Assembly (NCBI GenBank): GCA_947364365.1
Contig: CANASP010000009.1
Location: 39,177 to 103,176, forward strand
Direction: 5' to 3'
From: an uncultured Alistipes sp.
GTDB taxonomy: Bacteria > Bacteroidota > Bacteroidia > Bacteroidales > Rikenellaceae
DNA: 64,000 nucleotides
Below the pieces are notes generated by a model. That model did no database searches. It was not told the origin of the DNA and was given only the letters and a program-made list of their open reading frames with translations. The position numbers were made by a program, and so were the translations under genes. Positions 1 through 64,000 of the stretch are shown piece after piece; the stretch's first letter is position 1, and every line of letters begins with the position of its first letter.

Positions 1-126
1 GCTCAGAAGCGGGTCGTAGATCCACTCTTCCGCCCCCAGAGGGGCGACGGGAGCGGGATAATGCACTTTCTCGCCGGAGGGAGCGCAGGCCGCGAGAAGC
101 GCGAGGAGCGGAAGGATTCGTTTCAT
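1..126 (-). CDS. Lipoprotein, N-terminal 42 residues only (runs off the left edge)
   Basis: The minus strand opens with ATG at 126 and reads without a stop to base 1. The first residues MKRILPLLALLAACAPSG form a short basic start, a hydrophobic stretch and a lipobox-like LAAC, so a type II (lipoprotein) signal is visible and the product should be anchored in the envelope after cleavage before Cys14. The rest is acidic and Pro-rich, with nothing diagnostic. The gene is divergent from the MoxR operon. Function cannot be told from this fragment. Confidence 0.75.
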   Translation of the reverse strand, partial: MKRILPLLALLAACAPSGEKVHYPAPVAPLGAEEWIYDPLLS

Positions 127-256
127 GGCAGGGGCATTTTCGGTAAAGGTAGCAAAAATCCACGAAAAAAATTCGTACATTTGCAATAAGTTCGACCTGG
201 AGAACGTTAAAAACCCAATACTTCGGCGACAAAACAAACGAACCGCATACAATACA
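127..256. promoter_or_regulatory. Divergent promoter region; plus-strand minus-7 box TACATTTG at 176-183
   Basis: TACATTTG at 176-183 matches the Bacteroidetes minus-7 consensus TAnnTTTG and lies about 75 nt before the MoxR start. A weaker TACCTTTA on the minus strand (144-151) could serve the lipoprotein gene. I see no clear TTTG element about 20 nt upstream of either box. A reading frame crosses this region in frame with MoxR from 125, but its extra 44 residues overlap the promoter and match nothing in the family. Confidence 0.55.
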
Positions 257-1255
257 ATGAGTGAAGTCATCAACATCAAGGAACTCAACGAACGCATCGA
301 GCGCGAATCGGTATTCGTCGACACGCTGCGCAACGAAATGAGCAAGGTCATCGTGGGCCAGGGCCACCTGGTCGACACGCTGCTGATCGGCCTGCTGTCC
401 AACGGGCACATCCTGCTCGAAGGGGTGCCGGGTCTGGCCAAGACGCTGGCCATCACCACGCTGGCCAAGGCCGTCGACGCCGGCTTCTCGCGCATCCAGT
501 TCACCCCCGACCTGCTGCCCGCCGACCTGGTGGGTACGCTGATCTACTCGCAGAAGAGCGAGGAGTTCATCGTCAAGAAGGGCCCCGTCTTCGCCAACTT
601 CGTGCTGGCCGACGAGATCAACCGCTCGCCGGCCAAGGTGCAGTCGGCGCTGCTCGAGGCGATGCAGGAGCGTCAGGTGACCATCGGCGACGAGACCTAC
701 CCGCTGCCGCAGCCCTTCCTGGTGCTCGCCACGCAGAACCCGCTGGAGCAGGAGGGCACCTACCCGCTGCCCGAGGCGCAGGTCGACCGTTTCATGCTCA
801 AGGCCAAGATCTCCTACCCCAAGAAGCAGGAGGAGCGCGACATCGTGCGCATGAACCTCTCGGGGGCCGGGATGCCTGCGGTGAACAAGGTCGTCTCACC
901 CGAGGACATCGTCAGGGCCCGCCGCGTAGTCGAGGACGTCTACATGGACGAGAAGATCGAGAAGTACATCATCGACATCATCTTCGCCACGCGCGAGCCG
1001 GCCGAGTACAACCTCCAGAAACTCCAGTCGCTGATCGCCTACGGCGGTTCGCCCCGCGCCTCGATCTCGCTGGCCAAGGCCGCCCGCGCCTACGCCTTCA
1101 TCCGCCGCCGCGGCTACGTGATCCCCGAGGACGTGCGCGCCGTGTGCCACGACGTGCTGCGCCACCGCATCGGCCTGACGTACGAGGCCGAAGCCGAGAA
1201 CATCACCACCGAAGAGATCATCACCGACATCCTCAACAACGTAATCGTACCCTAA
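257..1255 (+). CDS. MoxR-family AAA+ ATPase
   Basis: A 332-residue MoxR-type AAA+ ATPase. The Walker A motif GVPGLAKT lies near residue 55, Walker B reads LADEINRSP near 115, and the sensor segment LATQNPLEQEG near 155 is typical of the family. MoxR ATPases act as chaperones that help mature VWA-domain partner proteins. Here the partners are the DUF58 and VWA proteins just downstream. I chose ATG 257 (MSEVINIKEL) because the frame extension to 125 runs through the promoter. It is the first gene of an eight-gene operon, 3 nt before the DUF58 gene. The family call is secure; the exact client is inferred from context. Confidence 0.93.
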   Translation: MSEVINIKELNERIERESVFVDTLRNEMSKVIVGQGHLVDTLLIGLLSNGHILLEGVPGLAKTLAITTLAKAVDAGFSRIQFTPDLLPADLVGTLIYSQKSEEFIVKKGPVFANFVLADEINRSPAKVQSALLEAMQERQVTIGDETYPLPQPFLVLATQNPLEQEGTYPLPEAQVDRFMLKAKISYPKKQEERDIVRMNLSGAGMPAVNKVVSPEDIVRARRVVEDVYMDEKIEKYIIDIIFATREPAEYNLQKLQSLIAYGGSPRASISLAKAARAYAFIRRRGYVIPEDVRAVCHDVLRHRIGLTYEAEAENITTEEIITDILNNVIVP

Positions 1256-1258
1256 GCG

Positions 1259-2143
1259 ATGCAGGAGAACGAGAACGATATCCTCCGGCGCGTCCGCAAG
1301 ATCGAGATCAAGACCCGCGGCCTTTCGAGCGAGATCTTCGCAGGAAAGTACCACACGGCCTTCCGCGGGCGCGGCATGTCGTTTTCCGAGGTGAGGGAGT
1401 ACCGCGCGGGCGACGACGTGCGCGACATCGACTGGAACGTCACGGCCCGCTCGCGCAAGCCCCACATCAAGATCTACGAGGAGGAACGCGAGCTGACGAT
1501 GATGCTCCTGGTCGACGTCTCGGCCTCGCGCACGTTCGGCTCGACCGAGCGCACCAAGAAGAACATCATCACCGAGATCGCCGCCGTGCTGGCCTTCTCG
1601 GCCGCGCAAAACAACGACAAGGTGGGCTGCATCTTCTTCTCGGACCGCGTGGAGAAGTTCATCCCCCCGAAGAAGGGGCGCAGCCACGTGCTGACGATCA
1701 TCCGCGAGCTGGTGGGGTTCCGGCCCCAGGCGACCGGGACGCGGCTGTCGGAGCCCGTGCGGTTCCTGACCAACGTCAACAAGAAGCGCTGCACAACCTT
1801 CATCCTCTCGGACTTCCTCGACGCGCCGCACGACGACGAGGCGCTGGAAGACGCGCTGAAGATCGCCCGGAGCCGCCACGACCTGGTGGGGATCCGCGTG
1901 TGGGACCCGCGCGAGGCGGAGCTGCCCGACGTGGGCATCGTCGAGATGCAGGACGCCGAGACCGGCCGCAAGGTGTGGGTCGACACCTCGTCGCGCGCCG
2001 TGCGCGACCACTATGCCGAGACGTGGCGGCGGCGCTCGGCCGAGATCGAGGCGACGCTGCGCCGCAACCGCATCGACGCGGCGACGGCGTCAACCGACGG
2101 CGACTACGTGGCCGAACTCATCAAACTTTTCAAGCAACGATGA
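1259..2143 (+). CDS. DUF58 family protein (VWA-like)
   Basis: A 294-residue DUF58 protein, the usual companion of MoxR ATPases. The family hallmark YRAGDDVRDIDWN is seen near residues 45-57, followed by a VWA-like segment with LLVDVSASRTFGS near 85. There is no signal peptide or membrane segment, so it should be cytosolic. It sits 3 nt after MoxR and its stop overlaps the next start (ATGA at 2140-2143), which indicates translational coupling. Its role is probably in assembling or signalling to the membrane VWA proteins BatA/BatB. The biochemical function of DUF58 is not established. Confidence 0.9.
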   Translation: MQENENDILRRVRKIEIKTRGLSSEIFAGKYHTAFRGRGMSFSEVREYRAGDDVRDIDWNVTARSRKPHIKIYEEERELTMMLLVDVSASRTFGSTERTKKNIITEIAAVLAFSAAQNNDKVGCIFFSDRVEKFIPPKKGRSHVLTIIRELVGFRPQATGTRLSEPVRFLTNVNKKRCTTFILSDFLDAPHDDEALEDALKIARSRHDLVGIRVWDPREAELPDVGIVEMQDAETGRKVWVDTSSRAVRDHYAETWRRRSAEIEATLRRNRIDAATASTDGDYVAELIKLFKQR

Positions 2144-3117
2144 AACGACTCATAGCAATCCTGCTGCTGGCGACCGCCGCATCGTCCGCCCGGGCGCAGC
2201 AGACGCCCCGCCTGACGGCGCGCGTCGAGCCCGACAGCATCGGCATCGGCGACCGCTTCGATCTGGTGATCGAGGTCGAGAAGGATCTGGTGCAGGTGGT
2301 CGAGTTCCCCACCTTCGAACCCGACGCCCGCAGCGGGCTGGAGATCGTGGAGCTCCCGCCTCTGGATACGCTCCTACGCGACGGCCGGCGGCTGAAGATC
2401 GCCAAGCGCTACCGTCTGGCCGCCTTCGAGGAGGGGCGCTTCAACCTGGGCCCCGCCCGCGCGCTCTACGCCGACAAGAACATCGTCGACACGCTCGCGA
2501 CGGCCGATTCGCTCTATCTGGAGGTGACGACCTTCCAGATCGACTCGACGTCGCACGCGATCTTCGACCTGAAGGGGCAGAAGACCCTGCCGTTCCGCTT
2601 CGCCGAGATCCGCGGCTACGTCCTGTGGGGGCTCCTCGCGCTGGCGCTGCTCGCCGCCGCGGCCTACGCGCTCACGCGCTGGCTCGCCCTCCGCGGCAAA
2701 CGTCTGGGCGACCTCTTCCGTCCGGCGCCGCCCCTGCCGCCCCACGTGGCGGCGATCCGGGCCCTCGAAGCGCTCCACCACCAGAAACTGTGGCAGAACA
2801 ACCGCCACAAGCTCTACTATTCGGGGCTGACCGACATTCTGCGCACCTACATCGCCGCGCGGTGGGAGATCGGCGCCATGGAGATGACCTCCGACGAGAT
2901 CATCGCCGCGATGCGCGACGTCGAACTGCCCGCCAAGGCGCGCATGGATCTTCAGACGATCCTCGGCGACGCCGATCTGGTGAAGTTCGCCAAGGCGACG
3001 CCCGAAGCCGAGGAGAACGAGGCCGACTACCTGAAGTGCTACTATTTCGTCGAGGAGACCAAGCTCGTCGAGGAGGAGCCCGATGCCGAGACGCTCGAAG
3101 AGAAAATGAACAGCTGA
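2140..3117 (+). CDS. Membrane-anchored Bat-operon protein (DUF4381/BatD-like)
   Basis: A 325-residue protein with a signal peptide ending near ARAQQ (residue 22), a beta-rich periplasmic part, a single membrane helix around residues 165-187 (WGLLALALLAAAAYALTRW) and a charged cytoplasmic tail ending in an acidic segment. Size, topology and position between DUF58 and the VWA genes match the small BatD-like/DUF4381 proteins of Bacteroidetes aerotolerance operons. The start overlaps the DUF58 stop by 4 nt and the next gene begins 3 nt after its stop. The family name is inferred from topology and context because no catalytic motif is present. Confidence 0.7.
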   Translation: MKRLIAILLLATAASSARAQQTPRLTARVEPDSIGIGDRFDLVIEVEKDLVQVVEFPTFEPDARSGLEIVELPPLDTLLRDGRRLKIAKRYRLAAFEEGRFNLGPARALYADKNIVDTLATADSLYLEVTTFQIDSTSHAIFDLKGQKTLPFRFAEIRGYVLWGLLALALLAAAAYALTRWLALRGKRLGDLFRPAPPLPPHVAAIRALEALHHQKLWQNNRHKLYYSGLTDILRTYIAARWEIGAMEMTSDEIIAAMRDVELPAKARMDLQTILGDADLVKFAKATPEAEENEADYLKCYYFVEETKLVEEEPDAETLEEKMNS

Positions 3118-3120
3118 CCG

Positions 3121-3882
3121 ATGTACAGACTCATCTATATCCTATTGCTTTTCGCCGCCGCCGGGGCTTCGGCCCAGCAGCTGCCCGAACGCGGGCTGGT
3201 GCGCCGCGGCAACCGCGCTTTCAACCGCGGCGACTACGCGCGCAGCATCGAACGCTACGAGCGGGCGCTGAAGGCAGCCCCCGGGTCGTTCGAGGCGACC
3301 TTCAACCTGGGCAACGCCCTCTGCCGCGCCGAACGGCACGACCAGGCCGAGCAGACGCTCGCGCGCGCCGCGGCCGACACGCTGCGCACGGCCGACGAGC
3401 GGGCCGAGGCCTTCTACAACCTGGGCAACGCGCAGTTCGGGCAGAAAAAATACAAGGAGGCGCTCGAAAGCTACCGCCAGTCGCTGCGGCTCAACCCCTC
3501 GGACATGGAGGCCAAGTACAACTACGCCTACACCAAAAAGCTGCTCGACGACAACGACCAGAACGGCGGAGGCGGCAACGACGACCAAAACCGGCAGGAC
3601 CAGCAGAATCAGGACCAGCAGGGAGAGGGGCAGAACGGCCAGGGACAGCAGGATCCGGACCGGAATCAGGACCGCAACGACGACGGCAAACAGGATCCGC
3701 AGAACGGGCAGGACAAGCCGCAGGACCCCAAGGACAAGGGCGAGGGGCAGGGCCAGCCCACCGGGCTCACGGAGCAGGAGCAGCAACAGATGCTCGACGC
3801 CATCCAGGCCCAGGAGGACCGCACGCAGGAGAAGCTCAAGGAGAAGCAGGGCGTCGTCGTGCGCGGCAAGAAAAACTGGTAA
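3121..3882 (+). CDS. TPR-repeat protein with Gln/Asp-rich tail (BatC-like)
   Basis: A 253-residue secreted protein. After a signal peptide (cleavage near GASAQQ, residue 19) come about three tetratricopeptide repeats between residues 22 and 142, for example RRGNRAFNRGDYARSIERYE and AFYNLGNAQFGQKKYKEALE. From about 143 to 215 the chain is low-complexity, rich in Q, D, N and G, and ends in a short helical, basic stretch. TPR proteins of this kind (BatC/BatE) accompany BatA/BatB and are thought to scaffold the complex in the periplasm. It lies before batA here, whereas in Bacteroides species the TPR gene usually follows batB. Confidence 0.8.
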   Translation: MYRLIYILLLFAAAGASAQQLPERGLVRRGNRAFNRGDYARSIERYERALKAAPGSFEATFNLGNALCRAERHDQAEQTLARAAADTLRTADERAEAFYNLGNAQFGQKKYKEALESYRQSLRLNPSDMEAKYNYAYTKKLLDDNDQNGGGGNDDQNRQDQQNQDQQGEGQNGQGQQDPDRNQDRNDDGKQDPQNGQDKPQDPKDKGEGQGQPTGLTEQEQQQMLDAIQAQEDRTQEKLKEKQGVVVRGKKNW

Positions 3883-3894
3883 TCATCGTATAAC

Positions 3895-4881
3895 ATGCAC
3901 TTCCATTCACCATACCTGCTCTGGCTGCTGACGCTCCTGGCACCCCTCGTCGCACTCTACGTGTGGCGGACGCTGCGGGGCGGGGCGGCGATCCGCGTCT
4001 CGACGACCGAGGGCGTGGCCCGCGCACCGAAGAGCGTGCGCTACTACCTGCGCCACCTCCCCTTCGCGCTGCGCTCGGCGGCCCTCGCGCTGCTCATGGT
4101 GGCGCTGGCCCGGCCGCAGTCGGTCGAACAGCACGCCAGCACCTCGGCCGAGGGCATCGACATCGTGCTGTCGATCGACGTCTCGGGCTCGATGCTCGCC
4201 CGCGACTTCAAACCCGACCGCATCACCGCCGCCAAGGAGGTGGCCGGATCGTTCATCGCCGACCGCTACGGCGACCGCATCGGACTGGTGGTCTTCGCCG
4301 GCGAGTCGTTCACCCAGAGCCCGCTGACGACCGACCAGGGGACCCTTCAGACGCTGCTCGCGCGCATCCGCAGCGGCCTGATCGAGGACGGCACGGCCAT
4401 CGGCAACGGACTGGCCACGGCGATCAACCGCCTGAGGGAGAGCGACGCCAAGTCGAAGGTGGTGATCCTGCTCACCGACGGCGTCAACAACCGCGGCGAG
4501 ATCGCCCCGCTGATGGCCGCCGAGATCGCCGCGGCGCAGGGCATCCGCGTCTACACGATCGGCGTGGGCACCGAGGGGATGGCCCCCTACCCCGCCGTCG
4601 ACATGTTCGGCGAGATGACCTTCGTGCAGCAGAAGGTCGAGATCGACGAGAAGACGCTCGAAGCGATCGCCGACAAGACCGGCGGCCGCTACTTCCGCGC
4701 CACCGACAAGACCAAGCTCAAGGCGATCTACGACGAGATCAACCAGCTGGAAAAGAGCCGCGTGGAGGTGACCGAGCACGTCTCCTACCACGAGTTGTTC
4801 CTCGACTGGCTGCTCGCCGCCCTGGCGCTGCTCGCGCTCGAAACGCTGCTCTCGACCCTCGTTCTGAAACGCATACCCTGA
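3895..4881 (+). CDS. VWA-domain membrane protein, BatA-like
   Basis: 328 residues. Two N-terminal hydrophobic segments (about 8-25 and 55-75) precede a von Willebrand A domain starting near residue 88. The metal-site motif is VLSIDVSGSML (DxSGS, complete MIDAS) and the later acidic site is ILLTDGVNN. A C-terminal membrane helix lies at about 303-322. The order of helices around a VWA domain is that of BatA, part of the Bacteroides aerotolerance system. It is 1 nt from the BatB-like gene. VWA proteins of this type are partners of MoxR ATPases. Confidence 0.88.
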   Translation: MHFHSPYLLWLLTLLAPLVALYVWRTLRGGAAIRVSTTEGVARAPKSVRYYLRHLPFALRSAALALLMVALARPQSVEQHASTSAEGIDIVLSIDVSGSMLARDFKPDRITAAKEVAGSFIADRYGDRIGLVVFAGESFTQSPLTTDQGTLQTLLARIRSGLIEDGTAIGNGLATAINRLRESDAKSKVVILLTDGVNNRGEIAPLMAAEIAAAQGIRVYTIGVGTEGMAPYPAVDMFGEMTFVQQKVEIDEKTLEAIADKTGGRYFRATDKTKLKAIYDEINQLEKSRVEVTEHVSYHELFLDWLLAALALLALETLLSTLVLKRIP

Positions 4882-4882
4882 C

Positions 4883-5929
4883 ATGTTCCGATTCGCCAAT
4901 CCCCAATACCTGTGGCTGCTCGCGCTCGCGCCGGCGGCCCTCTACCTCTTCTGGTGGTCGATGCACCGGCGCCGCGTGCGTCTGGCCCGCTTCGGCCGCA
5001 TGGAGACGCTCCGGGAGCTCATGCCCGAGCTTTCGGTCGGGCGTCTCTGGCTCCGCTTCATCCTCTTCGCCGCGGCCCTCGCGCTGCTGGCGCTCGCCGC
5101 CGCACGGCCGCAGTTCGGGTCGAAGCTCCGCGAGGAGAAGTCGCGCGGCATCGAAATGGTGCTCGTCGTCGACGTCTCCAACTCGATGCTGGCCGAAGAT
5201 TTCGAGCCCAACCGCCTCGACCGCACCAAATACGCCATCGACCGCCTCTTCGACGGCATGCGCCAGGACCGCGTAGGACTCGTCGTCTTCGCCGGAGAGC
5301 CCAAGGTGCAGCTGCCCGTGACGTCGGACTACCGCATGGCCAAGGCCTTCGCCCGGCGGATCGACCCCTCGCAGGTCGCGGTGCAGGGCACGGCCGTGGG
5401 CAAGGCGCTCGAACAGGCGCTGCTCGCCTTCCCGGGCAAGGAGGACGACGCGCAGCGCAGCCGCGTGGTGGTGCTCATCACCGACGGCGAGAACCACGAC
5501 GACGACGCGCTGGCCGTGGCGAAGCGTGCCGCCGAGGAGGGCATCCGCATCTACACGATCGGCATCGGCACGCCCGAGGGGGCCCCGATCCGCATCGACG
5601 GCGAATTCATCCGCGACGAGAAGGGCGACATGGTGGTCTCGAAGCTCAACGAGGAGCTACTGGCGCAGATCGCCGAAACGACCGGCGGCGCCTACGTCAG
5701 GGCCACCAAGCAGTCGATCGGGCTCGACGAGATCGTTCGGAGCATAAACGAGATGGAGCAGTCGGAACTGGCGACGCTGCGTTTCGAGGAGTTCAACGAA
5801 CAATACCGGTGGCCGCTCGCCGCGGCGCTCGTGCTGCTCGTGCTCGAACTGCTCGTGCTCGACCGCCGCAACCCGCTGCTGGCCCATCTGAACATCTTCC
5901 GCGAGGAGAAAAAAGAGAACGACCTATGA
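4883..5929 (+). CDS. VWA-domain membrane protein, BatB-like
   Basis: 348 residues, same architecture as the preceding gene: two N-terminal membrane segments, a VWA domain beginning near residue 90 with VLVVDVSNSML, the acidic motif VLITDGENHDDD near 195, and a C-terminal helix around 313-330. The MIDAS loop reads DVSNS, so the conserved Gly is replaced by Asn, as is common in BatB. It is a paralogue of the BatA-like gene. The stop overlaps the SDR start (ATGA at 5926-5929), tying the Bat genes to the SDR/ALDH pair in one transcript. Confidence 0.87.
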   Translation: MFRFANPQYLWLLALAPAALYLFWWSMHRRRVRLARFGRMETLRELMPELSVGRLWLRFILFAAALALLALAAARPQFGSKLREEKSRGIEMVLVVDVSNSMLAEDFEPNRLDRTKYAIDRLFDGMRQDRVGLVVFAGEPKVQLPVTSDYRMAKAFARRIDPSQVAVQGTAVGKALEQALLAFPGKEDDAQRSRVVVLITDGENHDDDALAVAKRAAEEGIRIYTIGIGTPEGAPIRIDGEFIRDEKGDMVVSKLNEELLAQIAETTGGAYVRATKQSIGLDEIVRSINEMEQSELATLRFEEFNEQYRWPLAAALVLLVLELLVLDRRNPLLAHLNIFREEKKENDL

Positions 5930-6735
5930 CCAGAATCAAAGACCGCTGCGTGCTCATAACGGGCGGCGCCTCGGGCATCGGACGCATCATGGGGCGCATG
6001 GCGCTCGAGAAGGGGGCCCGCAAGGTGGTCGTCTGGGACCTCGACGAGGAGCGGATCGCCGCGACGCTGGCCGACTTCGCCGCCCCCGACCGCACGGCCG
6101 GCGCGCGGGTCGACGTCACCGACAGCCCGGCCGTGGAGGCGGCCTACGCACGCCTTCGCGAGGAGCACGGCGACGCCGACATCGTGATCAACTGCGCCGG
6201 GATCATCACCTCCAACCGCACCTTCGACCGCCAGAGCGTCGACGAGATCCGCCGCACGATGGAGGTCAACGCCATCGCCCCGATGGTCGTGGCGTTGCAG
6301 GCGCTCCCGGCGATGATCGCCCGCGGCGAGGGACACCTCTGCAACATCGCCTCGGCGGCCGGCATGATCGCCAACCCGCGCATGTCGGTCTACGCCGCCT
6401 CGAAGTGGGCCGTCGTCGGCTGGTCCGACTCGGTGCGCATCGAGCAGCAGGAGGCCCGCAGCGGCGTCCGCGTCACCACCGTCGCCCCCTACTTCATCGA
6501 CACGGGCATGTTCGCCGGGGCCCGGTCGTGGCTCCTTCCCAACCTCTCGCCCGAGCGGGTCGCCCGCCGGATCCTCCGCGCCGTGGAGCGCGACCGCCGC
6601 TTCCTGGGCATGCCGTGGGGCTATCACCTCATCCGCACGGTCCAGGGACTGCTGCCCACGCGACTGTTCGACCTGGTGATCGGCCGCGGCTGGGGCATCT
6701 ACCGGGCGATGGACCGTTTCACCGGCCGCAAATAA
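5926..6735 (+). CDS. Short-chain dehydrogenase/reductase
   Basis: A 269-residue SDR. The nucleotide-binding motif is TGGASGIG near residue 12, the NAG-type motif reads NCAGII near 87, and the catalytic set is Ser in CNIASAAG with Tyr and Lys in YAASK. The C-terminal part has a hydrophobic, basic stretch of the kind seen in SDRs that act on lipophilic alcohols or aldehydes. It is coupled to batB upstream and lies 3 nt before an ALDH3-type aldehyde dehydrogenase, so the two could work in sequence on a fatty alcohol/aldehyde. The substrate is an inference. Confidence 0.88.
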   Translation: MTRIKDRCVLITGGASGIGRIMGRMALEKGARKVVVWDLDEERIAATLADFAAPDRTAGARVDVTDSPAVEAAYARLREEHGDADIVINCAGIITSNRTFDRQSVDEIRRTMEVNAIAPMVVALQALPAMIARGEGHLCNIASAAGMIANPRMSVYAASKWAVVGWSDSVRIEQQEARSGVRVTTVAPYFIDTGMFAGARSWLLPNLSPERVARRILRAVERDRRFLGMPWGYHLIRTVQGLLPTRLFDLVIGRGWGIYRAMDRFTGRK

Positions 6736-6738
6736 GCC

Positions 6739-8121
6739 ATGACGACAGCCAACACCCCGCTGCCGCGCATCGAAGCGATCGCCGCGGCGCAGCGCGCCTT
6801 CTTCCGCAGCGGTGCGACCCTCCCGATCGATTTCCGCCGGCGGATGCTCCGCCGCCTCCTGCAAGCGCTCGACGCATGGGAGGGGCGGCTCTGCGACGCC
6901 CTGTGGCAGGACCTGCGCAAATCGCCCGAGGAGGCCTACATGACCGAACTGAGCATCGTAAGGGGCGAGGTGCGCAACCACCTCCGCCACCTCGGCGCGT
7001 GGATGCGGCCCGAGCGGCGCCCCACGCCGCTCAAGCTGCTCCCCTCGCGCAGCCGCATCGTGAAGGAGCCGCTGGGGCAGGCGCTCGTCATCGCCCCCTG
7101 GAACTACCCCGTGCAGCTGCTGCTCAACCCCCTGGTGGGGGCCGTCTCGGCCGGATGCACGGCCGTGCTCAAGCCCTCGCCCTACACCCCGCACGTGGCC
7201 GAGGCGCTCGGGCGCATGGTCGCCGAGTGCTTCGACGAGGAGTACATAGCCGTCGTTCAGGGCAACCGCGAGGTCAACACGCAGCTGCTCGACCTGCGGT
7301 GGGACATCGTCTTCTACACGGGAAGCCCCGCCGTGGGGCGCGTGGTCATGCAGGCCGCGGCGCGCCACCTGACCCCCGTCGTCCTCGAACTGGGCGGCAA
7401 GAGCCCCTGCATCGTCGACCGCGGCGCCGACATCGGTCTGGCCGCCCGCCGCATCGCCTGGGGCAAGACCCTCAACGCGGGCCAGACCTGCATCGCCCCC
7501 GACTACCTGCTGATCCGCCGCGAGCTGGTCGAGCCCTTCACCCGGGCCTTCGCCGCGGCCGTGGAGCGCATGCACGGCGCCGACGCGCAGCAGAGCCGCC
7601 ACTACGTCCGCATGGTCGACCTGCGCGCCTTCGACCGCGTGGCCGCCTACCTCGGCGAGGGACGCATCCTCTTCGGCGGGCGCACCGACCGCGACGACCG
7701 CTACATCGAACCGACGCTGCTCGGCGACATCGACCCCGCGGCGGCCGTGCTGCGCGAGGAGATCTTCGGCCCGGTGCTGCCCGTGGTGCCCGTCGACAGC
7801 ACGGAGGAGGCCGTGGAGTATGTCGCCGCGCGCGAAAAGCCGCTGGCGCTCTACTACTTCGGTCGCGAAAGCGCGGGGCGCGAGCTGCTGCGCCGCACCT
7901 CGTCGGGCGGCGCCTGCCTCAACGACACGATCATGCACATCGCCAACGAGGCGCTGCCCTTCGGCGGCGTGGGCCAGTCGGGCATGGGCAGCTACCACGG
8001 GCGGCTGAGCTTCGAGGCCTTCACCCACCGCCGCGCCGTGGTCTCGACCCCCGCGTGGATCGACCTGCCGATGCGCTACATGCCCTACCGGTGGTTCGGC
8101 CGGGTGAAAAAAATCCTCTGA
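6739..8121 (+). CDS. Aldehyde dehydrogenase, ALDH3 (fatty aldehyde dehydrogenase-like)
   Basis: 460 residues. The catalytic Cys lies in NAGQTCIAPDY (near residue 253), the general-base Glu in VVLELGGKSP, and the cofactor region has IAPWNYP. Length and the segments FYTGSPAVGR and FGGVGQSGMGSYHG match the ALDH3 class, which lacks the long N-terminus of ALDH1 and often handles medium- to long-chain aldehydes. The C-terminus is hydrophobic and basic. It is the last gene of the Bat operon, followed after 27 nt by the RNase P RNA promoter. The reaction is NAD(P)+-dependent oxidation of an aldehyde to an acid. Confidence 0.9.
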   Translation: MTTANTPLPRIEAIAAAQRAFFRSGATLPIDFRRRMLRRLLQALDAWEGRLCDALWQDLRKSPEEAYMTELSIVRGEVRNHLRHLGAWMRPERRPTPLKLLPSRSRIVKEPLGQALVIAPWNYPVQLLLNPLVGAVSAGCTAVLKPSPYTPHVAEALGRMVAECFDEEYIAVVQGNREVNTQLLDLRWDIVFYTGSPAVGRVVMQAAARHLTPVVLELGGKSPCIVDRGADIGLAARRIAWGKTLNAGQTCIAPDYLLIRRELVEPFTRAFAAAVERMHGADAQQSRHYVRMVDLRAFDRVAAYLGEGRILFGGRTDRDDRYIEPTLLGDIDPAAAVLREEIFGPVLPVVPVDSTEEAVEYVAAREKPLALYYFGRESAGRELLRRTSSGGACLNDTIMHIANEALPFGGVGQSGMGSYHGRLSFEAFTHRRAVVSTPAWIDLPMRYMPYRWFGRVKKIL

Positions 8122-8148
8122 TCCGGCGCTGAAACCGCCGCTTTTCAC

Positions 8149-8156
8149 TACCTTTG
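8149..8156 (+). promoter_or_regulatory. Minus-7 box TACCTTTG of the RNase P RNA gene
   Basis: TACCTTTG matches TAnnTTTG exactly and ends 4 nt before base 8161, where the P1 helix of the RNA begins. The RNA 5' end therefore fits the expected start of transcription. A clear TTTG element upstream is not seen. Confidence 0.8.
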
Positions 8157-8160
8157 CACC

Positions 8161-8526
8161 GCAGGCCCGCTCTGTCGCCGCCGGAGCGATCCGGGGGAGG
8201 AAAGTCCGGGCAACGCAGAGCGCCACGCAAGCTAACGACTTGATGTCCGTGAGGGCATGGGAGCGTAACAGAGAACGACCGCCCCGCAGGAATGCGCATT
8301 CCCGCGGGGTAAGGGTGAAAAGGCGGGGTAAGAGCCCACCGCGGAGGCAGCGATGTCGTCCGGCAGTACGTCCCGTGGGTTGCAAGACCGTGTATACCGG
8401 CAGTCAAGGGTTGCTCGCCCGATGCCGGGGGGTAGGTTGCTGGAGGCGGCGGGTGACCGCCGTCGTAGATAAATGACAGGGGCCCGGGCTTCGGCCCGGG
8501 AACAGAACCCGGCTTACAGGGCCTGC
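8161..8526 (+). ncRNA. rnpB: RNase P RNA, bacterial class A
   Basis: The universal core elements are present: GAGGAAAGTCCGGGC near 8196 (5' strand of P4 region), the CRII-type AGAGAACGACCG segment near 8270, GGGTAAGGGTGAAAAGG near 8307, and the 3' core ACAGAACCCGGCTTAC near 8502. The ends are set by P1, in which GCAGGCCC (8161-8168) pairs with GGGCCTGC (8519-8526). The predicted RNA is 366 nt, normal for class A. It is the catalytic part of RNase P, which trims the 5' leader of tRNA precursors. It has its own promoter and a terminator hairpin. Confidence 0.96.
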
Positions 8527-8533
8527 AAACCGC

Positions 8534-8568
8534 ACCGGCCGTCGCTTCTTCTCGAAGCGGCGGCCGGT
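8534..8568 (+). terminator. Hairpin terminator after rnpB
   Basis: ACCGGCCGTCGCTTC (8534-8548) pairs with GAAGCGGCGGCCGGT (8554-8568), 15 bp with one G-T wobble and a 5-nt loop. Only a short T run follows, so it may work as a strong processing end as much as a terminator. Confidence 0.7.
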
Positions 8569-8940
8569 TTCGCGTTGCGGATTGCGGCTCCGCAGGAGCC
8601 GTGCGGGCCGCAGCGACCCGAATGCGACGGCGAGAAGGGCGGCCTTGCCCCGAGTATGAATTTTTGCTGAACAAAGGCGCTCTTCGTTTTCGAAGAGCGG
8701 CAGCCCGCAGCCACCCCCGGCGGAGGGCTGCTTCGTCGGCTGCGCCTTCTTCGCACCTCTCCGCTGGCTGCGGACTTTCCTTTTCCCTCTGTAAATCGCG
8801 GCTCCATAGGAGCCGTGCGGGCCGCAGTCTCCCGGGCACGGAGGCCCGCAACCCCTGCGTGATGCGGACTCCGCAGGCTGCGGGCCGCCACTCTTCGGGA
8901 AAACCCGGAGAGTGCCTACCTCCGCAACAACACAAAACGG
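8569..8940. repeat. Gene-free region built from GC-rich palindromic repeat elements
   Basis: About 370 nt with no credible gene. It holds two copies of a GGCTCC-(3 nt)-GGAGCC hairpin followed by GTGCGGGCCGCAG (8586-8613 and 8801-8827). A plus-strand element begins with the hairpin CGCTCTTCG/CGAAGAGCG (8678-8699) and runs through CAGCCCGCAGCCACCCCCGG to CCGCTGGCTGCGG near 8773. A related element on the minus strand lies at about 8865-8935. Relatives occur at 50007-50107 and 60711-60800. Short reading frames across it are shadows of the repeats. Confidence 0.7.
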
Positions 8941-8975
8941 GATAGTTTTAATTCTTAATTTTTCATTTTCAATCC

Positions 8976-10241
8976 TCACATCAGCCCCATCCGCCGCCGG
9001 GCGAAGGGGATGACCCAGGCGGGCGGCTGCCGGCGCGCGAGCAGGTCGCGCATATGGTCCATGTAGGGTTCGGCATGGCGGAAGTAGCGCATGAGCCCCG
9101 CGCAGAGCGAGTTCTTGCGGCAGCCGTCGGCACCCGTCTCGAAGCGGTGCTTGGGGCACTCGCCGCGGCAGGCGAAGTAGTAGCGGCAGGCGAGGCACTC
9201 GGCCGGCAGGGCGTTGCGCTTGGCCAGTCCGAAGGCGCGGCGGCGCGGCGAGCGGTAGAGCTCGGCGAGCGGCGTGGAGCGGATATTGCCCAAAAGGTGC
9301 TCGGGGTAGACGAAGTGGTCGCACGCGTAGACGTCGCCGTTGTGCTCGACCACCAGCGCATCGCCGCACGTCTCGCCCATGGAGCAGACCCCCGGCTCGA
9401 CGCCGCACCACTGGGCCAGCGTGGCGTCGAAGAGCTGGACGAAAGTTTGCCCCACATCGGCGACGACCCACTGGTCGAAAACATCGCACAGGAAATCGCC
9501 GTAGCCCTCGGCCGTCACGGACCACTCGGCCAGCCGCGCCCCCTCCCTCTCGGGCGAGACGATCAGCGGCCGGTGCATCCCCGGCATGTCGACGACGTGC
9601 TCGACGGCGGGCAGGAACTGCATGTAACGGCTGCCCACCGTGTCGCGGAAGAAGCGGTAGATCTCCGCGCCGCGCCCCTCGCAGAGGCGGTTGACGACGC
9701 TCAGGGTGTTGAATTCGACCCCGGAGGAGCGGAGCAGCTCCACGGTGCGCATCACGCGGTCGAAGGTCGACGCACCCCCCTTGGTCAGGCGGAAGGCATC
9801 GTGGACATCGGCCGGGCCGTCGAGCGAGAGGCCCACCAGGAAGCGGTTCTCGGCGAAGAGCTCGCACCACGCCTCGTCGACGAGCGTGCCGTTGGTCTGC
9901 AACGTATTCTCGATGCGCTTGCCGTCGGCGTACTTGCGTTGCAGCGCCATCGCCCGGCGGTAGAAGTCGAGCCCCAGCAGCAGCGGCTCGCCGCCGTGCC
10001 AGCAGAACTGCACGACAGGGACCCGGTTGGCCTCGATGTATTGCCGGATATAGAGCTCGAGCAGCTCGTCGCTCATCACCGCCTCGCGGCCGCCGTACTG
10101 CGCCGCCTTGTCGAGGTAGTAGCAGTAGGTGCAGTCGAGGTTGCAGGCCGAGCCCGCGGGCTTGAGCATGGTCATGAAGGCCGCGGGAGCCGTCTGCTTC
10201 TCGGCGTCGCGGAAGGTGAAGATCTCTTTGTCGCGTTTCAT
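8976..10241 (-). CDS. Anaerobic sulfatase-maturating enzyme (radical SAM/SPASM)
   Basis: 421 residues. The radical SAM cluster motif is CNLDCTYC (Cys33, Cys37, Cys40). The SPASM region carries further Cys clusters, visible as CSMGETCGDALVVEHNGDVY, CLACRYYFACRGEC and a final CRKNSLC. This is the arrangement of anSME, which binds three iron-sulfur clusters and converts a Ser or Cys in sulfatases to formylglycine without oxygen. The window has a sulfatase with a Ser-type site (34825-36162), a fitting client. The gene stands alone, divergent from the GH36 operon; its stop is followed by an A/T-rich stretch (8945-8975) and the repeat region. Confidence 0.93.
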   Translation of the reverse strand: MKRDKEIFTFRDAEKQTAPAAFMTMLKPAGSACNLDCTYCYYLDKAAQYGGREAVMSDELLELYIRQYIEANRVPVVQFCWHGGEPLLLGLDFYRRAMALQRKYADGKRIENTLQTNGTLVDEAWCELFAENRFLVGLSLDGPADVHDAFRLTKGGASTFDRVMRTVELLRSSGVEFNTLSVVNRLCEGRGAEIYRFFRDTVGSRYMQFLPAVEHVVDMPGMHRPLIVSPEREGARLAEWSVTAEGYGDFLCDVFDQWVVADVGQTFVQLFDATLAQWCGVEPGVCSMGETCGDALVVEHNGDVYACDHFVYPEHLLGNIRSTPLAELYRSPRRRAFGLAKRNALPAECLACRYYFACRGECPKHRFETGADGCRKNSLCAGLMRYFRHAEPYMDHMRDLLARRQPPAWVIPFARRRMGLM

Positions 10242-10316
10242 CGTAAGGTTTTGCCAAAAGTAACGATTTTTTCCGTTATCTTTGTCTTCGGAGACCCTTC
10301 AAAACCGATCGATACC
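10242..10316. promoter_or_regulatory. Overlapping divergent promoters for anSME (-) and GH36 (+)
   Basis: On the plus strand TATCTTTG at 10277-10284 with a TTTTG at 10249-10253 serves the GH36 gene. On the minus strand TACTTTTG (plus-strand bases 10255-10262) serves anSME. The two boxes are 14 nt apart, so the promoters overlap and may compete. Confidence 0.7.
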
Positions 10317-12524
10317 ATGAAAAAGCGCCTTCTGCCGCTTCTGGCAGCACTCCTTGCCGCCCTGGGATGCGCCCGGGCCGCCGCACCCGCCGTCATCGAC
10401 ATCCGCACCGACGGCCTCTCGCTGGTGCTGTGCGCGAACGACGACGGCACCGTCGTGCTGCGCCACTTCGGCGGCCGCATCGACGACGTGGCCCCCTTCG
10501 CCGCCTACCGCACCCACCGCCGCTGGGACCACGGTGCCGACGACGAGATCTACCCCGCGGCCGGAGGCCGCAACTTCCGTCTCCCGGCGCTGCGCGCGAC
10601 CCACGCCGACGGCGACCCCAACACCGAACTGCGCTACGTCGCCCACGAGGTACTGCCCACCGGCGACGACAATGTCACGCAGACCGTCGTCCGGCTCACC
10701 GACCGCCGGCAGCCGCTCGACGTCGAGCTCCTCTTCACGGCCTACGCCCGCGAGGATGTCATCACCGTCCGCAGCCGCATCACCAACCGCGAGGAGGGCC
10801 CCGTCGTCCTGCACGCCTACTACGCCTCGGCGCTCACGCTCCACGGCCACGACAGCTACCTGCTCACGCAGCTGCGCGGCGGCTGGGCCGACGAGGCGCA
10901 GGTCGAGCACCTCCGGCTCGCCCACGGCACCCACAGCATCTCGACGCGCAAGCTGGTGAAGGCGACCCACTCGGAGAACCCCGCGTTCATGCTCTCGCTC
11001 GATAGCGACCGCTTCGACGAGCGCCACGGCGAGGTGATCGCCGGCGCGCTGGCCTGGAGCGGCAACTACCGCATCGACTTCTCGATCGACGAATACGACG
11101 TGCTGACCGTCCTGGCGGGAGCCAACCCCGACGGGGCCGCCTACACGCTCGACGCCCGGAAGACGCTCGCGACGCCCGAGATGATCTACACCTACAGCGC
11201 CGAGGGGGCGGGCCGCGCCTCGCGCAACCTCCACGACTGGGCCCGCCGCTACGGCATCCGCGGCGGCAAGCGCGGCCACGTGCCCACGCTGCTCAACAGC
11301 TGGGAGGGGGCCTACTTCTCCTTCGACGAGAAGACCCTCTGCGGCATGATCGACGACGCGGCGGAGATGGGACTCGAAATGTTCGTGCTCGACGACGGCT
11401 GGTTCGGCAACAAATACCCGCGCGACCACGACCGTGCGGGGCTGGGCGACTGGGAGGTCAACGCGAAGAAGCTCCCCGGCGGCATCGACCGCATCGCCTC
11501 CTACGCCCACGAGCGGGGGCTGAAGTTCGGCATCTGGATCGAACCCGAGATGGTCAACCCGCAGAGCGAGCTGGCCGAGCGGCATCCCGACTGGGTGGTG
11601 CGCGCCGATGGGCGCGAGGCGACGCAGATCCGCAACCAGTGGCTGCTCGACATGGCCAACCCCGCGGTGCAGGATTTCGTCTTCGGGGTCTTCGACCGCA
11701 CGCTCGCGCTCTCGAAGAAGATCGACTACATTAAGTGGGACGCCAACCGCCACGCCGAGGCCTTCGGCTCGAAGTACCTGCCCGCCGACCGGCAGTCGAA
11801 CTTCTGGGTCGACTACGCCGAGGGGCTCCGCAAGGTCATGGAGCGCATCCGCGCCAAGTATCCCGACGTGCTGATCCAGGCCTGCTCGTCGGGCGGCGGC
11901 CGCGTGGAGTACGGGGCGCTGAAGTATTTCGACGAGGTGTGGACGAGCGACGACACGGAGGCGCTCTCGCGCGCCCGCATCCAGTACGGCACCTCGCTCT
12001 TCTACCCCGCGGCCGTCATCGGCGCCCACGTCTCGGCGTCGCCCAACCACCAGAGCGGCAACGTCATCCCCATCAAGTTCCGCTTCGACATGGCCGCCAC
12101 GGGACGCCTGGGCATGGAGCTCCAGCCGCGGCAGATGAGCGACGCGGAGCGCGACTTCGCACGCCGCGCCATCGCCTCCTACAAGGAGTTCCGCGACCTG
12201 GTGGAGGAGGGCGACCTCTACCGCATCGGCTCGCCCTACGATCCGAGCGGCACCTTCGCCACGATGTATGTGTCGAAGGACCGCCGCCGCGCCGTCGTCA
12301 TGGCCTACTGCATCCGCTACCGCGGCCACACGCCCGTCCCGCAGTTCCGTCTCGAAGGGCTCGACACGGCGACGCATTACAAGGTGCGCGAACTCAACGT
12401 CGACCACGCACGCTGCTGGTTCGACGGCGAGGTGCTGACGGGCGCCTTCCTGCACCACGAAGGGCTCAATCCGCCCCTGCAACGGCTCTACGACAGCGCC
12501 GTCTACCTGCTCGAAGCGCAATAG
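10317..12524 (+). CDS. GH36 alpha-galactosidase, exported
   Basis: 735 residues, the usual length of GH36 enzymes of the long bacterial type. An N-terminal signal (MKKRLLPLLAALLAALGCA) precedes a beta-sandwich domain and the TIM barrel. Family motifs include LDDGWFG, KFGIWIEPEMVNP, IKWDANRH with the nucleophile Asp, CSSGGGRVEYG, and VWTSDDTEALSR with the acid/base Asp. It should remove alpha-1,6- or alpha-1,3-linked galactose from oligosaccharides, probably in the periplasm. First gene of a three-gene operon with an SGNH esterase and a PfkB kinase. Start chosen at the signal peptide 33 nt after the minus-7 box. Confidence 0.92.
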   Translation: MKKRLLPLLAALLAALGCARAAAPAVIDIRTDGLSLVLCANDDGTVVLRHFGGRIDDVAPFAAYRTHRRWDHGADDEIYPAAGGRNFRLPALRATHADGDPNTELRYVAHEVLPTGDDNVTQTVVRLTDRRQPLDVELLFTAYAREDVITVRSRITNREEGPVVLHAYYASALTLHGHDSYLLTQLRGGWADEAQVEHLRLAHGTHSISTRKLVKATHSENPAFMLSLDSDRFDERHGEVIAGALAWSGNYRIDFSIDEYDVLTVLAGANPDGAAYTLDARKTLATPEMIYTYSAEGAGRASRNLHDWARRYGIRGGKRGHVPTLLNSWEGAYFSFDEKTLCGMIDDAAEMGLEMFVLDDGWFGNKYPRDHDRAGLGDWEVNAKKLPGGIDRIASYAHERGLKFGIWIEPEMVNPQSELAERHPDWVVRADGREATQIRNQWLLDMANPAVQDFVFGVFDRTLALSKKIDYIKWDANRHAEAFGSKYLPADRQSNFWVDYAEGLRKVMERIRAKYPDVLIQACSSGGGRVEYGALKYFDEVWTSDDTEALSRARIQYGTSLFYPAAVIGAHVSASPNHQSGNVIPIKFRFDMAATGRLGMELQPRQMSDAERDFARRAIASYKEFRDLVEEGDLYRIGSPYDPSGTFATMYVSKDRRRAVVMAYCIRYRGHTPVPQFRLEGLDTATHYKVRELNVDHARCWFDGEVLTGAFLHHEGLNPPLQRLYDSAVYLLEAQ

Positions 12525-12556
12525 CCCGCAACCGACAACCATCCAACGACAATATC

Positions 12557-13273
12557 ATGAAAAAAACGATTGCGACACTGATGCTCGGCCTCGTGGCGAC
12601 GGGCATCGCCCTGGGACAGGACCCCGCAGGCCTGCCCCAGCACGACTGGGCCGGTCTTCGCGTCTATGCCCAGGCCGACAAGGAGATAAGCGAAGCCCCC
12701 GAGGTGGTCTTCATGGGCAACTCGATCACCGAAGGGTGGCGCCACCAGCACCCCGACTTCTTCACGCGCAACAACTTCGCCGGGCGCGGCATCAGCGGCC
12801 AGACCTCGTCGGAGATGCTCGTGCGGTTCCGTCAGGATGTCATCGACCTGCACCCCAAGGCGGTGGCGATTCTCGCGGGAACCAACGACCTGGCGATGAA
12901 CAACGGCTACATCGCGATGGAGAACATCGTGCGCAACATCGTCTCGATGTGCGAGCTGGCCCGCTTCAACGGCATCAAGGTGCTGTTGTGCTCCGTGCCC
13001 CCCGCCACCCGTTTCGGCTGGCGGCCCCAGATCGAGACCACCGAGCTCATCCCGCAGCTCAACGCCCTGCTCAAGGCCTACGCCGACACGGCGGAGGGTG
13101 TCGAGTGGGTCGACTACTTCTCGGCGCTGGCCGCACCCGACAACACGCTGCCGGAGACCTACTCGCCCGAAGGGTGCCACCCCAACGGCGAGGGCTACAA
13201 GGTGATGGAGCGGATCATCGTCCCGGCCATCAACCGGATCAACGGCACCGACAAGGAGTATTTCGTCTATTGA
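12557..13273 (+). CDS. SGNH/GDSL-family esterase, exported (copy 1)
   Basis: 238 residues with a clear signal peptide (cleavage near GIALGQ, residue 20). SGNH blocks are present: block I MGNSITEGW with the catalytic Ser, block II Gly in FAGRGISGQ, block III LAGTND, and the His in the block V-like segment CHPNGEGY. Such enzymes remove acetyl or other acyl groups from sugars. It is a close paralogue of the gene at 26550-27269, including a 64-bp run of identical DNA (13185-13248). It sits between GH36 and a sugar kinase. Confidence 0.9.
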   Translation: MKKTIATLMLGLVATGIALGQDPAGLPQHDWAGLRVYAQADKEISEAPEVVFMGNSITEGWRHQHPDFFTRNNFAGRGISGQTSSEMLVRFRQDVIDLHPKAVAILAGTNDLAMNNGYIAMENIVRNIVSMCELARFNGIKVLLCSVPPATRFGWRPQIETTELIPQLNALLKAYADTAEGVEWVDYFSALAAPDNTLPETYSPEGCHPNGEGYKVMERIIVPAINRINGTDKEYFVY

Positions 13274-13292
13274 CAAACCGCCCGCACACGCT

Positions 13293-14186
13293 ATGGAAGC
13301 ACGTTATGCAGTAGGTATGGGCGAAGTGCTGTGGGACATGCTGCCCACGGGACGGAAACTGGGCGGCGCCCCCGCCAACTTCGCCTTCCACGTCGCGCAA
13401 TTCGGTATCGAGAGCCGCATCGTCAGCGCCGTGGGACGCGACAGGGCGGGCGACGACCTGCTCGACGAACTCGGCCGGCGTCGGCTCGGAGGGGCGATTG
13501 AGCGGGTGGACTACCCCACCGGCGAGGTGATCGTCGCGCTCGACGACGCAGGCATTCCCCGCTACGACATCCGCGAAGGGGCCGCATGGGACAACATCCC
13601 CTTCACGCCGCAACTCGAAGAGCTGGCCCGCTCGACGCGGGCCGTCTGCTTCGGATCGCTGGCACAGCGCAGCGCCGCATCGCGCGCGACGATCGAGCGG
13701 TTTCTCGACGCCATGCCCTGCGACGGGGAGCGCTACCGCATCTTCGACATCAACCTGCGGCAGCGGTTCTACACCGAGCAGACGATCCTCCGCTCGCTGG
13801 AGCGGTGCGACATACTGAAGATCAACGACGAGGAGCTGGAGGTACTCGGCCGCATGCTGGCGCTGCCCGGACAAGGCGCCGGGGCGCAGTGCCGGGAGCT
13901 GGTACGCCGCTACGGACTGCGCATCGCGATCCTCACGTGCGGAGCCCGCGGAAGCCACGTCTTCACCGCCGACGAGGAGACGTTCGTCGCCACGCCGAAG
14001 GTCGAGGTGGCCGACACGGTCGGGGCGGGCGACTCGTTCACGGCCTCGTTCACGGCGGCGCTGCTCCACGGCAAGTCCCTCGGAGAGGCGCACCGGCTGG
14101 CCGTCGATGTCTCGGCGTGGGTCTGCACGCAGCACGGCGCCATGCCCCTCCTGCCCGAGGAGCTCCGCCGCCGCGCCACGGAGTAG
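13293..14186 (+). CDS. PfkB-family sugar kinase (fructokinase-like)
   Basis: 297 residues. The N-terminal signature KLGGAPANFAFHVAQFG and the C-terminal PfkB motif DTVGAGDSFTASF (anion hole and catalytic Asp in GAGD) place it in the ribokinase/fructokinase superfamily; overall length and the early GEVLWDMLPTG fit bacterial fructokinases. It should phosphorylate a free hexose in the cytoplasm with ATP. As the last gene of the GH36 operon it may channel sugar released by the enzymes around it. The exact sugar (fructose, mannose or other) cannot be read from the sequence. Confidence 0.88.
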   Translation: MEARYAVGMGEVLWDMLPTGRKLGGAPANFAFHVAQFGIESRIVSAVGRDRAGDDLLDELGRRRLGGAIERVDYPTGEVIVALDDAGIPRYDIREGAAWDNIPFTPQLEELARSTRAVCFGSLAQRSAASRATIERFLDAMPCDGERYRIFDINLRQRFYTEQTILRSLERCDILKINDEELEVLGRMLALPGQGAGAQCRELVRRYGLRIAILTCGARGSHVFTADEETFVATPKVEVADTVGAGDSFTASFTAALLHGKSLGEAHRLAVDVSAWVCTQHGAMPLLPEELRRRATE

Positions 14187-14210
14187 CCGCCTTGTACGAC
14201 CGCACCCGAA

Positions 14211-14238
14211 AGGGCCGAACGCATGTTCGGCCCTTTTT
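14211..14238 (+). terminator. Rho-independent terminator of the GH36 operon
   Basis: AGGGCCGAAC (14211-14220), loop GCAT, GTTCGGCCCT (14225-14234), then a T tract. Perfect 10-bp stem, 25 nt after the kinase stop. A second small hairpin GTCCCGG/CCGGGAC follows at 14245-14267. Confidence 0.9.
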
Positions 14239-14275
14239 CATTGCGTCCCGGCAGCCCGGGCCGGGACCCGGAGCC

Positions 14276-14420
14276 GTATACTATCCGATCAAAAAGGTCC
14301 AATCCGACCCCAACGCCGCGAGAGAGGCCCCAGGGCCCTTCTGCGGGGTCCCGGACGACGGCGATTATACTCTTTTGGGCACATAGTATACAGGGAGGCC
14401 TGACGCACGGTTTATTTTTG
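14276..14420 (+). promoter_or_regulatory. Regulated promoter of the GH130-SusC/D operon
   Basis: The minus-7 box TATTTTTG is at 14413-14420, 21 nt before the GH130 start. CATAGTATAC lies at 14382-14391, ending 21 nt before the box. An inverted copy, GTATACTATC, is at 14276-14285. The same ATAGTATAC core stands at the same distance before the promoters at 33484 and 39116, so it is a likely operator of a shared activator. Confidence 0.65.
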
Positions 14421-14441
14421 TGTAACCGAAAAAACTGACCT

Positions 14442-15473
14442 ATGCGCCACCCTGAGAATCCCATTTTGACCCCCGGCGACTTTCTGCCGAGCCAGCAGGC
14501 GATGAAGATCGAATGCCTGCTCAACCCGGGCGTTTTCCGCTTCGACGGCAAGACCTGGATGCTGATCCGCGTCGCCGAACGGCCCGAGCAGCGCGCGGGC
14601 GAGATCAGCTTCCCGCTGCTCGACGACGACGGACGGATCGCGGTGATGCGCGTCGACGCGGCGTCGCCCGATCTCGACCTGACCGATCCCCGCGTCATCA
14701 GCTACCGGGGCGACGACTACCTGACGACCATGTCCCACCTGCGGCTGGCGAGCAGCACCGACGGGGTGCACTTCGCCGAGGAGGCCGGCTACACGGGGCT
14801 CTTCGCCTCCGACCGCTACGAAGCCTACGGCATCGAGGATTGCCGCGTCACGCAGATCGGGGATACCTATTATCTGACCTACACGGCCGTCTCGGCCAAC
14901 GGAGTGGCCGTGCGCATGCGCGCGACCGCCGACTGGCGCACCTTCGACGACTACGGAGTGGTGCTGCCGCCCCACAACAAGGACTGCACGCTCTTCGACA
15001 GCCGGATCGGCGACCTATATTATATGTTGCACCGCCCGAGCAGCCCCGAGATCGGCGGCAACTACATCTGGATCGCCCAGAGCCCCGACCTGCGGCACTG
15101 GGGCAACCACCGCTGCGTGGCCCGCACGCGCCCCGGAATGTGGGACAGCGCCCGCATCGGCGCCGGCTGCGCGCCGATACGCACCGACAAGGGGTGGCTG
15201 GCGATCTATCACGGCGCCGACGAGCGGAACCGCTACTGCCTGGGAGCCCTGCTGCTCGACGCCGACGACCCGTCGAAGGTCCTCGCACGCAGCGACCGGC
15301 CGATCATGGAACCCACGGCACCCTACGAATGCACGGGATTCTTCGGCAACACCGTCTTCACCAACGGCCACGTGGTCGACGGCGACCGCATCGTCCTCTA
15401 CTACGGCGCCGCCGACTCGGTGATATGCCGCGCCGACTTCACGGTGAGCGGCATCCTGGCCACGCTCGGATAG
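14442..15473 (+). CDS. GH130-family beta-mannoside phosphorylase or hydrolase
   Basis: 343 residues forming a five-bladed beta-propeller family protein. It begins with RHPENPILTPGDF, the typical GH130 opening, and has GIEDCRVT with the key acidic residue, KDCTLF, IGAGCAPI and the conserved IYHGAD. GH130 members split beta-1,4- or beta-1,2-mannosidic bonds, by phosphorolysis or hydrolysis. No signal peptide is present, so it acts in the cytoplasm on imported oligosaccharides, which fits phosphorolysis of Man-GlcNAc or mannobiose-type products. First gene of an eight-gene operon ending at 29253. Whether it is a phosphorylase needs the phosphate-binding residues checked by alignment. Confidence 0.88.
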   Translation: MRHPENPILTPGDFLPSQQAMKIECLLNPGVFRFDGKTWMLIRVAERPEQRAGEISFPLLDDDGRIAVMRVDAASPDLDLTDPRVISYRGDDYLTTMSHLRLASSTDGVHFAEEAGYTGLFASDRYEAYGIEDCRVTQIGDTYYLTYTAVSANGVAVRMRATADWRTFDDYGVVLPPHNKDCTLFDSRIGDLYYMLHRPSSPEIGGNYIWIAQSPDLRHWGNHRCVARTRPGMWDSARIGAGCAPIRTDKGWLAIYHGADERNRYCLGALLLDADDPSKVLARSDRPIMEPTAPYECTGFFGNTVFTNGHVVDGDRIVLYYGAADSVICRADFTVSGILATLG

Positions 15474-15498
15474 CATAAACCTCAAAACAAAACCCTAT

Positions 15499-17163
15499 AT
15501 GAAAAAAACGCTTACTTCCGGCATCGGGGCGCTGCTCTGCGCCTGCGCCCTGTCCGGGTGCCACGGCGGCGGAGGCTCGTTCACGCCCGACGTCGACCTC
15601 ACGCACCGCCTCTACCCCACCGTGCAGACCCCGACCCGCTCGCTCGTGGTGGTCGATCTGCGCCACGACGACATCGAAGGACAGGTCGCGGCGATCGGCC
15701 TCCAGGGCATCGTCAACCGCGACGAGACGGAGAAGGTATATGTGATGAACAGCCGCTGCAAGGACAACCACGGCGGCTGGAAGATCGGCCCCACGGCGAT
15801 GGCCCAGATGGGACAGTTCTGGCTCGACCGCGTGCTGACGGACATCCCGCAGGAGACGCTCGCGCTCGACAGCTCGCAGCGCAACCCGGGATTCGCGGCG
15901 CTGGTGGAACGCTACAAGGAGAAGGTCAAGGGCGTCGTCGTGTACGACCCCGACCTGGTCGAGGCGACGATCGAGGCGGCGACGACCATCGCCGCCCAGA
16001 CCGACGGCCTGATCCTCTCGCCGTCGCTCTACGAGGAGCTGAAGCCCTACGGCTTCCCGGTGATCCAGGACCTGCGGGGCAAGTTCGGCAACAACATCGA
16101 GTGCGTCGACTGGCTCGTGGAGAACTACTTCGACGCCGCCAACCACGACGTGGCCTTCACCTGGTCGCACATGACCACCGATTTCGAGGAGAGCTGGGGC
16201 GCCGCCAACAAGGACTACGTGGTGGCCAACCGCCTGTTCACCTACTTCCTCGACATCCAGGACCACACCGAGTGCGCCTACTACGAGAACATCGTCAAGC
16301 GCTATCCCGCCGGCACGCAGATCATGGGATGGACCGACGAGCTGAAGGCCGACAAGCTCTTCGCCGACTACGGCTACGTGATGGTCCCCTTCATCTCGGT
16401 GGAGAACATGACCGTCATGTCGTCGTTCCCCTCGGTCGAGGGGACGCCGATCGAGCCGAAGGTCTACGAGGCCGACCCCGAGACGGTCTTCGTGGCGATG
16501 CTCGTCTCCGACGGCGACAACCTGCTGCACACGATGATCTACATGCCCTACACGATCGAGGAGTCGGAACACTACGGCGAGGTCCCCGTGACGTGGATCA
16601 TCAACCCCGCGATCGTCGACCTGGCGCCGCGCGTCTTCTCGTGGTACGAGCGGACGATGGACGCCGGCGGGCAGGAGATGGGCGCCATGATGGGCGACGG
16701 CTCGCCCACGACCGACCGTTACAGCGGCTTCTCGTTCTACTGCGCCCTGGCCAAGCACTATGTCGACAAGGCCGGCATGCTGACGCTCAAGCAGATGATC
16801 GACGGCGAGGCCGTGGCCTGGAACGTACAGCCCTACTGCCTGGAGGGCGGCTACGCCGGTACCGACTGGCGCGGCATCGGCCCCCACGAGTACCACATGG
16901 ACCACGAATGTTTCCACGTGGGGACCACCAACTCGCGTCCCGAATACCTCTACGAGGCGATCGACAGCGCGCCCAAGGGCCAGCCGCTCTTCCTGTCGGT
17001 GATGATCGGCACGGCGAGCGAGGATGTCGTGACCTACGCAGCCCAGCTGAAGAAGGAGCTGGAGGCACGCAACGACGGCCACAAGTACGTCTTCGTGCGT
17101 CACGCCGACCTGGCCGCCTCCTACCGCGCCTGGAAGGGGCTGCCGGTGGAGCCGAAGCGATAG
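15499..17163 (+). CDS. GxGYxYP-like putative glycoside hydrolase, lipoprotein
   Basis: 554 residues. The signal ends in a lipobox (ALSGC, Cys21), so the protein is lipidated. The body resembles the GxGYxYP domain family found in SusC/D loci: an N-terminal domain beginning near LVVVDLRHDD with GLQGIVNRDETE, then FVAMLVSDGDNLLH near residue 333, which matches the family's conserved SDGDN segment. The family is annotated as a putative glycoside hydrolase without a proven reaction. It sits 25 nt after GH130 and 45 nt before susC, so it belongs to the glycan-binding/processing set at the cell surface. The family call rests on motif memory. Confidence 0.65.
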   Translation: MKKTLTSGIGALLCACALSGCHGGGGSFTPDVDLTHRLYPTVQTPTRSLVVVDLRHDDIEGQVAAIGLQGIVNRDETEKVYVMNSRCKDNHGGWKIGPTAMAQMGQFWLDRVLTDIPQETLALDSSQRNPGFAALVERYKEKVKGVVVYDPDLVEATIEAATTIAAQTDGLILSPSLYEELKPYGFPVIQDLRGKFGNNIECVDWLVENYFDAANHDVAFTWSHMTTDFEESWGAANKDYVVANRLFTYFLDIQDHTECAYYENIVKRYPAGTQIMGWTDELKADKLFADYGYVMVPFISVENMTVMSSFPSVEGTPIEPKVYEADPETVFVAMLVSDGDNLLHTMIYMPYTIEESEHYGEVPVTWIINPAIVDLAPRVFSWYERTMDAGGQEMGAMMGDGSPTTDRYSGFSFYCALAKHYVDKAGMLTLKQMIDGEAVAWNVQPYCLEGGYAGTDWRGIGPHEYHMDHECFHVGTTNSRPEYLYEAIDSAPKGQPLFLSVMIGTASEDVVTYAAQLKKELEARNDGHKYVFVRHADLAASYRAWKGLPVEPKR

Positions 17164-17208
17164 CGATGCAACCGAAACACATACCCAACTACTAAACAAT
17201 CAAACCTC

Positions 17209-20200
17209 ATGAAACAAAAACTACTGAAACTGGCTTTCGTCGCGATGATCGCCCTTCTCGCCGCCCCCTTCGCAGGCGGCCGGGCCTTCGCGCAAACCCG
17301 CACCCTGACAGGTACCGTCGTCGACCGGGCGGGCAACCCCATCGTCGGAGCCTCGGTCGTGATCGAAGGGACCACCCGCGGCACCTCTTCGGGCCTCGAC
17401 GGCGCCTTCACGCTGGAGGGCGTCTCCAACGGACAGTCGCTGGCCGTATCGTTCATCGGCTACATGCCCCGCACGGTCGCCGTGGGGACGCAGACCGCGA
17501 TCGCCATCACGCTCGACGAGGACGTGCAGTCGCTCGACGAAGTGGTCGTGATCGGCTACGGCGTCCAGCAGAAGAGCGACGTCACGGGCTCGATCGCCTC
17601 GATCAAGGAGGAGGCGCTCACCAACCGCTCGGTGGAGAACATCCAGCAGGCATTGCAGGGTAAGGCCGCAGGCGTGCAGGTATACTCCGCATCGGGCGCC
17701 CCCAATTCGAGCCCGCAGATCCGCATCCGCGGCTTCTCGTCGAACACGGCCTCGGCTTCGAGCCCGCTGTTCATCGTCGACGGTCTGAAGGTCAACGACA
17801 TCGCCTACCTCGACCCCTCGTCGGTGGCATCGATGGAGATCCTCAAGGACGGCGCCTCGGCCGCCATCTACGGTGCCGAGGCCGGCAACGGCGTGGTGCT
17901 CATCACCACCAAGAAGGGCAAGAAGGGCGGCGCACGCGCCTTCTACGACTTCACCTACGGTCTCACGTCGCTGGCCCACAAGGCCAAGCTGATGAACGCC
18001 GCGGAGTATGTCGCCTACCAGACCGCCGCAGGCAACGCCCAGCTGATGGATCCGTGGGACGGCAAGACCGACACCGACTGGTTCGACCAGCTCTACGGCG
18101 ACGGCGGTTCGTTCCAGCGCCACACGGCGGGCTTCGAGACCGCTAACGAGAACGGTTCGGCCTACGCCTCGCTCTCCTACATGGACAACGACGGTATGTA
18201 CTACGGCAACAAGGATTGGGTGAAGCGTCTGACGTTCCAGCTCAACGGCGACTACAAGATCCGCAAGTGGCTCACCTTCACCACCAACAACACCATCACC
18301 AGCGACCGTTGGCAGAGCCCCACCGACGGCAGCGACAAGACGGGCACCGACTCGCCCTACAGCATCGACCCGCTGCTGAGCCCCTTCTACGACAAGGATA
18401 ACCTGCCCGTATACATGCAGGAGCTCATCGCCACCAAGGGCGACGAGATGATGATGAAGAACGAGAACGGCGACTACGCCGGCGTGCCCTTCACCGCCAA
18501 GGACAAGACCAGCCCGATGACCTGGTACTACACCGGCAGCGGCCTGCACAAGAGCTTCGCCCTGCGCGGCGCCTCGTCGCTCGTGCTGACGCCCGTCGAG
18601 GGGCTAACCTTCACCTCGCGCGTGGGTTACCGCCTCGAATCGTCGAACTACGACTACTACGGCGTGCCCTTCTACGAGGCCGTCTCGTCGCGCATGACGC
18701 CGCTCATCGAGGGCAAGACCGACATGACCCGCTTCTACCAGTGGGAGAACTTCGCCAACTACAACAAGCGCTGGGACAAGCACGCGCTGAGCGCGATGGT
18801 CGGTATGTCGTACCAGTACAGCTGGTACAACTACACCTCGGCCAATGCCAACGCCCTGACCAACACGGCCGACAACTTCCACTACCTCAACTATGCCTCG
18901 GCCAGCGCCACGAAGGGCGTGGGCGGCGAGGTGAGCGAGGCGTCGAGCCTGAGCTACTTCGGCCGCGTGGGCTACTCCTACGACGACCGCTACAGCGTGA
19001 TGGTCAACTTCCGCGCCGACGCCTACGACCTCTCGAAGCTCTCGACCGAGGCGCGCTGGGGCTACTTCCCCTCGGTATCGTTCGGCTGGACGATCTCCAA
19101 CGAGCCCTTCATGCGCGACGTCGATCCCCGTGCGGTGTCGTTCCTCAAGCTGCGCGGTTCGTACGGCGTCAACGGCAACGTCAACGTGCTGGGCGGTTAC
19201 AAGTACCTCGCCTCGATGAACGTGACCGACTACTACCCGATGGGCGGCGTGCTGATCCCCACCATGACCCCCTCGGACGTGCTGGCCAACCCCACGTTGC
19301 AGTGGGAGGAGTCGAAGCAGATCGACCTGGGTATCGACACCCGGTTCCTCAACAACCGGCTGAGCTTCACGATGGACTACTTCGACAAGAACACCACGGG
19401 GCAGCTGGTGACGATGACCTCGCCGCTCTCGACCGGTACGTCGACCGTAACGCGCAACGTGGGTAAGGTCAACAACCACGGCTTCGAGTTCGAGCTCGGC
19501 TGGCAGGACCGCGCGGGCGACTTCAGCTACAGCATCAACGCCAACCTCGCCACGCTCAAGACCCGTGTCAAGGAGATGGAGGGCGAGCGCATCACCAACG
19601 ACAACGGACTGGTGGTGTTCGACATCGACCAGCCCGTATGGAGCTACTACGGTTGGAAGTACGAGGGCGTGAATCCCGAGGACGGCAGCGCCATGTACTG
19701 GGACAAGGACGGCAACGGCATAATCAACGACAACGACAAGACCTTCCTCGGCTCGCCGATCCCCGACTTCACCTACGGCATCACGGTGAACCTCGCCTGG
19801 AAGGGGCTCGACTTCACGCTGCTGGGCAGCGGCTCGCACGGCAACGAGCTGATCTACTCGGTGGGATCGACGCCGCAGGCCAACCGCCCGTCGGAGTTCT
19901 GGACCAAGTCGTGGGACGTGATGGGCGCCGACGCCAAGTACCCCCATCCCGACCCGCTGGGCGACACCCACGTGACGGGTTCGAGTATGTACATGAAGAG
20001 CGGTTCCTATTTCAAGATCAAGCAGATGCAGCTGGGTTACACGCTGCCCGAATCGTTCACGCGCAAGTTCGCCGTAACGCGCCTGCGCATCTACGTCTCG
20101 CTCGACAACTTCTTCTGCATCTCGCCCTACTGGGGCATGGACCCCGAGGCCATCAACGCCAACTCGGCCATGGGTATCGACTCGGGCAACTACCCGACGC

Positions 20201-20238
20201 CGAAGACCCTGACGTTCGGTGCAAACGTTTCGTTCTAA
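17209..20238 (+). CDS. SusC-family TonB-dependent outer-membrane receptor
   Basis: 1009 residues. After a signal peptide (cleavage near RAFAQT, residue 29) comes a carboxypeptidase-D-like domain (about 31-110, GTVVDRAGNPIVGASVVIEG), then the TonB-box-like stretch EVVVIGYG, the plug (about 120-235, with IRIRGFSS, PLFIVDGLKV and AAIYGAEAGNGVVLITTKKG), and a 22-strand barrel region to the C-terminal Phe. It imports glycan fragments across the outer membrane using TonB energy, together with SusD encoded 23 nt downstream. There is no room for a promoter directly upstream; it is transcribed from the GH130 promoter. Confidence 0.97.
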   Translation: MKQKLLKLAFVAMIALLAAPFAGGRAFAQTRTLTGTVVDRAGNPIVGASVVIEGTTRGTSSGLDGAFTLEGVSNGQSLAVSFIGYMPRTVAVGTQTAIAITLDEDVQSLDEVVVIGYGVQQKSDVTGSIASIKEEALTNRSVENIQQALQGKAAGVQVYSASGAPNSSPQIRIRGFSSNTASASSPLFIVDGLKVNDIAYLDPSSVASMEILKDGASAAIYGAEAGNGVVLITTKKGKKGGARAFYDFTYGLTSLAHKAKLMNAAEYVAYQTAAGNAQLMDPWDGKTDTDWFDQLYGDGGSFQRHTAGFETANENGSAYASLSYMDNDGMYYGNKDWVKRLTFQLNGDYKIRKWLTFTTNNTITSDRWQSPTDGSDKTGTDSPYSIDPLLSPFYDKDNLPVYMQELIATKGDEMMMKNENGDYAGVPFTAKDKTSPMTWYYTGSGLHKSFALRGASSLVLTPVEGLTFTSRVGYRLESSNYDYYGVPFYEAVSSRMTPLIEGKTDMTRFYQWENFANYNKRWDKHALSAMVGMSYQYSWYNYTSANANALTNTADNFHYLNYASASATKGVGGEVSEASSLSYFGRVGYSYDDRYSVMVNFRADAYDLSKLSTEARWGYFPSVSFGWTISNEPFMRDVDPRAVSFLKLRGSYGVNGNVNVLGGYKYLASMNVTDYYPMGGVLIPTMTPSDVLANPTLQWEESKQIDLGIDTRFLNNRLSFTMDYFDKNTTGQLVTMTSPLSTGTSTVTRNVGKVNNHGFEFELGWQDRAGDFSYSINANLATLKTRVKEMEGERITNDNGLVVFDIDQPVWSYYGWKYEGVNPEDGSAMYWDKDGNGIINDNDKTFLGSPIPDFTYGITVNLAWKGLDFTLLGSGSHGNELIYSVGSTPQANRPSEFWTKSWDVMGADAKYPHPDPLGDTHVTGSSMYMKSGSYFKIKQMQLGYTLPESFTRKFAVTRLRIYVSLDNFFCISPYWGMDPEAINANSAMGIDSGNYPTPKTLTFGANVSF

Positions 20239-20261
20239 CCTAAAAAAACCTGAAGACTACG

Positions 20262-22070
20262 ATGAAAAACATCCGCATAGCGATCGCAGGACTGTTCGCC
20301 GGGGCGACGATGCTCTGCTCCTGCTCGCAAGACCGACTCGATTTCGAACAGCACGGCACCACGCCGGTCGACAAGACCTATGCCGAGGCCGACGACGCCA
20401 CGGCGCAGGAGCTCATCTCCAACGTCTACGTGCGCGTCAAGTACCTGATGATGGGCGACTGGGGCGTGCACTACATCGCCACCAACTCGACCAAGGTGGC
20501 CGACTGCTGGCCCGGCGGTTCGGGTCCCAACGACGGCGAGGACTACCTGCGTATGGCGATGATGATCGACAACCAGGAGAACGGAGCCTACAAGGAGATG
20601 TACTCGCGCTTCTACCAGATCATCTACCGCTGCAACATGATCGTCGACAAGCTCAACGACGGCAGCGACGAACGCCGCCGCGTGATCGGCGAGGCCAAGG
20701 CGTGGCGCGCCTGGGCGATGGCCCGTCTGACCCAGCTGTGGGGCTCGGCCCCGCTGGTCGACCACGTCCTCGACGGCGAGCAGTATTCGTTCTACCCCAG
20801 CAATTCGGATCCCGAGGAGAACTGGGCCTGGATCATGAACCAGTTCGACGAGGCGGCCAAGGTGCTCCCCTCGAAGTCGGGGCTGGGCGGCCAGCGCGCC
20901 ATCGGCGGCCGCTGGACAGCCGAGGCCTGCTACGCCTACAAGGCCCAGGGCTACATGTGGCGCAACGACTACGCCAACGCCAAGATCGAGCTGGCCAAGG
21001 TCATCAACTCCAACAAGTACGACCTGTGGACCGGCACGGCGACGATGGGCCCCAAGAGCTACGGTGTCAACACCGAGCTGCTCCGCTCGCAGAACCCCAG
21101 CACGTGGATGGACGGTAACGACGACTACGAGTACCTGACGCTCTACCGCGCCGAGGCCGACTTCTGCGACGAGTTCCTGCTGGAGCTCGATATCGACGGC
21201 GACGCCACGACGATCGAGAACACCGAACCCTACTGGTTCCGCGCCTACACCAACTGGCGCTCGGACGAGCTCAACATCCCGGGCAACCAGCTGCCGGCCG
21301 ACGGCTGGGGCTTCATCAACCCCACCCGCACGTTCGGTCTGGCCTTCGCCAAGCACGACGGCAACAGCATCCGCCGCCGCGCCAACATCGCCACCTACAG
21401 CGAGGTCTACCACGACTTCCCCTACAAGGACCGAAACGTGCGCGGCGTGATGGCCTCGATGCTCTACGCCAACGAAGGCTACTTCCGCATGAAGTGGTAC
21501 GACTTCCTCGACGACGGCGATCCGACGCGCTACGCCTCGGGCCAGAACATGGGTAACCGCACCAACTTCCCCCTGATGCGCTATGCCGACGTGCTGCTGA
21601 TGTACGCCGAGGCGTGCTGCATGGACGGCGAGGGCACGGCCAACATCTCGGGTCTGGAGGCGCTGAACAAGGTACGGCGCCGCGCCGGCCTCACGGCCGC
21701 TCCGGCACTCGACATGGACAACGAGGAGTGGGGCATCAAGGCCGAGCGCCGTTTCGAGCTCTTCCTCGACGACTGCGACCGCTACGTCGACCTGATCCGC
21801 TGGGGCGACTACAAGACCTTCGTCACCTCGACCGACGAGACGAAGGGCGTGGGTCCCCACTGGGTGGTGGAGTGCGCATGGCTCGTCGGCATGAAGAACC
21901 CGACGCTGCGCACCGACGATCCGACGGACCTGAGCAACTACGAAGTACGCTACGACCCGATGGCCCAGCGCGGCTCGTGGAGCGACCGCCTCTATCTGTG
22001 GCCCTTCCCCTACGCCGAGCTGACGCAGAACCCCAATCTCAAGCAGAACGACGGGTGGGAGAATATCTGA
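20262..22070 (+). CDS. SusD-family glycan-binding lipoprotein
   Basis: 602 residues with a lipobox (MLCSC, Cys21) and the SusD-like layout: N-terminal helical region with TPR-like pairs (RVIGEAKAWRAWAMARLTQL), and a C-terminal RagB/SusD domain with LMRYADVLLMYAEA and RRAGL. The final GWENI-type ending is common in the family. It caps the SusC channel on the cell surface and binds the glycan. A strong hairpin with a T tract follows it before the next gene. Confidence 0.96.
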   Translation: MKNIRIAIAGLFAGATMLCSCSQDRLDFEQHGTTPVDKTYAEADDATAQELISNVYVRVKYLMMGDWGVHYIATNSTKVADCWPGGSGPNDGEDYLRMAMMIDNQENGAYKEMYSRFYQIIYRCNMIVDKLNDGSDERRRVIGEAKAWRAWAMARLTQLWGSAPLVDHVLDGEQYSFYPSNSDPEENWAWIMNQFDEAAKVLPSKSGLGGQRAIGGRWTAEACYAYKAQGYMWRNDYANAKIELAKVINSNKYDLWTGTATMGPKSYGVNTELLRSQNPSTWMDGNDDYEYLTLYRAEADFCDEFLLELDIDGDATTIENTEPYWFRAYTNWRSDELNIPGNQLPADGWGFINPTRTFGLAFAKHDGNSIRRRANIATYSEVYHDFPYKDRNVRGVMASMLYANEGYFRMKWYDFLDDGDPTRYASGQNMGNRTNFPLMRYADVLLMYAEACCMDGEGTANISGLEALNKVRRRAGLTAAPALDMDNEEWGIKAERRFELFLDDCDRYVDLIRWGDYKTFVTSTDETKGVGPHWVVECAWLVGMKNPTLRTDDPTDLSNYEVRYDPMAQRGSWSDRLYLWPFPYAELTQNPNLKQNDGWENI

Positions 22071-22097
22071 TCCCCGGCCCGAAATTCCGATAACCGT

Positions 22098-22146
22098 TCC
22101 GGCGATGGCGCGGCGGACCCCCGCCATCCGCCGTCGCCGGATTTTT
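22098..22146 (+). terminator. Intercistronic hairpin with T tract between susD and the GH2 gene
   Basis: TCCGGCGA (22098-22105) pairs with TCGCCGGA (22134-22141) and CGGCGGA (22111-22117) with TCCGCCG (22127-22133), followed by TTTTT (22142-22146). No new promoter box is seen in the 15 nt left before the next ATG, so it probably acts as a partial terminator or 3' RNA stabiliser that lowers expression of the downstream enzymes. Confidence 0.7.
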
Positions 22147-22161
22147 AACACCCTTATCCGC

Positions 22162-25101
22162 ATGAAAAAAATCTTCGCACTTTTCGCGCTGCTGCTGGCG
22201 GCGCTGCCGCTCCGGGCGGCCGTCGAGAGCGTATCGCTCGACAGCGACGGACGGATCGCCGCGTGGCGGCTCTGCCCCGAGGCCGAGGTGACCGACGTCG
22301 GCGCGATGCTCGCGGCCGGCTACGACGCCTCGGCGTGGGTGAAGGCCGTCGTCCCGGGCGCCGTCTTCACCTCCTATGTCGAGGCGGGGATCGAACCCGA
22401 CCCCAACTTCGGCGACAACGCCTACAAGGTCGACCGCACCAAGTACGACCGCAACTTCTGGTACCGCACCGAACTGGCGACCGACCGGCTCCCCGCCGCG
22501 GGCCGCCAGTGGATCTGCTTCGAGGGGGTCAACCGCCGGGCCGAGGTCTATTTCAACGGCGAACGGCTGGGCGATCTGGACGGATTCATGGACCGCGGAA
22601 TGTTCGAGGTGACGCGGCTCTTGCGCCGCGACGGAAAGGCCAACGTATTGGCCGTAAGGGTAATCGCCCCGACCAATCCCGTCGCCAACCACGCCAGCCC
22701 GACCTACATTTCGAGCGCCGGGTGGGACTGGATGCCCTATGTGCCCGGCCTGCTGAACGGCATCACGGACAACGTGCGGTTCGTCACCTCGGGCGATGTC
22801 TCGCTGGTCGACCCGTGGGTCCGCACGAAGGTGCCTTCGAAGGGCGAGGGCATCGTATCGCTCTCGACCGAGCTGAAGAACCACGCTTCGGAGACGGTCG
22901 AAGGCGTCGTCCGGGGCCGCATCATGCCGGGCGACATCCGCTTCGAAAAGCCCTTCAAACTGGAGGCGGGCAAGCAGCGCAGCGTATCGGTCACCCCCGA
23001 GGAGTTCCCGCAGCTGCGCATCGCCGCCCCGGCGCTCTGGTGGCCCAACGGCTACGGGGAGCAGCCGCTCTACACCTGCGAGCTGAGCTGCGAGATCGAC
23101 GGCGCCATATCGGACCGTCGGACCGTCACGTTCGGCATGCGCGAATACTCCTACGCCTTCGTCGAGGGGGTTTTCCAGCTGTCGGTCAACGGCGAGCGCA
23201 TCTTCTGCAAAGGCGGTAACTGGGGCATGAGCGAATGGATGCTCCGCTGCCGCGACGCCGAGTACGACCTGAAGGTCCGGCTCCACAAGGAGATGCACTA
23301 CAACATGATCCGCAACTGGATCGGGTCGACGACCGACGAGGAGTTCTACGAGGCGTGCGACCGCTACGGCATCCTGGTCTTCGACGACTTCTGGCTCAAC
23401 TCCCATCCCAACCTGCCCGACGACATCCACGCCTTCAACCGCAACGCCGTGGAGAAGATCAAGCGGCTGCGCAACCACCCCTCGATCGCCGTCTGGTGCG
23501 GCGACAACGAAGGGGTGCCCCTGGCGCCGCTCAACGAGTGGCTGCGCGAGGATGTCCGCACCTTCGACGGCGGCGACCGCTGGTACCAGCCCATCTCGCG
23601 CGAATACGGCTTCTCGGGCAGCGGTCCGTGGATGAACTCGCATCCGATCTGGTACTTCACTCCCTATCCCGAGGGGTACGGCGACCACCGGCTCGAAGGG
23701 TGGGGATTCCGCACGGAGATCGGCTCGGCGGTCTTCACCAACTACGAGAGCTACAAGAAGTTCATGCCCGATCCCGAGCGGTGGCCCGCCTCGCCCGAGA
23801 TGCTCGACCGCCACTTCTTCGGCAATTCGGCGGGCAACTCGCGCCCGCAGCGCTACTTCTCGACGGTGAATTACAACTACGGCGAGTCCGCCACCGCCGA
23901 GGCGTTCTGCCGCAAGGCGCAGCTGCTCAATCTGGAGACCAACAAGGCGATGTACGAAGGGTGGCAGCACCGCATGTGGGACGACGCCTCGGGCGTGCTG
24001 ACCTGGATGAGCCAGTCGGCCTACCCCTCGTTCGTATGGCAGACCTACGACTACTACTACGACCTGAACGGCGCCTACTGGGGCGTACGCAAGGCGTGCG
24101 AGCCGGTGCATGTCCAGTGGAGCTACGCCGACAACACGGTCAAGGCGGTCAACGCCACGCTGCAACGCCTCGAAGGGGTGACCGTCGAGGCGAAGGTCTA
24201 CGACATGCAGGGACGCGAAGTGCCGCATTTCGCGCGCCGTGCGACCCTCACGGCGGAGCCCAACGGCGCCGTCGAGGCGCTGCGGCTCGATCTGCCGGCC
24301 GACCGCAATCTCGCGCGCGGCAAACGGACCTGGTGCTCGTCGTCGCAGGACCGCCAGCACGACTGCGGCGCCGTGGCCGACGGCAACAACGGCACCTCGT
24401 GGCGCTCGGGCGGCCCGGGCGAACAGTGGGTGGCGATCGACCTGGAGAAGCCCACCGCGTTCTCGGACGTGGTCATTACGTGGGAAAGCGAGGCGGCCAA
24501 AGCCTACCGCATCCTCGTGTCGGACGACGCCGAACAGTGGCGGCCCGTCTACGAGAACACCACGGGGTCGACGCCGCTCGACGAGCTGAAACTCGACCGG
24601 GTCTGCGCCCGCTACGTGAAGATCGAGGGGACGGCGCCCCACGACGACTGGCAGCTGGTGCTCTTCGAGGTCGAGCTCTACGACCCGGAGGAGGAGCCCG
24701 AGGAGCTCACGCCCGTGCACTTCATCCGCCTGCGGATGACCGACGCCGGGGGCAACCTGCTGTCGGAGAACTTCTACTGGCGGTCGAACCGTCCCTACGA
24801 CTACCGCGCGCTCAACGACCTGGCCCCTGCCGATCTCGATCTGAAGACCCGCACCGAGACCGTCGGCGACCGCCGTATCGTCCGCGCCACGGTGACCAAC
24901 AAGGGGCGCGGCGTGGCCTTCGCCGTGCGCGTCATGCCGACCTACGCCTCGACGGGCGAGCAGCTGACGCCCGCGATCATGGACGACAACTACTTCACGC
25001 TGCTGCCGGGCGAGCAGCGCACGGTGACGGTCGAATTCGACGAGGCGCTGCTCGCCGGCGACCGGTGCCGCATCGTCGCACGTCCCTATAACGACCGATA
25101 G
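22162..25101 (+). CDS. GH2-family glycosidase with embedded F5/8-type C (CBM32-like) domain
   Basis: 979 residues with a signal peptide (MKKIFALFALLLAALPLRA). The sugar-binding and Ig-like domains lead to the catalytic barrel, where AVWCGDNEG holds the acid/base Glu and GFRTEIGS is the likely nucleophile region. The style, including YPSFVWQTYDYYYDLNGAYW, is that of beta-mannosidase and exo-beta-D-glucosaminidase-like GH2 enzymes rather than LacZ. Residues about 713-843 form a discoidin/F5/8C module (ARGKRTWCSSSQD ... WVAIDLEKP ... YVKIEG) inserted before the last domain. An in-frame ATG at 22105 lies in the hairpin region, so ATG 22162 is preferred. Likely periplasmic or surface removal of a terminal beta-linked sugar. 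Confidence 0.85.
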   Translation: MKKIFALFALLLAALPLRAAVESVSLDSDGRIAAWRLCPEAEVTDVGAMLAAGYDASAWVKAVVPGAVFTSYVEAGIEPDPNFGDNAYKVDRTKYDRNFWYRTELATDRLPAAGRQWICFEGVNRRAEVYFNGERLGDLDGFMDRGMFEVTRLLRRDGKANVLAVRVIAPTNPVANHASPTYISSAGWDWMPYVPGLLNGITDNVRFVTSGDVSLVDPWVRTKVPSKGEGIVSLSTELKNHASETVEGVVRGRIMPGDIRFEKPFKLEAGKQRSVSVTPEEFPQLRIAAPALWWPNGYGEQPLYTCELSCEIDGAISDRRTVTFGMREYSYAFVEGVFQLSVNGERIFCKGGNWGMSEWMLRCRDAEYDLKVRLHKEMHYNMIRNWIGSTTDEEFYEACDRYGILVFDDFWLNSHPNLPDDIHAFNRNAVEKIKRLRNHPSIAVWCGDNEGVPLAPLNEWLREDVRTFDGGDRWYQPISREYGFSGSGPWMNSHPIWYFTPYPEGYGDHRLEGWGFRTEIGSAVFTNYESYKKFMPDPERWPASPEMLDRHFFGNSAGNSRPQRYFSTVNYNYGESATAEAFCRKAQLLNLETNKAMYEGWQHRMWDDASGVLTWMSQSAYPSFVWQTYDYYYDLNGAYWGVRKACEPVHVQWSYADNTVKAVNATLQRLEGVTVEAKVYDMQGREVPHFARRATLTAEPNGAVEALRLDLPADRNLARGKRTWCSSSQDRQHDCGAVADGNNGTSWRSGGPGEQWVAIDLEKPTAFSDVVITWESEAAKAYRILVSDDAEQWRPVYENTTGSTPLDELKLDRVCARYVKIEGTAPHDDWQLVLFEVELYDPEEEPEELTPVHFIRLRMTDAGGNLLSENFYWRSNRPYDYRALNDLAPADLDLKTRTETVGDRRIVRATVTNKGRGVAFAVRVMPTYASTGEQLTPAIMDDNYFTLLPGEQRTVTVEFDEALLAGDRCRIVARPYNDR

Positions 25102-25102
25102 G

Positions 25103-26545
25103 ATGAACCGGATCGCTACCTTTCTCGCCGCCCTGCCGCTTCTGGCGGCAGGGGCGACGGCGGAGGCGAAAGTCCGCCTCCCGGCCCTCGTCGGCGACCG
25201 CATGGTGCTGCAACAGCGCACCGACGTGCAACTCTGGGGCTGGGCCGCGCCCGGAGCCGAAGTGGCGGTCGCACCCTCGTGGTGCGCCCCGGTCGGCACG
25301 ACGGCCGACGCCGCCGGGCGCTGGAGCGTCACGGTGCGGACCCCCGAGGCCTCGTTCGAGAAACGGACGATCGCGATCGGCGACGGCGACGGCGAGCCCC
25401 TCCGGCTCGAAGACGTGCTGATCGGCGAGGTGTGGCTCTGCTCGGGCCAGTCGAACATGGAGATGCCCGTACAGGGCGGCCGCGACTGCCCGGTCGAGCA
25501 CGCGCTGGAGATCATCGCCGAGAGCGCGCAATATCCCGACATACGCCTCTTCACGGTGCGGATCGACGGGGCGCCGGAACCCAGGGAGGATGTCTCGGGC
25601 GCCTGGAGCGAAGCCTCGCCGGCGACCGTCCGCGACTTCAGCGCCGTGGGGTATCTCTTCGGTCGCGAGCTCCACCGGGCGCTCCGCGTGCCCGTGGGGA
25701 TCATCAACAGCAGCTGCGGCGGCACCTGGATCGAGGCGTGGTTTCCCGTCGCGCTGCAACGCCGGTTCGCCGACTTCGATCCCGCGTCGGTCCCCGTCCG
25801 CGAGGGGCAGAGCGGCATGACCACGGCCGAGATCCTCTACAACGGGATGATCCATCCGCTCCGCCGCTTCGCGATCAAGGGATTCTGCTGGTACCAGGGC
25901 TGCACCAACGTGGGCCGCAGCCGCTTCTACGCCGAGAAGATGGCGACGATGATCGACCATTGGCGCACGCTCTGGGGCGGCGCATGCAAGCCGTTCTACT
26001 ACGTCGAGATCGCACCGGTCGAAAACGGCGAACAGAACGTCGACTGCGCCCTGGTCCGCGAGCAGCAGGCCCGGGTGATGGAGATGGTCGACAGCGTGGG
26101 GATGGTCTGCACCAACGACCTGGTCTACGACTACGAACGGTGGAACGTCCACCCCTCGCAGAAGGAGCCCGTCGCACGGCGGCTGGCCTACTGGGCGCTG
26201 AGCCGCGACTACGGCTACGGCGACGCGATCAAGACGATCGGGCCGCGCTACAAGTCGATGGAGGTGCTCGACGGCGGCGTGGTGCGCCTCTCGTTCGAGG
26301 GGAGCGACTGCGGATTCCTCTTCAAGGGCGAGATCGAAGGGTTCGAGCTGGCGGGAGCCGACGGCAAGTTCCACCCCGCGCGGGCCGAACGCCGCCGCCC
26401 CGACCCCACGGTGCTCTACCTCTCGACCTGGGCCGTGAGCAACCCGGTCCACGTGCGCTACAACTTCAAGAATTGCAGTATCGGCCGGCTGTGGGACGCC
26501 TTCGGGCAACCCGTCGTGCCGTTCAGAACCGACAAAACCGAATGA
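25103..26545 (+). CDS. Sialate O-acetylesterase-like SASA-domain esterase (short form)
   Basis: 480 residues with a signal peptide (cleavage near AEA, residue 23). SASA family motifs are clear: LVGDRMVLQQ at the start of the mature protein, GEVWLCSGQSNMEMPVQG with the catalytic Ser in GQSNM, NSSCGGTWIEAW, and GFCWYQGCTN. The family removes O-acetyl groups from sugars, classically 9-O-acetyl sialic acid, but many members act on other acetylated glycans. It begins 1 nt after the GH2 stop. The inserted jelly-roll domain seen in the second SASA gene (27274) is absent. Confidence 0.88.
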   Translation: MNRIATFLAALPLLAAGATAEAKVRLPALVGDRMVLQQRTDVQLWGWAAPGAEVAVAPSWCAPVGTTADAAGRWSVTVRTPEASFEKRTIAIGDGDGEPLRLEDVLIGEVWLCSGQSNMEMPVQGGRDCPVEHALEIIAESAQYPDIRLFTVRIDGAPEPREDVSGAWSEASPATVRDFSAVGYLFGRELHRALRVPVGIINSSCGGTWIEAWFPVALQRRFADFDPASVPVREGQSGMTTAEILYNGMIHPLRRFAIKGFCWYQGCTNVGRSRFYAEKMATMIDHWRTLWGGACKPFYYVEIAPVENGEQNVDCALVREQQARVMEMVDSVGMVCTNDLVYDYERWNVHPSQKEPVARRLAYWALSRDYGYGDAIKTIGPRYKSMEVLDGGVVRLSFEGSDCGFLFKGEIEGFELAGADGKFHPARAERRRPDPTVLYLSTWAVSNPVHVRYNFKNCSIGRLWDAFGQPVVPFRTDKTE

Positions 26546-26549
26546 ACCG

Positions 26550-27269
26550 ATGAAAAAAACGATTGCGACACTGGTGCTCGGCCTTCTGGCGACGGGCATC
26601 GCCCTGGGACAGAACTACTCCGACATGCTCTACCGCGACTGGGCCGGCCTGCGCGCCTTCGCCGGCGTGAACAAGACGCTGACCGAAGCGCCCGAGGTGG
26701 TCTTCATGGGCAACTCGATCACCGAAGGGTGGTTCAACTACCACCCCGAATTCTTCAAGAAGAACAACTTCGCCTGCCGCGGCATCGGCGGACAGACCTC
26801 GTCGGAGATGCTCGTGCGCTTCCGCCAGGATGTCATCGACCTGCATCCCGGGACGGTGGCGATCCTCGCGGGAACCAACGACATCGCGATGAACAACGGC
26901 TACATCGCCCTCGAGAACACGGTGCAGAACATCGTCTCGATGTGCGAGCTGGCCAAGTTCAACGGGATCAAGGTGCTGTTGTGCTCCGTGACGCCCGCGG
27001 CCTATTTCAACTGGCGGCCGCAGGTCGAACCCGCGAAGATCATCCCCGAGCTCAACCGCCTGCTCAAGGCCTATGCCGACGCCACCGAGGGCGTGGAGTG
27101 GGTCGACTACTTCACGGCGATGGTCGATCCGCAGAGCAAGGCCATGCGCGCCGACTACTCCTCCGAGGGGAGCCACCCCCACGGCGAGGGCTACAAGGTG
27201 ATGGAGCGGATCATCGTCCCGGCCATCAACCGGATCAACGGCACGAACAAGGAATATTTTATCTACTGA
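26550..27269 (+). CDS. SGNH/GDSL-family esterase, exported (copy 2)
   Basis: 239 residues, with a signal peptide ending near GIALGQ. Block I MGNSITEGW, LAGTNDIAMN and SHPHGEGY give the SGNH catalytic set. It is a close paralogue of the gene at 12557-13273: the first 24 bases are identical, as is a 64-bp run near the 3' end (27181-27244). It lies between two SASA esterases with gaps of only 4 nt on each side, making a block of three esterases. It probably deacylates the same glycan as its neighbours. Confidence 0.9.
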   Translation: MKKTIATLVLGLLATGIALGQNYSDMLYRDWAGLRAFAGVNKTLTEAPEVVFMGNSITEGWFNYHPEFFKKNNFACRGIGGQTSSEMLVRFRQDVIDLHPGTVAILAGTNDIAMNNGYIALENTVQNIVSMCELAKFNGIKVLLCSVTPAAYFNWRPQVEPAKIIPELNRLLKAYADATEGVEWVDYFTAMVDPQSKAMRADYSSEGSHPHGEGYKVMERIIVPAINRINGTNKEYFIY

Positions 27270-27273
27270 TACC

Positions 27274-29253
27274 ATGAAATCCATCCGAACCCTTCTTCTG
27301 CTGCTGGCCGGGGCGCTGACGCTCCCGGCCGCAGCCAAGGTGAAGCTCCCGGCGATCTTCACCGACAACATGGTGCTGCAACAGCGCTGCGACGCCCCCT
27401 TCTGGGGCGAGGCGACGCCCGGCGCCACCGTCCGTCTGACCGCTTCGTGGGACGGCCGCAGCTACGAAACCGCAGCCGACGCGGCCGGCCGCTGGCGCCT
27501 CGAAGTCGCCACGCCCGCGGCGGGCGGCCCCTACACGGTGACGATCACCGACGGAAGCCCCGTAACGCTCGCGAACGTGCTCGTGGGCGAGGTGTGGATC
27601 TGCTCGGGCCAGTCGAACATGGAGATGCGCGTGGGCGACCGCGTGACCGACATGGAGCGGGAGCTCGCCCTCGCCGACGGCTTCCCGGAGATCCGCCTGC
27701 TGCACATCGACAACACGACCAGCCCCGTGCCGCTCGACGAGGCGAAGGTGCGCCACGGCGGCTGGCAGGTCTGCTCGGCGAAAAACGTCTTCGACTTCTC
27801 GGCCGCGGGCTACTTCTTCGGCAAGGAGCTCCGCGAGCACCTCGGGGTGCCGATCGGTCTGATCGAGACCTGCTGGGGCGGCACGCTGGCCGAGGCGTGG
27901 ACGAGCGGCGGGTCGCTCTACGACATCCCCTATTTCCGCGACCGCGTCGAGCAGGTGAAGAGACTCCCCTCGTCGACCGAGGCGCGCACGCAGCTCTTCC
28001 ACGAGGAGATCGACCGCTGGCGCGTAGAGATGGCCGAAGCCGATCCGGCCTTCGAGGGAGGCGTGCTCCGCTGGGGCGACGCGTCGTTCGACGACTCGGC
28101 CTGGGGCGAGATCGCCGCGCCGGGCTTCGTCCAGGAGCAGGGGCTCAACGGCTTCAGCGGCTTCCTGTGGATGCGCAAGACGGTCGACATCCCCGCCTCG
28201 TGGGCCGGCAAGGAGCTGACGCTCGATCTGGCGATCATCGACGACAACGACTTCACCTACTTCAACGGCGTGGAGGTGGGCCACACCGAAGGGTGCATGA
28301 CCTTCCGCAGCTACACCGTACCGGCCCATCTGGTCGAGGCGGGCAAGGCGACCATCGCCGTGCGCGTGATGGACACGGGCGGCAAGGGCGGCATCTACGG
28401 CGATGCGGCCGGGATGGCGCTGCGCCGGTCGAAGCGCGACTTCATCCCGCTGGCCGGAGCGTGGAAATACAAGGTGGGCCCGCGCCTGAGCGAGGCGCCC
28501 GAGCTGCCGGTCAACACCGCGACGGAGGCCAACTATCCCACGTTCCTCTACAACGCCATGCTCCACCCGCTGGTCGGCTACGGCATCCGCGGGGCGATCT
28601 GGTACCAGGGCGAGGCCAACGTGGCGCGCGCGGCGCAGTACTGCGACCTGCTGCCGCTGATGATCCGCGACTGGCGCCGGGCGTGGGGCTACGACTTCCC
28701 CTTCTACATCGTCCAGCTGGCCAACTACATGAAGGTCCAGGAGGGGCCCGAGGAGTCGGAGTGGGCCGAGCTGCGCGACGCCCAGCGCCGGACGCTCGCG
28801 CTGGAGAACACGGGGCTGGCCGTGGCGATCGACATCGGCGAGGCCGACGACATCCACCCCAAGAACAAGGCCGAGGTGGGCCGCCGGCTCTCGCTGCTGG
28901 CGCGCGCCGAGACCTACGGCGAACGGATCCCCTCGTCGGGACCCCTCTACGCGTCGTACCGCCTGACCGACCGGACGGTCCGCATCCGCTTCACGCACAC
29001 CGACGGCGGCCTGACGACCTCCGACGGAGCGCCGCTCGAAGGGTTCTGGATCGCCGGGGGCGACCACGTCTTCCACGCCGCGAAGGCGACCATCGAGGGC
29101 GACGAGGTGGTCGTCTCGTCCGACGAGGTGCCCTGCCCCGTAGCGGTACGCTACGGCTGGGCCGACAACCCCGTCTGCAACCTCGCGAACGGCGCGGGGC
29201 TGCCCGCCTCGCCCTTCCGCACCGACGACTGGGCCCGCAGCCGCACCTATTGA
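27274..29253 (+). CDS. SASA-domain esterase, long form with inserted jelly-roll domain
   Basis: 659 residues with a signal peptide (cleavage near AAAKVKLP). The catalytic Ser lies in GEVWICSGQSNMEMRVG, followed by ETCWGGTLAEAW and the late GAIWYQGEANV. Between about residues 240 and 390 a GH2-type sugar-binding jelly roll is inserted (FLWMRKTVDIPASWAGKEL, YFNGVEVGHTEG), as in many Bacteroidetes SASA enzymes. It is the last gene of the eight-gene operon; a terminator follows 29 nt after the stop. Role: removal of acyl groups from glycans at the surface or in the periplasm. Confidence 0.88.
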   Translation: MKSIRTLLLLLAGALTLPAAAKVKLPAIFTDNMVLQQRCDAPFWGEATPGATVRLTASWDGRSYETAADAAGRWRLEVATPAAGGPYTVTITDGSPVTLANVLVGEVWICSGQSNMEMRVGDRVTDMERELALADGFPEIRLLHIDNTTSPVPLDEAKVRHGGWQVCSAKNVFDFSAAGYFFGKELREHLGVPIGLIETCWGGTLAEAWTSGGSLYDIPYFRDRVEQVKRLPSSTEARTQLFHEEIDRWRVEMAEADPAFEGGVLRWGDASFDDSAWGEIAAPGFVQEQGLNGFSGFLWMRKTVDIPASWAGKELTLDLAIIDDNDFTYFNGVEVGHTEGCMTFRSYTVPAHLVEAGKATIAVRVMDTGGKGGIYGDAAGMALRRSKRDFIPLAGAWKYKVGPRLSEAPELPVNTATEANYPTFLYNAMLHPLVGYGIRGAIWYQGEANVARAAQYCDLLPLMIRDWRRAWGYDFPFYIVQLANYMKVQEGPEESEWAELRDAQRRTLALENTGLAVAIDIGEADDIHPKNKAEVGRRLSLLARAETYGERIPSSGPLYASYRLTDRTVRIRFTHTDGGLTTSDGAPLEGFWIAGGDHVFHAAKATIEGDEVVVSSDEVPCPVAVRYGWADNPVCNLANGAGLPASPFRTDDWARSRTY

Positions 29254-29282
29254 CGCGCCCCGCGCGCACCCTTCCGTCACGA

Positions 29283-29311
29283 TCCGGACCGGGCCGACCG
29301 GTCCGGATTTT
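29283..29311 (+). terminator. Rho-independent terminator of the SusC/D operon
   Basis: TCCGGACCGG (29283-29292), loop GCCGA, CCGGTCCGGA (29298-29307), then TTTT (29308-29311). Perfect 10-bp stem. The T tract doubles as the TTTG element of the next promoter. Confidence 0.9.
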
Positions 29312-29340
29312 GCGCTATTGCAAGGAAATTCGTAACTTTG
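29308..29340 (+). promoter_or_regulatory. Promoter of the HTCS gene
   Basis: TTTTG (29308-29312), a 20-nt spacer and TAACTTTG (29333-29340) form a near-consensus Bacteroidetes promoter 32 nt before the HTCS start. It lacks the ATAGTATAC site of the glycan operons, so the regulator gene is probably expressed constitutively. Confidence 0.75.
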
Positions 29341-29372
29341 CGATACAGCCGACCTAAAAGCTTCGCATACGG

Positions 29373-32300
29373 ATGAAAACAATCTCCACGCTGCTCTCGG
29401 CGATCCTGCTCGCCCTGGCACCCTTCGCCGCGGCCACGACCCGACGCGGCGCCCTGACCAACGAAAACGGACTGTCGAACAGCTCGGTGACCTGCATCTA
29501 CCAGGACTCCTCGCAGCGCATGTGGTTCGGCACATGGGACGGACTGAACATCTACAACGGCTCGGAATTCCGCACCTACAAGTTCGAACCGGGCAACCCC
29601 AACACCATCTCCAACAACGTGATCCGCGCGATCGTCGAGGAGTCGTCGGGCATCCTGTGGGTGGCCACCGACTACGGCATCAACCGGATCGACGTCGAGA
29701 ACGGCCTCATCCGGCGCTTCTACCCCGGCTACGAGAACAACGACCCGACGGGCGAAAGCGTCTTCTCGGTCGCGGCGGGCCCCGGCGGCGAGATCTTCTG
29801 CGCCGCCACGGGATGGGGCGTGGCGCGCTACGACCGGGCGACCGAACGGCTGGTCGCCTTCCACATTCCGGGATTCAACTCGTCGGAGGTCGGCTCCATC
29901 TGCCTCCCGACGCGCAACACGCTCCTGCTCCTCACCGCCACGGGCGGCGTGGTGCGCATCCGCTACACCCTCTCGCCGTCGGGCGAAGTGGAGGTGGGCG
30001 AACGGGAACAGCTCTTCACCGAAGGGAGCGTCGAGGCGCTCTTCCCCTGCCAGCGCAGGATCTACGTCGCACGGACCGACGGAACGCTCATGGCCTACGA
30101 CCGCCGCGACGGCACGCTCGGCGTCGTCGCGACCGGCAAAGAGGGGGCGCCCGTCCGCGGGGACCGGCTCTGCGCCGCCACGGAGCAGCCCGACGGACGC
30201 GCGGTCCTCGCCTTCGCCGCATCGGGCACCTACCTCCACGACCCCGCCGACGGGAGCCTCGCCCCCGTTCCCGAGCTCTCGGGGCTGGCGGTGCTCTCGC
30301 TCTGCTGCGGCAGCCAGGAGATCCTCTGGGCCGGAACCGACGGACAGGGGGTCATCCGGCTCTACGAGGACGGCATCGAATTCAACCGCACCGACAACCG
30401 CCAGCTCTTCGGCGACAAGAGCTGCCCGATCCGTTCGTTCTTCGAGGACTCGCGCCGCAACCTCTACATCGCCACCAAGGGCAACGGCATCTACGCGCTG
30501 CACGCCGACGGGACGCCGGGCGGCCGCTACGACAGCTCCAACGGATTGAGCAACCCCTCGGTCTACGCCCTGGCCGAGGGCTACGCCAACGACATGCTGA
30601 TCGGCCACGACGGGCTGGGAATCGACGTGCTCGACTTCACGACGGGACGCATCACGAACCTCGCCGCCCGCGACCCGAAGGAGCGCTTCGGGTCGGTCTA
30701 CGCCATCTGCCGCGACGCGGCGAGCGGGTTCCTGTGGCTGGGAACCAACCGTTTCGGTCTCATCGGGTTACGGCTCGACCGGCAAAATTCATCGGGGGGG
30801 GGGGGAAATTACGTCATCCGCGAACAGCGCACCTATGTCAACGACAAGCAGGACGACCGCTCGCTGGGCAACAACACCGTCTTCGCCATCGTCCCGGCGG
30901 GCGACGGCCGGCTGTGGGTGGGTACGCGCGGCGGCGGCCTGAACCTCTTCGACCCGCGTAACGGCACGTTCTCGCGCTACACGACCTCGACGGGCGAACG
31001 CCCGATCAGCAGCAACGACATCCTCTCGCTCTACGTCGGCCGCGACTCGACGCTCTGGATCGGCACGAGCTACGGCCTGAACCGGCTGGTGCGCGACCGC
31101 AAGGGGCGGATCGGCTTCGAAAGCTACACCGAGAAGGAGGGGCTCCCCAACAACACCGTGCACGGCATGCTGGAGGACGCGTCGGGAGCGCTGTGGCTGA
31201 GCACCAACAAGGGGTTGGCCAAGCTCGACCCCGCGACGGGACAGATCGTCAGCTACTACCGGTTCAACCTGCTGCAAAGCAACGAATTCTCCGACGGCGC
31301 CTACTACCGCGGCAAGGACGGATCGCTCTATTTCGGCGGCGTCGACGGCTTCAACCGGTTCGACCCGCGCGGCATCCACCTGCGGACCTACGCCCCCTCG
31401 GTGCAGCTCACCCAGTTTCTGGTCAAGCAGAATCCGCTGGACGAATTCCGCCCCGGCGAGGAGATCGTCCTGGCCCACGACGACAACTTCTTCAGCATCC
31501 AGTTCTCGGCGCTGGAGTATATCCGCAACGAGAACTGCGAATACGCCTACATCCTCAAGGGGTTCGACGACGACTGGGTGCAGACCTCCAACGGCACGGC
31601 GGTATTCACCAACGTACCGCCGGGATCCTACGAATTCCGCGTGCGGTCGACCAACGGCGACAAGGTGTGGAGCAACCGCACGACCACGCTGCGCATCCGC
31701 ATCCGCGCACCGTGGTGGAACACCGGATGGGCCTACGCCGGCTACGGCGTGCTGCTGGCGGGGATCGCGCTGGCGGTCTCGCTCGTCGTCCGCGACCGGA
31801 TCCGGAGCCAGCGCCGCCTGCTCATCGAAAAGATGAGCCGCAAGCAGCAAAGCGACGGCTACGAGGCCAAACTGCGCTTCTTCACCTCGATCGCCCACGA
31901 GTTCTGCACGCCGCTGACGCTCATCTACGGATCGAGCGAACGGCTGCTCGACAACTACAGCTTCCAGCCCGACGTGGCGCGCCACCTGCGCATCGTCAAG
32001 AACAGCGCCTCGCGCATGCAGCGTCTGATCGGCGAACTGATGGAGTTCCGCCGCATCGACACCGACCACTACCGGCCCCGCTACTCGCAGGTCGACGTCA
32101 CGGAACTGCTGTCGACGATCGTCGACAACTTCGACGAGCTCAACGGCCAGCGGCGCATCGACCTGAAGCTCTCGCTGCCCGAGGGCGGCGCCACGATCGT
32201 CAGCGACCGCGACGCGCTGGAGAAGATCTTCTACAACCTCATCTCCAACGCCTACAAATACACCCCCAAGAACGGATGGATCGCCCTCTCGTTCCGCCAC

Positions 32301-33422
32301 GAGGCGGGACGGTCGCTCTTCAGCATCGCCAACTCGGGCAAGGGCATCAAGGAGGAGGATATCGGCAACGTCTTCAACCGGTTCGAGATCCTCGACAACT
32401 TCGAGCGCTCGGCCAGTGAGGGACGCGTCATGCGCAACGGCATCGGACTGGCTCTGGCGCAGAGCCTCGCCCGCACGCTCTCGGGCGAGATCTCGGTGGT
32501 CAGCCGGCCGGGCGAGAGCACCGTCTTCACGCTGACGCTGCCCGAACAGTCGCCCGACCGGATCGCCCCGGCCGCGACGCTCCCCGAGCGCGAGGCGCCC
32601 CGCCCCGAGGAGGAGGTCGACACCCCCGAACCGGCGCGGCCGACGACCGACGGCGAGGCGGTGATCCTGATCGTCGACGACGAGCGGCAGATCCGCGACC
32701 TGCTGGGCGATCTGCTCGGCGGCGAATACGAGGTGCTGTCGGCAGCCGACGGGCAGGAGGCGATCGAGCTGCTCAAGCACCGCCGGCCCGACCTGATAAT
32801 CAGCGACGTCAACATGCCCAACCTCGACGGATTCGGGCTGCTGCGCTATGTCAAGGAGAACGAGATCACCAAATACATCCCCTTCGTGTTCCTCGCCTTC
32901 AAGGCCGACATCGAGCAGGAGATCCGCGGCTACGACCTGGGCAGCGAGGCCTACATCCTCAAGCCGTTCCACCCCAAGCAGCTGCTCGCCCGCGTGCGGC
33001 AGATCCTCGACAACCGCCGCTCGCTGCGCCACTACTACAACTCGGCGATCTCGACCTCCGACGTCTACGAGGGCAACACGATCGACGTCGACGACAAGAA
33101 GTTCATCGTGCAGCTCACCCGCACGATCGAGGAGAATCTCACCGACGACAACCTTTCGCTCAACTTTCTCTGCGACAAGATGTGCGTGAGCCGCATGGGA
33201 CTCTACCGCAAGATCCGCGAGATCACGCAGATGACCCCGAGCGAATACATCCGCCAGGTGAAGCTGCGCCATGCGACCCACCTGCTGAAGACGACCGGCA
33301 TGACGATCCAGGAGATCATGTACTGCTCGGGATTCAACAACAAGTCGTACTTCTACCGCGAGTTCGCCAAGGCCTACCGCATGTCGCCCAAAGAGATGCG
33401 CGACAAGGAGCGGGAGGCGTGA
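29373..33422 (+). CDS. Hybrid two-component system regulator (HTCS)
   Basis: 1349 residues. Order: signal peptide (to about 23); periplasmic two-bladed propeller sensor with repeated motifs such as MWFGTWDGLNIYN, LWVATDYGINRID, LWVGTRGGGLNLFD and LWIGTSYGLNRL; Y_Y_Y domain (about 690-765); membrane helix (about 780-806); HisKA with His842 in IAHEFCTPLTLI; HATPase (NLISNAYKYTP, GIGLALAQ); receiver with phospho-acceptor Asp1145 in ISDVNMPNLDG; AraC-type DNA-binding domain (about 1240-1349). HTCS proteins sense an oligosaccharide in the periplasm and switch on the local glycan genes. Oddities: a run of 12 G at 30794-30805 in the sensor, and Ala1175 (FLAFKAD) at the receiver position normally Thr/Ser. 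Confidence 0.96.
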   Translation: MKTISTLLSAILLALAPFAAATTRRGALTNENGLSNSSVTCIYQDSSQRMWFGTWDGLNIYNGSEFRTYKFEPGNPNTISNNVIRAIVEESSGILWVATDYGINRIDVENGLIRRFYPGYENNDPTGESVFSVAAGPGGEIFCAATGWGVARYDRATERLVAFHIPGFNSSEVGSICLPTRNTLLLLTATGGVVRIRYTLSPSGEVEVGEREQLFTEGSVEALFPCQRRIYVARTDGTLMAYDRRDGTLGVVATGKEGAPVRGDRLCAATEQPDGRAVLAFAASGTYLHDPADGSLAPVPELSGLAVLSLCCGSQEILWAGTDGQGVIRLYEDGIEFNRTDNRQLFGDKSCPIRSFFEDSRRNLYIATKGNGIYALHADGTPGGRYDSSNGLSNPSVYALAEGYANDMLIGHDGLGIDVLDFTTGRITNLAARDPKERFGSVYAICRDAASGFLWLGTNRFGLIGLRLDRQNSSGGGGNYVIREQRTYVNDKQDDRSLGNNTVFAIVPAGDGRLWVGTRGGGLNLFDPRNGTFSRYTTSTGERPISSNDILSLYVGRDSTLWIGTSYGLNRLVRDRKGRIGFESYTEKEGLPNNTVHGMLEDASGALWLSTNKGLAKLDPATGQIVSYYRFNLLQSNEFSDGAYYRGKDGSLYFGGVDGFNRFDPRGIHLRTYAPSVQLTQFLVKQNPLDEFRPGEEIVLAHDDNFFSIQFSALEYIRNENCEYAYILKGFDDDWVQTSNGTAVFTNVPPGSYEFRVRSTNGDKVWSNRTTTLRIRIRAPWWNTGWAYAGYGVLLAGIALAVSLVVRDRIRSQRRLLIEKMSRKQQSDGYEAKLRFFTSIAHEFCTPLTLIYGSSERLLDNYSFQPDVARHLRIVKNSASRMQRLIGELMEFRRIDTDHYRPRYSQVDVTELLSTIVDNFDELNGQRRIDLKLSLPEGGATIVSDRDALEKIFYNLISNAYKYTPKNGWIALSFRHEAGRSLFSIANSGKGIKEEDIGNVFNRFEILDNFERSASEGRVMRNGIGLALAQSLARTLSGEISVVSRPGESTVFTLTLPEQSPDRIAPAATLPEREAPRPEEEVDTPEPARPTTDGEAVILIVDDERQIRDLLGDLLGGEYEVLSAADGQEAIELLKHRRPDLIISDVNMPNLDGFGLLRYVKENEITKYIPFVFLAFKADIEQEIRGYDLGSEAYILKPFHPKQLLARVRQILDNRRSLRHYYNSAISTSDVYEGNTIDVDDKKFIVQLTRTIEENLTDDNLSLNFLCDKMCVSRMGLYRKIREITQMTPSEYIRQVKLRHATHLLKTTGMTIQEIMYCSGFNNKSYFYREFAKAYRMSPKEMRDKEREA
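30794..30805 (+). repeat. G12 homopolymer inside the HTCS coding region
   Basis: Twelve consecutive G encode four Gly residues (SSGGGGNY, near residues 474-481) in the sensor propeller. One G more gives a stop at 30959-30961; one G less gives a stop at 30940-30942. Either change would remove the whole signalling half of the protein. Confidence 0.95.
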
Positions 33423-33436
33423 TTTCGCGCCCCGTG

Positions 33437-33491
33437 ATACGCTTATGATACGATAGTATACCCTCCGAGGGGACCCCGGGGAGTACTTTTG
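33437..33491 (+). promoter_or_regulatory. Regulated promoter of the MFS-sulfatase operon
   Basis: GATAGTATAC at 33452-33461 ends 22 nt before the minus-7 box TACTTTTG (33484-33491). The 31 bp starting at 33437 (GATACGC...) align without gaps to 39070-39100 before the GH38-like gene. A partial inverted copy, ATACTATC, lies at 33502-33509, downstream of the promoter. Confidence 0.65.
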
Positions 33492-33518
33492 CACAAAAAG
33501 AATACTATCTCTCACGCT

Positions 33519-34805
33519 ATGAAAGAATCGACCGTAACGGCCCGGAAGAGAGGAATGCTCGACCGGGCCTTTTCGGAAATCCGCCACTTCGCCGCCTACC
33601 CGTTCAACATGCGGGTGCTGTTGCTGACCAATATGCTCTACGCCTTCGTGCTGCCGGTGGTGGAGCTCTTCGTCGGCACCTACATCATGCGCAACAGCTC
33701 GGAGCTGGCCTACGTCGTCGGGTACCAGCTGGCCGTCTACACGGGCATCCCCATCACGTTTCTGGTCAACGGCTACCTGATGCGCCGCGTCCGCATCCAG
33801 GCCCTCTATTCGTTCGGCATGCTGCTGAGCGGCATCTCGATGGCCGTCATGATGTCGCTCGACAGGCTGGAGCTGGGCGGCATCGTCGTCGCGGGACTCA
33901 TCATGGGCCTCTCGTACGGATTCTTCTGGGCCAACCGCGACTTTCTGGCGCTGAGCTCGACCGACGACGGCAACCGCAACTACTACTACGGACTGGAGAG
34001 CTTCTTCAACACGGTGGCCTCGGTCGTCGTCCCGGGGGCGATCGGCGCCTTCCTGGGGGCCACCGAGACGTTCGGCTGGTTCGCGGGCCACATCAACACG
34101 GCCTACAAGGCAGTCACGCTCTTCGTCTTCGCGCTCACCCTCGTCGCCTCGGCGGTGGTCTTCCGCGGACGGTTCGACCGGCCGGCCGGCGAGCGGTTCG
34201 TCTACTTCCGGTTCGACGGGCTGTGGCGCCGCATGATGCGGCTGGCCGTGCTGAAGGGAATCGCCCAGGGGTATATCGTCACCGCCCCCTCGATGCTGGT
34301 CATGACGCTGGTGGGCAACGAGACGACGCTCGGGACGCTGCAATCGATCGGCGCCGTGGTCTCGGCCGTGCTGCTCTACCTGCTGGGGCGCTTCACCTCG
34401 TCGCGCCACCGCGTGGCGATCTTCGCCTCGGGTCTGGTGCTCTTCGCGCTGGGCGGCGCCTTCAACGCCGCGCTCTATTCGGCCACGGGCGTCATCGTCT
34501 TCATGCTGTGTCTCGTCCTGGGACGCCCGCTGATGGATCTGGGCTACTTCCCGCTGCAACTGCGCGTGATCGACAACGTGAGCCGCCGCGAGGGACGCAA
34601 CGCCTACTCCTACATCTTCATCCACGAGTGGGCGCTCTACGCCGGCCGCTTCTTCGGCTGCGGCCTCTTCATCGTGCTGACGTGCTGGGTATCGGACCTC
34701 TTCGCGATCCGCTACGCGCTGCTCATCATCGGACTGATCCAGCTCGCCTCGATCGGCCTCTCGCGCCGCATCACCCGCACGCTCGACCGCGAGGAAACCC
34801 GTTAA
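33519..34805 (+). CDS. MFS-family sugar transporter
   Basis: 428 residues with about twelve membrane helices and no signal peptide. Typical MFS features include a charged loop between helices 2 and 3 (NGYLMRRVRIQA) and a long basic central loop (RGRFDRPAGERFVYFRFDGL). It should carry mono- or disaccharides over the inner membrane. ATG 33519 is chosen because the in-frame ATG at 33489 overlaps the minus-7 box, so it would not be in the mRNA. It is followed 19 nt later by the sulfatase. The substrate is inferred from the neighbouring glycan genes. Confidence 0.85.
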   Translation: MKESTVTARKRGMLDRAFSEIRHFAAYPFNMRVLLLTNMLYAFVLPVVELFVGTYIMRNSSELAYVVGYQLAVYTGIPITFLVNGYLMRRVRIQALYSFGMLLSGISMAVMMSLDRLELGGIVVAGLIMGLSYGFFWANRDFLALSSTDDGNRNYYYGLESFFNTVASVVVPGAIGAFLGATETFGWFAGHINTAYKAVTLFVFALTLVASAVVFRGRFDRPAGERFVYFRFDGLWRRMMRLAVLKGIAQGYIVTAPSMLVMTLVGNETTLGTLQSIGAVVSAVLLYLLGRFTSSRHRVAIFASGLVLFALGGAFNAALYSATGVIVFMLCLVLGRPLMDLGYFPLQLRVIDNVSRREGRNAYSYIFIHEWALYAGRFFGCGLFIVLTCWVSDLFAIRYALLIIGLIQLASIGLSRRITRTLDREETR

Positions 34806-34824
34806 ACAGCTTACACACCCCGTT

Positions 34825-36162
34825 ATGAACACCCTTCTCCGCAACGCCGGGGGCCTGCTGCTGGCCGCCGCGGCCACCGCGCAGAGCCAGGCGCAGACAC
34901 CCCGTCCCAACGTCATCGTCATCTACACCGATGACCACGGCACGCTCGACGTCGGCTGCTTCGGCGCCCCCGACCTCTGCACCCCCAACATGGATGCGCT
35001 GGCCGCCAGCGGCGTGCGCTTCACCCAATTCTATGCGGCGCCCGTCAGCTCGGCCTCGCGCGCCTCGCTGCTCACGGGACAGTTCACCCGGCGTGCGGGC
35101 GTGACGGGCAACGCGGGGCTGAAGGGGATGCCGCCCGAGAAGGAGACGCTCGCCGAGCGGATGCGGGCCAACGGCTACCGCACGGCCTGCATCGGCAAAT
35201 GGCACCTCGGATCGCTGCCCGAATACGCCCCCAACAGCCAGGGGTTCGACTACTTCTGGGGCTTCCTGGGCGGCTGCATCGACAGCTACTCCCACTTCTA
35301 CTACTGGTGGGGGCCCAACGTCCACGACCTGTGGCGCAACCGTCAGGAGATCCACGAAGAGGGCAAGTTCTTCACCGAGGAGACGCTGCGCGAGGCCAAG
35401 GCCTTCATCCGCGAGGGCGACCCCGACCGCCCCTTCTTCCTCTACTGGGCCGTCAACATCCCGCACTATCCGCTGCAACCCAAGGAGAAGTGGCTCGAAT
35501 ACTACGCCGCGCTGGACAACCCGCGGCGGATGTACGCCGCCTACGTCTCGACCTTCGACGACTACCTGGGCGAGCTGCGCACGTTCCTCGCGGCCCAGGG
35601 GCTGGAGGAGAACACCATCGTCGTCTTCCAGTCGGACAACGGCCACAGCACCGAAGTGCGGACCTTCGGCGGAGGCGGGTATTGCGGCGACTACCGCGGG
35701 GGCAAGTTCTCGCTCTTCGAGGGCGGCATCCGCGTGCCGGCCGTCATCAGCTGGCCCGGGCACCTGCCGCAGAACGCGGTGCGCGACCAGGTGGCGATGA
35801 ACATCGACTGGTTCCCGACGCTCGTCGAGCTGTGCGGGCTCGACGCGACCGAGCTCGACGTGGACGGCAAGAGCATCGTCCCGCTCATCCGCGACGACGC
35901 CCCGTCGCCCCACGAGGCGCTGCACTTCGATTTCGAGGGGCAGTGGGCCGTCCGCTGCGGCGACTGGAAACTCATCAACAACGCCATCGACGTGCTGCCC
36001 GACGACAAGAACCGCACGCTCGAAGGGCTCTATCTGACCAATTTGCGGATCGACCCCACCGAATCGAAGAACCTCGGGGAGCAATACCCCGGGAAGGTCC
36101 GCGAACTGCTGGAGCTGCGCCGCCGCTACGAAGCCTCGCTCGAACGACCGGCCCGGCGGTAG
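34825..36162 (+). CDS. Arylsulfatase-type sulfatase, Ser-type active site
   Basis: 445 residues with a signal peptide (cleavage near QSQAQ). Metal ligands appear in IYTDDHG (Asp36, Asp37). The formylglycine site is SSASR, with Ser75 in the place of the usual Cys and Ala in place of Pro, so maturation should depend on an anaerobic sulfatase-maturating enzyme such as the one at 8976-10241. Other family segments are TACIGKWHLGS, QSDNGHSTEVRTFGGGG and KFSLFEGGIRVPA. It hydrolyses sulfate esters on sugars in the periplasm. Cotranscribed with the MFS transporter; no clear terminator follows, the repeat array begins 27 nt downstream. Confidence 0.93.
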   Translation: MNTLLRNAGGLLLAAAATAQSQAQTPRPNVIVIYTDDHGTLDVGCFGAPDLCTPNMDALAASGVRFTQFYAAPVSSASRASLLTGQFTRRAGVTGNAGLKGMPPEKETLAERMRANGYRTACIGKWHLGSLPEYAPNSQGFDYFWGFLGGCIDSYSHFYYWWGPNVHDLWRNRQEIHEEGKFFTEETLREAKAFIREGDPDRPFFLYWAVNIPHYPLQPKEKWLEYYAALDNPRRMYAAYVSTFDDYLGELRTFLAAQGLEENTIVVFQSDNGHSTEVRTFGGGGYCGDYRGGKFSLFEGGIRVPAVISWPGHLPQNAVRDQVAMNIDWFPTLVELCGLDATELDVDGKSIVPLIRDDAPSPHEALHFDFEGQWAVRCGDWKLINNAIDVLPDDKNRTLEGLYLTNLRIDPTESKNLGEQYPGKVRELLELRRRYEASLERPARR

Positions 36163-36188
36163 GGAGGGCGGCGTCCGAGAGAGGCGGC

Positions 36189-36417
36189 GCTGCGCCTTAG
36201 ACAGGCGGCGGCTCGGCCGAGCAAATTTATTTGCTCGGCAACTCGCCTTGCACTACTTTGGCTGCGCCTTAGATAGGCGGCGGCTCGGCAAAACGCAAAC
36301 TGCGTTTGCTTTTGCTCTCGCCTTGCACTACTTTGCGACAACAAGTTGCCGCTTAGATAGGCTGCGGCTCGGCCGAGCAAATAAATTTGCTCGGCAACTC
36401 GCCTTGCACTATCTTTG
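36189..36417 (+). repeat. Three-unit promoter-palindrome repeat array before yihY
   Basis: Three direct units (from about 36189, 36261 and 36336), each built as CTTAGATAGGCGGCGGCTCGG-like stretch (20 bases varying slightly), a palindrome, ACTCGCCTTGCAC, and a minus-7-like box. Palindromes: GCCGAGCAAAT-TT-ATTTGCTCGGC in the first, a GCAAAACGCA/TGCGTTTGC type in the second, GCCGAGCAAAT-AA-ATTTGCTCGGC in the third. Boxes are TACTTTG (36254-36260), TACTTTG (36329-36335) and the full TATCTTTG (36410-36417). The last lies 14 nt before the yihY ATG. Confidence 0.85.
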
Positions 36418-36431
36418 CAAAAACGATCCGC

Positions 36432-37736
36432 ATGTCGCTACGCCGCCTACGCACCTTCTTCACCGACACGATCCTCCGCCGCGAGCTCGACGCCTGGCAC
36501 AACCCCATCCTGCGATGGCTGGCCGGGCAGTACCGCCTGCTCTTCTACACCGCCCGCGGCCTGCGGGCCCACGGCACGATCGTCCGCTCGGCGGCGCTCA
36601 CCTTCTACACGCTCATCTCGCTCGTGCCCGTCATCGCGGTGGTCTTCGCCGTGATGAAGGGCTTCGGGCTGACCGACGGCGCGATCGACGACCTCTACCG
36701 CCTCTTCCCGCGCAACCCCGAGATCGTCGACTACCTCATCCGCTTCGCCGAGAACGCCCTGGCCCGCACGCGGGGCGGCGTGGTGGCCGCCGTGGCCCTC
36801 GCGACCCTCTTCTGGGCCGTGATCCGCGTCTTCGGGTCGATCGAGAGCGCTTTCGACAACATCTGGGAGGTCAAGGCCTCGCGCAGCATCGCCCGCAAGT
36901 GGGCCGACTACGTCGCCGTGGTGATGATCGTCCCGGTGCTGTGGACCGCGGCCAACGCCCTGGGCGGCTACCTGCGCGGCATCATGCCCTTCGACCGCCC
37001 GTGGATCTACGCCCTGATGGCCCGCCTGGCCTCGCTGGCGGTGATCTGGGCCATGTTCACGCTCCTCTACCTGATCATCCCCAACGCCCGCGTCCGCCTG
37101 CGCAGCGCCCTGACGGCCGGCATCGTCGCCGGCACGCTCTTCCTCGCCTTCCAGTGGGGCTACGTCTACCTCCAGCGGTGGATGACCTCCTACAACGCCA
37201 TCTACGGCAGCTTCGCGGCGCTGCCGCTGCTGCTCTTCTGGATGCAGACCTCGTGGCAGATCCTCCTGTTCGGCGGCGAGCTGTCGTTCGCCTACCAGAA
37301 CGTCGCCCGCTTCGCCGAGGAGCGCGAATCGCTGCTGGTGAGCCACGACCAGCGCCGCCGCGTGATGCTCGCCGTGATGCTGGTGGTCGCGGGGCGGTTC
37401 CGCACCGCCGGCGGCGCCTCGACCGTCGAGACGATCCGCGAACGGCTCGCGCTGCCCACGCGCATCGTCAACGACGTCGTATACCGCCTCGTCGAGGCCG
37501 GACAGCTGCTTGCGGTGAGGGCGGGCGACCGGGAGCGCGACGAGGCCTTCGTCCCGGCCTACGACATTGCCTCGATGGAGTTCGGCGCGATCGTCGAGGC
37601 GATCGACCGCGTGGGCGAAGGGTGTTTCACCCTCCCGCACTCGCCCGAAATGGAGCGCGTCGACCGCGAACTCGGCCGCATGCGCGAAACACTGTACCGC
37701 AACGGCGCCCGACGCCCGATCTCCGATCTCGTATGA
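36432..37736 (+). CDS. YihY/BrkB-family inner-membrane protein
   Basis: 434 residues. The N-terminal two thirds hold about six membrane helices with the family pattern ALTFYTLISLVPVIAVVFAV, FGSIESAFDNIWEVK and GSFAALPLLLFWMQTSWQI. The C-terminal 130 residues form a soluble helical tail with a winged-helix-like look (TIRERLALPTRIVNDVVYRL), which is usual in the longer Bacteroidetes members. The role of the family is unsettled; it was once labelled RNase BN. ATG 36432 is used because the in-frame ATG at 36387 lies within the repeat array upstream of its last promoter box. First gene of a three-gene operon. Confidence 0.88.
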   Translation: MSLRRLRTFFTDTILRRELDAWHNPILRWLAGQYRLLFYTARGLRAHGTIVRSAALTFYTLISLVPVIAVVFAVMKGFGLTDGAIDDLYRLFPRNPEIVDYLIRFAENALARTRGGVVAAVALATLFWAVIRVFGSIESAFDNIWEVKASRSIARKWADYVAVVMIVPVLWTAANALGGYLRGIMPFDRPWIYALMARLASLAVIWAMFTLLYLIIPNARVRLRSALTAGIVAGTLFLAFQWGYVYLQRWMTSYNAIYGSFAALPLLLFWMQTSWQILLFGGELSFAYQNVARFAEERESLLVSHDQRRRVMLAVMLVVAGRFRTAGGASTVETIRERLALPTRIVNDVVYRLVEAGQLLAVRAGDRERDEAFVPAYDIASMEFGAIVEAIDRVGEGCFTLPHSPEMERVDRELGRMRETLYRNGARRPISDLV

Positions 37737-38509
37737 AACGCATCGTCATCATAGGCAGCGGCAACCTGGCCGAGGCGCTGGCCGCCGCCGTGGCCGCCGC
37801 ACCGTCCCTCGAACTGGTGCAGCTCTTCGCCCGCAACACCGCGCGGGGCCCCGAAGTGGCCCGCCTGGCCGCCACGGCGTGGTGCTGCGATCGCTCACGG
37901 CTGGCCCCGGCCGACCTCTACCTGATCGCCGTGAGCGACCGGGCCGTGGCCGAAGTCGCCGCCGCGCTTCCCTTCCCGCCCGAGGCCGTCGTGGCCCACA
38001 CGGCCGGAAGCGTGGCGCTCGACGCGTTGCCCGCGACCATCGCCCGGCGGGGTATCTTCTACCCGTTGCAGACCTTCACGGCAGGCCGCGCGGTCGACTT
38101 CGCCGAGATCCCCATCCTCGTCGAGGCATCGGACCAGCAGACCCTCGCCGCGCTCGAAACGACGGCCCGCGCCCTCTCGCGCACGGTCCGGAAGGCCGAC
38201 TCGGCGCTCCGCGCGCGCATCCATCTGGCCGCGGTCTTCGTCTCCAACTTCGCCAACCACATGTACGCCCTGGGCTACGACGTAGCCGCGGAGGCGGGCT
38301 TCGGCTTCGACCTGCTGCGGCCGCTCGCCGCCGAGACCCTGCGCAAGGCCTTCGACGCCCCGTCGCCCGCCGACGTACAGACGGGCCCCGCCGTGCGGGG
38401 CGACCTCCCCACGCAGCGGCGCCACGAGGCGCTGCTCGACGATCCCGACACCCGACGACTCTACACAACGCTAAGCGAACACATATGGAAAATTTCAAGG
38501 AAGCGATAG
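37733..38509 (+). CDS. Rossmann-fold protein with C-terminal DUF2520 domain
   Basis: 258 residues. The N-terminus is an NAD(P)-binding Rossmann fold (IVIIGSGNLAEALAAAV) related to pyrroline-5-carboxylate and 6-phosphogluconate dehydrogenases; the C-terminal half is helical with AAVFVSNFANHMYALG, typical of the DUF2520 domain. Its ATG overlaps the yihY stop (37733-37736), and its last 25 nt overlap the KdsC-like gene in another frame. It is probably a cytoplasmic oxidoreductase; the substrate is unknown. The same arrangement next to a KdsC-like gene recurs, as far as I recall, in other Bacteroidetes. Confidence 0.82.
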   Translation: MKRIVIIGSGNLAEALAAAVAAAPSLELVQLFARNTARGPEVARLAATAWCCDRSRLAPADLYLIAVSDRAVAEVAAALPFPPEAVVAHTAGSVALDALPATIARRGIFYPLQTFTAGRAVDFAEIPILVEASDQQTLAALETTARALSRTVRKADSALRARIHLAAVFVSNFANHMYALGYDVAAEAGFGFDLLRPLAAETLRKAFDAPSPADVQTGPAVRGDLPTQRRHEALLDDPDTRRLYTTLSEHIWKISRKR

Positions 38510-39030
38510 CCCGCGTCGAGGCCTTCGTCTTCGACGTCGACGGCGTGATGACCGACGGCGGCATCATCCCCACGGTCGACGGCGACTTCATCCGCCGCTA
38601 CGACGCCAAGGACGGCTACGCGCTGGCCTACGCCGCGAAGATAGGCTACCGCATCTGCATCATCTCGGGCGGCCGGGGCCGCACGCTCGAAAACCGCCTG
38701 CGCATGCTCGGGCTCACCGAGTACCACCTCGACTGCATGGACAAGATCACCACGCTGCGCGACTTCTTCGCCCGCGAGGGGCTCGACCCCCGGCACGTGG
38801 TCTACATGGGCGACGACATCCCCGACCTGGAGTGCATGCGCGAGGTGGGGATCCCGGTCTGCCCGGCCGACGCCGCATCCGAAGTCATCGAGGCGGCGCG
38901 CTACGTCTCCGAATTCCGGGGCGGCCACGGCGCCGTGCGCGACATCGTCGAGCAGGTGCTGCGCGCCCGCGGCGACTGGGCCCGCGACTCGATGGGCGTC
39001 ACCCCCTCGACGCTCGCCGCATCGCGCTGA
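38485..39030 (+). CDS. KDO 8-phosphate phosphatase (KdsC-like HAD)
   Basis: 181 residues, the size of KdsC, without a cap domain. HAD motifs: FDVDGVMTDGG (nucleophile Asp and general acid Asp), IISGGRG, KITTLRDFF with the conserved Lys, and MGDDIPDLECM. It removes phosphate from KDO-8-phosphate in the lipopolysaccharide core pathway, acting as a cytoplasmic tetramer in studied relatives. Start ATG 38485 (MENFKEAIARV) lies inside the end of the preceding gene, suggesting coupling. Followed by a hairpin at 39039-39065. Confidence 0.88.
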   Translation: MENFKEAIARVEAFVFDVDGVMTDGGIIPTVDGDFIRRYDAKDGYALAYAAKIGYRICIISGGRGRTLENRLRMLGLTEYHLDCMDKITTLRDFFAREGLDPRHVVYMGDDIPDLECMREVGIPVCPADAASEVIEAARYVSEFRGGHGAVRDIVEQVLRARGDWARDSMGVTPSTLAASR

Positions 39031-39038
39031 CGGGAAAC

Positions 39039-39065
39039 GGGCCGTCGGGCAGCTTCCGACGGCCC
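39039..39065 (+). terminator. Hairpin after the yihY operon
   Basis: GGGCCGTCGG (39039-39048) pairs with CCGACGGCCC (39056-39065), 10 bp with a 7-nt loop, 9 nt after the KdsC-like stop. No T tract follows, so termination strength is uncertain. Confidence 0.6.
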
Positions 39066-39069
39066 GACG

Positions 39070-39123
39070 ATACGCATTCGATAATATAGTATACCCCCGA
39101 TCGCGATGCAAGGGGTTTCTTTG
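39070..39123 (+). promoter_or_regulatory. Regulated promoter of the GH38-GH92 operon
   Basis: TATAGTATAC at 39085-39094 ends 21 nt before a minus-7-like box TTTCTTTG (39116-39123). The segment starting GATACGC at 39070 aligns gap-free with the one at 33437. The box deviates at its second base, which fits a promoter that needs an activator. Confidence 0.62.
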
Positions 39124-39150
39124 TATCGGAAAACCAACCCTCCGAATACC

Positions 39151-41706
39151 ATGAACCCGTTCCGTACACTCATCCCCTCCGCCCGCCGACGGGGAGGGCT
39201 CATCCTGCTGCTCGCGCTGCTCGCCGGAGCCCGGGCCGCCGCCCAGCCGCCCGTCTACTTCGTCGACGGCTACCACGGCGGCATCTACGGCCACTACCCC
39301 GTCGAGTGGAAAACCCGTTTCATCGTCGACCGGCTCGAAGCCCATCCCGAATGGCGGATCGGGCTGGAGATCGAGCCCGAGACGTGGGACACCGTGGCCC
39401 TGCGCACCCCGGTCGACTACCGGCGCCTGCAACGCATCGTGGCCGACCGGCGCGTGGAGTTCACCAACCCGACCTACGCCCAGCCCTACTGCTACAACAT
39501 CTCGGGCGAGAGCATTATCCGGCAGTTCGCCTACGGCATCCGCAAGATCCGCAGCCACTTCCCCCAGGTCGAGTTCACGACCTACGCCGTCGAGGAGCCC
39601 TGCTTCACGAGCGCCCTGCCGCAGATCCTGCGCGGATTCGGCTTCCGCTACGCCTCGCTCAAGTGCCCCAACACCTGCTGGGGCGGCTACGCGGCCCCCT
39701 ATGGCGGCGAACTGGTCAACTGGATCGGTCCCGACGGCAGCGCGATCCTCACCTCGCCGCGCTACGCCTGCGAGGCATTGCAGGAGAACTCCGTGTGGCA
39801 GACCACGGCCTGGGGCAACGAACAACCCTACCTCGACGCCTGCCGCGAGGCGGGCATCGCCCACCCGGTGGGCATGTGCTATCAGGATGCCGGCTGGCGC
39901 TACGGGCCGTGGCTCGGCGCGGGCGACACGATCCGCAACCGTTCGACCTACGTCACCTGGCGCGAATATTTCGAGACGGTCTCCGACGGCCGGAGCGACG
40001 ACGACTACCGCATGCCGCAGGAGGACGTGCGGGCCAGTCTGGTGTGGGGCAGCCAGGTGATGCAGCGCATCGCCCGGCAGGTGCGCCGCACCGAAAACCG
40101 CATCGTCGCCACCGAGAAACTGGGGGCGCTGGCCTGCCTGGCAAACGGCTTCCGCCCCGATCAGGCGCTCCTCGACGAGGCGTGGCGCACGCTGATGCTG
40201 GCCCAGCACCACGACTCGTGGATCGTCCCCTACAACGGCCTCCACGGCCGGGGCACCTGGGCCGACCACATCGCCCGCTGGACGGCGGCCTCCGACTCGC
40301 TCTGCGACGCCGTCGCCGGGGCCGCCTTCGCGAGCTTCGCCACGCCCGACGCCGACGGGCGGCTGCGCCTCCGCATCTGCAATACGCTGGGCGTGCCGCG
40401 CCGCCGGACGGTCTCGACGCCGCTGCCCGCCGGTTTCGGCGACGGGGCGACGGTACGCGATCTGCGGGGCCGCAAGGTGGCTTCGGCCGTCGAGACCGTC
40501 GACGGGGAGGCATGCCTCTTTTTCACGGCCGACGTGCCCGCGTTCGGCTACACGACCTACACCGTAGAGCCCGCACGCACGCGGCAGCGGAAGCACCTGC
40601 CGGCGGCATCGGACGGCGTCGTCGAGAACGACATGTACCGCATCCGCTTCGACGCGGCGCGGGGCGGCGTCATCGCGAGCCTCACGGCCAAATTTCTGGG
40701 CGGCAGGGAGCTGGTCGGCAACGACGGCGACTATGCCCTGGGCGAGTTGCGGGGCTACTTCTACGACGAGGGGCGGTTCCGCTCGTCGGTCGAGACGCCG
40801 GCCCGCATCGAGGTGCTCGTCGACAACGACTTCGAGCAGCGCGTCCGCATCCGCGGCACCGTCGCCTCGCACCCCTTCACCCAGACGGTCACCCTCCGCA
40901 AGGGCGACCCGAAGATCGACTTCGACCTACGCATCGACTGGCTGCACGACGTCGGCATCGGCGCATGGCATCAGGAGGGCGGATTCGCCGACAACCGCCG
41001 CGCCTTCTACGACGGGCGTTACAAGCTCAACTTCTACCTGCCCGTGGCGCTCGACGCCCCGGCGCTCTACAAGGACGCCCCCTTCGACGTCTGCCGCAGC
41101 AGCCAGCAGAACACCTTCTTCTCGACCTGGGACGCGATCAAGCACGACATCGTGCTGCACTGGATCGACCTTGCCGAGGAGGCGGGGTGCGGCCTGGCGC
41201 TGTTGAGCGACCATACGACCTCCTACACCTATGGCGACGACACGCCGCTCGGTCTTACGGTGCAGTACGCCGGCGGCGGCCTGTGGGGCCGCGACCATCC
41301 GATCGACCGGCCGACGCACCTGCGCTTCGCCCTGGCGGCCCACGCCGGACGGTGGGACGAGGCGGGGATCCAGCAGGAGAGCGACGACTGGAACGAACCG
41401 CTCGTATGCCGCGCCGACCGGCGGACGGCTCCGGGCTCGGCGTCGATGATCGACCTTTCGGGGAGCGGCTACGGCCTCTCGGCGGCCTATCCCGAGGGCG
41501 ATGGTCTGGTCATAAGGCTCTTCAACGCTTCGGGCGACGCGACGCCGCAGAGCCTGCGGCTGGGATTCGTCCCCGCGAAGGTCGAGACGACGGACCTCGC
41601 CGGCAACCCGACGGGCGAACTCGCCGTTCGCCGGGAGGCGGAGGGCGCCCGGATCGAGGTCGCGATGCCGCGCTTCGGACTGACTACCCTGCATATTACC
41701 CGTTAA
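39151..41706 (+). CDS. GH38-like alpha-mannosidase with divergent active-site motifs
   Basis: 851 residues, with a signal peptide (cleavage near ARAAAQPP). The early metal-site region reads YFVDGYHGGIYGHYP, where classic GH38 enzymes have an H-x-D-x-G-W type motif, and the nucleophile region reads YAVEEPCFTSALPQIL rather than the usual DPFGHS style. The middle-domain motif LMLAQHHDSWIVPYNG is close to the GH38 HHDA type. A long beta-rich C-terminal half follows. Probably removes alpha-linked mannose, but specificity may differ. ATG 39151 is used; an in-frame ATG at 39106 lies upstream of the minus-7 box. First of five genes that read through to 49987. Confidence 0.75.
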   Translation: MNPFRTLIPSARRRGGLILLLALLAGARAAAQPPVYFVDGYHGGIYGHYPVEWKTRFIVDRLEAHPEWRIGLEIEPETWDTVALRTPVDYRRLQRIVADRRVEFTNPTYAQPYCYNISGESIIRQFAYGIRKIRSHFPQVEFTTYAVEEPCFTSALPQILRGFGFRYASLKCPNTCWGGYAAPYGGELVNWIGPDGSAILTSPRYACEALQENSVWQTTAWGNEQPYLDACREAGIAHPVGMCYQDAGWRYGPWLGAGDTIRNRSTYVTWREYFETVSDGRSDDDYRMPQEDVRASLVWGSQVMQRIARQVRRTENRIVATEKLGALACLANGFRPDQALLDEAWRTLMLAQHHDSWIVPYNGLHGRGTWADHIARWTAASDSLCDAVAGAAFASFATPDADGRLRLRICNTLGVPRRRTVSTPLPAGFGDGATVRDLRGRKVASAVETVDGEACLFFTADVPAFGYTTYTVEPARTRQRKHLPAASDGVVENDMYRIRFDAARGGVIASLTAKFLGGRELVGNDGDYALGELRGYFYDEGRFRSSVETPARIEVLVDNDFEQRVRIRGTVASHPFTQTVTLRKGDPKIDFDLRIDWLHDVGIGAWHQEGGFADNRRAFYDGRYKLNFYLPVALDAPALYKDAPFDVCRSSQQNTFFSTWDAIKHDIVLHWIDLAEEAGCGLALLSDHTTSYTYGDDTPLGLTVQYAGGGLWGRDHPIDRPTHLRFALAAHAGRWDEAGIQQESDDWNEPLVCRADRRTAPGSASMIDLSGSGYGLSAAYPEGDGLVIRLFNASGDATPQSLRLGFVPAKVETTDLAGNPTGELAVRREAEGARIEVAMPRFGLTTLHITR

Positions 41707-41716
41707 CCGACTCCGT

Positions 41717-44056
41717 ATGAAAAGACATTCGTTCCCGGCCTGCCTTCGGGCGGCTCTCCTCCTGCTCGCGACCGGCTGCGGAGCGGGCGACACAGCCCCG
41801 TTCGACGCGGCCCGCCATGTCGATCCCTTCATCGGCGCCAGCACGAGCACCGACGCCGCGGGCGTCTACCACGGGCTGGGCAAGACCTTCCCGGGGGCGA
41901 CGACGCCCCACGGCATGGCGCAGGTGAGCCCCAACACCATCTCGGGCGGCGACAACAGCCCCGGGTACAGCTACGAACACTCCACGATCGAGGGCTTCGC
42001 CTTCACGCAGATGAGCGGCGTGGGGTGGTTCGGCGACCTGGGCAACCTGCTCGTCATGCCGACCACCGGGCCGCTGCAAAAGATCGCGGGCCGCGAGGAC
42101 GGCTCGATCGCCGGTTACCGGTCGCACTTCGACAAGGCGTCGGAGCATGCCCGGGCGGGCTACTACGACGTCACGCTCTCGGACTACGGCATCCGCGTCG
42201 AGACCTCGGCCACGCCGCACTGCGGGGCGCTGCGCTTCACCTTCCCCGAGAGCGACCGCTCGCGCATCCAGATCGACCTGGCGCGCCGCGTGGGAGGCAC
42301 GGCCGAGCGGCAGTACGTCGAGGTGGTCGACGACCACACCCTCGCCGGATGGATCCGCTGCACGCCCGAGACGGGCGGCTGGGGCGACGGCGAAGGGCAG
42401 GTGGGCTACACGCTCCACTTCTATGCCCGGCTGAGCGAGCCGATCGCCGACTACGGCTTCTGGAGCGCCGACATCCCCGCATCGTGGTCGCGCCATAAGG
42501 ACGACGTGGTGCGCCCCGCATACCAGCAGCGCATCGCCGAGGCGCCTATCGTCCGCGGCCGGCGGTCGATCGAGGGCGACCACCTGGGGTTCTTCGTCGA
42601 GTTCCCCACCCGCGCCGGCGAGCAGGTCACCTTCAAGGCGGGCCTCTCGTTCGTCGACGCCCAAGGGGCGCGCCGCAACTTCGAGGCGGAGATCGCCGAC
42701 AAGGATTTCGACACGGTGGCCCGCGAGGCCTACGACGCCTGGAACCGCGCCCTGGGCCGCGTCCGCGTCGAGGGCGGCACGGAACGCGACCGGAGGATCT
42801 TCTACACGGCGCTCTACCACACGATGATCGATCCGCGGCTCTACACCGACGTCGACGGGCGCTACATGGGCGCCGACGGCCGGCCGCACGACACCGCGGG
42901 CCGCTTTACGAAGCGCACGCTCTTCAGCGGCTGGGACGTCTTCCGCAGCCAGATGCCGTTGCAGACGATCGTCAACCCCCGTCTGGTCGACGACCTGCTG
43001 CAATCGCTCGTCACGATGGCCGACGAGAGCGGCCGCGAATACTTCGAACGCTGGGAGCTGCTCAACGCCTACTCGGGCTGCATGATCGGCAACCCGGCGC
43101 TCTCGGTGCTGGCCGACGCCTACGCCAAGGGGATCCGGGGCTACGACATCGAACAGGCCTACCGCTATGCCGTCAACACCCAGCGGCTGTTCGGCAACGA
43201 GCCGCTGGGCTACACCCCGTCGGATTTCTCGATCGCCCACACGCTCGAATACGCCTACACCGACTGGTGCCTCGCGCAGCTGGCCGCGCAACTCGGCAAG
43301 AGCGACGACGCGGCGCTCTTCGCCCGCCGGAGCCAGGCCTACCGCAACGTCTTCGACCCCGAAAAGGGGTGGTTCCGCCCCCGCCTGTCCGACGGCGGGT
43401 GGGCGCCGTGGCCCGACGGGGCCCGCACCCAGGAGTGGTACGGCTGCATCGAGTCGACCCCCTACCAGCAGGGGTGGTTCGTGCCGCACGACATCGAGGG
43501 GATGGTCGCGCTGATGGGCGGCCGCGAGGCGGCGGTCGCCGACCTCGAAAACTTCTTCGAAAAGACGCCCGCCGATTTCGGCTGGAACGCCTACTACAAC
43601 CACGCCAACGAACCCGTCCACCTCGTGCCGTTCCTCTTCAACCGCCTCGGCCGGCCGTGGGAGACCCAGCGGTGGACACGCCATATCTGCCGCGCAGCCT
43701 ACGGCGACGGCCCCGAGGGGATCGTGGGCAACGAGGACGCGGGGCAGATGTCGGCCTGGTACGTGCTCGCGGCATCGGGCATCCATCCGGCCTGCCCGGG
43801 CGACACGCGGATGGAGATCACCTCGCCGCTGTTCGACCGCATCGAATTCGCGCTCGACCCGCGCTATGCGACGGGTAAACGATTCACGATCGTCGCCCAC
43901 GACAACGCACCGGAGAACCTCTACATCCGGCGGGCCCTGCTCGACGGGCATCCGCTCGACCGCTGTTACCTCGACTTCGCGGAGATCGCCGCCGGGGGGA
44001 CGCTCGAACTCTACATGGGCCCCGAACCCAACGAGGCGTGGGGGCTGGAGAAATAA
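41717..44056 (+). CDS. GH92 exo-alpha-mannosidase (copy 1)
   Basis: 779 residues with a lipoprotein-type signal (LLLLATGCGAG, Cys21). GH92 hallmarks: VDPFIGASTSTDAAG at the mature start, FPGATTPHGMAQVSP, SGVGWFGDLGNLLVMP, RTLFSGWDVFRSQMP, and GNEDAGQMSAWYVLAASG with the base Asp. The acid Glu probably lies in GCIESTPYQQGW. GH92 enzymes are calcium-dependent, inverting alpha-mannosidases acting on alpha-1,2, 1,3, 1,4 or 1,6 bonds of N-glycans and yeast mannan. Membrane anchoring suggests a periplasmic or surface place. Starts 10 nt after the GH38-like gene. Confidence 0.93.
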   Translation: MKRHSFPACLRAALLLLATGCGAGDTAPFDAARHVDPFIGASTSTDAAGVYHGLGKTFPGATTPHGMAQVSPNTISGGDNSPGYSYEHSTIEGFAFTQMSGVGWFGDLGNLLVMPTTGPLQKIAGREDGSIAGYRSHFDKASEHARAGYYDVTLSDYGIRVETSATPHCGALRFTFPESDRSRIQIDLARRVGGTAERQYVEVVDDHTLAGWIRCTPETGGWGDGEGQVGYTLHFYARLSEPIADYGFWSADIPASWSRHKDDVVRPAYQQRIAEAPIVRGRRSIEGDHLGFFVEFPTRAGEQVTFKAGLSFVDAQGARRNFEAEIADKDFDTVAREAYDAWNRALGRVRVEGGTERDRRIFYTALYHTMIDPRLYTDVDGRYMGADGRPHDTAGRFTKRTLFSGWDVFRSQMPLQTIVNPRLVDDLLQSLVTMADESGREYFERWELLNAYSGCMIGNPALSVLADAYAKGIRGYDIEQAYRYAVNTQRLFGNEPLGYTPSDFSIAHTLEYAYTDWCLAQLAAQLGKSDDAALFARRSQAYRNVFDPEKGWFRPRLSDGGWAPWPDGARTQEWYGCIESTPYQQGWFVPHDIEGMVALMGGREAAVADLENFFEKTPADFGWNAYYNHANEPVHLVPFLFNRLGRPWETQRWTRHICRAAYGDGPEGIVGNEDAGQMSAWYVLAASGIHPACPGDTRMEITSPLFDRIEFALDPRYATGKRFTIVAHDNAPENLYIRRALLDGHPLDRCYLDFAEIAAGGTLELYMGPEPNEAWGLEK

Positions 44057-44089
44057 ACGACGAAAGCAACCGAACAAATCTTATCCGAT

Positions 44090-46402
44090 ATGAACCGACT
44101 GATCGATTACACCCGCCGCCGGCTCCGCATGGCCGCCGCAACGGCCACCCTGCTGGCAGCCGCCGCGGCACAGGCGCAGGAGCGCGACTACGTGCAGTAT
44201 GTCAACACGCTGCAAGGCACCGACTCGCGCTTCGAGCTGAGCTACGGCAACACCTACCCCGCCACCGGCATGCCCTACGGCATGCACATGTGGTCGCCCC
44301 AAACCGGCCCCAACGGCGAGGGGTGGAAATACCAGTATGCCGTGGGCACCATCCGCGGCTTCCAGCAGGCGCACCAGTGCAGCCCGTGGATGAGCGACTA
44401 CGCCGTCTACTCGCTCATGCCCATGACCGGGCAGCTCACAGTGGACGAGGAGGAGCGCGCCACGGCGTTCAGCCACGCCGACGAGGTGGCCCGTCCCCAC
44501 TACTACAAGGTCCGTCTGGCCAACGGCATCACCACCGAGATGGCCCCCACCACGCGCGGCGTGCACCTGCGCTTCACCTACCCCCGCTCGGGCGGCCCGG
44601 CCTACCTGGTGCTCGACGGCTACACGGCGCAGAGCCGGATCCGCATCGATCCCGAAAAGCGCCGGATCTCGGGCTGGGTCAACAACCACCGTTTCGTCAA
44701 CCATCCGGAGACGTTCCGCAGCTACTTCGTCATCGAGTTCGACCGCCCCTTCGAGGAGTGGGGCACCTGGGAGAACGACAAGGGGACGATCGCGGCCGGC
44801 GCCACCGACGGCGAAGGCAAGGGTTACGGCGCCTGGGTGCGCTTCCGCCCCGGCACGAAGGTCCAGGCCCGGGCCGCCTCGTCGTACATCAGCGCCGAGC
44901 AGGCCGAGATCACCCTCGCACGCGAGCTGGGCGCCGACCGAACGCTCGAAGCGACGGCCAAGCGCGGCAAGGCGACCTGGAACGCCCTGCTGGGACGCGT
45001 CGACGTCGAGGGCGGCACCGACGAGGAGCTGCGCACCTTCTACTCGTGCCTGTTCCGCGCCAACCTCTTCTCGCGCAAGTTCTACGAGCGCGACGCCGCG
45101 GGCGAACCCTACTACTACAGCCCCTACGACGGCAAGGTCCACCGCGGCTACATGTACACCGACAACGGCTTCTGGGACACCTTCCGCTCGCAGTTCCCGC
45201 TCACCAACATCCTCCATCCCACCATGCAGGGCCGCTACATGCAGGCGCTGCTGGCGGCCCAGGAGCAGTGCGGCTGGCTGCCCTCGTGGTCGGCACCGGG
45301 CGAGACGGGCGGCATGCTGGGCAACCACTCGATCTCGCTGCTCACCGACGCCTGGGCGAAGGGCATCCGCACGTTCGACCCCGCCAAAGCTCTCGAAGCC
45401 TACGCCCACGAGGCGATGAACAAGGGCCCCTGGGGCGGCGCCAACGGCCGCGCGGGGTGGAAGGAGTACTGGCAGCTGGGCTACGTGCCCTACCCCGAAT
45501 CGATGGGTTCGACGGCCCAGACGCTCGAATACGCCTACGACGACTTTTGCGCCTGGCAGCTGGCCCGCATGACGGGCAACAAGTTCTACGAGGAGATCTT
45601 CGCCCGCGTGATGTACAACTACCGCAACGTCTTCGACCCCGCGACGGGCTTCATGCGCGGCCGCCTCAAGAACGGCGAGTGGCTCGCGCCCTTCGACCCC
45701 TACGAGTGGGGCGGTCCCTACTGTGAGGGCAACGCCTGGCACTACAACTGGTCGGTCTTCCACGACGTGCAGGGGCTCATCGACCTCTACGGCAGCGACG
45801 AGGCCTTCACCGCCAAGATCGACTCGGTCTTCACCCGTCCCAACATCATCCGCCCGGGCACCTACGGCGGAGTGATTCACGAGATGACCGAGATGGAGTT
45901 GGCCGACATGGGGCAGTACGCCCACGGCAACCAGCCCATCCAGCACATGATCTATCTCTACAGCTACGCCGGGCAGCCGTGGAAGACGCAGTACTGGGCG
46001 CGCGAGATCATGCGCCGGCTCTACGACTCGTCGGAGCGCGGCTATCCGGGCGACGAGGACCAGGGCGGCATGTCGTCGTGGTACGTCCTGAGCGCGCTGG
46101 GCATCTACAGCGTCTGCCCCGGAACGGACCAGTACGTCATCGGCAGCCCCGTCTTCCGCAAGGCGACCCTGACGTTCGAGGACGGCAAGCGCTTCACGAT
46201 CGAGGCGCCGGAGAACGGGCCCGGGCGGGTGTACATCCGCAAGGCGACGCTCAACGGCGAAGCGCTCGAACGCAACTGGATCTCCTACGACGAGATCGTC
46301 GGAGGCGGCACGCTCCGCTTCGAGATGAGCGACCGCCCCGCCCTCGACCGCTGCACGACCAAGGCCGCGGCCCCCTTCTCGCTTTCGCAACGCACCGAAT
46401 AA
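44090..46402 (+). CDS. GH92 exo-alpha-mannosidase (copy 2)
   Basis: 770 residues with a cleavable signal (AAAAAQAQERDYV). It opens with YVNTLQGTDSRFELSYGNTY and has PATGMPYGMHMWSPQTG, TFWDTFRSQFP-like NGFWDTFRSQFPL, EGNAWHYNW with the likely catalytic acid Glu, and GDEDQGGMSSWYVLSALG with the base Asp. The opening differs from copies 1 and 3, so the three are distinct subtypes and likely differ in linkage preference. It lies 33 nt after copy 1 and 11 nt before copy 3. Confidence 0.93.
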   Translation: MNRLIDYTRRRLRMAAATATLLAAAAAQAQERDYVQYVNTLQGTDSRFELSYGNTYPATGMPYGMHMWSPQTGPNGEGWKYQYAVGTIRGFQQAHQCSPWMSDYAVYSLMPMTGQLTVDEEERATAFSHADEVARPHYYKVRLANGITTEMAPTTRGVHLRFTYPRSGGPAYLVLDGYTAQSRIRIDPEKRRISGWVNNHRFVNHPETFRSYFVIEFDRPFEEWGTWENDKGTIAAGATDGEGKGYGAWVRFRPGTKVQARAASSYISAEQAEITLARELGADRTLEATAKRGKATWNALLGRVDVEGGTDEELRTFYSCLFRANLFSRKFYERDAAGEPYYYSPYDGKVHRGYMYTDNGFWDTFRSQFPLTNILHPTMQGRYMQALLAAQEQCGWLPSWSAPGETGGMLGNHSISLLTDAWAKGIRTFDPAKALEAYAHEAMNKGPWGGANGRAGWKEYWQLGYVPYPESMGSTAQTLEYAYDDFCAWQLARMTGNKFYEEIFARVMYNYRNVFDPATGFMRGRLKNGEWLAPFDPYEWGGPYCEGNAWHYNWSVFHDVQGLIDLYGSDEAFTAKIDSVFTRPNIIRPGTYGGVIHEMTEMELADMGQYAHGNQPIQHMIYLYSYAGQPWKTQYWAREIMRRLYDSSERGYPGDEDQGGMSSWYVLSALGIYSVCPGTDQYVIGSPVFRKATLTFEDGKRFTIEAPENGPGRVYIRKATLNGEALERNWISYDEIVGGGTLRFEMSDRPALDRCTTKAAAPFSLSQRTE

Positions 46403-46413
46403 CCCTTTGAAGA

Positions 46414-48591
46414 ATGAAGATACGCAACATCCTTTCCGCCGCCGCGCTGCTGCTCGTCTCCGCCGGTGCGGCCGCGGCTGAAAAACAAGCCGCACCGGCC
46501 GCCGCGCAGCGCGTCACGCCGGCCGAGCGGGTCAACACGCTGATCGGCACCCGCGGCGAGGGGCTCACCTCGGGTTACTGCTACCCGGGGGCCACCTACC
46601 CCTTCGGCATGGTGCAGTTCACCCCCTCCTACTTCTACCGCCGCGGCGGCTTCGTCATCAACCAGCTCAGCGGCGGCGGTTGCGCCCACATGGGCAACTT
46701 CCCCACCTTCCCGCTGCCCGGACGGCTCGACCGCTCGCCCGGCAACATCCTCGACCACCGCGTCGAGGTTTCGGGCGAGGAGGGCCACGCCGGCTACTAC
46801 CGGGCCGAAGTCGAGGAGTCGGTCGGCGCCGAGCTGACCGTCACGCCCCGCACGGGCATGGCCCGCTACGAATACTCCGCCGACGAGCGGTTCGGCACGG
46901 TCATCATCGGCGCCGGAATCTCGTCGACGCCCATCGAGGTGGCCGCTGCCGTCATCACCGGCCCCGCGAGCTGCGAGGGTTATGCCGAAGGCGGCAACTT
47001 CTGCGGCGTGAGAACCCCCTACAAGGTCTATTTCGCCGCCGAGTTCGATACGCCGGCCGTCGAGTCGGGCATCTGGAAGGAGGAGCGGCTCCAGCCGGGC
47101 GCCCGCTTCGCCGAAGGGGCGCAGTCGGGTCTCTACTTCACCTTCGACCTCGCGAAGGGGCAGCGCGTGCAGTACAAGATCGGAGTCTCCTACGTCTCGG
47201 TGGAGAACGCCCGCGAGAACCTGCGGACCGAGAACGCCGGCTGGGACTTCGACGCCGTGCGCCGTGCCGCCGAAGAGGCCTGGAACGACCGCCTGGGACG
47301 CATCGAGGTGGAGGGCGGCGACGCCGACCGCATCTGCCAGTTCTACACCCACCTCTACCGGGTCTTCATCCATCCCAACCTCTGCAACGACGTCAACGGC
47401 GAGTACATGGGCGCCGACTTCCGCGTCCACCGCACCCGCTCGCGGCAGCTGACCTCGCTGAGCAACTGGGACACCTACCGCACGCAGATCCAGCTGCTGG
47501 CGATGCTCTGCCCCGACGTGGCGTCCGACGTGGTGCTCTCGCACCGCGACTTCGCCGAGCAGTCGGGCGACGCCTTCCCGCGCTGGGTGCTGGCCAACAT
47601 CGAGACGGGGATCATGCAGGGCGACCCCACCCCCACGCTCATCGCCAACGCCTGGGCCTTCGGCGCGCGCGACTACGATCCCCACCCGATCTTTCGTCTC
47701 ATGCGGCGCAACGCCGAAGTACCGGGCGCACGGTCGCAGGCGATCGAGGAGCGCCCGGGGCTGGCGCAGTACCTCGAAAAGGGGTGGTTCAATGCCTCCG
47801 AGCAGCTCGAATACACCTCGGCCGACTTCGCCATCGGCCAGTTCGCGCTCCACGCCGTGGGCGACGAGTTCGCCTCGTGGCGCTACTTCGGCTACGCCCG
47901 CTCGTGGCGCAACCTCTACAACCCCGAGACCGGGTGGTTGCAGTCGCGCCACGGCGACGGCAGCTGGAAACCGCTGGGCGACGACTGGCGCGAATCGACC
48001 TACAAGAACTACTTCTGGATGGTGCCCTACGACCTCGGGGGGCTGATCGAGACGATCGGCGGCAAGGCCGAGGCCGAGCGGCGGCTCGACGAATTCTTCG
48101 TGCGGCTCGACGCCGGCTACAACGACCCCTGGTTCGCCTCGGGCAACGAGCCCAGCTTCCACATCCCGTGGGTCTACAACTGGGTGGGACGCCCCGACAA
48201 GGCGTCGGAGGTGATCCGCCGCACGCTCGCCGAGCAGTATTCGAGCGCCGCCGACGGCCTGCCGGGCAACGACGACCTGGGGACGATGGGGGCCTGGTAC
48301 GTCTTCGCCTCGACGGGACTCTACCCGATGATCCCCGGCGTGGGCGGGTTCACCCTCTCCACGCCGCTCTTCGACCGGATCACGATGCACCTCAAGGGCG
48401 GCGACCTGGTGATCGAGGGCGGCTCCCCGACGCGCCCCTACACCACCGCCGTCACCGTCGACGGCGAACGCCTCGACCGCGCCTGGATCGACTGGGAGCG
48501 CCTCGCCGGCGGCGCCACGGTCCGCTTCACCACCTCGACGAAACCCTCGGGAACGTGGGGCCGCACGCAGATGCCCCCCTCCTACGAATAA
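46414..48591 (+). CDS. GH92 exo-alpha-mannosidase (copy 3)
   Basis: 725 residues with a signal peptide (cleavage near AAAAEKQ). Motifs: VNTLIGTRGEGLTSGY, YPGATYPFGMVQFTP, GGGCAHMGNFPTFPLPG, LSNWDTYRTQIQLL, ESTYKNYFWMVPYD with the likely acid Glu, and PGNDDLGTMGAWYVFAS with the base Asp. It is the shortest of the three GH92 proteins. Being one of three tandem GH92 genes with a GH38-like gene points to complete trimming of a multi-linkage alpha-mannan such as high-mannose N-glycan. Confidence 0.93.
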   Translation: MKIRNILSAAALLLVSAGAAAAEKQAAPAAAQRVTPAERVNTLIGTRGEGLTSGYCYPGATYPFGMVQFTPSYFYRRGGFVINQLSGGGCAHMGNFPTFPLPGRLDRSPGNILDHRVEVSGEEGHAGYYRAEVEESVGAELTVTPRTGMARYEYSADERFGTVIIGAGISSTPIEVAAAVITGPASCEGYAEGGNFCGVRTPYKVYFAAEFDTPAVESGIWKEERLQPGARFAEGAQSGLYFTFDLAKGQRVQYKIGVSYVSVENARENLRTENAGWDFDAVRRAAEEAWNDRLGRIEVEGGDADRICQFYTHLYRVFIHPNLCNDVNGEYMGADFRVHRTRSRQLTSLSNWDTYRTQIQLLAMLCPDVASDVVLSHRDFAEQSGDAFPRWVLANIETGIMQGDPTPTLIANAWAFGARDYDPHPIFRLMRRNAEVPGARSQAIEERPGLAQYLEKGWFNASEQLEYTSADFAIGQFALHAVGDEFASWRYFGYARSWRNLYNPETGWLQSRHGDGSWKPLGDDWRESTYKNYFWMVPYDLGGLIETIGGKAEAERRLDEFFVRLDAGYNDPWFASGNEPSFHIPWVYNWVGRPDKASEVIRRTLAEQYSSAADGLPGNDDLGTMGAWYVFASTGLYPMIPGVGGFTLSTPLFDRITMHLKGGDLVIEGGSPTRPYTTAVTVDGERLDRAWIDWERLAGGATVRFTTSTKPSGTWGRTQMPPSYE

Positions 48592-48607
48592 AACACAGGA
48601 ACCGATC

Positions 48608-49987
48608 ATGAAAAAACTCATCCTGATCGCAGCGGCGCTCCTCGCAGGCAGCGCCCTCCGCGCCCAGACGATCGCCCCCTTCGAGGCGGGCGACCGGGTG
48701 GCATTCCTCGGCAACAGCATCACCGACGGCGGCCACTACCACTCCTACATCTGGCTCTATTACATGACCCGCTTCCCCGACCGCGAACTGAGGATGTTCA
48801 ACGTCGGCATCGGCGGCGAGACGGCAGGCGACATGTACAAGCGTCTCGACGGCGACGTCTTCTCCAAACGGCCGACGGTGCTCACCGTCACCTTCGGGAT
48901 GAACGACACGGGCTACGCCGAGTACAACGGCGACGACGCCCGGGCCTTCGGCGAGGCGCGCTACCGCGAGTGCCTCGACAACTTCCGCAAGATGGAGCGG
49001 CGGCTGCTCGCGGCCGACCGGCTGCGCGTGGTGATGATCGGCGGCTCGCCCTACGACGAGACGGCCCAAATCGAGAACACGGCCCTGAAGGGCAAGAACG
49101 CCGTGATGCAGCGCGTGGTGGCCTTCCAGCAGGAGGCCGCCGAGCGCAACGGCTGGGAGTTTCTCGACTACAACGCCCCGCTCGTGGCCCTCGCGGCCCG
49201 CGAGCAGGCGGCCAATCCGTCGTTCACGCTGACGATGGGCGACCGCATCCACCCCGACAACGCGGGACACATGGCCATGGCCTATCTCTTCCTCAAGGCG
49301 CAGGGATTCGCCGGGCAGGAGGTCGCCGACGTGCGTATCGACGCGGCGCGGGGACGCGTGCTGCGCGCCGGCAACTGCACGGTAGACGGCCTCGGCAGCA
49401 AGGGCCGCACCCTCTCGTTCGACTACACGGCCCGCGCGCTCCCCTACCCGATGGATACCGTCGCCCGCGGCATGGGGGCCCGCCGCAGTCAGGCCGAGGC
49501 CTGCCGGCTGGTGCCCTTCACCGAGGAGATGAACCGCGAGACGCTGGCCGTCGAGGGGCTGCCCCAAGGCGACTACGCGCTGTCGATCGACGGCGAGCGG
49601 ATCGGCACGTGGAGCGCCGCCGAGCTGGCCGCGGGGATCAACCTGGCCCAGATTCCCTGGACGCCCCAGTACCGCCAGGCGCTGGAGGTGATGCACCTCA
49701 ACGAGCTGCGCTGGGAGATCGAGCGCACGTTCCGCGACTACGCCTGGGTGCAGTACGGCTTCATGCAGGGCAAGGGGCTGCTCGACGCCAACGACCGCCG
49801 GGCCGTCGAGGCGCTCGACAGCGAAAAGAGCCGCAACATCTGGCTCGACATCCACCGCGACAACTATTCGCGCCTGATGCTGCCCCATGTACGCGAGGCG
49901 CGGGCACGGCAGATGGAGGAGCTCGTCGAGACGATCTACGCGATCAACCAGCCCCAGACGCGGCGCATCGTTCTCCGAAGGGAGTGA
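48608..49987 (+). CDS. SGNH/GDSL-family hydrolase with C-terminal extension
   Basis: 459 residues with a signal peptide (cleavage near ALRAQT). The SGNH domain spans about 20-230: FLGNSITDGGHYHSY with the catalytic Ser, NVGIGGETAGDMY, TFGMNDTGYAEY and RIHPDNAGHMAMA with the catalytic Asp/His pair. The remaining 230 residues contain a beta-rich part and a helical end and are not seen in the two short SGNH genes of this window. It is the last gene of the GH38-GH92 operon, 16 nt after GH92 copy 3, and probably removes acyl groups that block mannosidases. Confidence 0.87.
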   Translation: MKKLILIAAALLAGSALRAQTIAPFEAGDRVAFLGNSITDGGHYHSYIWLYYMTRFPDRELRMFNVGIGGETAGDMYKRLDGDVFSKRPTVLTVTFGMNDTGYAEYNGDDARAFGEARYRECLDNFRKMERRLLAADRLRVVMIGGSPYDETAQIENTALKGKNAVMQRVVAFQQEAAERNGWEFLDYNAPLVALAAREQAANPSFTLTMGDRIHPDNAGHMAMAYLFLKAQGFAGQEVADVRIDAARGRVLRAGNCTVDGLGSKGRTLSFDYTARALPYPMDTVARGMGARRSQAEACRLVPFTEEMNRETLAVEGLPQGDYALSIDGERIGTWSAAELAAGINLAQIPWTPQYRQALEVMHLNELRWEIERTFRDYAWVQYGFMQGKGLLDANDRRAVEALDSEKSRNIWLDIHRDNYSRLMLPHVREARARQMEELVETIYAINQPQTRRIVLRRE

Positions 49988-50006
49988 CCGTCCGGCTGAA
50001 GAAATT

Positions 50007-50107
50007 GCCACGCTTCGGGAGTTCCCGAAGCGTGGCGGCCCGCAGCCACCCCCGGCGGAGGGCCGCACTCTTCGCATTCGCTCGCGTGCATCCCCCGCTG
50101 GCTGCGA
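50007..50107 (+). repeat. GC-rich intergenic palindromic element (copy)
   Basis: Starts with a perfect 14-bp hairpin GCCACGCTTCGGGA (50007-50020), loop GT, TCCCGAAGCGTGGC (50023-50036), then GGCCCGCAGCCACCCCCGG, and ends with CCGCTGGCTGCG near 50095-50106. It matches the elements at about 8678-8775 (+) and 60711-60800 (-). Confidence 0.75.
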
Positions 50108-50132
50108 TCCGACAAAAACATTCCCAACACGC

Positions 50133-50168
50133 AAAACGAGGAGCCTCAAAACCGAGGCTCCTCGTTTT
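50133..50168. terminator. Bidirectional terminator between convergent genes
   Basis: AAAACGAGGAGCCTC (50133-50147) pairs perfectly with GAGGCTCCTCGTTTT (50154-50168), with a 6-nt loop. The A and T ends give a T tract on both strands, ending the GH38-GH92 operon from the left and recJ from the right. Confidence 0.93.
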
Positions 50169-50191
50169 CATCGCCGCAACGACAACCCGCC

Positions 50192-51955
50192 TTACCGCAC
50201 CACGGGCTTGATGTCCTTGATGCGCAGCTGCGTGGTCACCGTGCCGCGGTAGTGGTTCTCGACGATCTGGTAGCAGACGTCGATCGGCCGGCCCGAGCGC
50301 ACCCACTCGTAATGCGTGGGCTGCTGGAAGGCGATCGACTGGATCGTCGTGTTGGGCTTCTGCCGCTGCATGAGGTCCATGCGCAGGTGCTCGCACTCCA
50401 TGCCCACCAGCTTGGCATCGCCGTGGTTGCTCACGCCGTAGGTGGCGAAGACCGGCGAGGCGTTGCCCGGCCCGAAGGGCTGGAAGCGGTTGAGGTCGGC
50501 GCGGAACTTGGGCGTGATGTCCGAGAAGAGCAGCTCGCTGTCGATGTCGACCTGCGGGACGAGCGCCTGCGGGTCGATGTTCTCCTCGACATAGGCGTTG
50601 AAGCGCCGCATGAACTCGTCGACGTTCTCGGGCCGCATGGTCATGCCCGCGGCGTACATGTGACCGCCGAAGTTCTCCAGCAGGTCGGAGCACGACTCCA
50701 CGGCCTGGTAGAGGTCGAAGCCCGGCACCGAGCGGGCCGAGCCCGTCACGAAGCCGTTGCTCATCGTCAGCACCACCGTCGGGCGGTAGTAGGTCTCGAT
50801 CAGGCGCGAGGCGACGATCCCCACGATGCCCTTCATCCACCGGGGATTGTAGATCACCGTACTCTTGAGGCTCTTGAGCTCGGGGTTGCGCTCGATGTAG
50901 TCGTGGGCCTCCTGCGTCACGGAGCGGTCGATCGACTTGCGGTCGCGGTTGTAGGCGTCGATCACGTTGCCGAACTCGGCGGCGACCGACTCGTTGCCCT
51001 CGATCAGGAGCTCGACGGCGGCGTGCCCGCCCGAGGGCGAGGCGTTCTCGTCGTTCTCGTCCATGCGCATGCGCCCGGCGGCGTTGATGCGCGGACCGAT
51101 CTTGAAGACGATGTCGTCGATGGTGATGTTGTGCTTGTCCAGCCCGCAGATCTTGATGATCGACAGCAGCCCCTTGGAGGGCTCGCGGTTGAGCATCTTC
51201 AATCCGAAGTAGGCCAGGATGCGGTTCTCGCCCACCAGCGGCACGATGTCCGAGGCGATCGATACGACCAGCAGATCCAGCAGGTGGAGGATCTGCTCGA
51301 AGGGAATCCCGTGGCGCTGGGCATAGGCCTGCACCAGCTTGAATCCCACGCCGCAGCCCGACAGCTCGTCGAACGGGTAGGAACAGTCGACCCGCTTGGG
51401 GTCCAGAACGGCTACGGCTCGGGGGATCTCCTCGGCCGGGAGGTGGTGGTCGCAGATGATGAAATCCACGCCTTTCTGCTGTGCATAGACAACCTTTTCC
51501 GTGGCCTTGATGCCACAGTCGAGGGCGATGATCAGCCCGACGCCCTTGCGGGCCGCCAGGTCGATACCCTTGACCGAGATACCGTAGCCTTCGGTATACC
51601 GGTCGGGGATGTAGAACATCAGGTTCTTGTGCCCGATCTGGCGCAGGAACTTGTAGACCAGCGCGACGGCCGTGCAGCCGTCGACGTCGTAGTCGCCGTA
51701 GATCATGATCTTCTCATTCTCCCGGACGGCCCGTCCGACACGCTCGACCGCGCGATCCATATCCTTCATCAGGAAGGGATCGTGCAGGTCGGCGAGGCTG
51801 GGTCTAAAGAACTTCTCCGCCTTCTCTACAGTGTCTATGCCTCTCTGAACGAGCAGGTTCGCCAGCACGGGCGAGAGCCGCAACGCGGTGGCGAGCTTCG
51901 CCACCGCCCCGGAATCGCCCTGCGGTTTGACTGCCCAACGCTTTCGTGTAGGCAT
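50192..51955 (-). CDS. recJ: Single-stranded-DNA-specific exonuclease RecJ
   Basis: 587 residues, normal RecJ length. DHH-superfamily motifs: IYGDYDVDGCTAV (motif I), ALDCGI, ICDHHLP (motif III, DHH), LSGCGVGFKL, and in the DHHA1 part GSARSVPGFDL and NFGGHMYAAGMTM (GGH motif). RecJ is a cytoplasmic 5'-3' exonuclease of single-stranded DNA in mismatch and recombination repair. It is the last gene of a lipA-lipB-recJ transcript, 27 nt after lipB. No own promoter box is seen in that A/T-rich gap. Confidence 0.96.
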   Translation of the reverse strand: MPTRKRWAVKPQGDSGAVAKLATALRLSPVLANLLVQRGIDTVEKAEKFFRPSLADLHDPFLMKDMDRAVERVGRAVRENEKIMIYGDYDVDGCTAVALVYKFLRQIGHKNLMFYIPDRYTEGYGISVKGIDLAARKGVGLIIALDCGIKATEKVVYAQQKGVDFIICDHHLPAEEIPRAVAVLDPKRVDCSYPFDELSGCGVGFKLVQAYAQRHGIPFEQILHLLDLLVVSIASDIVPLVGENRILAYFGLKMLNREPSKGLLSIIKICGLDKHNITIDDIVFKIGPRINAAGRMRMDENDENASPSGGHAAVELLIEGNESVAAEFGNVIDAYNRDRKSIDRSVTQEAHDYIERNPELKSLKSTVIYNPRWMKGIVGIVASRLIETYYRPTVVLTMSNGFVTGSARSVPGFDLYQAVESCSDLLENFGGHMYAAGMTMRPENVDEFMRRFNAYVEENIDPQALVPQVDIDSELLFSDITPKFRADLNRFQPFGPGNASPVFATYGVSNHGDAKLVGMECEHLRMDLMQRQKPNTTIQSIAFQQPTHYEWVRSGRPIDVCYQIVENHYRGTVTTQLRIKDIKPVVR

Positions 51956-51982
51956 ACGATCTATTATTTATATATTTCAACA

Positions 51983-52819
51983 TTACTTTTCTTCTCTTAC
52001 GTCGTTTGTCCGCCGGCCTGTCATAACACAGCCCGACGTCGCCGGCACCATCTCCGCCCCGAGCACCTCGCCCAGGTGGCGGACCACCGCACGCTTCACG
52101 TCGGCCATCGCCGCGTCGCGACCCGTCTCCCGCGCGATCGAGGTCACCCCCCGATCCGAGAACCCGCAGGGGTTGATATGGGCGAACCACCCCAGGTCGG
52201 TCGTCACGTTGAGCGCGAAGCCGTGCATGGTAACATAACGCGAAGAACGCACGCCTATTGCGCAGATCTTGCGCGGCGGGCGTTTTTCGTCGGCGATCCA
52301 CACCCCCGAAGCCCCGGCGATGCGCCCCGCGGCGATGCCGTAGTCGGCCACCGTGCGGATCACCGCCTCCTCAAGCGACGCGATGTAGTCGCGCAGGCCG
52401 ATGCCGATCCGTTCCAGATCGAGGATCGGATAGCCGACCAGCTGCCCGGGACCGTGGAAGGTGATGTCGCCCCCGCGGTCAATGCGAAAGAACGCGGCGC
52501 CGAGCGCTTCGAGCCGCTCGCGTCCCACGAGCAGGTTCTCGGCCCGGCCGCTCTTGCCGAGCGTATAGACCGGGTCGTGCTCCACGAGGAGCAGCTCCCC
52601 GGCGCACTCCGGGGCTCCTGCGGCGGCCATATCGTCGGCCGCCGTCGCTTCGGGAGCCTCGCCGGCACCTACCGAGGCCTCGCCGCCGCGATCAGCGCAG
52701 GCCGCCCCGCCGCCGGTGCGATGCGCCTTGCGGGTGACCAGCGCGTCGAAGAGGCGCTGCTGCACCTCCCGCGCGGCGGCATACTCCATGCGCCCCAGAT
52801 CGCGGCAGAGGATCTTCAT
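51983..52819 (-). CDS. lipB: Octanoyltransferase LipB with an unusual insertion
   Basis: 278 residues. It transfers octanoyl groups from acyl carrier protein to lipoyl domains, the first step of lipoate synthesis. Family motifs: LLLVEHDPVYTLGKSG, RGGDITFHGPGQLVGYPI with the conserved His, and the catalytic Cys in FAHINPCGFSDRGVTS. ATG 52819 overlaps the lipA stop by 4 nt (52816-52819), which fixes the start. Between about residues 29 and 66 an Ala/Gly/Glu-rich stretch (GGGAACADRGGEASVG and onwards) is inserted; ordinary LipB proteins are about 210-240 residues. Confidence 0.93.
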   Translation of the reverse strand: MKILCRDLGRMEYAAAREVQQRLFDALVTRKAHRTGGGAACADRGGEASVGAGEAPEATAADDMAAAGAPECAGELLLVEHDPVYTLGKSGRAENLLVGRERLEALGAAFFRIDRGGDITFHGPGQLVGYPILDLERIGIGLRDYIASLEEAVIRTVADYGIAAGRIAGASGVWIADEKRPPRKICAIGVRSSRYVTMHGFALNVTTDLGWFAHINPCGFSDRGVTSIARETGRDAAMADVKRAVVRHLGEVLGAEMVPATSGCVMTGRRTNDVREEK

Positions 52820-53703
52820 CGCCGCAACGCCTTGACGCTGCGCAGGGCCTCCTCGGCCATGTACGACGACCGCACCAGCGGTGCGCTCGCGCAGTAGGCG
52901 AAACCCATCTCCAGCGCTTTCTGCCGGTACCATTCGAATTTTTCGGGAGTGACATACTCCGCTACGGGGTAATGCTCCAGCGTGGGACGAAGGTACTGGC
53001 CCAGGGTGACGACCCCCACACCCGCTTCGCGCAAGTCGGCGAGGGTCTGCAATACTTCATCGTCGCTCTCGCCGAGACCCACCATCAGACCGCTCTTCGT
53101 GGCGGCGCCCATCGCATGCAGCAGGCGCAGCGTCTCCAGGCTGGTGCGGTACTTCGCCCTGGAACGCAGCGCGGGGGTCAGCCGCTCGACGGTTTCGATG
53201 TTGTGTCCGACCAGATCGGGGCCCGATGCGACGACGGTCTCCAGCAGATCGCGGCGCGCATCGAGGTCGGGAATAAGGAGCTCTATGACCGTCCCGGGAT
53301 TCCTCCGGCGGATCGCCTCGACCGTAGCGGCCCAGTGGGCGGCACCGCCGTCGGGCAGGTCGTCGCGCGTCACGGAGGTGATGACGGCATAGCGGAGTTC
53401 CATCAGGGCGACGCTCTCGGCCACCTTCTGCGGCTCGTCGGCGTCGGGCGCAAGGGGACGCCCCGTGCGGGTGGCGCAGAAACGGCACCCGCGCGTACAG
53501 ATTTCGCCCAGGATCATGAAGGTCGCGGTGCGACGGCTCCAGCATTCGGCCTGGTTGGGGCACTTGCCGCTGCTGCAAATCGTATGCAGGCCCCGCTCCT
53601 CGACGATCTTGCGCACACGGGCGAACTCGGCGGAGCGGTGGAGCCGGATCTTCAGCCATCCGGGTTTTTTCAGGACATCTACCTTGTCATGGAACTTCGG
53701 CAT
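52816..53703 (-). CDS. lipA: Lipoyl synthase LipA
   Basis: 295 residues. The family's two iron-sulfur motifs are present: CSSGKCPNQAEC near residue 43 (auxiliary cluster) and CTRGCRFC near 68 (radical SAM cluster), with a final RSSYMAEEA segment carrying the conserved Ser. It inserts two sulfur atoms into octanoyl groups made by LipB. First gene of the lipA-lipB-recJ operon. Its minus-7 box TATTTTTG lies on the minus strand at 53731-53738, 27 nt before the start. Confidence 0.97.
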   Translation of the reverse strand: MPKFHDKVDVLKKPGWLKIRLHRSAEFARVRKIVEERGLHTICSSGKCPNQAECWSRRTATFMILGEICTRGCRFCATRTGRPLAPDADEPQKVAESVALMELRYAVITSVTRDDLPDGGAAHWAATVEAIRRRNPGTVIELLIPDLDARRDLLETVVASGPDLVGHNIETVERLTPALRSRAKYRTSLETLRLLHAMGAATKSGLMVGLGESDDEVLQTLADLREAGVGVVTLGQYLRPTLEHYPVAEYVTPEKFEWYRQKALEMGFAYCASAPLVRSSYMAEEALRSVKALRR

Positions 53704-53730
53704 TTAAGTTCACTTTTTTCCCAATTGACG

Positions 53731-53738
53731 CAAAAATA
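53731..53738 (-). promoter_or_regulatory. Minus-7 box TATTTTTG of lipA-lipB-recJ
   Basis: The plus strand reads CAAAAATA, giving TATTTTTG on the minus strand, 27 nt before the lipA ATG. An A/T-rich tract lies upstream but no clear TTTG element at the right spacing. Confidence 0.65.
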
Positions 53739-53873
53739 GCAAAAAAGATCGGATATTCCTCGTGAATGGCTATTTATTGTAACAAATCGCCGCCACAGGG
53801 CCGCAGAAGGCCGGTCGGAGGATCGGGGCCGGCAAAGACGGGAAAAGCGGGCCGGCCGCGGGCCGCCGCCGGC

Positions 53874-54109
53874 TTTTGGAAAATTCCGGTTATTCGACTA
53901 TATTTGCCCTGCGATCGGCACGCCGGCGCGGCGCAACCCGTCCGATCGCCCCTTTTCCATGCGACACTGACGCACACATTCCATTTCACACATCACAACC
54001 GGGTCCGGCCGTCTGTCGAAGATTGCCTTTGCGGGTGGATTATGCCCGCAGCGTTCCTTGACAAGGACAGCGGCCGACCGGATCGTTTCATTCAAAAAAT
54101 CGTGTGATT
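53874..54109 (+). promoter_or_regulatory. Strong promoter and about 200-nt leader of the 134-residue orphan gene
   Basis: TTTTG (53874-53878), 20 nt, TATATTTG (53899-53906) form a near-perfect promoter. Transcription from about 53912 leaves a leader of nearly 200 nt before ATG 54110. It contains a hairpin TGCGGG/CCCGCA (about 54029-54050) nested in GGTCCGGCCG (about 54002) against CGGCCGACCGG (about 54071). No known riboswitch was recognised. Short reading frames here have no support. Confidence 0.6.
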
Positions 54110-54514
54110 ATGGAAAAGAACGACGCCCGCACGACGGGCTACCGGCTCGCCGCACGTCTGCGCGGCGACCGACTGACGATCGAAGCGCCTCTGCGCGAGA
54201 CGCTGGAACGAGACTTCGCCGACCGCATCGGCGCGATCCGCCGCAGCCGGCGCGACGGCGACCGGCGCGCGCTGGAGGAGAGCCTCGAATGGGAACGGCT
54301 GGGCGACTTCCGCCTGGCGACGGGCTCGCCCACGGCCGCCCTCCGCGCCTACGGCGCGGCGGCCTTCAGCTGCTGCAAGGGCGACCATTACGACTGCGGG
54401 GTGCGTCCCCTCCGGAGTCTCCAGCGGCGCTACCTCATTCTGCGCGAGAAGATGGCCGCCCTGTGCGGCGACGACGAGCGCCTGCGGGCGCTGATCCCGC
54501 CGGCCGAACGGTAG
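54110..54514 (+). CDS. Hypothetical 134-residue helical protein
   Basis: Not recognised. 134 residues, rich in Arg, Ala and Glu, without signal peptide or membrane segment, predicted mostly helical. A paired helix segment (LGDFRLATGSPTAALRAYGA) followed by SCCKGDHYDCGVRP suggests a TPR-like hairpin with a Cys cluster. It has a strong promoter and a long leader and is flanked by lipA (divergent) and an AraC-family gene (convergent). GTG at 54104 is an alternative start 6 nt upstream; ATG 54110 is preferred. Codon use resembles that of neighbouring genes, so it is likely real. Confidence 0.65.
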   Translation: MEKNDARTTGYRLAARLRGDRLTIEAPLRETLERDFADRIGAIRRSRRDGDRRALEESLEWERLGDFRLATGSPTAALRAYGAAAFSCCKGDHYDCGVRPLRSLQRRYLILREKMAALCGDDERLRALIPPAER

Positions 54515-54547
54515 GCCGGAAGACGGGACGCGCCTCCCTCCGGCATG

Positions 54548-54583
54548 AAAAAGCGGGCCGCTGTCTTGCGACAGCGGCCCGCT
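54548..54583 (-). terminator. Rho-independent terminator, minus strand
   Basis: A 14-bp perfect stem (AGCGGGCCGCTGTC with its complement, arms 54552-54565 and 54570-54583, 4-nt loop) followed on the minus strand by TTTT (54551-54548). It ends the small transcript starting near 54630 and can also end read-through from the AraC-family gene. Confidence 0.85.
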
Positions 54584-54631
54584 CGGTTAGGTTAGTTAGG
54601 TTAATGAGAGCGGGAGATCCCCGCGTTCATA
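54548..54631 (-). ncRNA. Probable small RNA or leaderless mini-mRNA of about 85 nt
   Basis: On the minus strand a consensus box TATCTTTG (54642-54635) stands 4 nt before ATG 54630. This starts a nine-codon frame, MNAGISRSH, stop at 54601-54603. Then follows CCTAACTAACCTAACCGAG and the perfect terminator at 54583-54548. Promoter, short body and terminator form a closed unit of about 85 nt that is independent of the AraC-family gene, whose stop is 140 nt upstream. A small hairpin GCGGG/CCCGC lies within the mini-frame. No Rfam family is recognised. Confidence 0.6.
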
Positions 54632-54634
54632 TAA

Positions 54635-54642
54635 CAAAGATA
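54635..54642 (-). promoter_or_regulatory. Minus-7 box TATCTTTG of the small RNA
   Basis: The plus strand reads CAAAGATA. It matches the TAnnTTTG consensus exactly. An A/T-rich region (54643-54690) with several T runs lies upstream. Confidence 0.65.
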
Positions 54643-54782
54643 ATCGGGTTTTATCTAAAATCCAAATATTTTCCTAACATTTTTAAAATCTGACGCCCGA
54701 AATCCGACCGAATCGTAATCGAAACCGGGGTCGCGCAGCCTATTTTTTATCGGTTCCGTCGCAGTCCGGACCGACCCCGCAA

Positions 54783-55697
54783 TCAGAGCGCCTCGCCCAC
54801 CTCCTCGGTTTCGCGCACGGCGGCGGGAGCCTCCGGAACCGCCGTGCTGAGGTGGCGGTTGCGATAGGCCGCCGGGGTCATCTGGTACTCCTTCTTGAAG
54901 AGCTTGATGAAGTGCGACGTATTGGGGAACATGCACTCGGCGCCGATCTCCGCGATCGATTTCGAGCTCGAAATGAGCAGCAGACGCGAGTGCATGAGCC
55001 GCTGACGGATGAACCACTTGTGGGGCGGCATCTGGAAAAGACGGCGGAACTCCTTCTTGAACGACGTGAGCGAACGGTGGGTCAGCCGCGCGAGGTCCTC
55101 GATCGTGAGATCCTTGAAGATGCTGTCGTAGATCGCCTGCTCGAAATTCTCCTTCGCCGCATCGGCGTTGCTCAGCAGCTTGCTCTTCAGGCAGCACCCC
55201 TCGTGGGCGGCGATCAGGTAGATGAGCTCCGTCATCTTGAGGTTCTCGGCCGTCTCGTCGCGGCGGGTCTCCTCGTCGCGCAGGTAGTTGTTGGTGTTGG
55301 CGAAGAAATTGCGCACGGCGCTCCAGGCGGGCATGGCGATGTGCGAACGGTTGCGGCAGTTCTCGCACGAGTGCTCGTTGGTGATGTTGAGCCCGTAGGT
55401 GATGTTCAGGTGAAGCAGGATGCGCTGCAGATCCGAGGGGGTGTAGTAGAAGAGAATCTGCTCGAAGGGCTGGCCCGCCTCGGGGACGTTCTCCTCGTAG
55501 TGGTGGCCGATACCCAGATAGAACAAGTCGCCCCGGGTCAGGGTCTGGCGCTTGTCGCCGTCGTAGATGTGTTTGGTACCGCGGAGGATGTACCCGATTG
55601 CATAACGCGAAAGAGACTGCGACTGAATACCGTGGTGCTGCGTCTCCACATACTTCACGACCTTAGGCTGCGCCGAGGTGCTGATCGAATTCTTCAT
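54783..55697 (-). CDS. AraC-family transcriptional regulator
   Basis: 304 residues. The N-terminal half is a cupin-like sensing domain (YVETQHHGIQSQSLSRYAIG, YDGDKRQTLTRGDLFYLGIG). The C-terminal 110 residues carry the double HTH of the AraC family (LTIEDLARLTHRSLTSFKKE and SIAEIGAECMFPNTSHFIKL, then FKKEYQMTPAAYRNRH). It is a cytosolic one-component regulator. An 11-bp inverted repeat flanks its promoter (55701-55711 and 55759-55769), suggesting self-regulation. No target operon adjoins it, so its regulon is unknown. Confidence 0.92.
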   Translation of the reverse strand: MKNSISTSAQPKVVKYVETQHHGIQSQSLSRYAIGYILRGTKHIYDGDKRQTLTRGDLFYLGIGHHYEENVPEAGQPFEQILFYYTPSDLQRILLHLNITYGLNITNEHSCENCRNRSHIAMPAWSAVRNFFANTNNYLRDEETRRDETAENLKMTELIYLIAAHEGCCLKSKLLSNADAAKENFEQAIYDSIFKDLTIEDLARLTHRSLTSFKKEFRRLFQMPPHKWFIRQRLMHSRLLLISSSKSIAEIGAECMFPNTSHFIKLFKKEYQMTPAAYRNRHLSTAVPEAPAAVRETEEVGEAL

Positions 55698-55700
55698 CGT

Positions 55701-55769
55701 AATTGTACTTTCGTTAGTTTTATCGCCGAACGAAGGCTGCGTCCTTTGTTCGGGATCAAAAGTACAATT
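55701..55769 (-). promoter_or_regulatory. Promoter of the AraC-family gene with flanking inverted repeat
   Basis: On the minus strand the box TACTTTTG lies at 55764-55757, 60 nt before the start. AATTGTACTTT (55701-55711) and AAAGTACAATT (55759-55769) are perfect inverted copies, 47 bp apart; the upstream copy overlaps the minus-7 box. The geometry fits looping or repression by the gene product. Confidence 0.6.
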
Positions 55770-55849
55770 AAAGGTTTATCCTCGTGCAATTAAAATTGGC
55801 AACAAAGTAAACAAAAACGTCCAAAAATCCAATTTTATCACTATTTAGC

Positions 55850-56854
55850 CTAAATAGAATATTGCAGAAGGATTTTCACCGCCAGCAACGCCGCCGAAAC
55901 GAGATAAAGGAGCGTCGCCAGAGCGGGACGCACGCGCACGAAGAGCGCCGGGACGAGCACGGCCGAGGGCAGGGCGGCGAGCGACAGCAGTGCCGCGTCG
56001 GCCGCGGGGCCGCAGCAGGCGAGAAGCACCGCAACCAACACACCCATGTTATAGATGAGAATGAACCGCGGCTGGATGCCCACCCCGTAGAGGCTGCGGA
56101 GCAACGCCGCGACGGCCGCCAGATCGAGCAGCAGCAGAAAGCCGGGAAACAACCACGCCGTCGCCGGTTGCGACAGCCACATCCCCAGCCAGCCGTCGGC
56201 ACCGAATGCCCCGCCGAAGCGCAGAAACGGAGCGACGAACCTCCCGCCGGCCCCCCAGGTGACGTAGCCCAGGAGCAGCAGCGGCAGCAGGGCGCCGAAC
56301 AGCGCGACGGCCGCCTCGCGCAGCGTGCGGCGGAACAGCACCACCGCGAAGGGCAGCAGCACGACCAGAGGCAGCGTCGCCGGAAACAGCACGACGAGCA
56401 ATCCCAGGTAGCCGCCGCCGCGCAGCAGGGCGTCGAAGGCATAGCCGTTGCGGAACGACCGGGCGAAATTCTTGGTCGAATAGGCCAGCAGCAGGGCGCC
56501 GACAGCCGCCTGCAACGCCCCTCCGGCAGGCAGCAGCCCCAGCAGAAAGATCCCGACCAGCGGAATGGCCAGACAGGTCCCCACACCGTAGAGGTTGTGC
56601 CGCACGCTCATGCGCCCCGTGCTCATCGCCGCGAAGAGAAAGGCCGCCACGGCCGCCGCGCGGGCCCACGACGGACAGGCGGCCCCGAAGGCGGCGAGCC
56701 AGCCGTCGGGCGTCCCGACAGCCATCCCGTCGGGCGACGGAACGGCCGGCGCAACGAGGCCGGAGCGGCCAAAACACCACGCAAAAAGCGCTGCCAGAGC
56801 GACGAGCGTCAGAAAGGCCGGCACGAGCGGCTGTCGGGTAATATCGTATCTCAT
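55850..56854 (-). CDS. Polytopic inner-membrane protein (DUF6427-like)
   Basis: 334 residues with about nine or ten hydrophobic helices and almost no charged motifs, so it is an integral inner-membrane protein. The middle contains KNFARSFRNGYAFDALLRGG, resembling the Bacteroidetes-specific DUF6427 family, whose function is unknown. It stands alone with its own minus-7 box, TACATTTG on the minus strand at 56884-56877. Divergent from the OmpA-like gene. Only the membrane nature is certain. Confidence 0.75.
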   Translation of the reverse strand: MRYDITRQPLVPAFLTLVALAALFAWCFGRSGLVAPAVPSPDGMAVGTPDGWLAAFGAACPSWARAAAVAAFLFAAMSTGRMSVRHNLYGVGTCLAIPLVGIFLLGLLPAGGALQAAVGALLLAYSTKNFARSFRNGYAFDALLRGGGYLGLLVVLFPATLPLVVLLPFAVVLFRRTLREAAVALFGALLPLLLLGYVTWGAGGRFVAPFLRFGGAFGADGWLGMWLSQPATAWLFPGFLLLLDLAAVAALLRSLYGVGIQPRFILIYNMGVLVAVLLACCGPAADAALLSLAALPSAVLVPALFVRVRPALATLLYLVSAALLAVKILLQYSI

Positions 56855-56876
56855 GATGAAAAATTTCTCGCAGAGG

Positions 56877-56884
56877 CAAATGTA
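56877..56884 (-). promoter_or_regulatory. Minus-7 box TACATTTG of the polytopic membrane protein gene
   Basis: The plus strand reads CAAATGTA, an exact TAnnTTTG match on the minus strand 22 nt before the ATG at 56854. Confidence 0.7.
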
Positions 56885-57014
56885 GCGAAAAAAACGACAC
56901 GATTTTTGCCGGTAGCCCGATCGGCCGGCGATCCGAAGCCCGGACCGGAGCCGCGACGGCCGCCCGGAGGAGGAAATCGACCGTGTTTTTTGTGATACAT
57001 ATCGGTATAAATGC

Positions 57015-57022
57015 TATATTTG
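57015..57022 (+). promoter_or_regulatory. Minus-7 box TATATTTG of the OmpA-like gene
   Basis: Exact consensus match, with TTTTTTG ending at 56992 as the upstream element (22-nt spacer). The start codon is 33 nt downstream. Confidence 0.8.
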
Positions 57023-57055
57023 CGCCCCCTTTTTTTCGTTTAAACTCTATTTGAA

Positions 57056-58243
57056 ATGAAACAGATCACCAAAATCGCGCTGGCTCTCGTGCTGGCGGCC
57101 GGAAGCCTCACGGGCGCAGCCGCCCAGGAGAACGGCAACCGCGACGCGAACAACAAGATCGTCCGCGGTCCTTATGAAACCAACCGCATGTTCGACAACA
57201 TCTTTCTCGGCGCCGCCGGCGGTATCAACATCTACCACGGCGAGCTCGACTCCTACGGCTCGTCGAGCGACCGCATGGCCGCGGCCCTCGACCTCTACGT
57301 CGGCAAGTGGCTCACCCCGAGCGTCGGCCTGCGTCTGGGCTATTCGGGCCTCAACGCCAAGGGCTGGGGCACGTTCGGCGCCCCCTACGCCAAGGAATAC
57401 GTCGCTCCGGGCGTCTTCCGCGAGCGCTTCGGCATCTCCTACCTCCACGCCGACGTGCTGTGGAACCTCTCCAACGCCATCAGCGGCTACAAGGAGACCC
57501 GCATCTGGAACATCATTCCCCAGGCCGGCTTCGGCTGGGCCCGCACCTACGGCAACTCGACGGCCCGCAACGAGATCGCCTTCCACGTGGGTCTGCTGAA
57601 CACCTTCCGCCTGTGCGACCTGGTCGACCTGACGCTCGAAGCACGCCAGCTGTTCGTCAACCAGCGCCTCGACGGCACGGTAGGCGGCAGCCGCCACGAG
57701 GGGATGACCTCGATCACCATGGGCTTGAGCTTCAAGCTCAACCGCCGCGGCTTCAAGCGCGTACAGGCCCCCGACTACTCGGCCTACATCGACCGCATCG
57801 CCGCCCTGGAGCGCGACCGCGCCGCCCTGAACGACAAGAACGACGCGCTGGCCCAGGAAAACGACGCCCTGCGCCGCCGCAAGCCCGAGCAGGTGACCAC
57901 CGTCGTCAGCTCCGAGACGGTCAAGGCCACGCCCGTGGCGCTCTTCTTCGGTCTGGGCAAGGCGACGCTCGACAAGAAGGAGCTGGCCAACCTCGACTTC
58001 TATGTCCGCAACGCCATCGCCGCCGACAAGAACAAGACCTTCACCCTCATCGGCTCGGCCGACAGCGCCACCGGCTCGAAGGCGGTCAACCAACGGCTGA
58101 GCGAGCAGCGCATGCAGTATGTCTACAAGCTGCTGACCGAAAAGTACAGCGTCCCCGCCTCGCGCCTCGTAAAGAAGGCCGAAGGCGACACCAACAACCG
58201 CTTCGACGATCCCGAGCTCAACCGCACGGTCATCATCGAGTAG
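57056..58243 (+). CDS. OmpA-family outer-membrane porin
   Basis: 395 residues. Signal peptide (cleavage near GAAAQEN, residue 23); an eight-stranded barrel region to about 240 (FLGAAGGINIYHGEL, GLRLGYSGLNAKGWG, HVGLLNTFRLCDLVDLTLEA); a coiled coil at about 244-280 (IDRIAALERDRAALNDKNDA); and a C-terminal OmpA domain from about 298, with the peptidoglycan-binding type motif in RLSEQRMQYVYKLL. It links the outer membrane to the cell wall and is usually among the most abundant Bacteroidetes envelope proteins, in line with its strong promoter and terminator. Confidence 0.93.
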   Translation: MKQITKIALALVLAAGSLTGAAAQENGNRDANNKIVRGPYETNRMFDNIFLGAAGGINIYHGELDSYGSSSDRMAAALDLYVGKWLTPSVGLRLGYSGLNAKGWGTFGAPYAKEYVAPGVFRERFGISYLHADVLWNLSNAISGYKETRIWNIIPQAGFGWARTYGNSTARNEIAFHVGLLNTFRLCDLVDLTLEARQLFVNQRLDGTVGGSRHEGMTSITMGLSFKLNRRGFKRVQAPDYSAYIDRIAALERDRAALNDKNDALAQENDALRRRKPEQVTTVVSSETVKATPVALFFGLGKATLDKKELANLDFYVRNAIAADKNKTFTLIGSADSATGSKAVNQRLSEQRMQYVYKLLTEKYSVPASRLVKKAEGDTNNRFDDPELNRTVIIE

Positions 58244-58267
58244 CACGCGGCCTCCGCCGCACGACGG

Positions 58268-58302
58268 ATCCGAAACTCCCGGCCGGGGGTTTCGGATTTT
58301 TT
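58268..58302 (+). terminator. Rho-independent terminator of the OmpA-like gene
   Basis: ATCCGAAAC (58268-58276) pairs with GTTTCGGAT (58289-58297), extended by C/G pairs inside, followed by a TTTTTT run. 25 nt after the stop. Confidence 0.9.
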
Positions 58303-58377
58303 CGTTTCGGGACTACGGAGAGCCTGCCGGGCCGTCCGTTTTTAAAAAATCGCACCCCAGACGCAAACAAGACGCCG

Positions 58378-58413
58378 TTTTTTTGTTTATGCGCCTTTAT
58401 TTTCATATATTAC
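58378..58413 (+). promoter_or_regulatory. Weak promoter candidate before the 265-residue secreted protein
   Basis: A T run ending in TTTTG (to 58385), 20 nt, then TATATTAC (58406-58413), which matches only six of eight consensus bases (TAnnTT shared, last two differ). It lies 48 nt before ATG 58462. Confidence 0.35.
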
Positions 58414-58461
58414 GCCAGTTCCGCCAAGTCGCATTGCAAACCGATAAAACCCCGTCCCGCC

Positions 58462-59259
58462 ATGAAACGACTCCTTCTTTTCTGGGGGCTTCTATCCCTC
58501 GCTTGCGCGGCCGGCCTGACAGCAGCCGCGCCGCGCCCCGAAACGGGAAACAACCGATCCGAAACAGAGGAATACCGGTCGCTGGGAGCCGTAGACGCCG
58601 ACGGCGAGGCCGTAGACGAGGCGAGCGTCTTCGTGGGACGCCGGTGGCGGGTGCGCTTCTGCAACGCCCTGCCGCACGGCGAGGAGTTCACCGACACGGC
58701 GATCAGCGCGGGACACGAAAGCCTCCCCTTCAACTTCGACACGCTGGTCGTAGCCGGACCGATGACGGCGACGATCGCGGCCGAGCAGACGCGACGCTGC
58801 CTGGAACACTACGCCCGCAGCACGGACGTGGCACACGCGCCCGACGACGGCGCAGCGCTGCCCGAAGGGTGCGACCTGGCCGTAGTGCTGCGCGGGCTCG
58901 ACTTCCGCATCGCAGGGCGTGCCCGGCAGGCGGGGTTCCCGGAGCTGAATAAAGCCGAACACATCGAGGTTTCCTGGATCCATATCTCCGGCTACACCGC
59001 CTGGTCGCGCGATCCCTCGTGGTCGCGTTACGACCCGACCAGGAGCGCCACCCTCCCGCAGCACGACGACATCGAGGGCGAGGCCCGCATCACCTGCCGC
59101 ATGACGCTGGAGCTGATCGCCCCCGCGGCCCGGCGGACGATCACGCTCAAGGGCGAATACCGCACCGCCTTCGGCCGCGAGCGCGAGCTGACGGGGTGCA
59201 TCGCCCGCGCCGTGGGACATGCCGTCGACGACTTCGACCGGCTGTTGCTCGTGCGGTAG
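58462..59259 (+). CDS. Secreted protein of unknown function, 265 residues
   Basis: Not recognised. A signal peptide ([19 protein letters not shown], cleavage near residue 23) shows export. The mature part has several acidic stretches, [18 protein letters not shown] rich in Trp, then [20 protein letters not shown] that looks like a beta-hairpin. No membrane helix follows the signal. Lies between the OmpA-like gene and rnhB without an evident strong promoter. The rnhB repeat array begins 8 nt after its stop. Confidence 0.7.
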
Positions 59260-59267
59260 ATTTTATC

Positions 59268-59422
59268 TACCTTTGGCTGCGCCTTAAATACTCCCGCTCG
59301 GCAAAATGCAGGCGAGGTTGCTTTTGCCCTCGGCTTATTCGTATCTTTGGCTTCGCCCTAAATACTTCCGCTCGGCAAAGTGCAGGCGAGTTTGCTTTTG
59401 CCCTCGCTTATGCGTATTTTTG
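59268..59422 (+). repeat. Promoter-palindrome repeat array before rnhB
   Basis: Two full units and a final box: TACCTTTG (59268-59275), TATCTTTG (59342-59349) and TATTTTTG (59415-59422), spaced 74 and 73 nt. Each unit runs GCTGCGCCTTAAATACTCCC-like, GCTCGG, an imperfect palindrome closed by GGCAAA/TTTGCC ends around GCAGGCGAG, then CCTCGGCTTATTCG. The last box ends 4 nt before the rnhB ATG. Confidence 0.87.
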
Positions 59423-59426
59423 CCCC

Positions 59427-60029
59427 ATGCTCGAAACGCAATTCCAATACGACCTGCGCGAGGCGGGTTGCGACGAGGCGGGACGCGGTTGCCTCGCCGG
59501 ACCGGTCTTCGCCGCCGCGGTGATCCTGCCGCCCGACTTCCGCCACCCGCTGCTCAACGACTCCAAGCAGATGACCGCCCGCAACCGCGACCGGCTGCGC
59601 GAGGTGATCGAGCGCGAGGCCGTGGCGTGGGCCGTCGAGGAGGTGTCGGCGGCACGCATCGACGAGATCAACATCCTCAACGCCTCGTTCGAGGGGATGT
59701 CGCTCGCGGCGGCGCGGCTGAACCCCGCCCCCGAGCTGCTGCTCATCGACGGCAACCGCTTCCGCACGACGCTCGCGATCCCCTACCGCTGCATCGTCAA
59801 GGGCGACGGCAAGTACGCCGACATCGCCGCGGCGTCGGTGCTGGCCAAGACCCACCGCGACGAATACATGGAGCGGCTCGACGCCGCCTTCCCCCACTAC
59901 GGCTGGGGCCGCAACAAGGGTTACCCCACGCGCGAACACCGCCTGGCCATCCGTGCCCACGGCCTCACGCCCCACCACCGCCTCTCGTTCAACCACGAGA
60001 TCGACCAGCTGGAGCTCTTCCCCCTCTGA
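59427..60029 (+). CDS. rnhB: Ribonuclease HII
   Basis: 200 residues, typical length. Catalytic acids lie in [13 protein letters not shown] (Asp, Glu), LLIDGN (Asp) and the late KTHRDEYM (Asp); [17 protein letters not shown] is the diagnostic RNase HII segment. It removes RNA from RNA-DNA hybrids and single ribonucleotides from DNA in the cytoplasm. The start ATG 59427 directly follows a minus-7 box (TATTTTTG, 4-nt gap), so the mRNA is probably leaderless. No alternative start fits better because the protein's conserved part begins about 13 residues later. Confidence 0.96.
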
Positions 60030-60134
60030 CCGCGCACGACGCGGCGGAACACAGCAGGGCGCGGCATGCCCCGCATACCGCGCCCCGACCGGCTGCGCCT
60101 CCGTGCGGCACCGCCCTGCGGTGCATCCCCGGAG
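60030..60134. other. Short GC-rich gap between convergent rnhB and nitroreductase genes
   Basis: 105 nt with several short GC-rich inverted repeats (for example GCGCGG/CCGCGC around 60060-60090) that may end both transcripts. No T tract and no gene seen. Confidence 0.4.
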
Positions 60135-60668
60135 CTACTCCACCCGCACGACGCGGGACGCGTCGTCGGCCTCGGGCAGCGGCTTGGGCACGTAGTCGGA
60201 ATAGCCTATCGCCACGACGCACAGCGGCTCCCACTCCTCGCCCAGCGGCAGGAAGCCGCGCAGGTAGTCGGCCGCCGTCTCGCCCTCGGGCGCCTCCTTG
60301 CGGCGCGGACGGCCCGCGACCTGCACCCAGCACGACGCCAGCCCCTCGTCCACGGCCGCCAGTTGCAGCACCGTGGCCGCGATCGCGGCGTTGACCTCCC
60401 ACAGATCGCTCGCCCGGCGGTCGCCCGCCACGACGATCGCCAGAGGCGCCCCCGCCATGAAGGCCGATCCGTAGTCGCGCATCACCGCCATGCGTTCGAT
60501 CGCCGTGCGGTCGGTCACCACCGCGAGCCGCGTCGAGCGACTGTTGCGCGACGAGGGGGCCGCGAGCGCCGCGGCGACGAGCCGCTCGACGACGTCGGCC
60601 TCCACGGGCCGCTGGGTTTCGAACTTGCGCACGCTGCGGCGCCTGGAGATGAGTTCCTTGAATTCCAT
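60135..60668 (-). CDS. Nitroreductase-family flavoprotein
   Basis: 177 residues. The N-terminal MEFKELISRRRSVRKFETQR is the family's FMN-binding RRSxRxF type, followed by AALAAPSSRNSRSTRLAVV, a central AIAATVLQLAAVDEGLASCW and the C-terminal LCVVAIGYSDYVP. It binds FMN and reduces nitro or quinone compounds with NAD(P)H; the natural substrate is unknown. The likely promoter is TACATTTG on the minus strand (60860-60853), which leaves a leader of about 180 nt containing a GC-rich palindromic repeat element. Confidence 0.9.
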   Translation of the reverse strand: MEFKELISRRRSVRKFETQRPVEADVVERLVAAALAAPSSRNSRSTRLAVVTDRTAIERMAVMRDYGSAFMAGAPLAIVVAGDRRASDLWEVNAAIAATVLQLAAVDEGLASCWVQVAGRPRRKEAPEGETAADYLRGFLPLGEEWEPLCVVAIGYSDYVPKPLPEADDASRVVRVE

Positions 60669-60710
60669 ATTTCCGAAGTTTTTGAAAACAAACCGTTTTT
60701 TCACGCTGCG

Positions 60711-60800
60711 GCAGCCGGCCCGCAGCCAGCGGAGGCGCGAGGAAGGCTTCAGCCGACAGAGCAGCCCTCCGCCGGGGGGGGGCGGGCTGCCTCTTCGGGA
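60711..60800 (-). repeat. GC-rich intergenic palindromic element (copy, minus strand)
   Basis: Read on the minus strand it follows the same order as the copies at 8678-8775 and 50007-50107: CCCGAAGAGGCAGCCCGC, a C run, CCGGCGGAGGGCTGC, GTCGGCTG, and CCTCCGCTGGCTGCGG. It includes a G9 run on the plus strand (60774-60782) where the other copies have five. It lies in the leader of the nitroreductase gene. Confidence 0.72.
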
Positions 60801-60852
60801 TATCCGCAGAGGGGAGATGCGTCGCACACCGCGAAACAAAACACCCCGTTTG

Positions 60853-60880
60853 CAAATGTAACGAAAAAAAACTACTTTTG
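60853..60880. promoter_or_regulatory. Divergent minus-7 boxes for nitroreductase (-) and HAD phosphatase (+)
   Basis: CAAATGTA at 60853-60860 gives TACATTTG on the minus strand; TACTTTTG at 60873-60880 serves the plus strand, 21 nt before the HAD gene ATG. Confidence 0.72.
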
Positions 60881-60901
60881 AAGGGATAAATCCCTACGAA
60901 C

Positions 60902-61741
60902 ATGGAGACCCGCTTCACCATCGCCCTGATCTACGATTTCGACGGCACGCTCGCGCCGGGCAACATGCAGGAGTACGATTTCATCCCCGCCGTGGGCAAG
61001 AGCAACAAGGAGTTCTGGTCGGAGGCCAACTCGCTGGCCGAGGAGCAGGACGCCGACATGGTGCTCACCTACATGGCCCGCATGATCCAGGCCGCCAAGT
61101 CGCGCGGGCTGTCGCTGCGCCGCGAGGCCTTCCAGGAGTCGGGCCGCCGCGTCGTGCTCTTCCGCGGCGTCAGGGAGTGGTTCGGACGGATCAACGCCTA
61201 CGGCGCCGCCAAAGGGATACGCATCCTCCACTATATCAATTCGTCGGGTCTGAAGGAGATCATCGAGGGCACGGAGATCGCCCACGAGTTCCGCAAGATC
61301 TACGCTTGTTCGTTCCTCTACGACGTGGACGGCATCGCCTACTGGCCCGCCGTGGCGGTCAACTACACCAACAAGACGCAGTTCATCTTCAAGATCAACA
61401 AGGGGGTCGAGTCGGTCTTCGACTCCAAGCAGGTCAACCGCTACGTCCCCGAGGAGGAGCGCGCCGTGCCGTTCAAGCGGATGATCTACGTCGGCGACGG
61501 GACGACCGACATCCCCTGCATGCGGCTAGTGAAGAACTTCGGCGGCCACTCGATCGCCGTCTACAACCCCGATCAGAAGGGGGCCCGCCGGGAGATGGCC
61601 TCGCTCATCCACGACAACCGCGTCAACCACGTCTGCCCGGCCGACTACTCCGAGGGCGGCGACATGGACATGCTCGTTCGGACGATCATCGACAAGATCG
61701 ACCTCGACGAGCGCCTCGGACGGCTCGAAGTCGTGCGTTAG
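60902..61741 (+). CDS. HAD-superfamily phosphatase (phosphoserine phosphatase-like)
   Basis: 279 residues. HAD motifs: LIYDFDGTLAPGN (nucleophile Asp and acid Asp), LHYINSSGLKEII (motif II Ser), a conserved Lys region near VNRYVPEEERAVPFKRM, and YVGDGTTDIPC (motif IV). The long helical insert between motifs I and II is a C1-type cap, as in phosphoserine phosphatase-like enzymes. Cytoplasmic hydrolase of a small phosphorylated metabolite; substrate unknown. It is 3 nt before the small membrane protein gene, so it is in one transcript with the ABC pair. Confidence 0.85.
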   Translation: METRFTIALIYDFDGTLAPGNMQEYDFIPAVGKSNKEFWSEANSLAEEQDADMVLTYMARMIQAAKSRGLSLRREAFQESGRRVVLFRGVREWFGRINAYGAAKGIRILHYINSSGLKEIIEGTEIAHEFRKIYACSFLYDVDGIAYWPAVAVNYTNKTQFIFKINKGVESVFDSKQVNRYVPEEERAVPFKRMIYVGDGTTDIPCMRLVKNFGGHSIAVYNPDQKGARREMASLIHDNRVNHVCPADYSEGGDMDMLVRTIIDKIDLDERLGRLEVVR

Positions 61742-61744
61742 AAG

Positions 61745-62305
61745 ATGCGCCGCAGCAACATGATCCGCATCCTCGGCTGGTCGCCCGAATGGACGGCCGC
61801 ACTCCGCCGGCACCCGCAAGCGGCCGCCGGGCTCACTGCCGGACTGATGCTCTGCACACCCGTTCCCTACCTCTCGTTCGTCGCCCTGCTCGGCTCGGCC
61901 CTGCTCTGCGCCGGCATCTACGGCCGCAACGAACCGCTGCAACTCCTGCTGCTGCCCCGCATGGGTGCTTCGCGGCTCCTGGTCGGCAAGATCCGCACCG
62001 CCTGGCGCAACTATTTCGGCGCGACGCTCCCGCTGGCCGTCGCCGCCACGGCGTTCCATCCCCGCGCCGCCTGGATGGCCGCCCTGTGGCTGCCCCTCGC
62101 AGCCTGGGCGCTCGCCTATGTCGTACTGGCCAAATACGCCCGCTACGACCCCGCCAGTCCCGCATCCTCCGCATCGCCGGCCGCACGGTCGGGCCTCGCC
62201 GGCATCGTCCTGCCGCCGCTGCTGCCCGTGACGCTCTGGCTCACGATCCGCTATGCGCTCGACGCCGAACGCAACCTCGACCGGTATCTCTATGATTACG
62301 ATTGA
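61745..62305 (+). CDS. Small membrane protein, likely ABC transporter partner
   Basis: 186 residues with about four hydrophobic helices (AAAGLTAGLMLCTPVPYLSF, then around 95, 115 and 158). No family is recognised. It overlaps the following ATPase gene by 14 nt and so is probably the membrane half of a small ABC transporter or ABC-2-like export system. Only about half the size of a usual ABC-2 permease. An ATG at 61760 (MIRILGW) is an alternative start. Confidence 0.65.
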   Translation: MRRSNMIRILGWSPEWTAALRRHPQAAAGLTAGLMLCTPVPYLSFVALLGSALLCAGIYGRNEPLQLLLLPRMGASRLLVGKIRTAWRNYFGATLPLAVAATAFHPRAAWMAALWLPLAAWALAYVVLAKYARYDPASPASSASPAARSGLAGIVLPPLLPVTLWLTIRYALDAERNLDRYLYDYD

Positions 62306-62957
62306 TTCGCTCACGGTCCGTCACGGCCGCCGCACGGTACTCGACAACGTGACGATGCACCTCACCGAAGGGGCCGTCCACGCCCTGGTCGGCGGCGCCG
62401 GTGCCGGCAAGACCGCGCTGCTCGACACGCTTGCGGGCCTCGTCGCCCCCGCCTCGGGTTCAGCGAGCCGCTTCGGCCGCCCGCTCCGCCGCCGCGATAT
62501 CGCCTATCTCCCCTGCGAAAACCGCCTCTACGACGGCATGACGGGCCGCGACCTCATCGATCTTGCGGCCCACTACCATCCCGACGACGACCCCGCGATC
62601 TATGTCCGGCTCTTCGCGCTGCCCGTCGACGAGCGGATCGACCGCTGGCCCGCACCCCGGCAGAAGGCGCTGGCGCTCTGCCTGGCACTCGCACAGCACA
62701 CCCCCGTAGTGCTGCTCGACGAGCCTTTCGAAGGATTCGACACCACGGACCTGCGCACTGCCCAGCGGCTCATTCTCCGCCGCCAGGCCGAGGGCACGAC
62801 CTTCCTCGTCGCCGCGCGCGATATCCGGCTCGTGGCCGACATCGCCGACGACTTCCGTCTCGTCGACAACGGCCGGATCGTCGGATCATACCGCCGCGGG
62901 GAGTTCGCAGAAGCGCTCGCGGCGCTGCGATGCAAAAAGACCGCTTCCGTGTCTTGA
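62292..62957 (+). CDS. ABC-transporter ATPase with degenerate signature
   Basis: 221 residues. Walker A is GGAGAGKT (about residue 38), Q-loop is weak, Walker B with catalytic Glu is VVLLDEPFEG. The LSGGQ signature is replaced by a WPAPRQK-like segment just before ALALCLALAQ, and the switch His region reads VAARDIRL, with no His. It may bind ATP but hydrolyse it poorly, or act with another subunit. ATG 62292 (MITIDSLTVRHG) matches the usual start of the fold. Partner is the overlapping membrane protein gene. Confidence 0.85.
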   Translation: MITIDSLTVRHGRRTVLDNVTMHLTEGAVHALVGGAGAGKTALLDTLAGLVAPASGSASRFGRPLRRRDIAYLPCENRLYDGMTGRDLIDLAAHYHPDDDPAIYVRLFALPVDERIDRWPAPRQKALALCLALAQHTPVVLLDEPFEGFDTTDLRTAQRLILRRQAEGTTFLVAARDIRLVADIADDFRLVDNGRIVGSYRRGEFAEALAALRCKKTASVS

Positions 62958-63093
62958 ATATTCCCGCCCGGCAAACTCAAAACAAGTTTTGGTTTGCTCT
63001 CGGCTTATTCGTACTTTGACTAAAGTCGAAGATACTTTCGCTCGGTAAAAAGCAAGCTCGCTTGCTTTTTACCCTCGCTTATTTGTATCTTTG
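62957..63093 (+). repeat. Promoter-palindrome repeat array before rdgB
   Basis: Two units. The first ends in TACTTTG (63012-63018), a box one base short; the second ends in TATCTTTG (63086-63093), 74 nt later and 4 nt before the rdgB ATG. The second unit carries a perfect 14-bp palindrome, GGTAAAAAGCAAGC (63044-63057), TC, GCTTGCTTTTTACC (63060-63073); the first has an imperfect GGCAAACTCAAAAC/GTTTTGGTTTGC palindrome. Confidence 0.87.
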
Positions 63094-63097
63094 CCCC

Positions 63098-63679
63098 ATG
63101 AAAATCCTCTTCGCCACCAACAACGCCCACAAAATAGCCGAAGTCGCGGCCGTACTGGGCGAGGGATATACGCTCCTCACGCCCCGCGACTGCGGCCTGA
63201 CGGAGGAGATCCCCGAAACGCAGCCCACGCTCGAGGGCAACGCCTTGCAGAAGGCCCGCTATCTGCACGAGCGCACCGGCGCCGACTGCTTCGCCGACGA
63301 CACGGGGCTCGAAGTCGAGGCGCTCGGCGGCGCCCCCGGGGTCCGTTCGGCGCGCTACGCCACCGACGGCCACGACTTCGAGGCCAACAACCGTCTGCTG
63401 CTCCGCAACCTCGAAGGCGAGGAGAACCGCCGCGCCCGCTTCCGCACGGTCGTGGCCCTGATCCTCGGCGGCGAGGAATACCTGTTCGAAGGGATCGTCG
63501 AGGGGCGCATCATCGACCGCGAAACGGGCGACGAAGGGTTCGGCTACGACCCGCTGTTCGTCCCCGACGGCTTCGACCGCACCTTCGCCCAGATGACTGC
63601 CGAGGAGAAGAACGCCACGTCGCACCGCGGCCGCGCCGTGCGCAAGCTGGCCGATTTCCTCCGCACGATCGAAAAATAA
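63098..63679 (+). CDS. rdgB: Non-canonical purine NTP pyrophosphatase (RdgB/HAM1)
   Basis: 193 residues. It starts with [16 protein letters not shown], the family's SNN/TNN-x-K substrate motif at the expected distance from Met1, so ATG 63098 is firm. Other motifs: [35 protein letters not shown] and SHRGRA. It hydrolyses ITP, dITP and XTP to monophosphates, keeping these bases out of nucleic acids. The gap to the minus-7 box is 4 nt (TATCTTTGCCCCATG), implying a leaderless mRNA. Four nt separate it from folE. Confidence 0.96.
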
Positions 63680-63683
63680 AACC

Positions 63684-64000
63684 ATGGAACGACACAACTA
63701 CACCAAGGAGGAGCGTTTCGACGCCGCGACCGTCGAGGAGCTGAAGAGCCACTACGGCGCCATCCTGCGCCTGCTGGGCGAGGACCCCGCGCGCGAAGGG
63801 CTGGTGAAAACCCCCGAGCGGGTCGCCAAGGCGATGGCCTTCCTCACCAAGGGTTACGACGAGAACCCGCTCGACATCATCCGCTCGGCGATGTTCCGCG
63901 AGGAGTACAAGCAGATGGTGCTGGTCAAGGACATCGAGCTCTACTCGCTGTGCGAGCACCACATGCTGCCCTTCTACGGCAAGGCCCACGTGGCCTACAT
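63684..64000 (+). CDS. folE: GTP cyclohydrolase I, N-terminal part (runs off the right edge)
   Basis: 105 complete codons are present, starting [14 protein letters not shown]. The family segments [19 protein letters not shown] and [20 protein letters not shown] are present, the latter with zinc ligands Cys and His. It makes 7,8-dihydroneopterin triphosphate from GTP at the start of tetrahydrofolate (or related pterin) synthesis. It follows rdgB after 4 nt, in the same transcript. Confidence 0.95.

Follow-up and report, generated by a model that had tools for sequence, protein, structure and literature searches.

What kind of element is it that occurs in seven copies, at three places and always in front of a gene, in a 64,000-nucleotide stretch of the genome of an uncultured Alistipes species (the window in the following)? 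A preliminary description had characterized these copies as units that pair a promoter box with a palindrome of variable sequence, and had offered mobile promoter cassettes, terminator-promoter insulators or binding sites as possible explanations. The positions were re-read and searched with a covariance model, R1, which was built from the seven units of the window and nine other units of the genome and which has the inner hairpin as its only structure. All seven units are present on the plus strand (Table 1). They score 43-84 bits with R1, partly by construction, as all seven are part of the model, and the sole further match in the window up to E = 1 is a 20-bit echo of the unit at 63027-63093 on the reverse strand. 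A box spacing of 73-75 nt in most cases had been reported, which is half right, as the distances from unit start to unit start are 72, 84, 74 and 74 nt. The variable letters of the gene-proximal box of array B are those of the initial inverted arm of its own unit (AAATAC), and the upstream gene's stop codon (62955-62957) lies within the first unit of array C. All three arrays had been thought to point toward a housekeeping gene; this is true for ribonuclease HII and the RdgB-type NTP diphosphatase, but the third gene encodes a membrane protein of the YihY/BrkB family.

Table 1. Features of the three unit arrays in the window and of the adjacent genes.
Feature	Position	Strand	Remark
Array A, three units	36196-36261, 36268-36335, 36352-36417	+	last unit is the CTATC/GATAG outer-arm variant
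-33-like TTTG of array A	36386..36389	+	in inner hairpin 3' arm, 20 nt 5' of box
Gene-proximal -7 box of array A, TATCTTTG	36410..36417	+	
Gene after array A: YihY/BrkB family membrane protein	36432..37736	+	profile search
Array B, upstream box TACCTTTG and two units (59283-59349, 59357-59422)	59268..59422	+	
-33-like TTTG of array B	59391..59394	+	20 nt 5' of box
Gene-proximal -7 box of array B, TATTTTTG	59415..59422	+	
Gene after array B: ribonuclease HII	59427..60029	+	ATG 4 nt 3' of box; profile search
Gene upstream of array C: ABC-type ATPase-like	62292..62957	+	by eye
Array C, two units	62953-63018, 63027-63093	+	
-33-like TTG of array C	63062..63064	+	21 nt 5' of box
Gene-proximal -7 box of array C, TATCTTTG	63086..63093	+	
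Gene after array C: RdgB/HAM1-type non-canonical purine NTP diphosphatase	63098..63679	+	ATG 4 nt 3' of box; profile search

The window also contains several features outside the arrays, namely a bacterial RNase P class A RNA (8159-8532), two stretches about 14 kb apart (12557-13273 and 26550-27269) that are 84% and 90% alike, and neighbouring genes between 41717 and 48591 with direct repeats at 42738, 44976 and 47279, which are likely paralogues.

The units are about 66-75 bp long and have a common order. An inverted arm (e.g. GAAGATAC) is followed by a short joint, two to three bases, TCGG, the inner hairpin and CTC, and then by the partner bases, TTATTC or a similar sequence, and the box (GTATCTTTG). 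Three stems are nested in this arrangement, the outer stem between the TAnnTTTG box and its inverted copy at the unit start, a middle stem of 2-3 bp, and the inner hairpin, while junction palindromes such as GGCTTCGCC, GACTTCGTC, GATTTCATC and others are found between neighbouring units. The pairing of the hairpin had been recognized from the beginning and was borne out, but the outer, middle and junction pairing of its flanks had been overlooked. Folding as single-stranded DNA yielded the nested structure for five of six units, with z values of -2.9 to -4.8; the sixth, 59281-59349, did not form it alone (z -1.1).

The palindromes had been said to differ in sequence and to keep pairing nevertheless, and this is confirmed by a comparison of the arms. 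For 56 distinct hairpins, derived from the 76 that were parsed among 78 units of at least 40 bits and including a few with extra flank letters, the pairing of the hairpins with their own arms totalled 472.5, compared to a maximum of 361 in 5000 re-pairings. The own arm was the best partner, ties included, in 27 of the hairpins, and it was above the median in 52. The alignments used for the analysis of covariation were fitted to R1, a model with the inner stem as its only structure, and all shuffle tests are inflated by the common descent of the copies. With this limitation, both partners had changed in 13 of the 18 pairs of the inner and outer stems when 74 distinct genome units were compared, and covariation was 0.322 versus 0.112 after shuffling (0 of 500 shuffles as high) and at most 0.074 for slid structures. 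In a second set of 47 distinct units, the majority taken from other genera and families, but with L106 and L083 from the source's own bacterial family and two viral contigs among them, 16 of the 18 pairs were changed on both sides, and the respective values were 0.405, 0.125 (0 of 500 as high) and at most 0.084.

The same pattern was found for the smaller stems. The middle stem occurs in variants such as GCC/GGC, GGC/GCC, CGT/ACT, GTC/GAC, ACC/GGT and GTT/AAC, and its three positions are Watson-Crick pairs in 67, 61 and 35 of the 74 units (numbers that none of 2000 shuffles reached) and, for the outside set, in 43, 43 and 24 of the 47 units (reached by 29, 0 and 0 of 2000). TCGG is present in 67/74 and 41/47 units, and CTC in 71/74 and 45/47. 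Junction stems of at least 3 bp were found in 41/42, 29/37 and 12/14 cases in three sets, and among 39 distinct spacers 32 pair at the second and 34 at the third position, compared to at most 23 and 28 in 5000 shuffles. The two variable letters of the box are the same in the arm of its own unit in 101 of 109 cases, a number that none of 5000 shuffles reached, and the agreement holds for 10 of the 14 boxes with letters other than TC. The arm disagrees with its own box in the other 8 of the 109; arms agree with the previous box in 49 of 58 cases, and therefore outer and junction pairing are only partly separable. The inner hairpin is mostly bulged, and the commonest bulge is an unpaired T in the 5' arm. 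Among the few inner-stem mismatches, G-T accounts for 12, 6 and 8 and A-C for 13, 4 and 9 in the three sets, and this lack of a G-T excess gives no sign that RNA, or one given strand, is the folded form. Compensatory changes in four stems support the initial proposal that selection acts on a hairpin or cruciform. Some hairpins combine arms of two classes joined at the loop (L073 2942 and 3016, L074 2635, L069 2985); none of these mosaic units is gene-proximal, and they show recombination at the loop.

Many copies exist elsewhere, as the genome-wide search yielded at least 86 R1 matches at E<=0.001 in the 2.15-Mb draft genome, with 150 of 820 candidates scored. Placement was analysed in 41 sources with 314,658 bases, i.e. 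the window and 40 regions around covariance model and BLAST matches, and genes in the fetched regions were called with a purpose-built small gene finder. At E<=0.01, 95 matches were obtained, with at least one in 40 of the 41 sources. They form 50 arrays, none of them inside a gene, and the next downstream gene is on the same strand in all 50 cases, compared to a fraction of 0.63 for random intergenic placement in the same regions. The upstream gene is divergent in 26 cases and codirectional in 20, and none was called in 4. At other Alistipes loci, which were chosen among the best matches, 31 of 39 arrays precede a gene on the same strand, one faces a gene on the opposite strand, and seven are without a called gene; outside of the genus, 20 of 29 arrays lie before a co-oriented gene, four are opposite, and five are without a call. 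Arrays themselves are head-to-tail, and opposed unit pairs (L049, L056, L057) sit between divergent genes. At one of these places (L056 7299-7366) the divergent EngB and Der genes share a single palindrome, which lies between them and gives a partial-unit score on either strand.

Twenty of the 50 downstream genes were profiled. All of them match NCBIfam models at <=1e-10, and 18 score above the cut-off of a model, the two below it being those for transketolase and Xaa-Pro aminopeptidase. The majority encode housekeeping proteins, namely ribonuclease HII, the RdgB-type diphosphatase, LepA, AspS, DnaX, TruA, QueA, EngB, Der, DapF, PssA, AroQ, UvrA, CdaA and transketolase. The remaining genes encode tryptophanase, a MATE transporter, a YihY/BrkB protein, the Xaa-Pro aminopeptidase and a Rid protein. 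Judged by eye, another intergenic palindrome, made up of GGCTGCGGGCCGCC and a hairpin, also seems to be dispersed in several copies; it was seen in the window at 8876-8914 and 50009-50047 and in the upstream parts of L046, L063, L072 and L075, several times directly 5' of arrays.

The gene-proximal units contain promoter elements of the sigma-ABfr type, TTTG or TTG at -33 and TAnnTTTG at -7, although the model favours such letters. A TTG is present 19-21 nt 5' of the box in 49 of the 50 gene-proximal units of the genome, in 39 of 39 at the other Alistipes loci (chosen among the best matches) and in 17 of 29 in other genera and families, rates that are partly due to construction because R1 favours these letters. 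The TAnnTTTG consensus is fitted by 41 of 50 gene-proximal boxes versus 24 of 45 internal boxes (p=0.004, with copies that are not independent), and a frequent defect of internal boxes is one missing base (TACTTTG). TTTG and TAnnTTTG are given as the Bacteroides promoter consensus in PMC7366714, and the TTG and TAnnTTTG of the units match the consensus quoted there. We infer from these letters that the gene-proximal unit would carry an active promoter of the Bacteroidota type. At several genes the box is only a few nucleotides 5' of the ATG (spacers 59423-59426 and 63094-63097 in the window, and rnhB in several of the loci L079-L106), and so close a box would leave these Alistipes mRNAs with no leader or hardly any. 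At three loci from other families (L203, L208, L210) the paired outer arms are, by eye, not a promoter box; therefore, the fold may be older and the promoter one use of it.

Orthologous promoters were compared between relatives, a comparison in which an absence may be a loss as well as a lack of gain. No unit was found upstream of rnhB in 30 Alistipes and Rikenellaceae loci, one of which (L081) has only 134 nt of upstream sequence, and many of these loci have a plain box a few nucleotides 5' of the ATG. One Bacteroides rnhB gene (locus L155) does follow a unit-like promoter, which would allow for an old presence with many losses. Upstream of rdgB, no unit was found in 20 genomes. In four of them (G116, G110, G108, G086) a similar gene lies upstream and stops, judged by eye, no more than a few tens of nucleotides from rdgB, in contrast to the source genome, in which the stop codon of the upstream gene falls into the first unit. 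When 20 promoters were compared per genome, all chosen for their arrays in the source genome, in sets that differ by one gene and with one locus (L328) ending early at a contig end, units were present at 0 of 20 in G116, 3 of 20 in G139 and 6 of 20 in G076.

The sequences at some of these promoters give hints about the history of the arrays. At uvrA, pssA and tkt the upstream box of the array is preceded, by eye, by sequence like the plain promoters of relatives. The last box and leader at uvrA, GTATCTTTACG, are the same as in the plain promoter of G116. At lepA the last box is TATATTTG in the source genome and in G116, but not in G139 or G076, and the inverted arms match it in three of four units; the last box is thus a native-like variant, which a simple insertion 3' of the native box would not yield. 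Of the 85 arrays of the source genome and other Alistipes loci, 34 have a box ahead of their first unit, which is what a duplication of the box as target site might leave; no pair of an empty and a filled promoter that is exact at base resolution was found among the compared relatives. Adjacent hairpins are more than 0.9 alike in 12% of 34 and 22% of 32 pairs, versus 4% and 6% between arrays, and this excess indicates some tandem duplication. Taken together with the patchy presence at orthologous promoters, the mostly unlike neighbours make the arrays look as if they were built by repeated insertion, that is, mostly by the arrival of unlike units, with some duplication.

The units were also searched for outside of the species. 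Among 151 Alistipes genomes at least 59 have a match at 1e-5, with between 1 and at least 34 matches each. On the level of the order, at least 24 of 247 genomes, the source included, match at 1e-4, representing 17 of 174 genera, and on the level of the class at least 3 of 295 genomes match, again including the source, all of them from the same order. Several candidates for a carrier or mover were tried and rejected. No plasmid match was found; phage matches comprised three partial ones to unannotated faecal phage records and an exact 20-mer in three viral contigs, whose units score 90 (L219), 67 (L218) and 45 bits (L217) with R1, and neither plasmids nor phages are supported as the main carrier. 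A RAYT/REPtron as resident mover is rejected as well, because the source genome (87% complete) has no Y1_Tnp match and just two of the 180 Alistipes genomes have a Y1 transposase match, which is fragmentary in one case; the locus with the full Y1 transposase (L340) contains no unit. Of the 180 Alistipes genomes, 17 contain the RT-7 RNA (RF03028), frequently as tandem copies (with steps of about 420-540 nt in G007), and a sub-threshold RT-7 RNA at L083 1502-1671 is about 250 nt away from a unit-like match. It was found in 12 of 31 genomes with at least ten unit matches versus 2 of 120 others among the 151 genomes (Fisher 5e-8, kinship ignored). A link to a retroelement was nevertheless rejected, as only 2 of 30 RT-7 loci have a unit match, both weak, and the source genome has no RT-7 match. 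Five RT-7 loci of L342-L371 look, by eye, like target repeats of diversity-generating retroelements.

Several known systems share features with the units. What is recognised in integron attC sites and in the ends of IS200/IS605 elements is a folded single strand, in which stems vary and some bases stay unpaired, and in IS200/IS605 a 5' guide pairs with the 3' site. The units resemble both of them, and also REPs, in being bulged hairpins of variable sequence with a fixed foot, but the lack of a Y1 transposase match in the source genome sets them apart from IS200/IS605 and from RAYT-mobilised REPs. According to PMC3733652, REPs are short palindromes outside genes, in which the stem varies while an unpaired tag at one end is fixed; they are unevenly distributed between species, and CGTC REPs also seem to be without a dedicated transposase. 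The units are likewise short extragenic palindromes with a variable stem, fixed letters and a patchy presence between species, as are REPs of the GTAG and CGTC types. However, their near-fixed letters are TCGG (5') and CTC (3') instead of a GTAG or CGTC tag, their stems are nested, and they are built into a promoter and co-oriented with genes. In addition, the unit arrays are head-to-tail, in contrast to the dimers of REPs, which are mainly head-to-head or tail-to-tail, while head-to-tail dimers are described there as absent, under-represented or negligible.

Promoter-bringing repeats have been described as Correia elements of Neisseria (204 bp) and as BrickBuilt of Porphyromonas gingivalis, with consensus terminal inverted repeats in both cases and 23-nt direct repeats in BrickBuilt (PMC10969869, PMC4596501). 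The units would similarly bring promoters to neighbouring genes, but in a comparison by description only they differ from these MITEs in that their inverted repeats vary together with the box while the fold stays constant. PM2 of Bacteroides thetaiotaomicron is a near-palindromic promoter motif of 75 coding genes with elements at -10 and -30 (PMC7366714); it is likewise a palindromic feature at Bacteroidales promoters, compared here by its description, but the boxes of the units lie at -7 and -33. The repetitive hairpin elements of sponge and fungal mitochondria (PMC2800124) are organellar repeats known by their hairpin-forming elements, with no promoter architecture described in the part of the source seen, in contrast to the bacterial units at promoters. 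Rfam gave no match at E<=5 over window positions 59200-63150, which include arrays B and C, and none at the gathering threshold for array A. The units belong to none of the REPs, promoter MITEs and Rfam families by the criteria examined, and no description of the Alistipes unit family was found in the open-access literature, with most subscription papers beyond reach.

Several explanations compete for these observations. The units might be operators, with a dimeric or architectural protein that binds the dyad, forms a regulon and binds cooperatively to tandem units. This would account for the dyad symmetry, the near-fixed TCGG and CTC, the tandem copies with a spacing of about 74 nt and the co-orientation with genes. 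However, the arms change their sequence freely while pairing is kept, unlike in an operator that is read by sequence, the functions of the 20 profiled among 50 downstream genes are diverse, and presence is patchy between species at the same genes. We consider operators unlikely, and the initial suggestion of binding sites in the ordinary sense is weakened by the free variation of the arms. The structure could instead act in RNA, with hairpins that end or process upstream transcripts, or that lie in a leader transcribed from the upstream box, as in a terminator-promoter insulator. Some hairpins indeed have a run of A and a run of T flanking a GC-rich stem (63044-63073, by eye), the upstream box of an array would place a unit in a leader, and 20 of the 46 called upstream genes are codirectional. 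The other 26 are divergent, and a divergent upstream gene needs no stop of read-through; moreover, the last hairpin is upstream of its own promoter, the small numbers of G-T mismatches do not exceed those of A-C, and Rfam yielded nothing over arrays B and C. The insulator that had been proposed has thus lost ground, and a function in RNA appears distinctly improbable.

The pairing might also be kept passively, by template switching between the arms together with gene conversion, with neither a selected fold nor transposition. The mosaic hairpins and the slight likeness of adjacent units are what this process would produce, but it should erase the unpaired T, which recurs across classes, and middle stems of only 2-3 bp co-vary beside the near-fixed TCGG and CTC. 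It also leaves the arrival at new genes unexplained, provided that relatives lacked the units from the beginning. These data only partly separate a selected fold from passive arm-to-arm copying, but the recurring T and the co-varying middle stem speak for selection, and we regard passive pairing as quite unlikely. A classical MITE, moved by a DDE transposase and with terminal inverted repeats formed by the box and its inverted counterpart, would resemble Correia and BrickBuilt in its shortness, outer inverted repeats, intergenic spread and internal promoter elements. The outer arms of the units are not fixed ends, however, but vary together with the box, and a single orientation to the gene was found in 50 of 50 arrays, which makes this origin quite improbable.

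The explanation that we favour, with moderate confidence, is that the units are a short, non-autonomous, mobile-like repeat defined by its fold, which enters promoters at the -7 box and supplies a promoter itself. Of the initial suggestions, mobile promoter cassettes fit best: the copies are dispersed, run in the direction of the next gene in every one of the 50 arrays, and are patchy at orthologous promoters and mostly unlike their neighbours, from which we infer mobility, while the promoter activity would follow from the elements described above. A single strand or cruciform would form the outer stem, the middle stem of 2-3 bp and the inner hairpin around an internal loop of TCGG and CTC, such that the -7 box serves as the 3' outer arm while the -33 TTG falls into the hairpin's 3' arm. 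The unit may enter at a native -7 box and leave a box before the gene, so that the gene would keep a promoter at the same place. If further units entered at a box already present, head-to-tail arrays of unlike units would result, all of them directed toward the gene. The unit would be moved by a putative structure-reading enzyme acting on the hairpin as in the case of IS200/IS605 ends, REPs and attC. Several observations count against this explanation, among them that 24 of 45 internal boxes are still intact and that some related copies in other families are without a box or not located before a co-oriented gene, and also the negative search for a mover, the missing exact pair of an empty and a filled promoter, the unit-like rnhB promoter in Bacteroides, the likeness of some adjacent units, the last box at lepA, the arms that disagree with their own box and the one unit that did not form the nested structure. 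A more specific version, in which the 5' outer arm pairs with the -7 box of the host as insertion address, so that a single orientation results, the promoter is rebuilt and a structure-reading enzyme drives the spread through dozens of housekeeping promoters of Bacteroidales, is doubtful, and we put it forward tentatively.

The units would represent natural tandem promoters with hairpins near -33, and could be used in reporter work. If the favoured explanation is true, the basal promoters of some gut Alistipes have partly been rebuilt by a spreading repeat that is identified by its fold, with 50 arrays in a genome of 2.15 Mb. This would be an example of mobile DNA that targets core promoters and is harmless because the promoters are restored, and it would point to a hairpin-reading enzyme in Bacteroidales.
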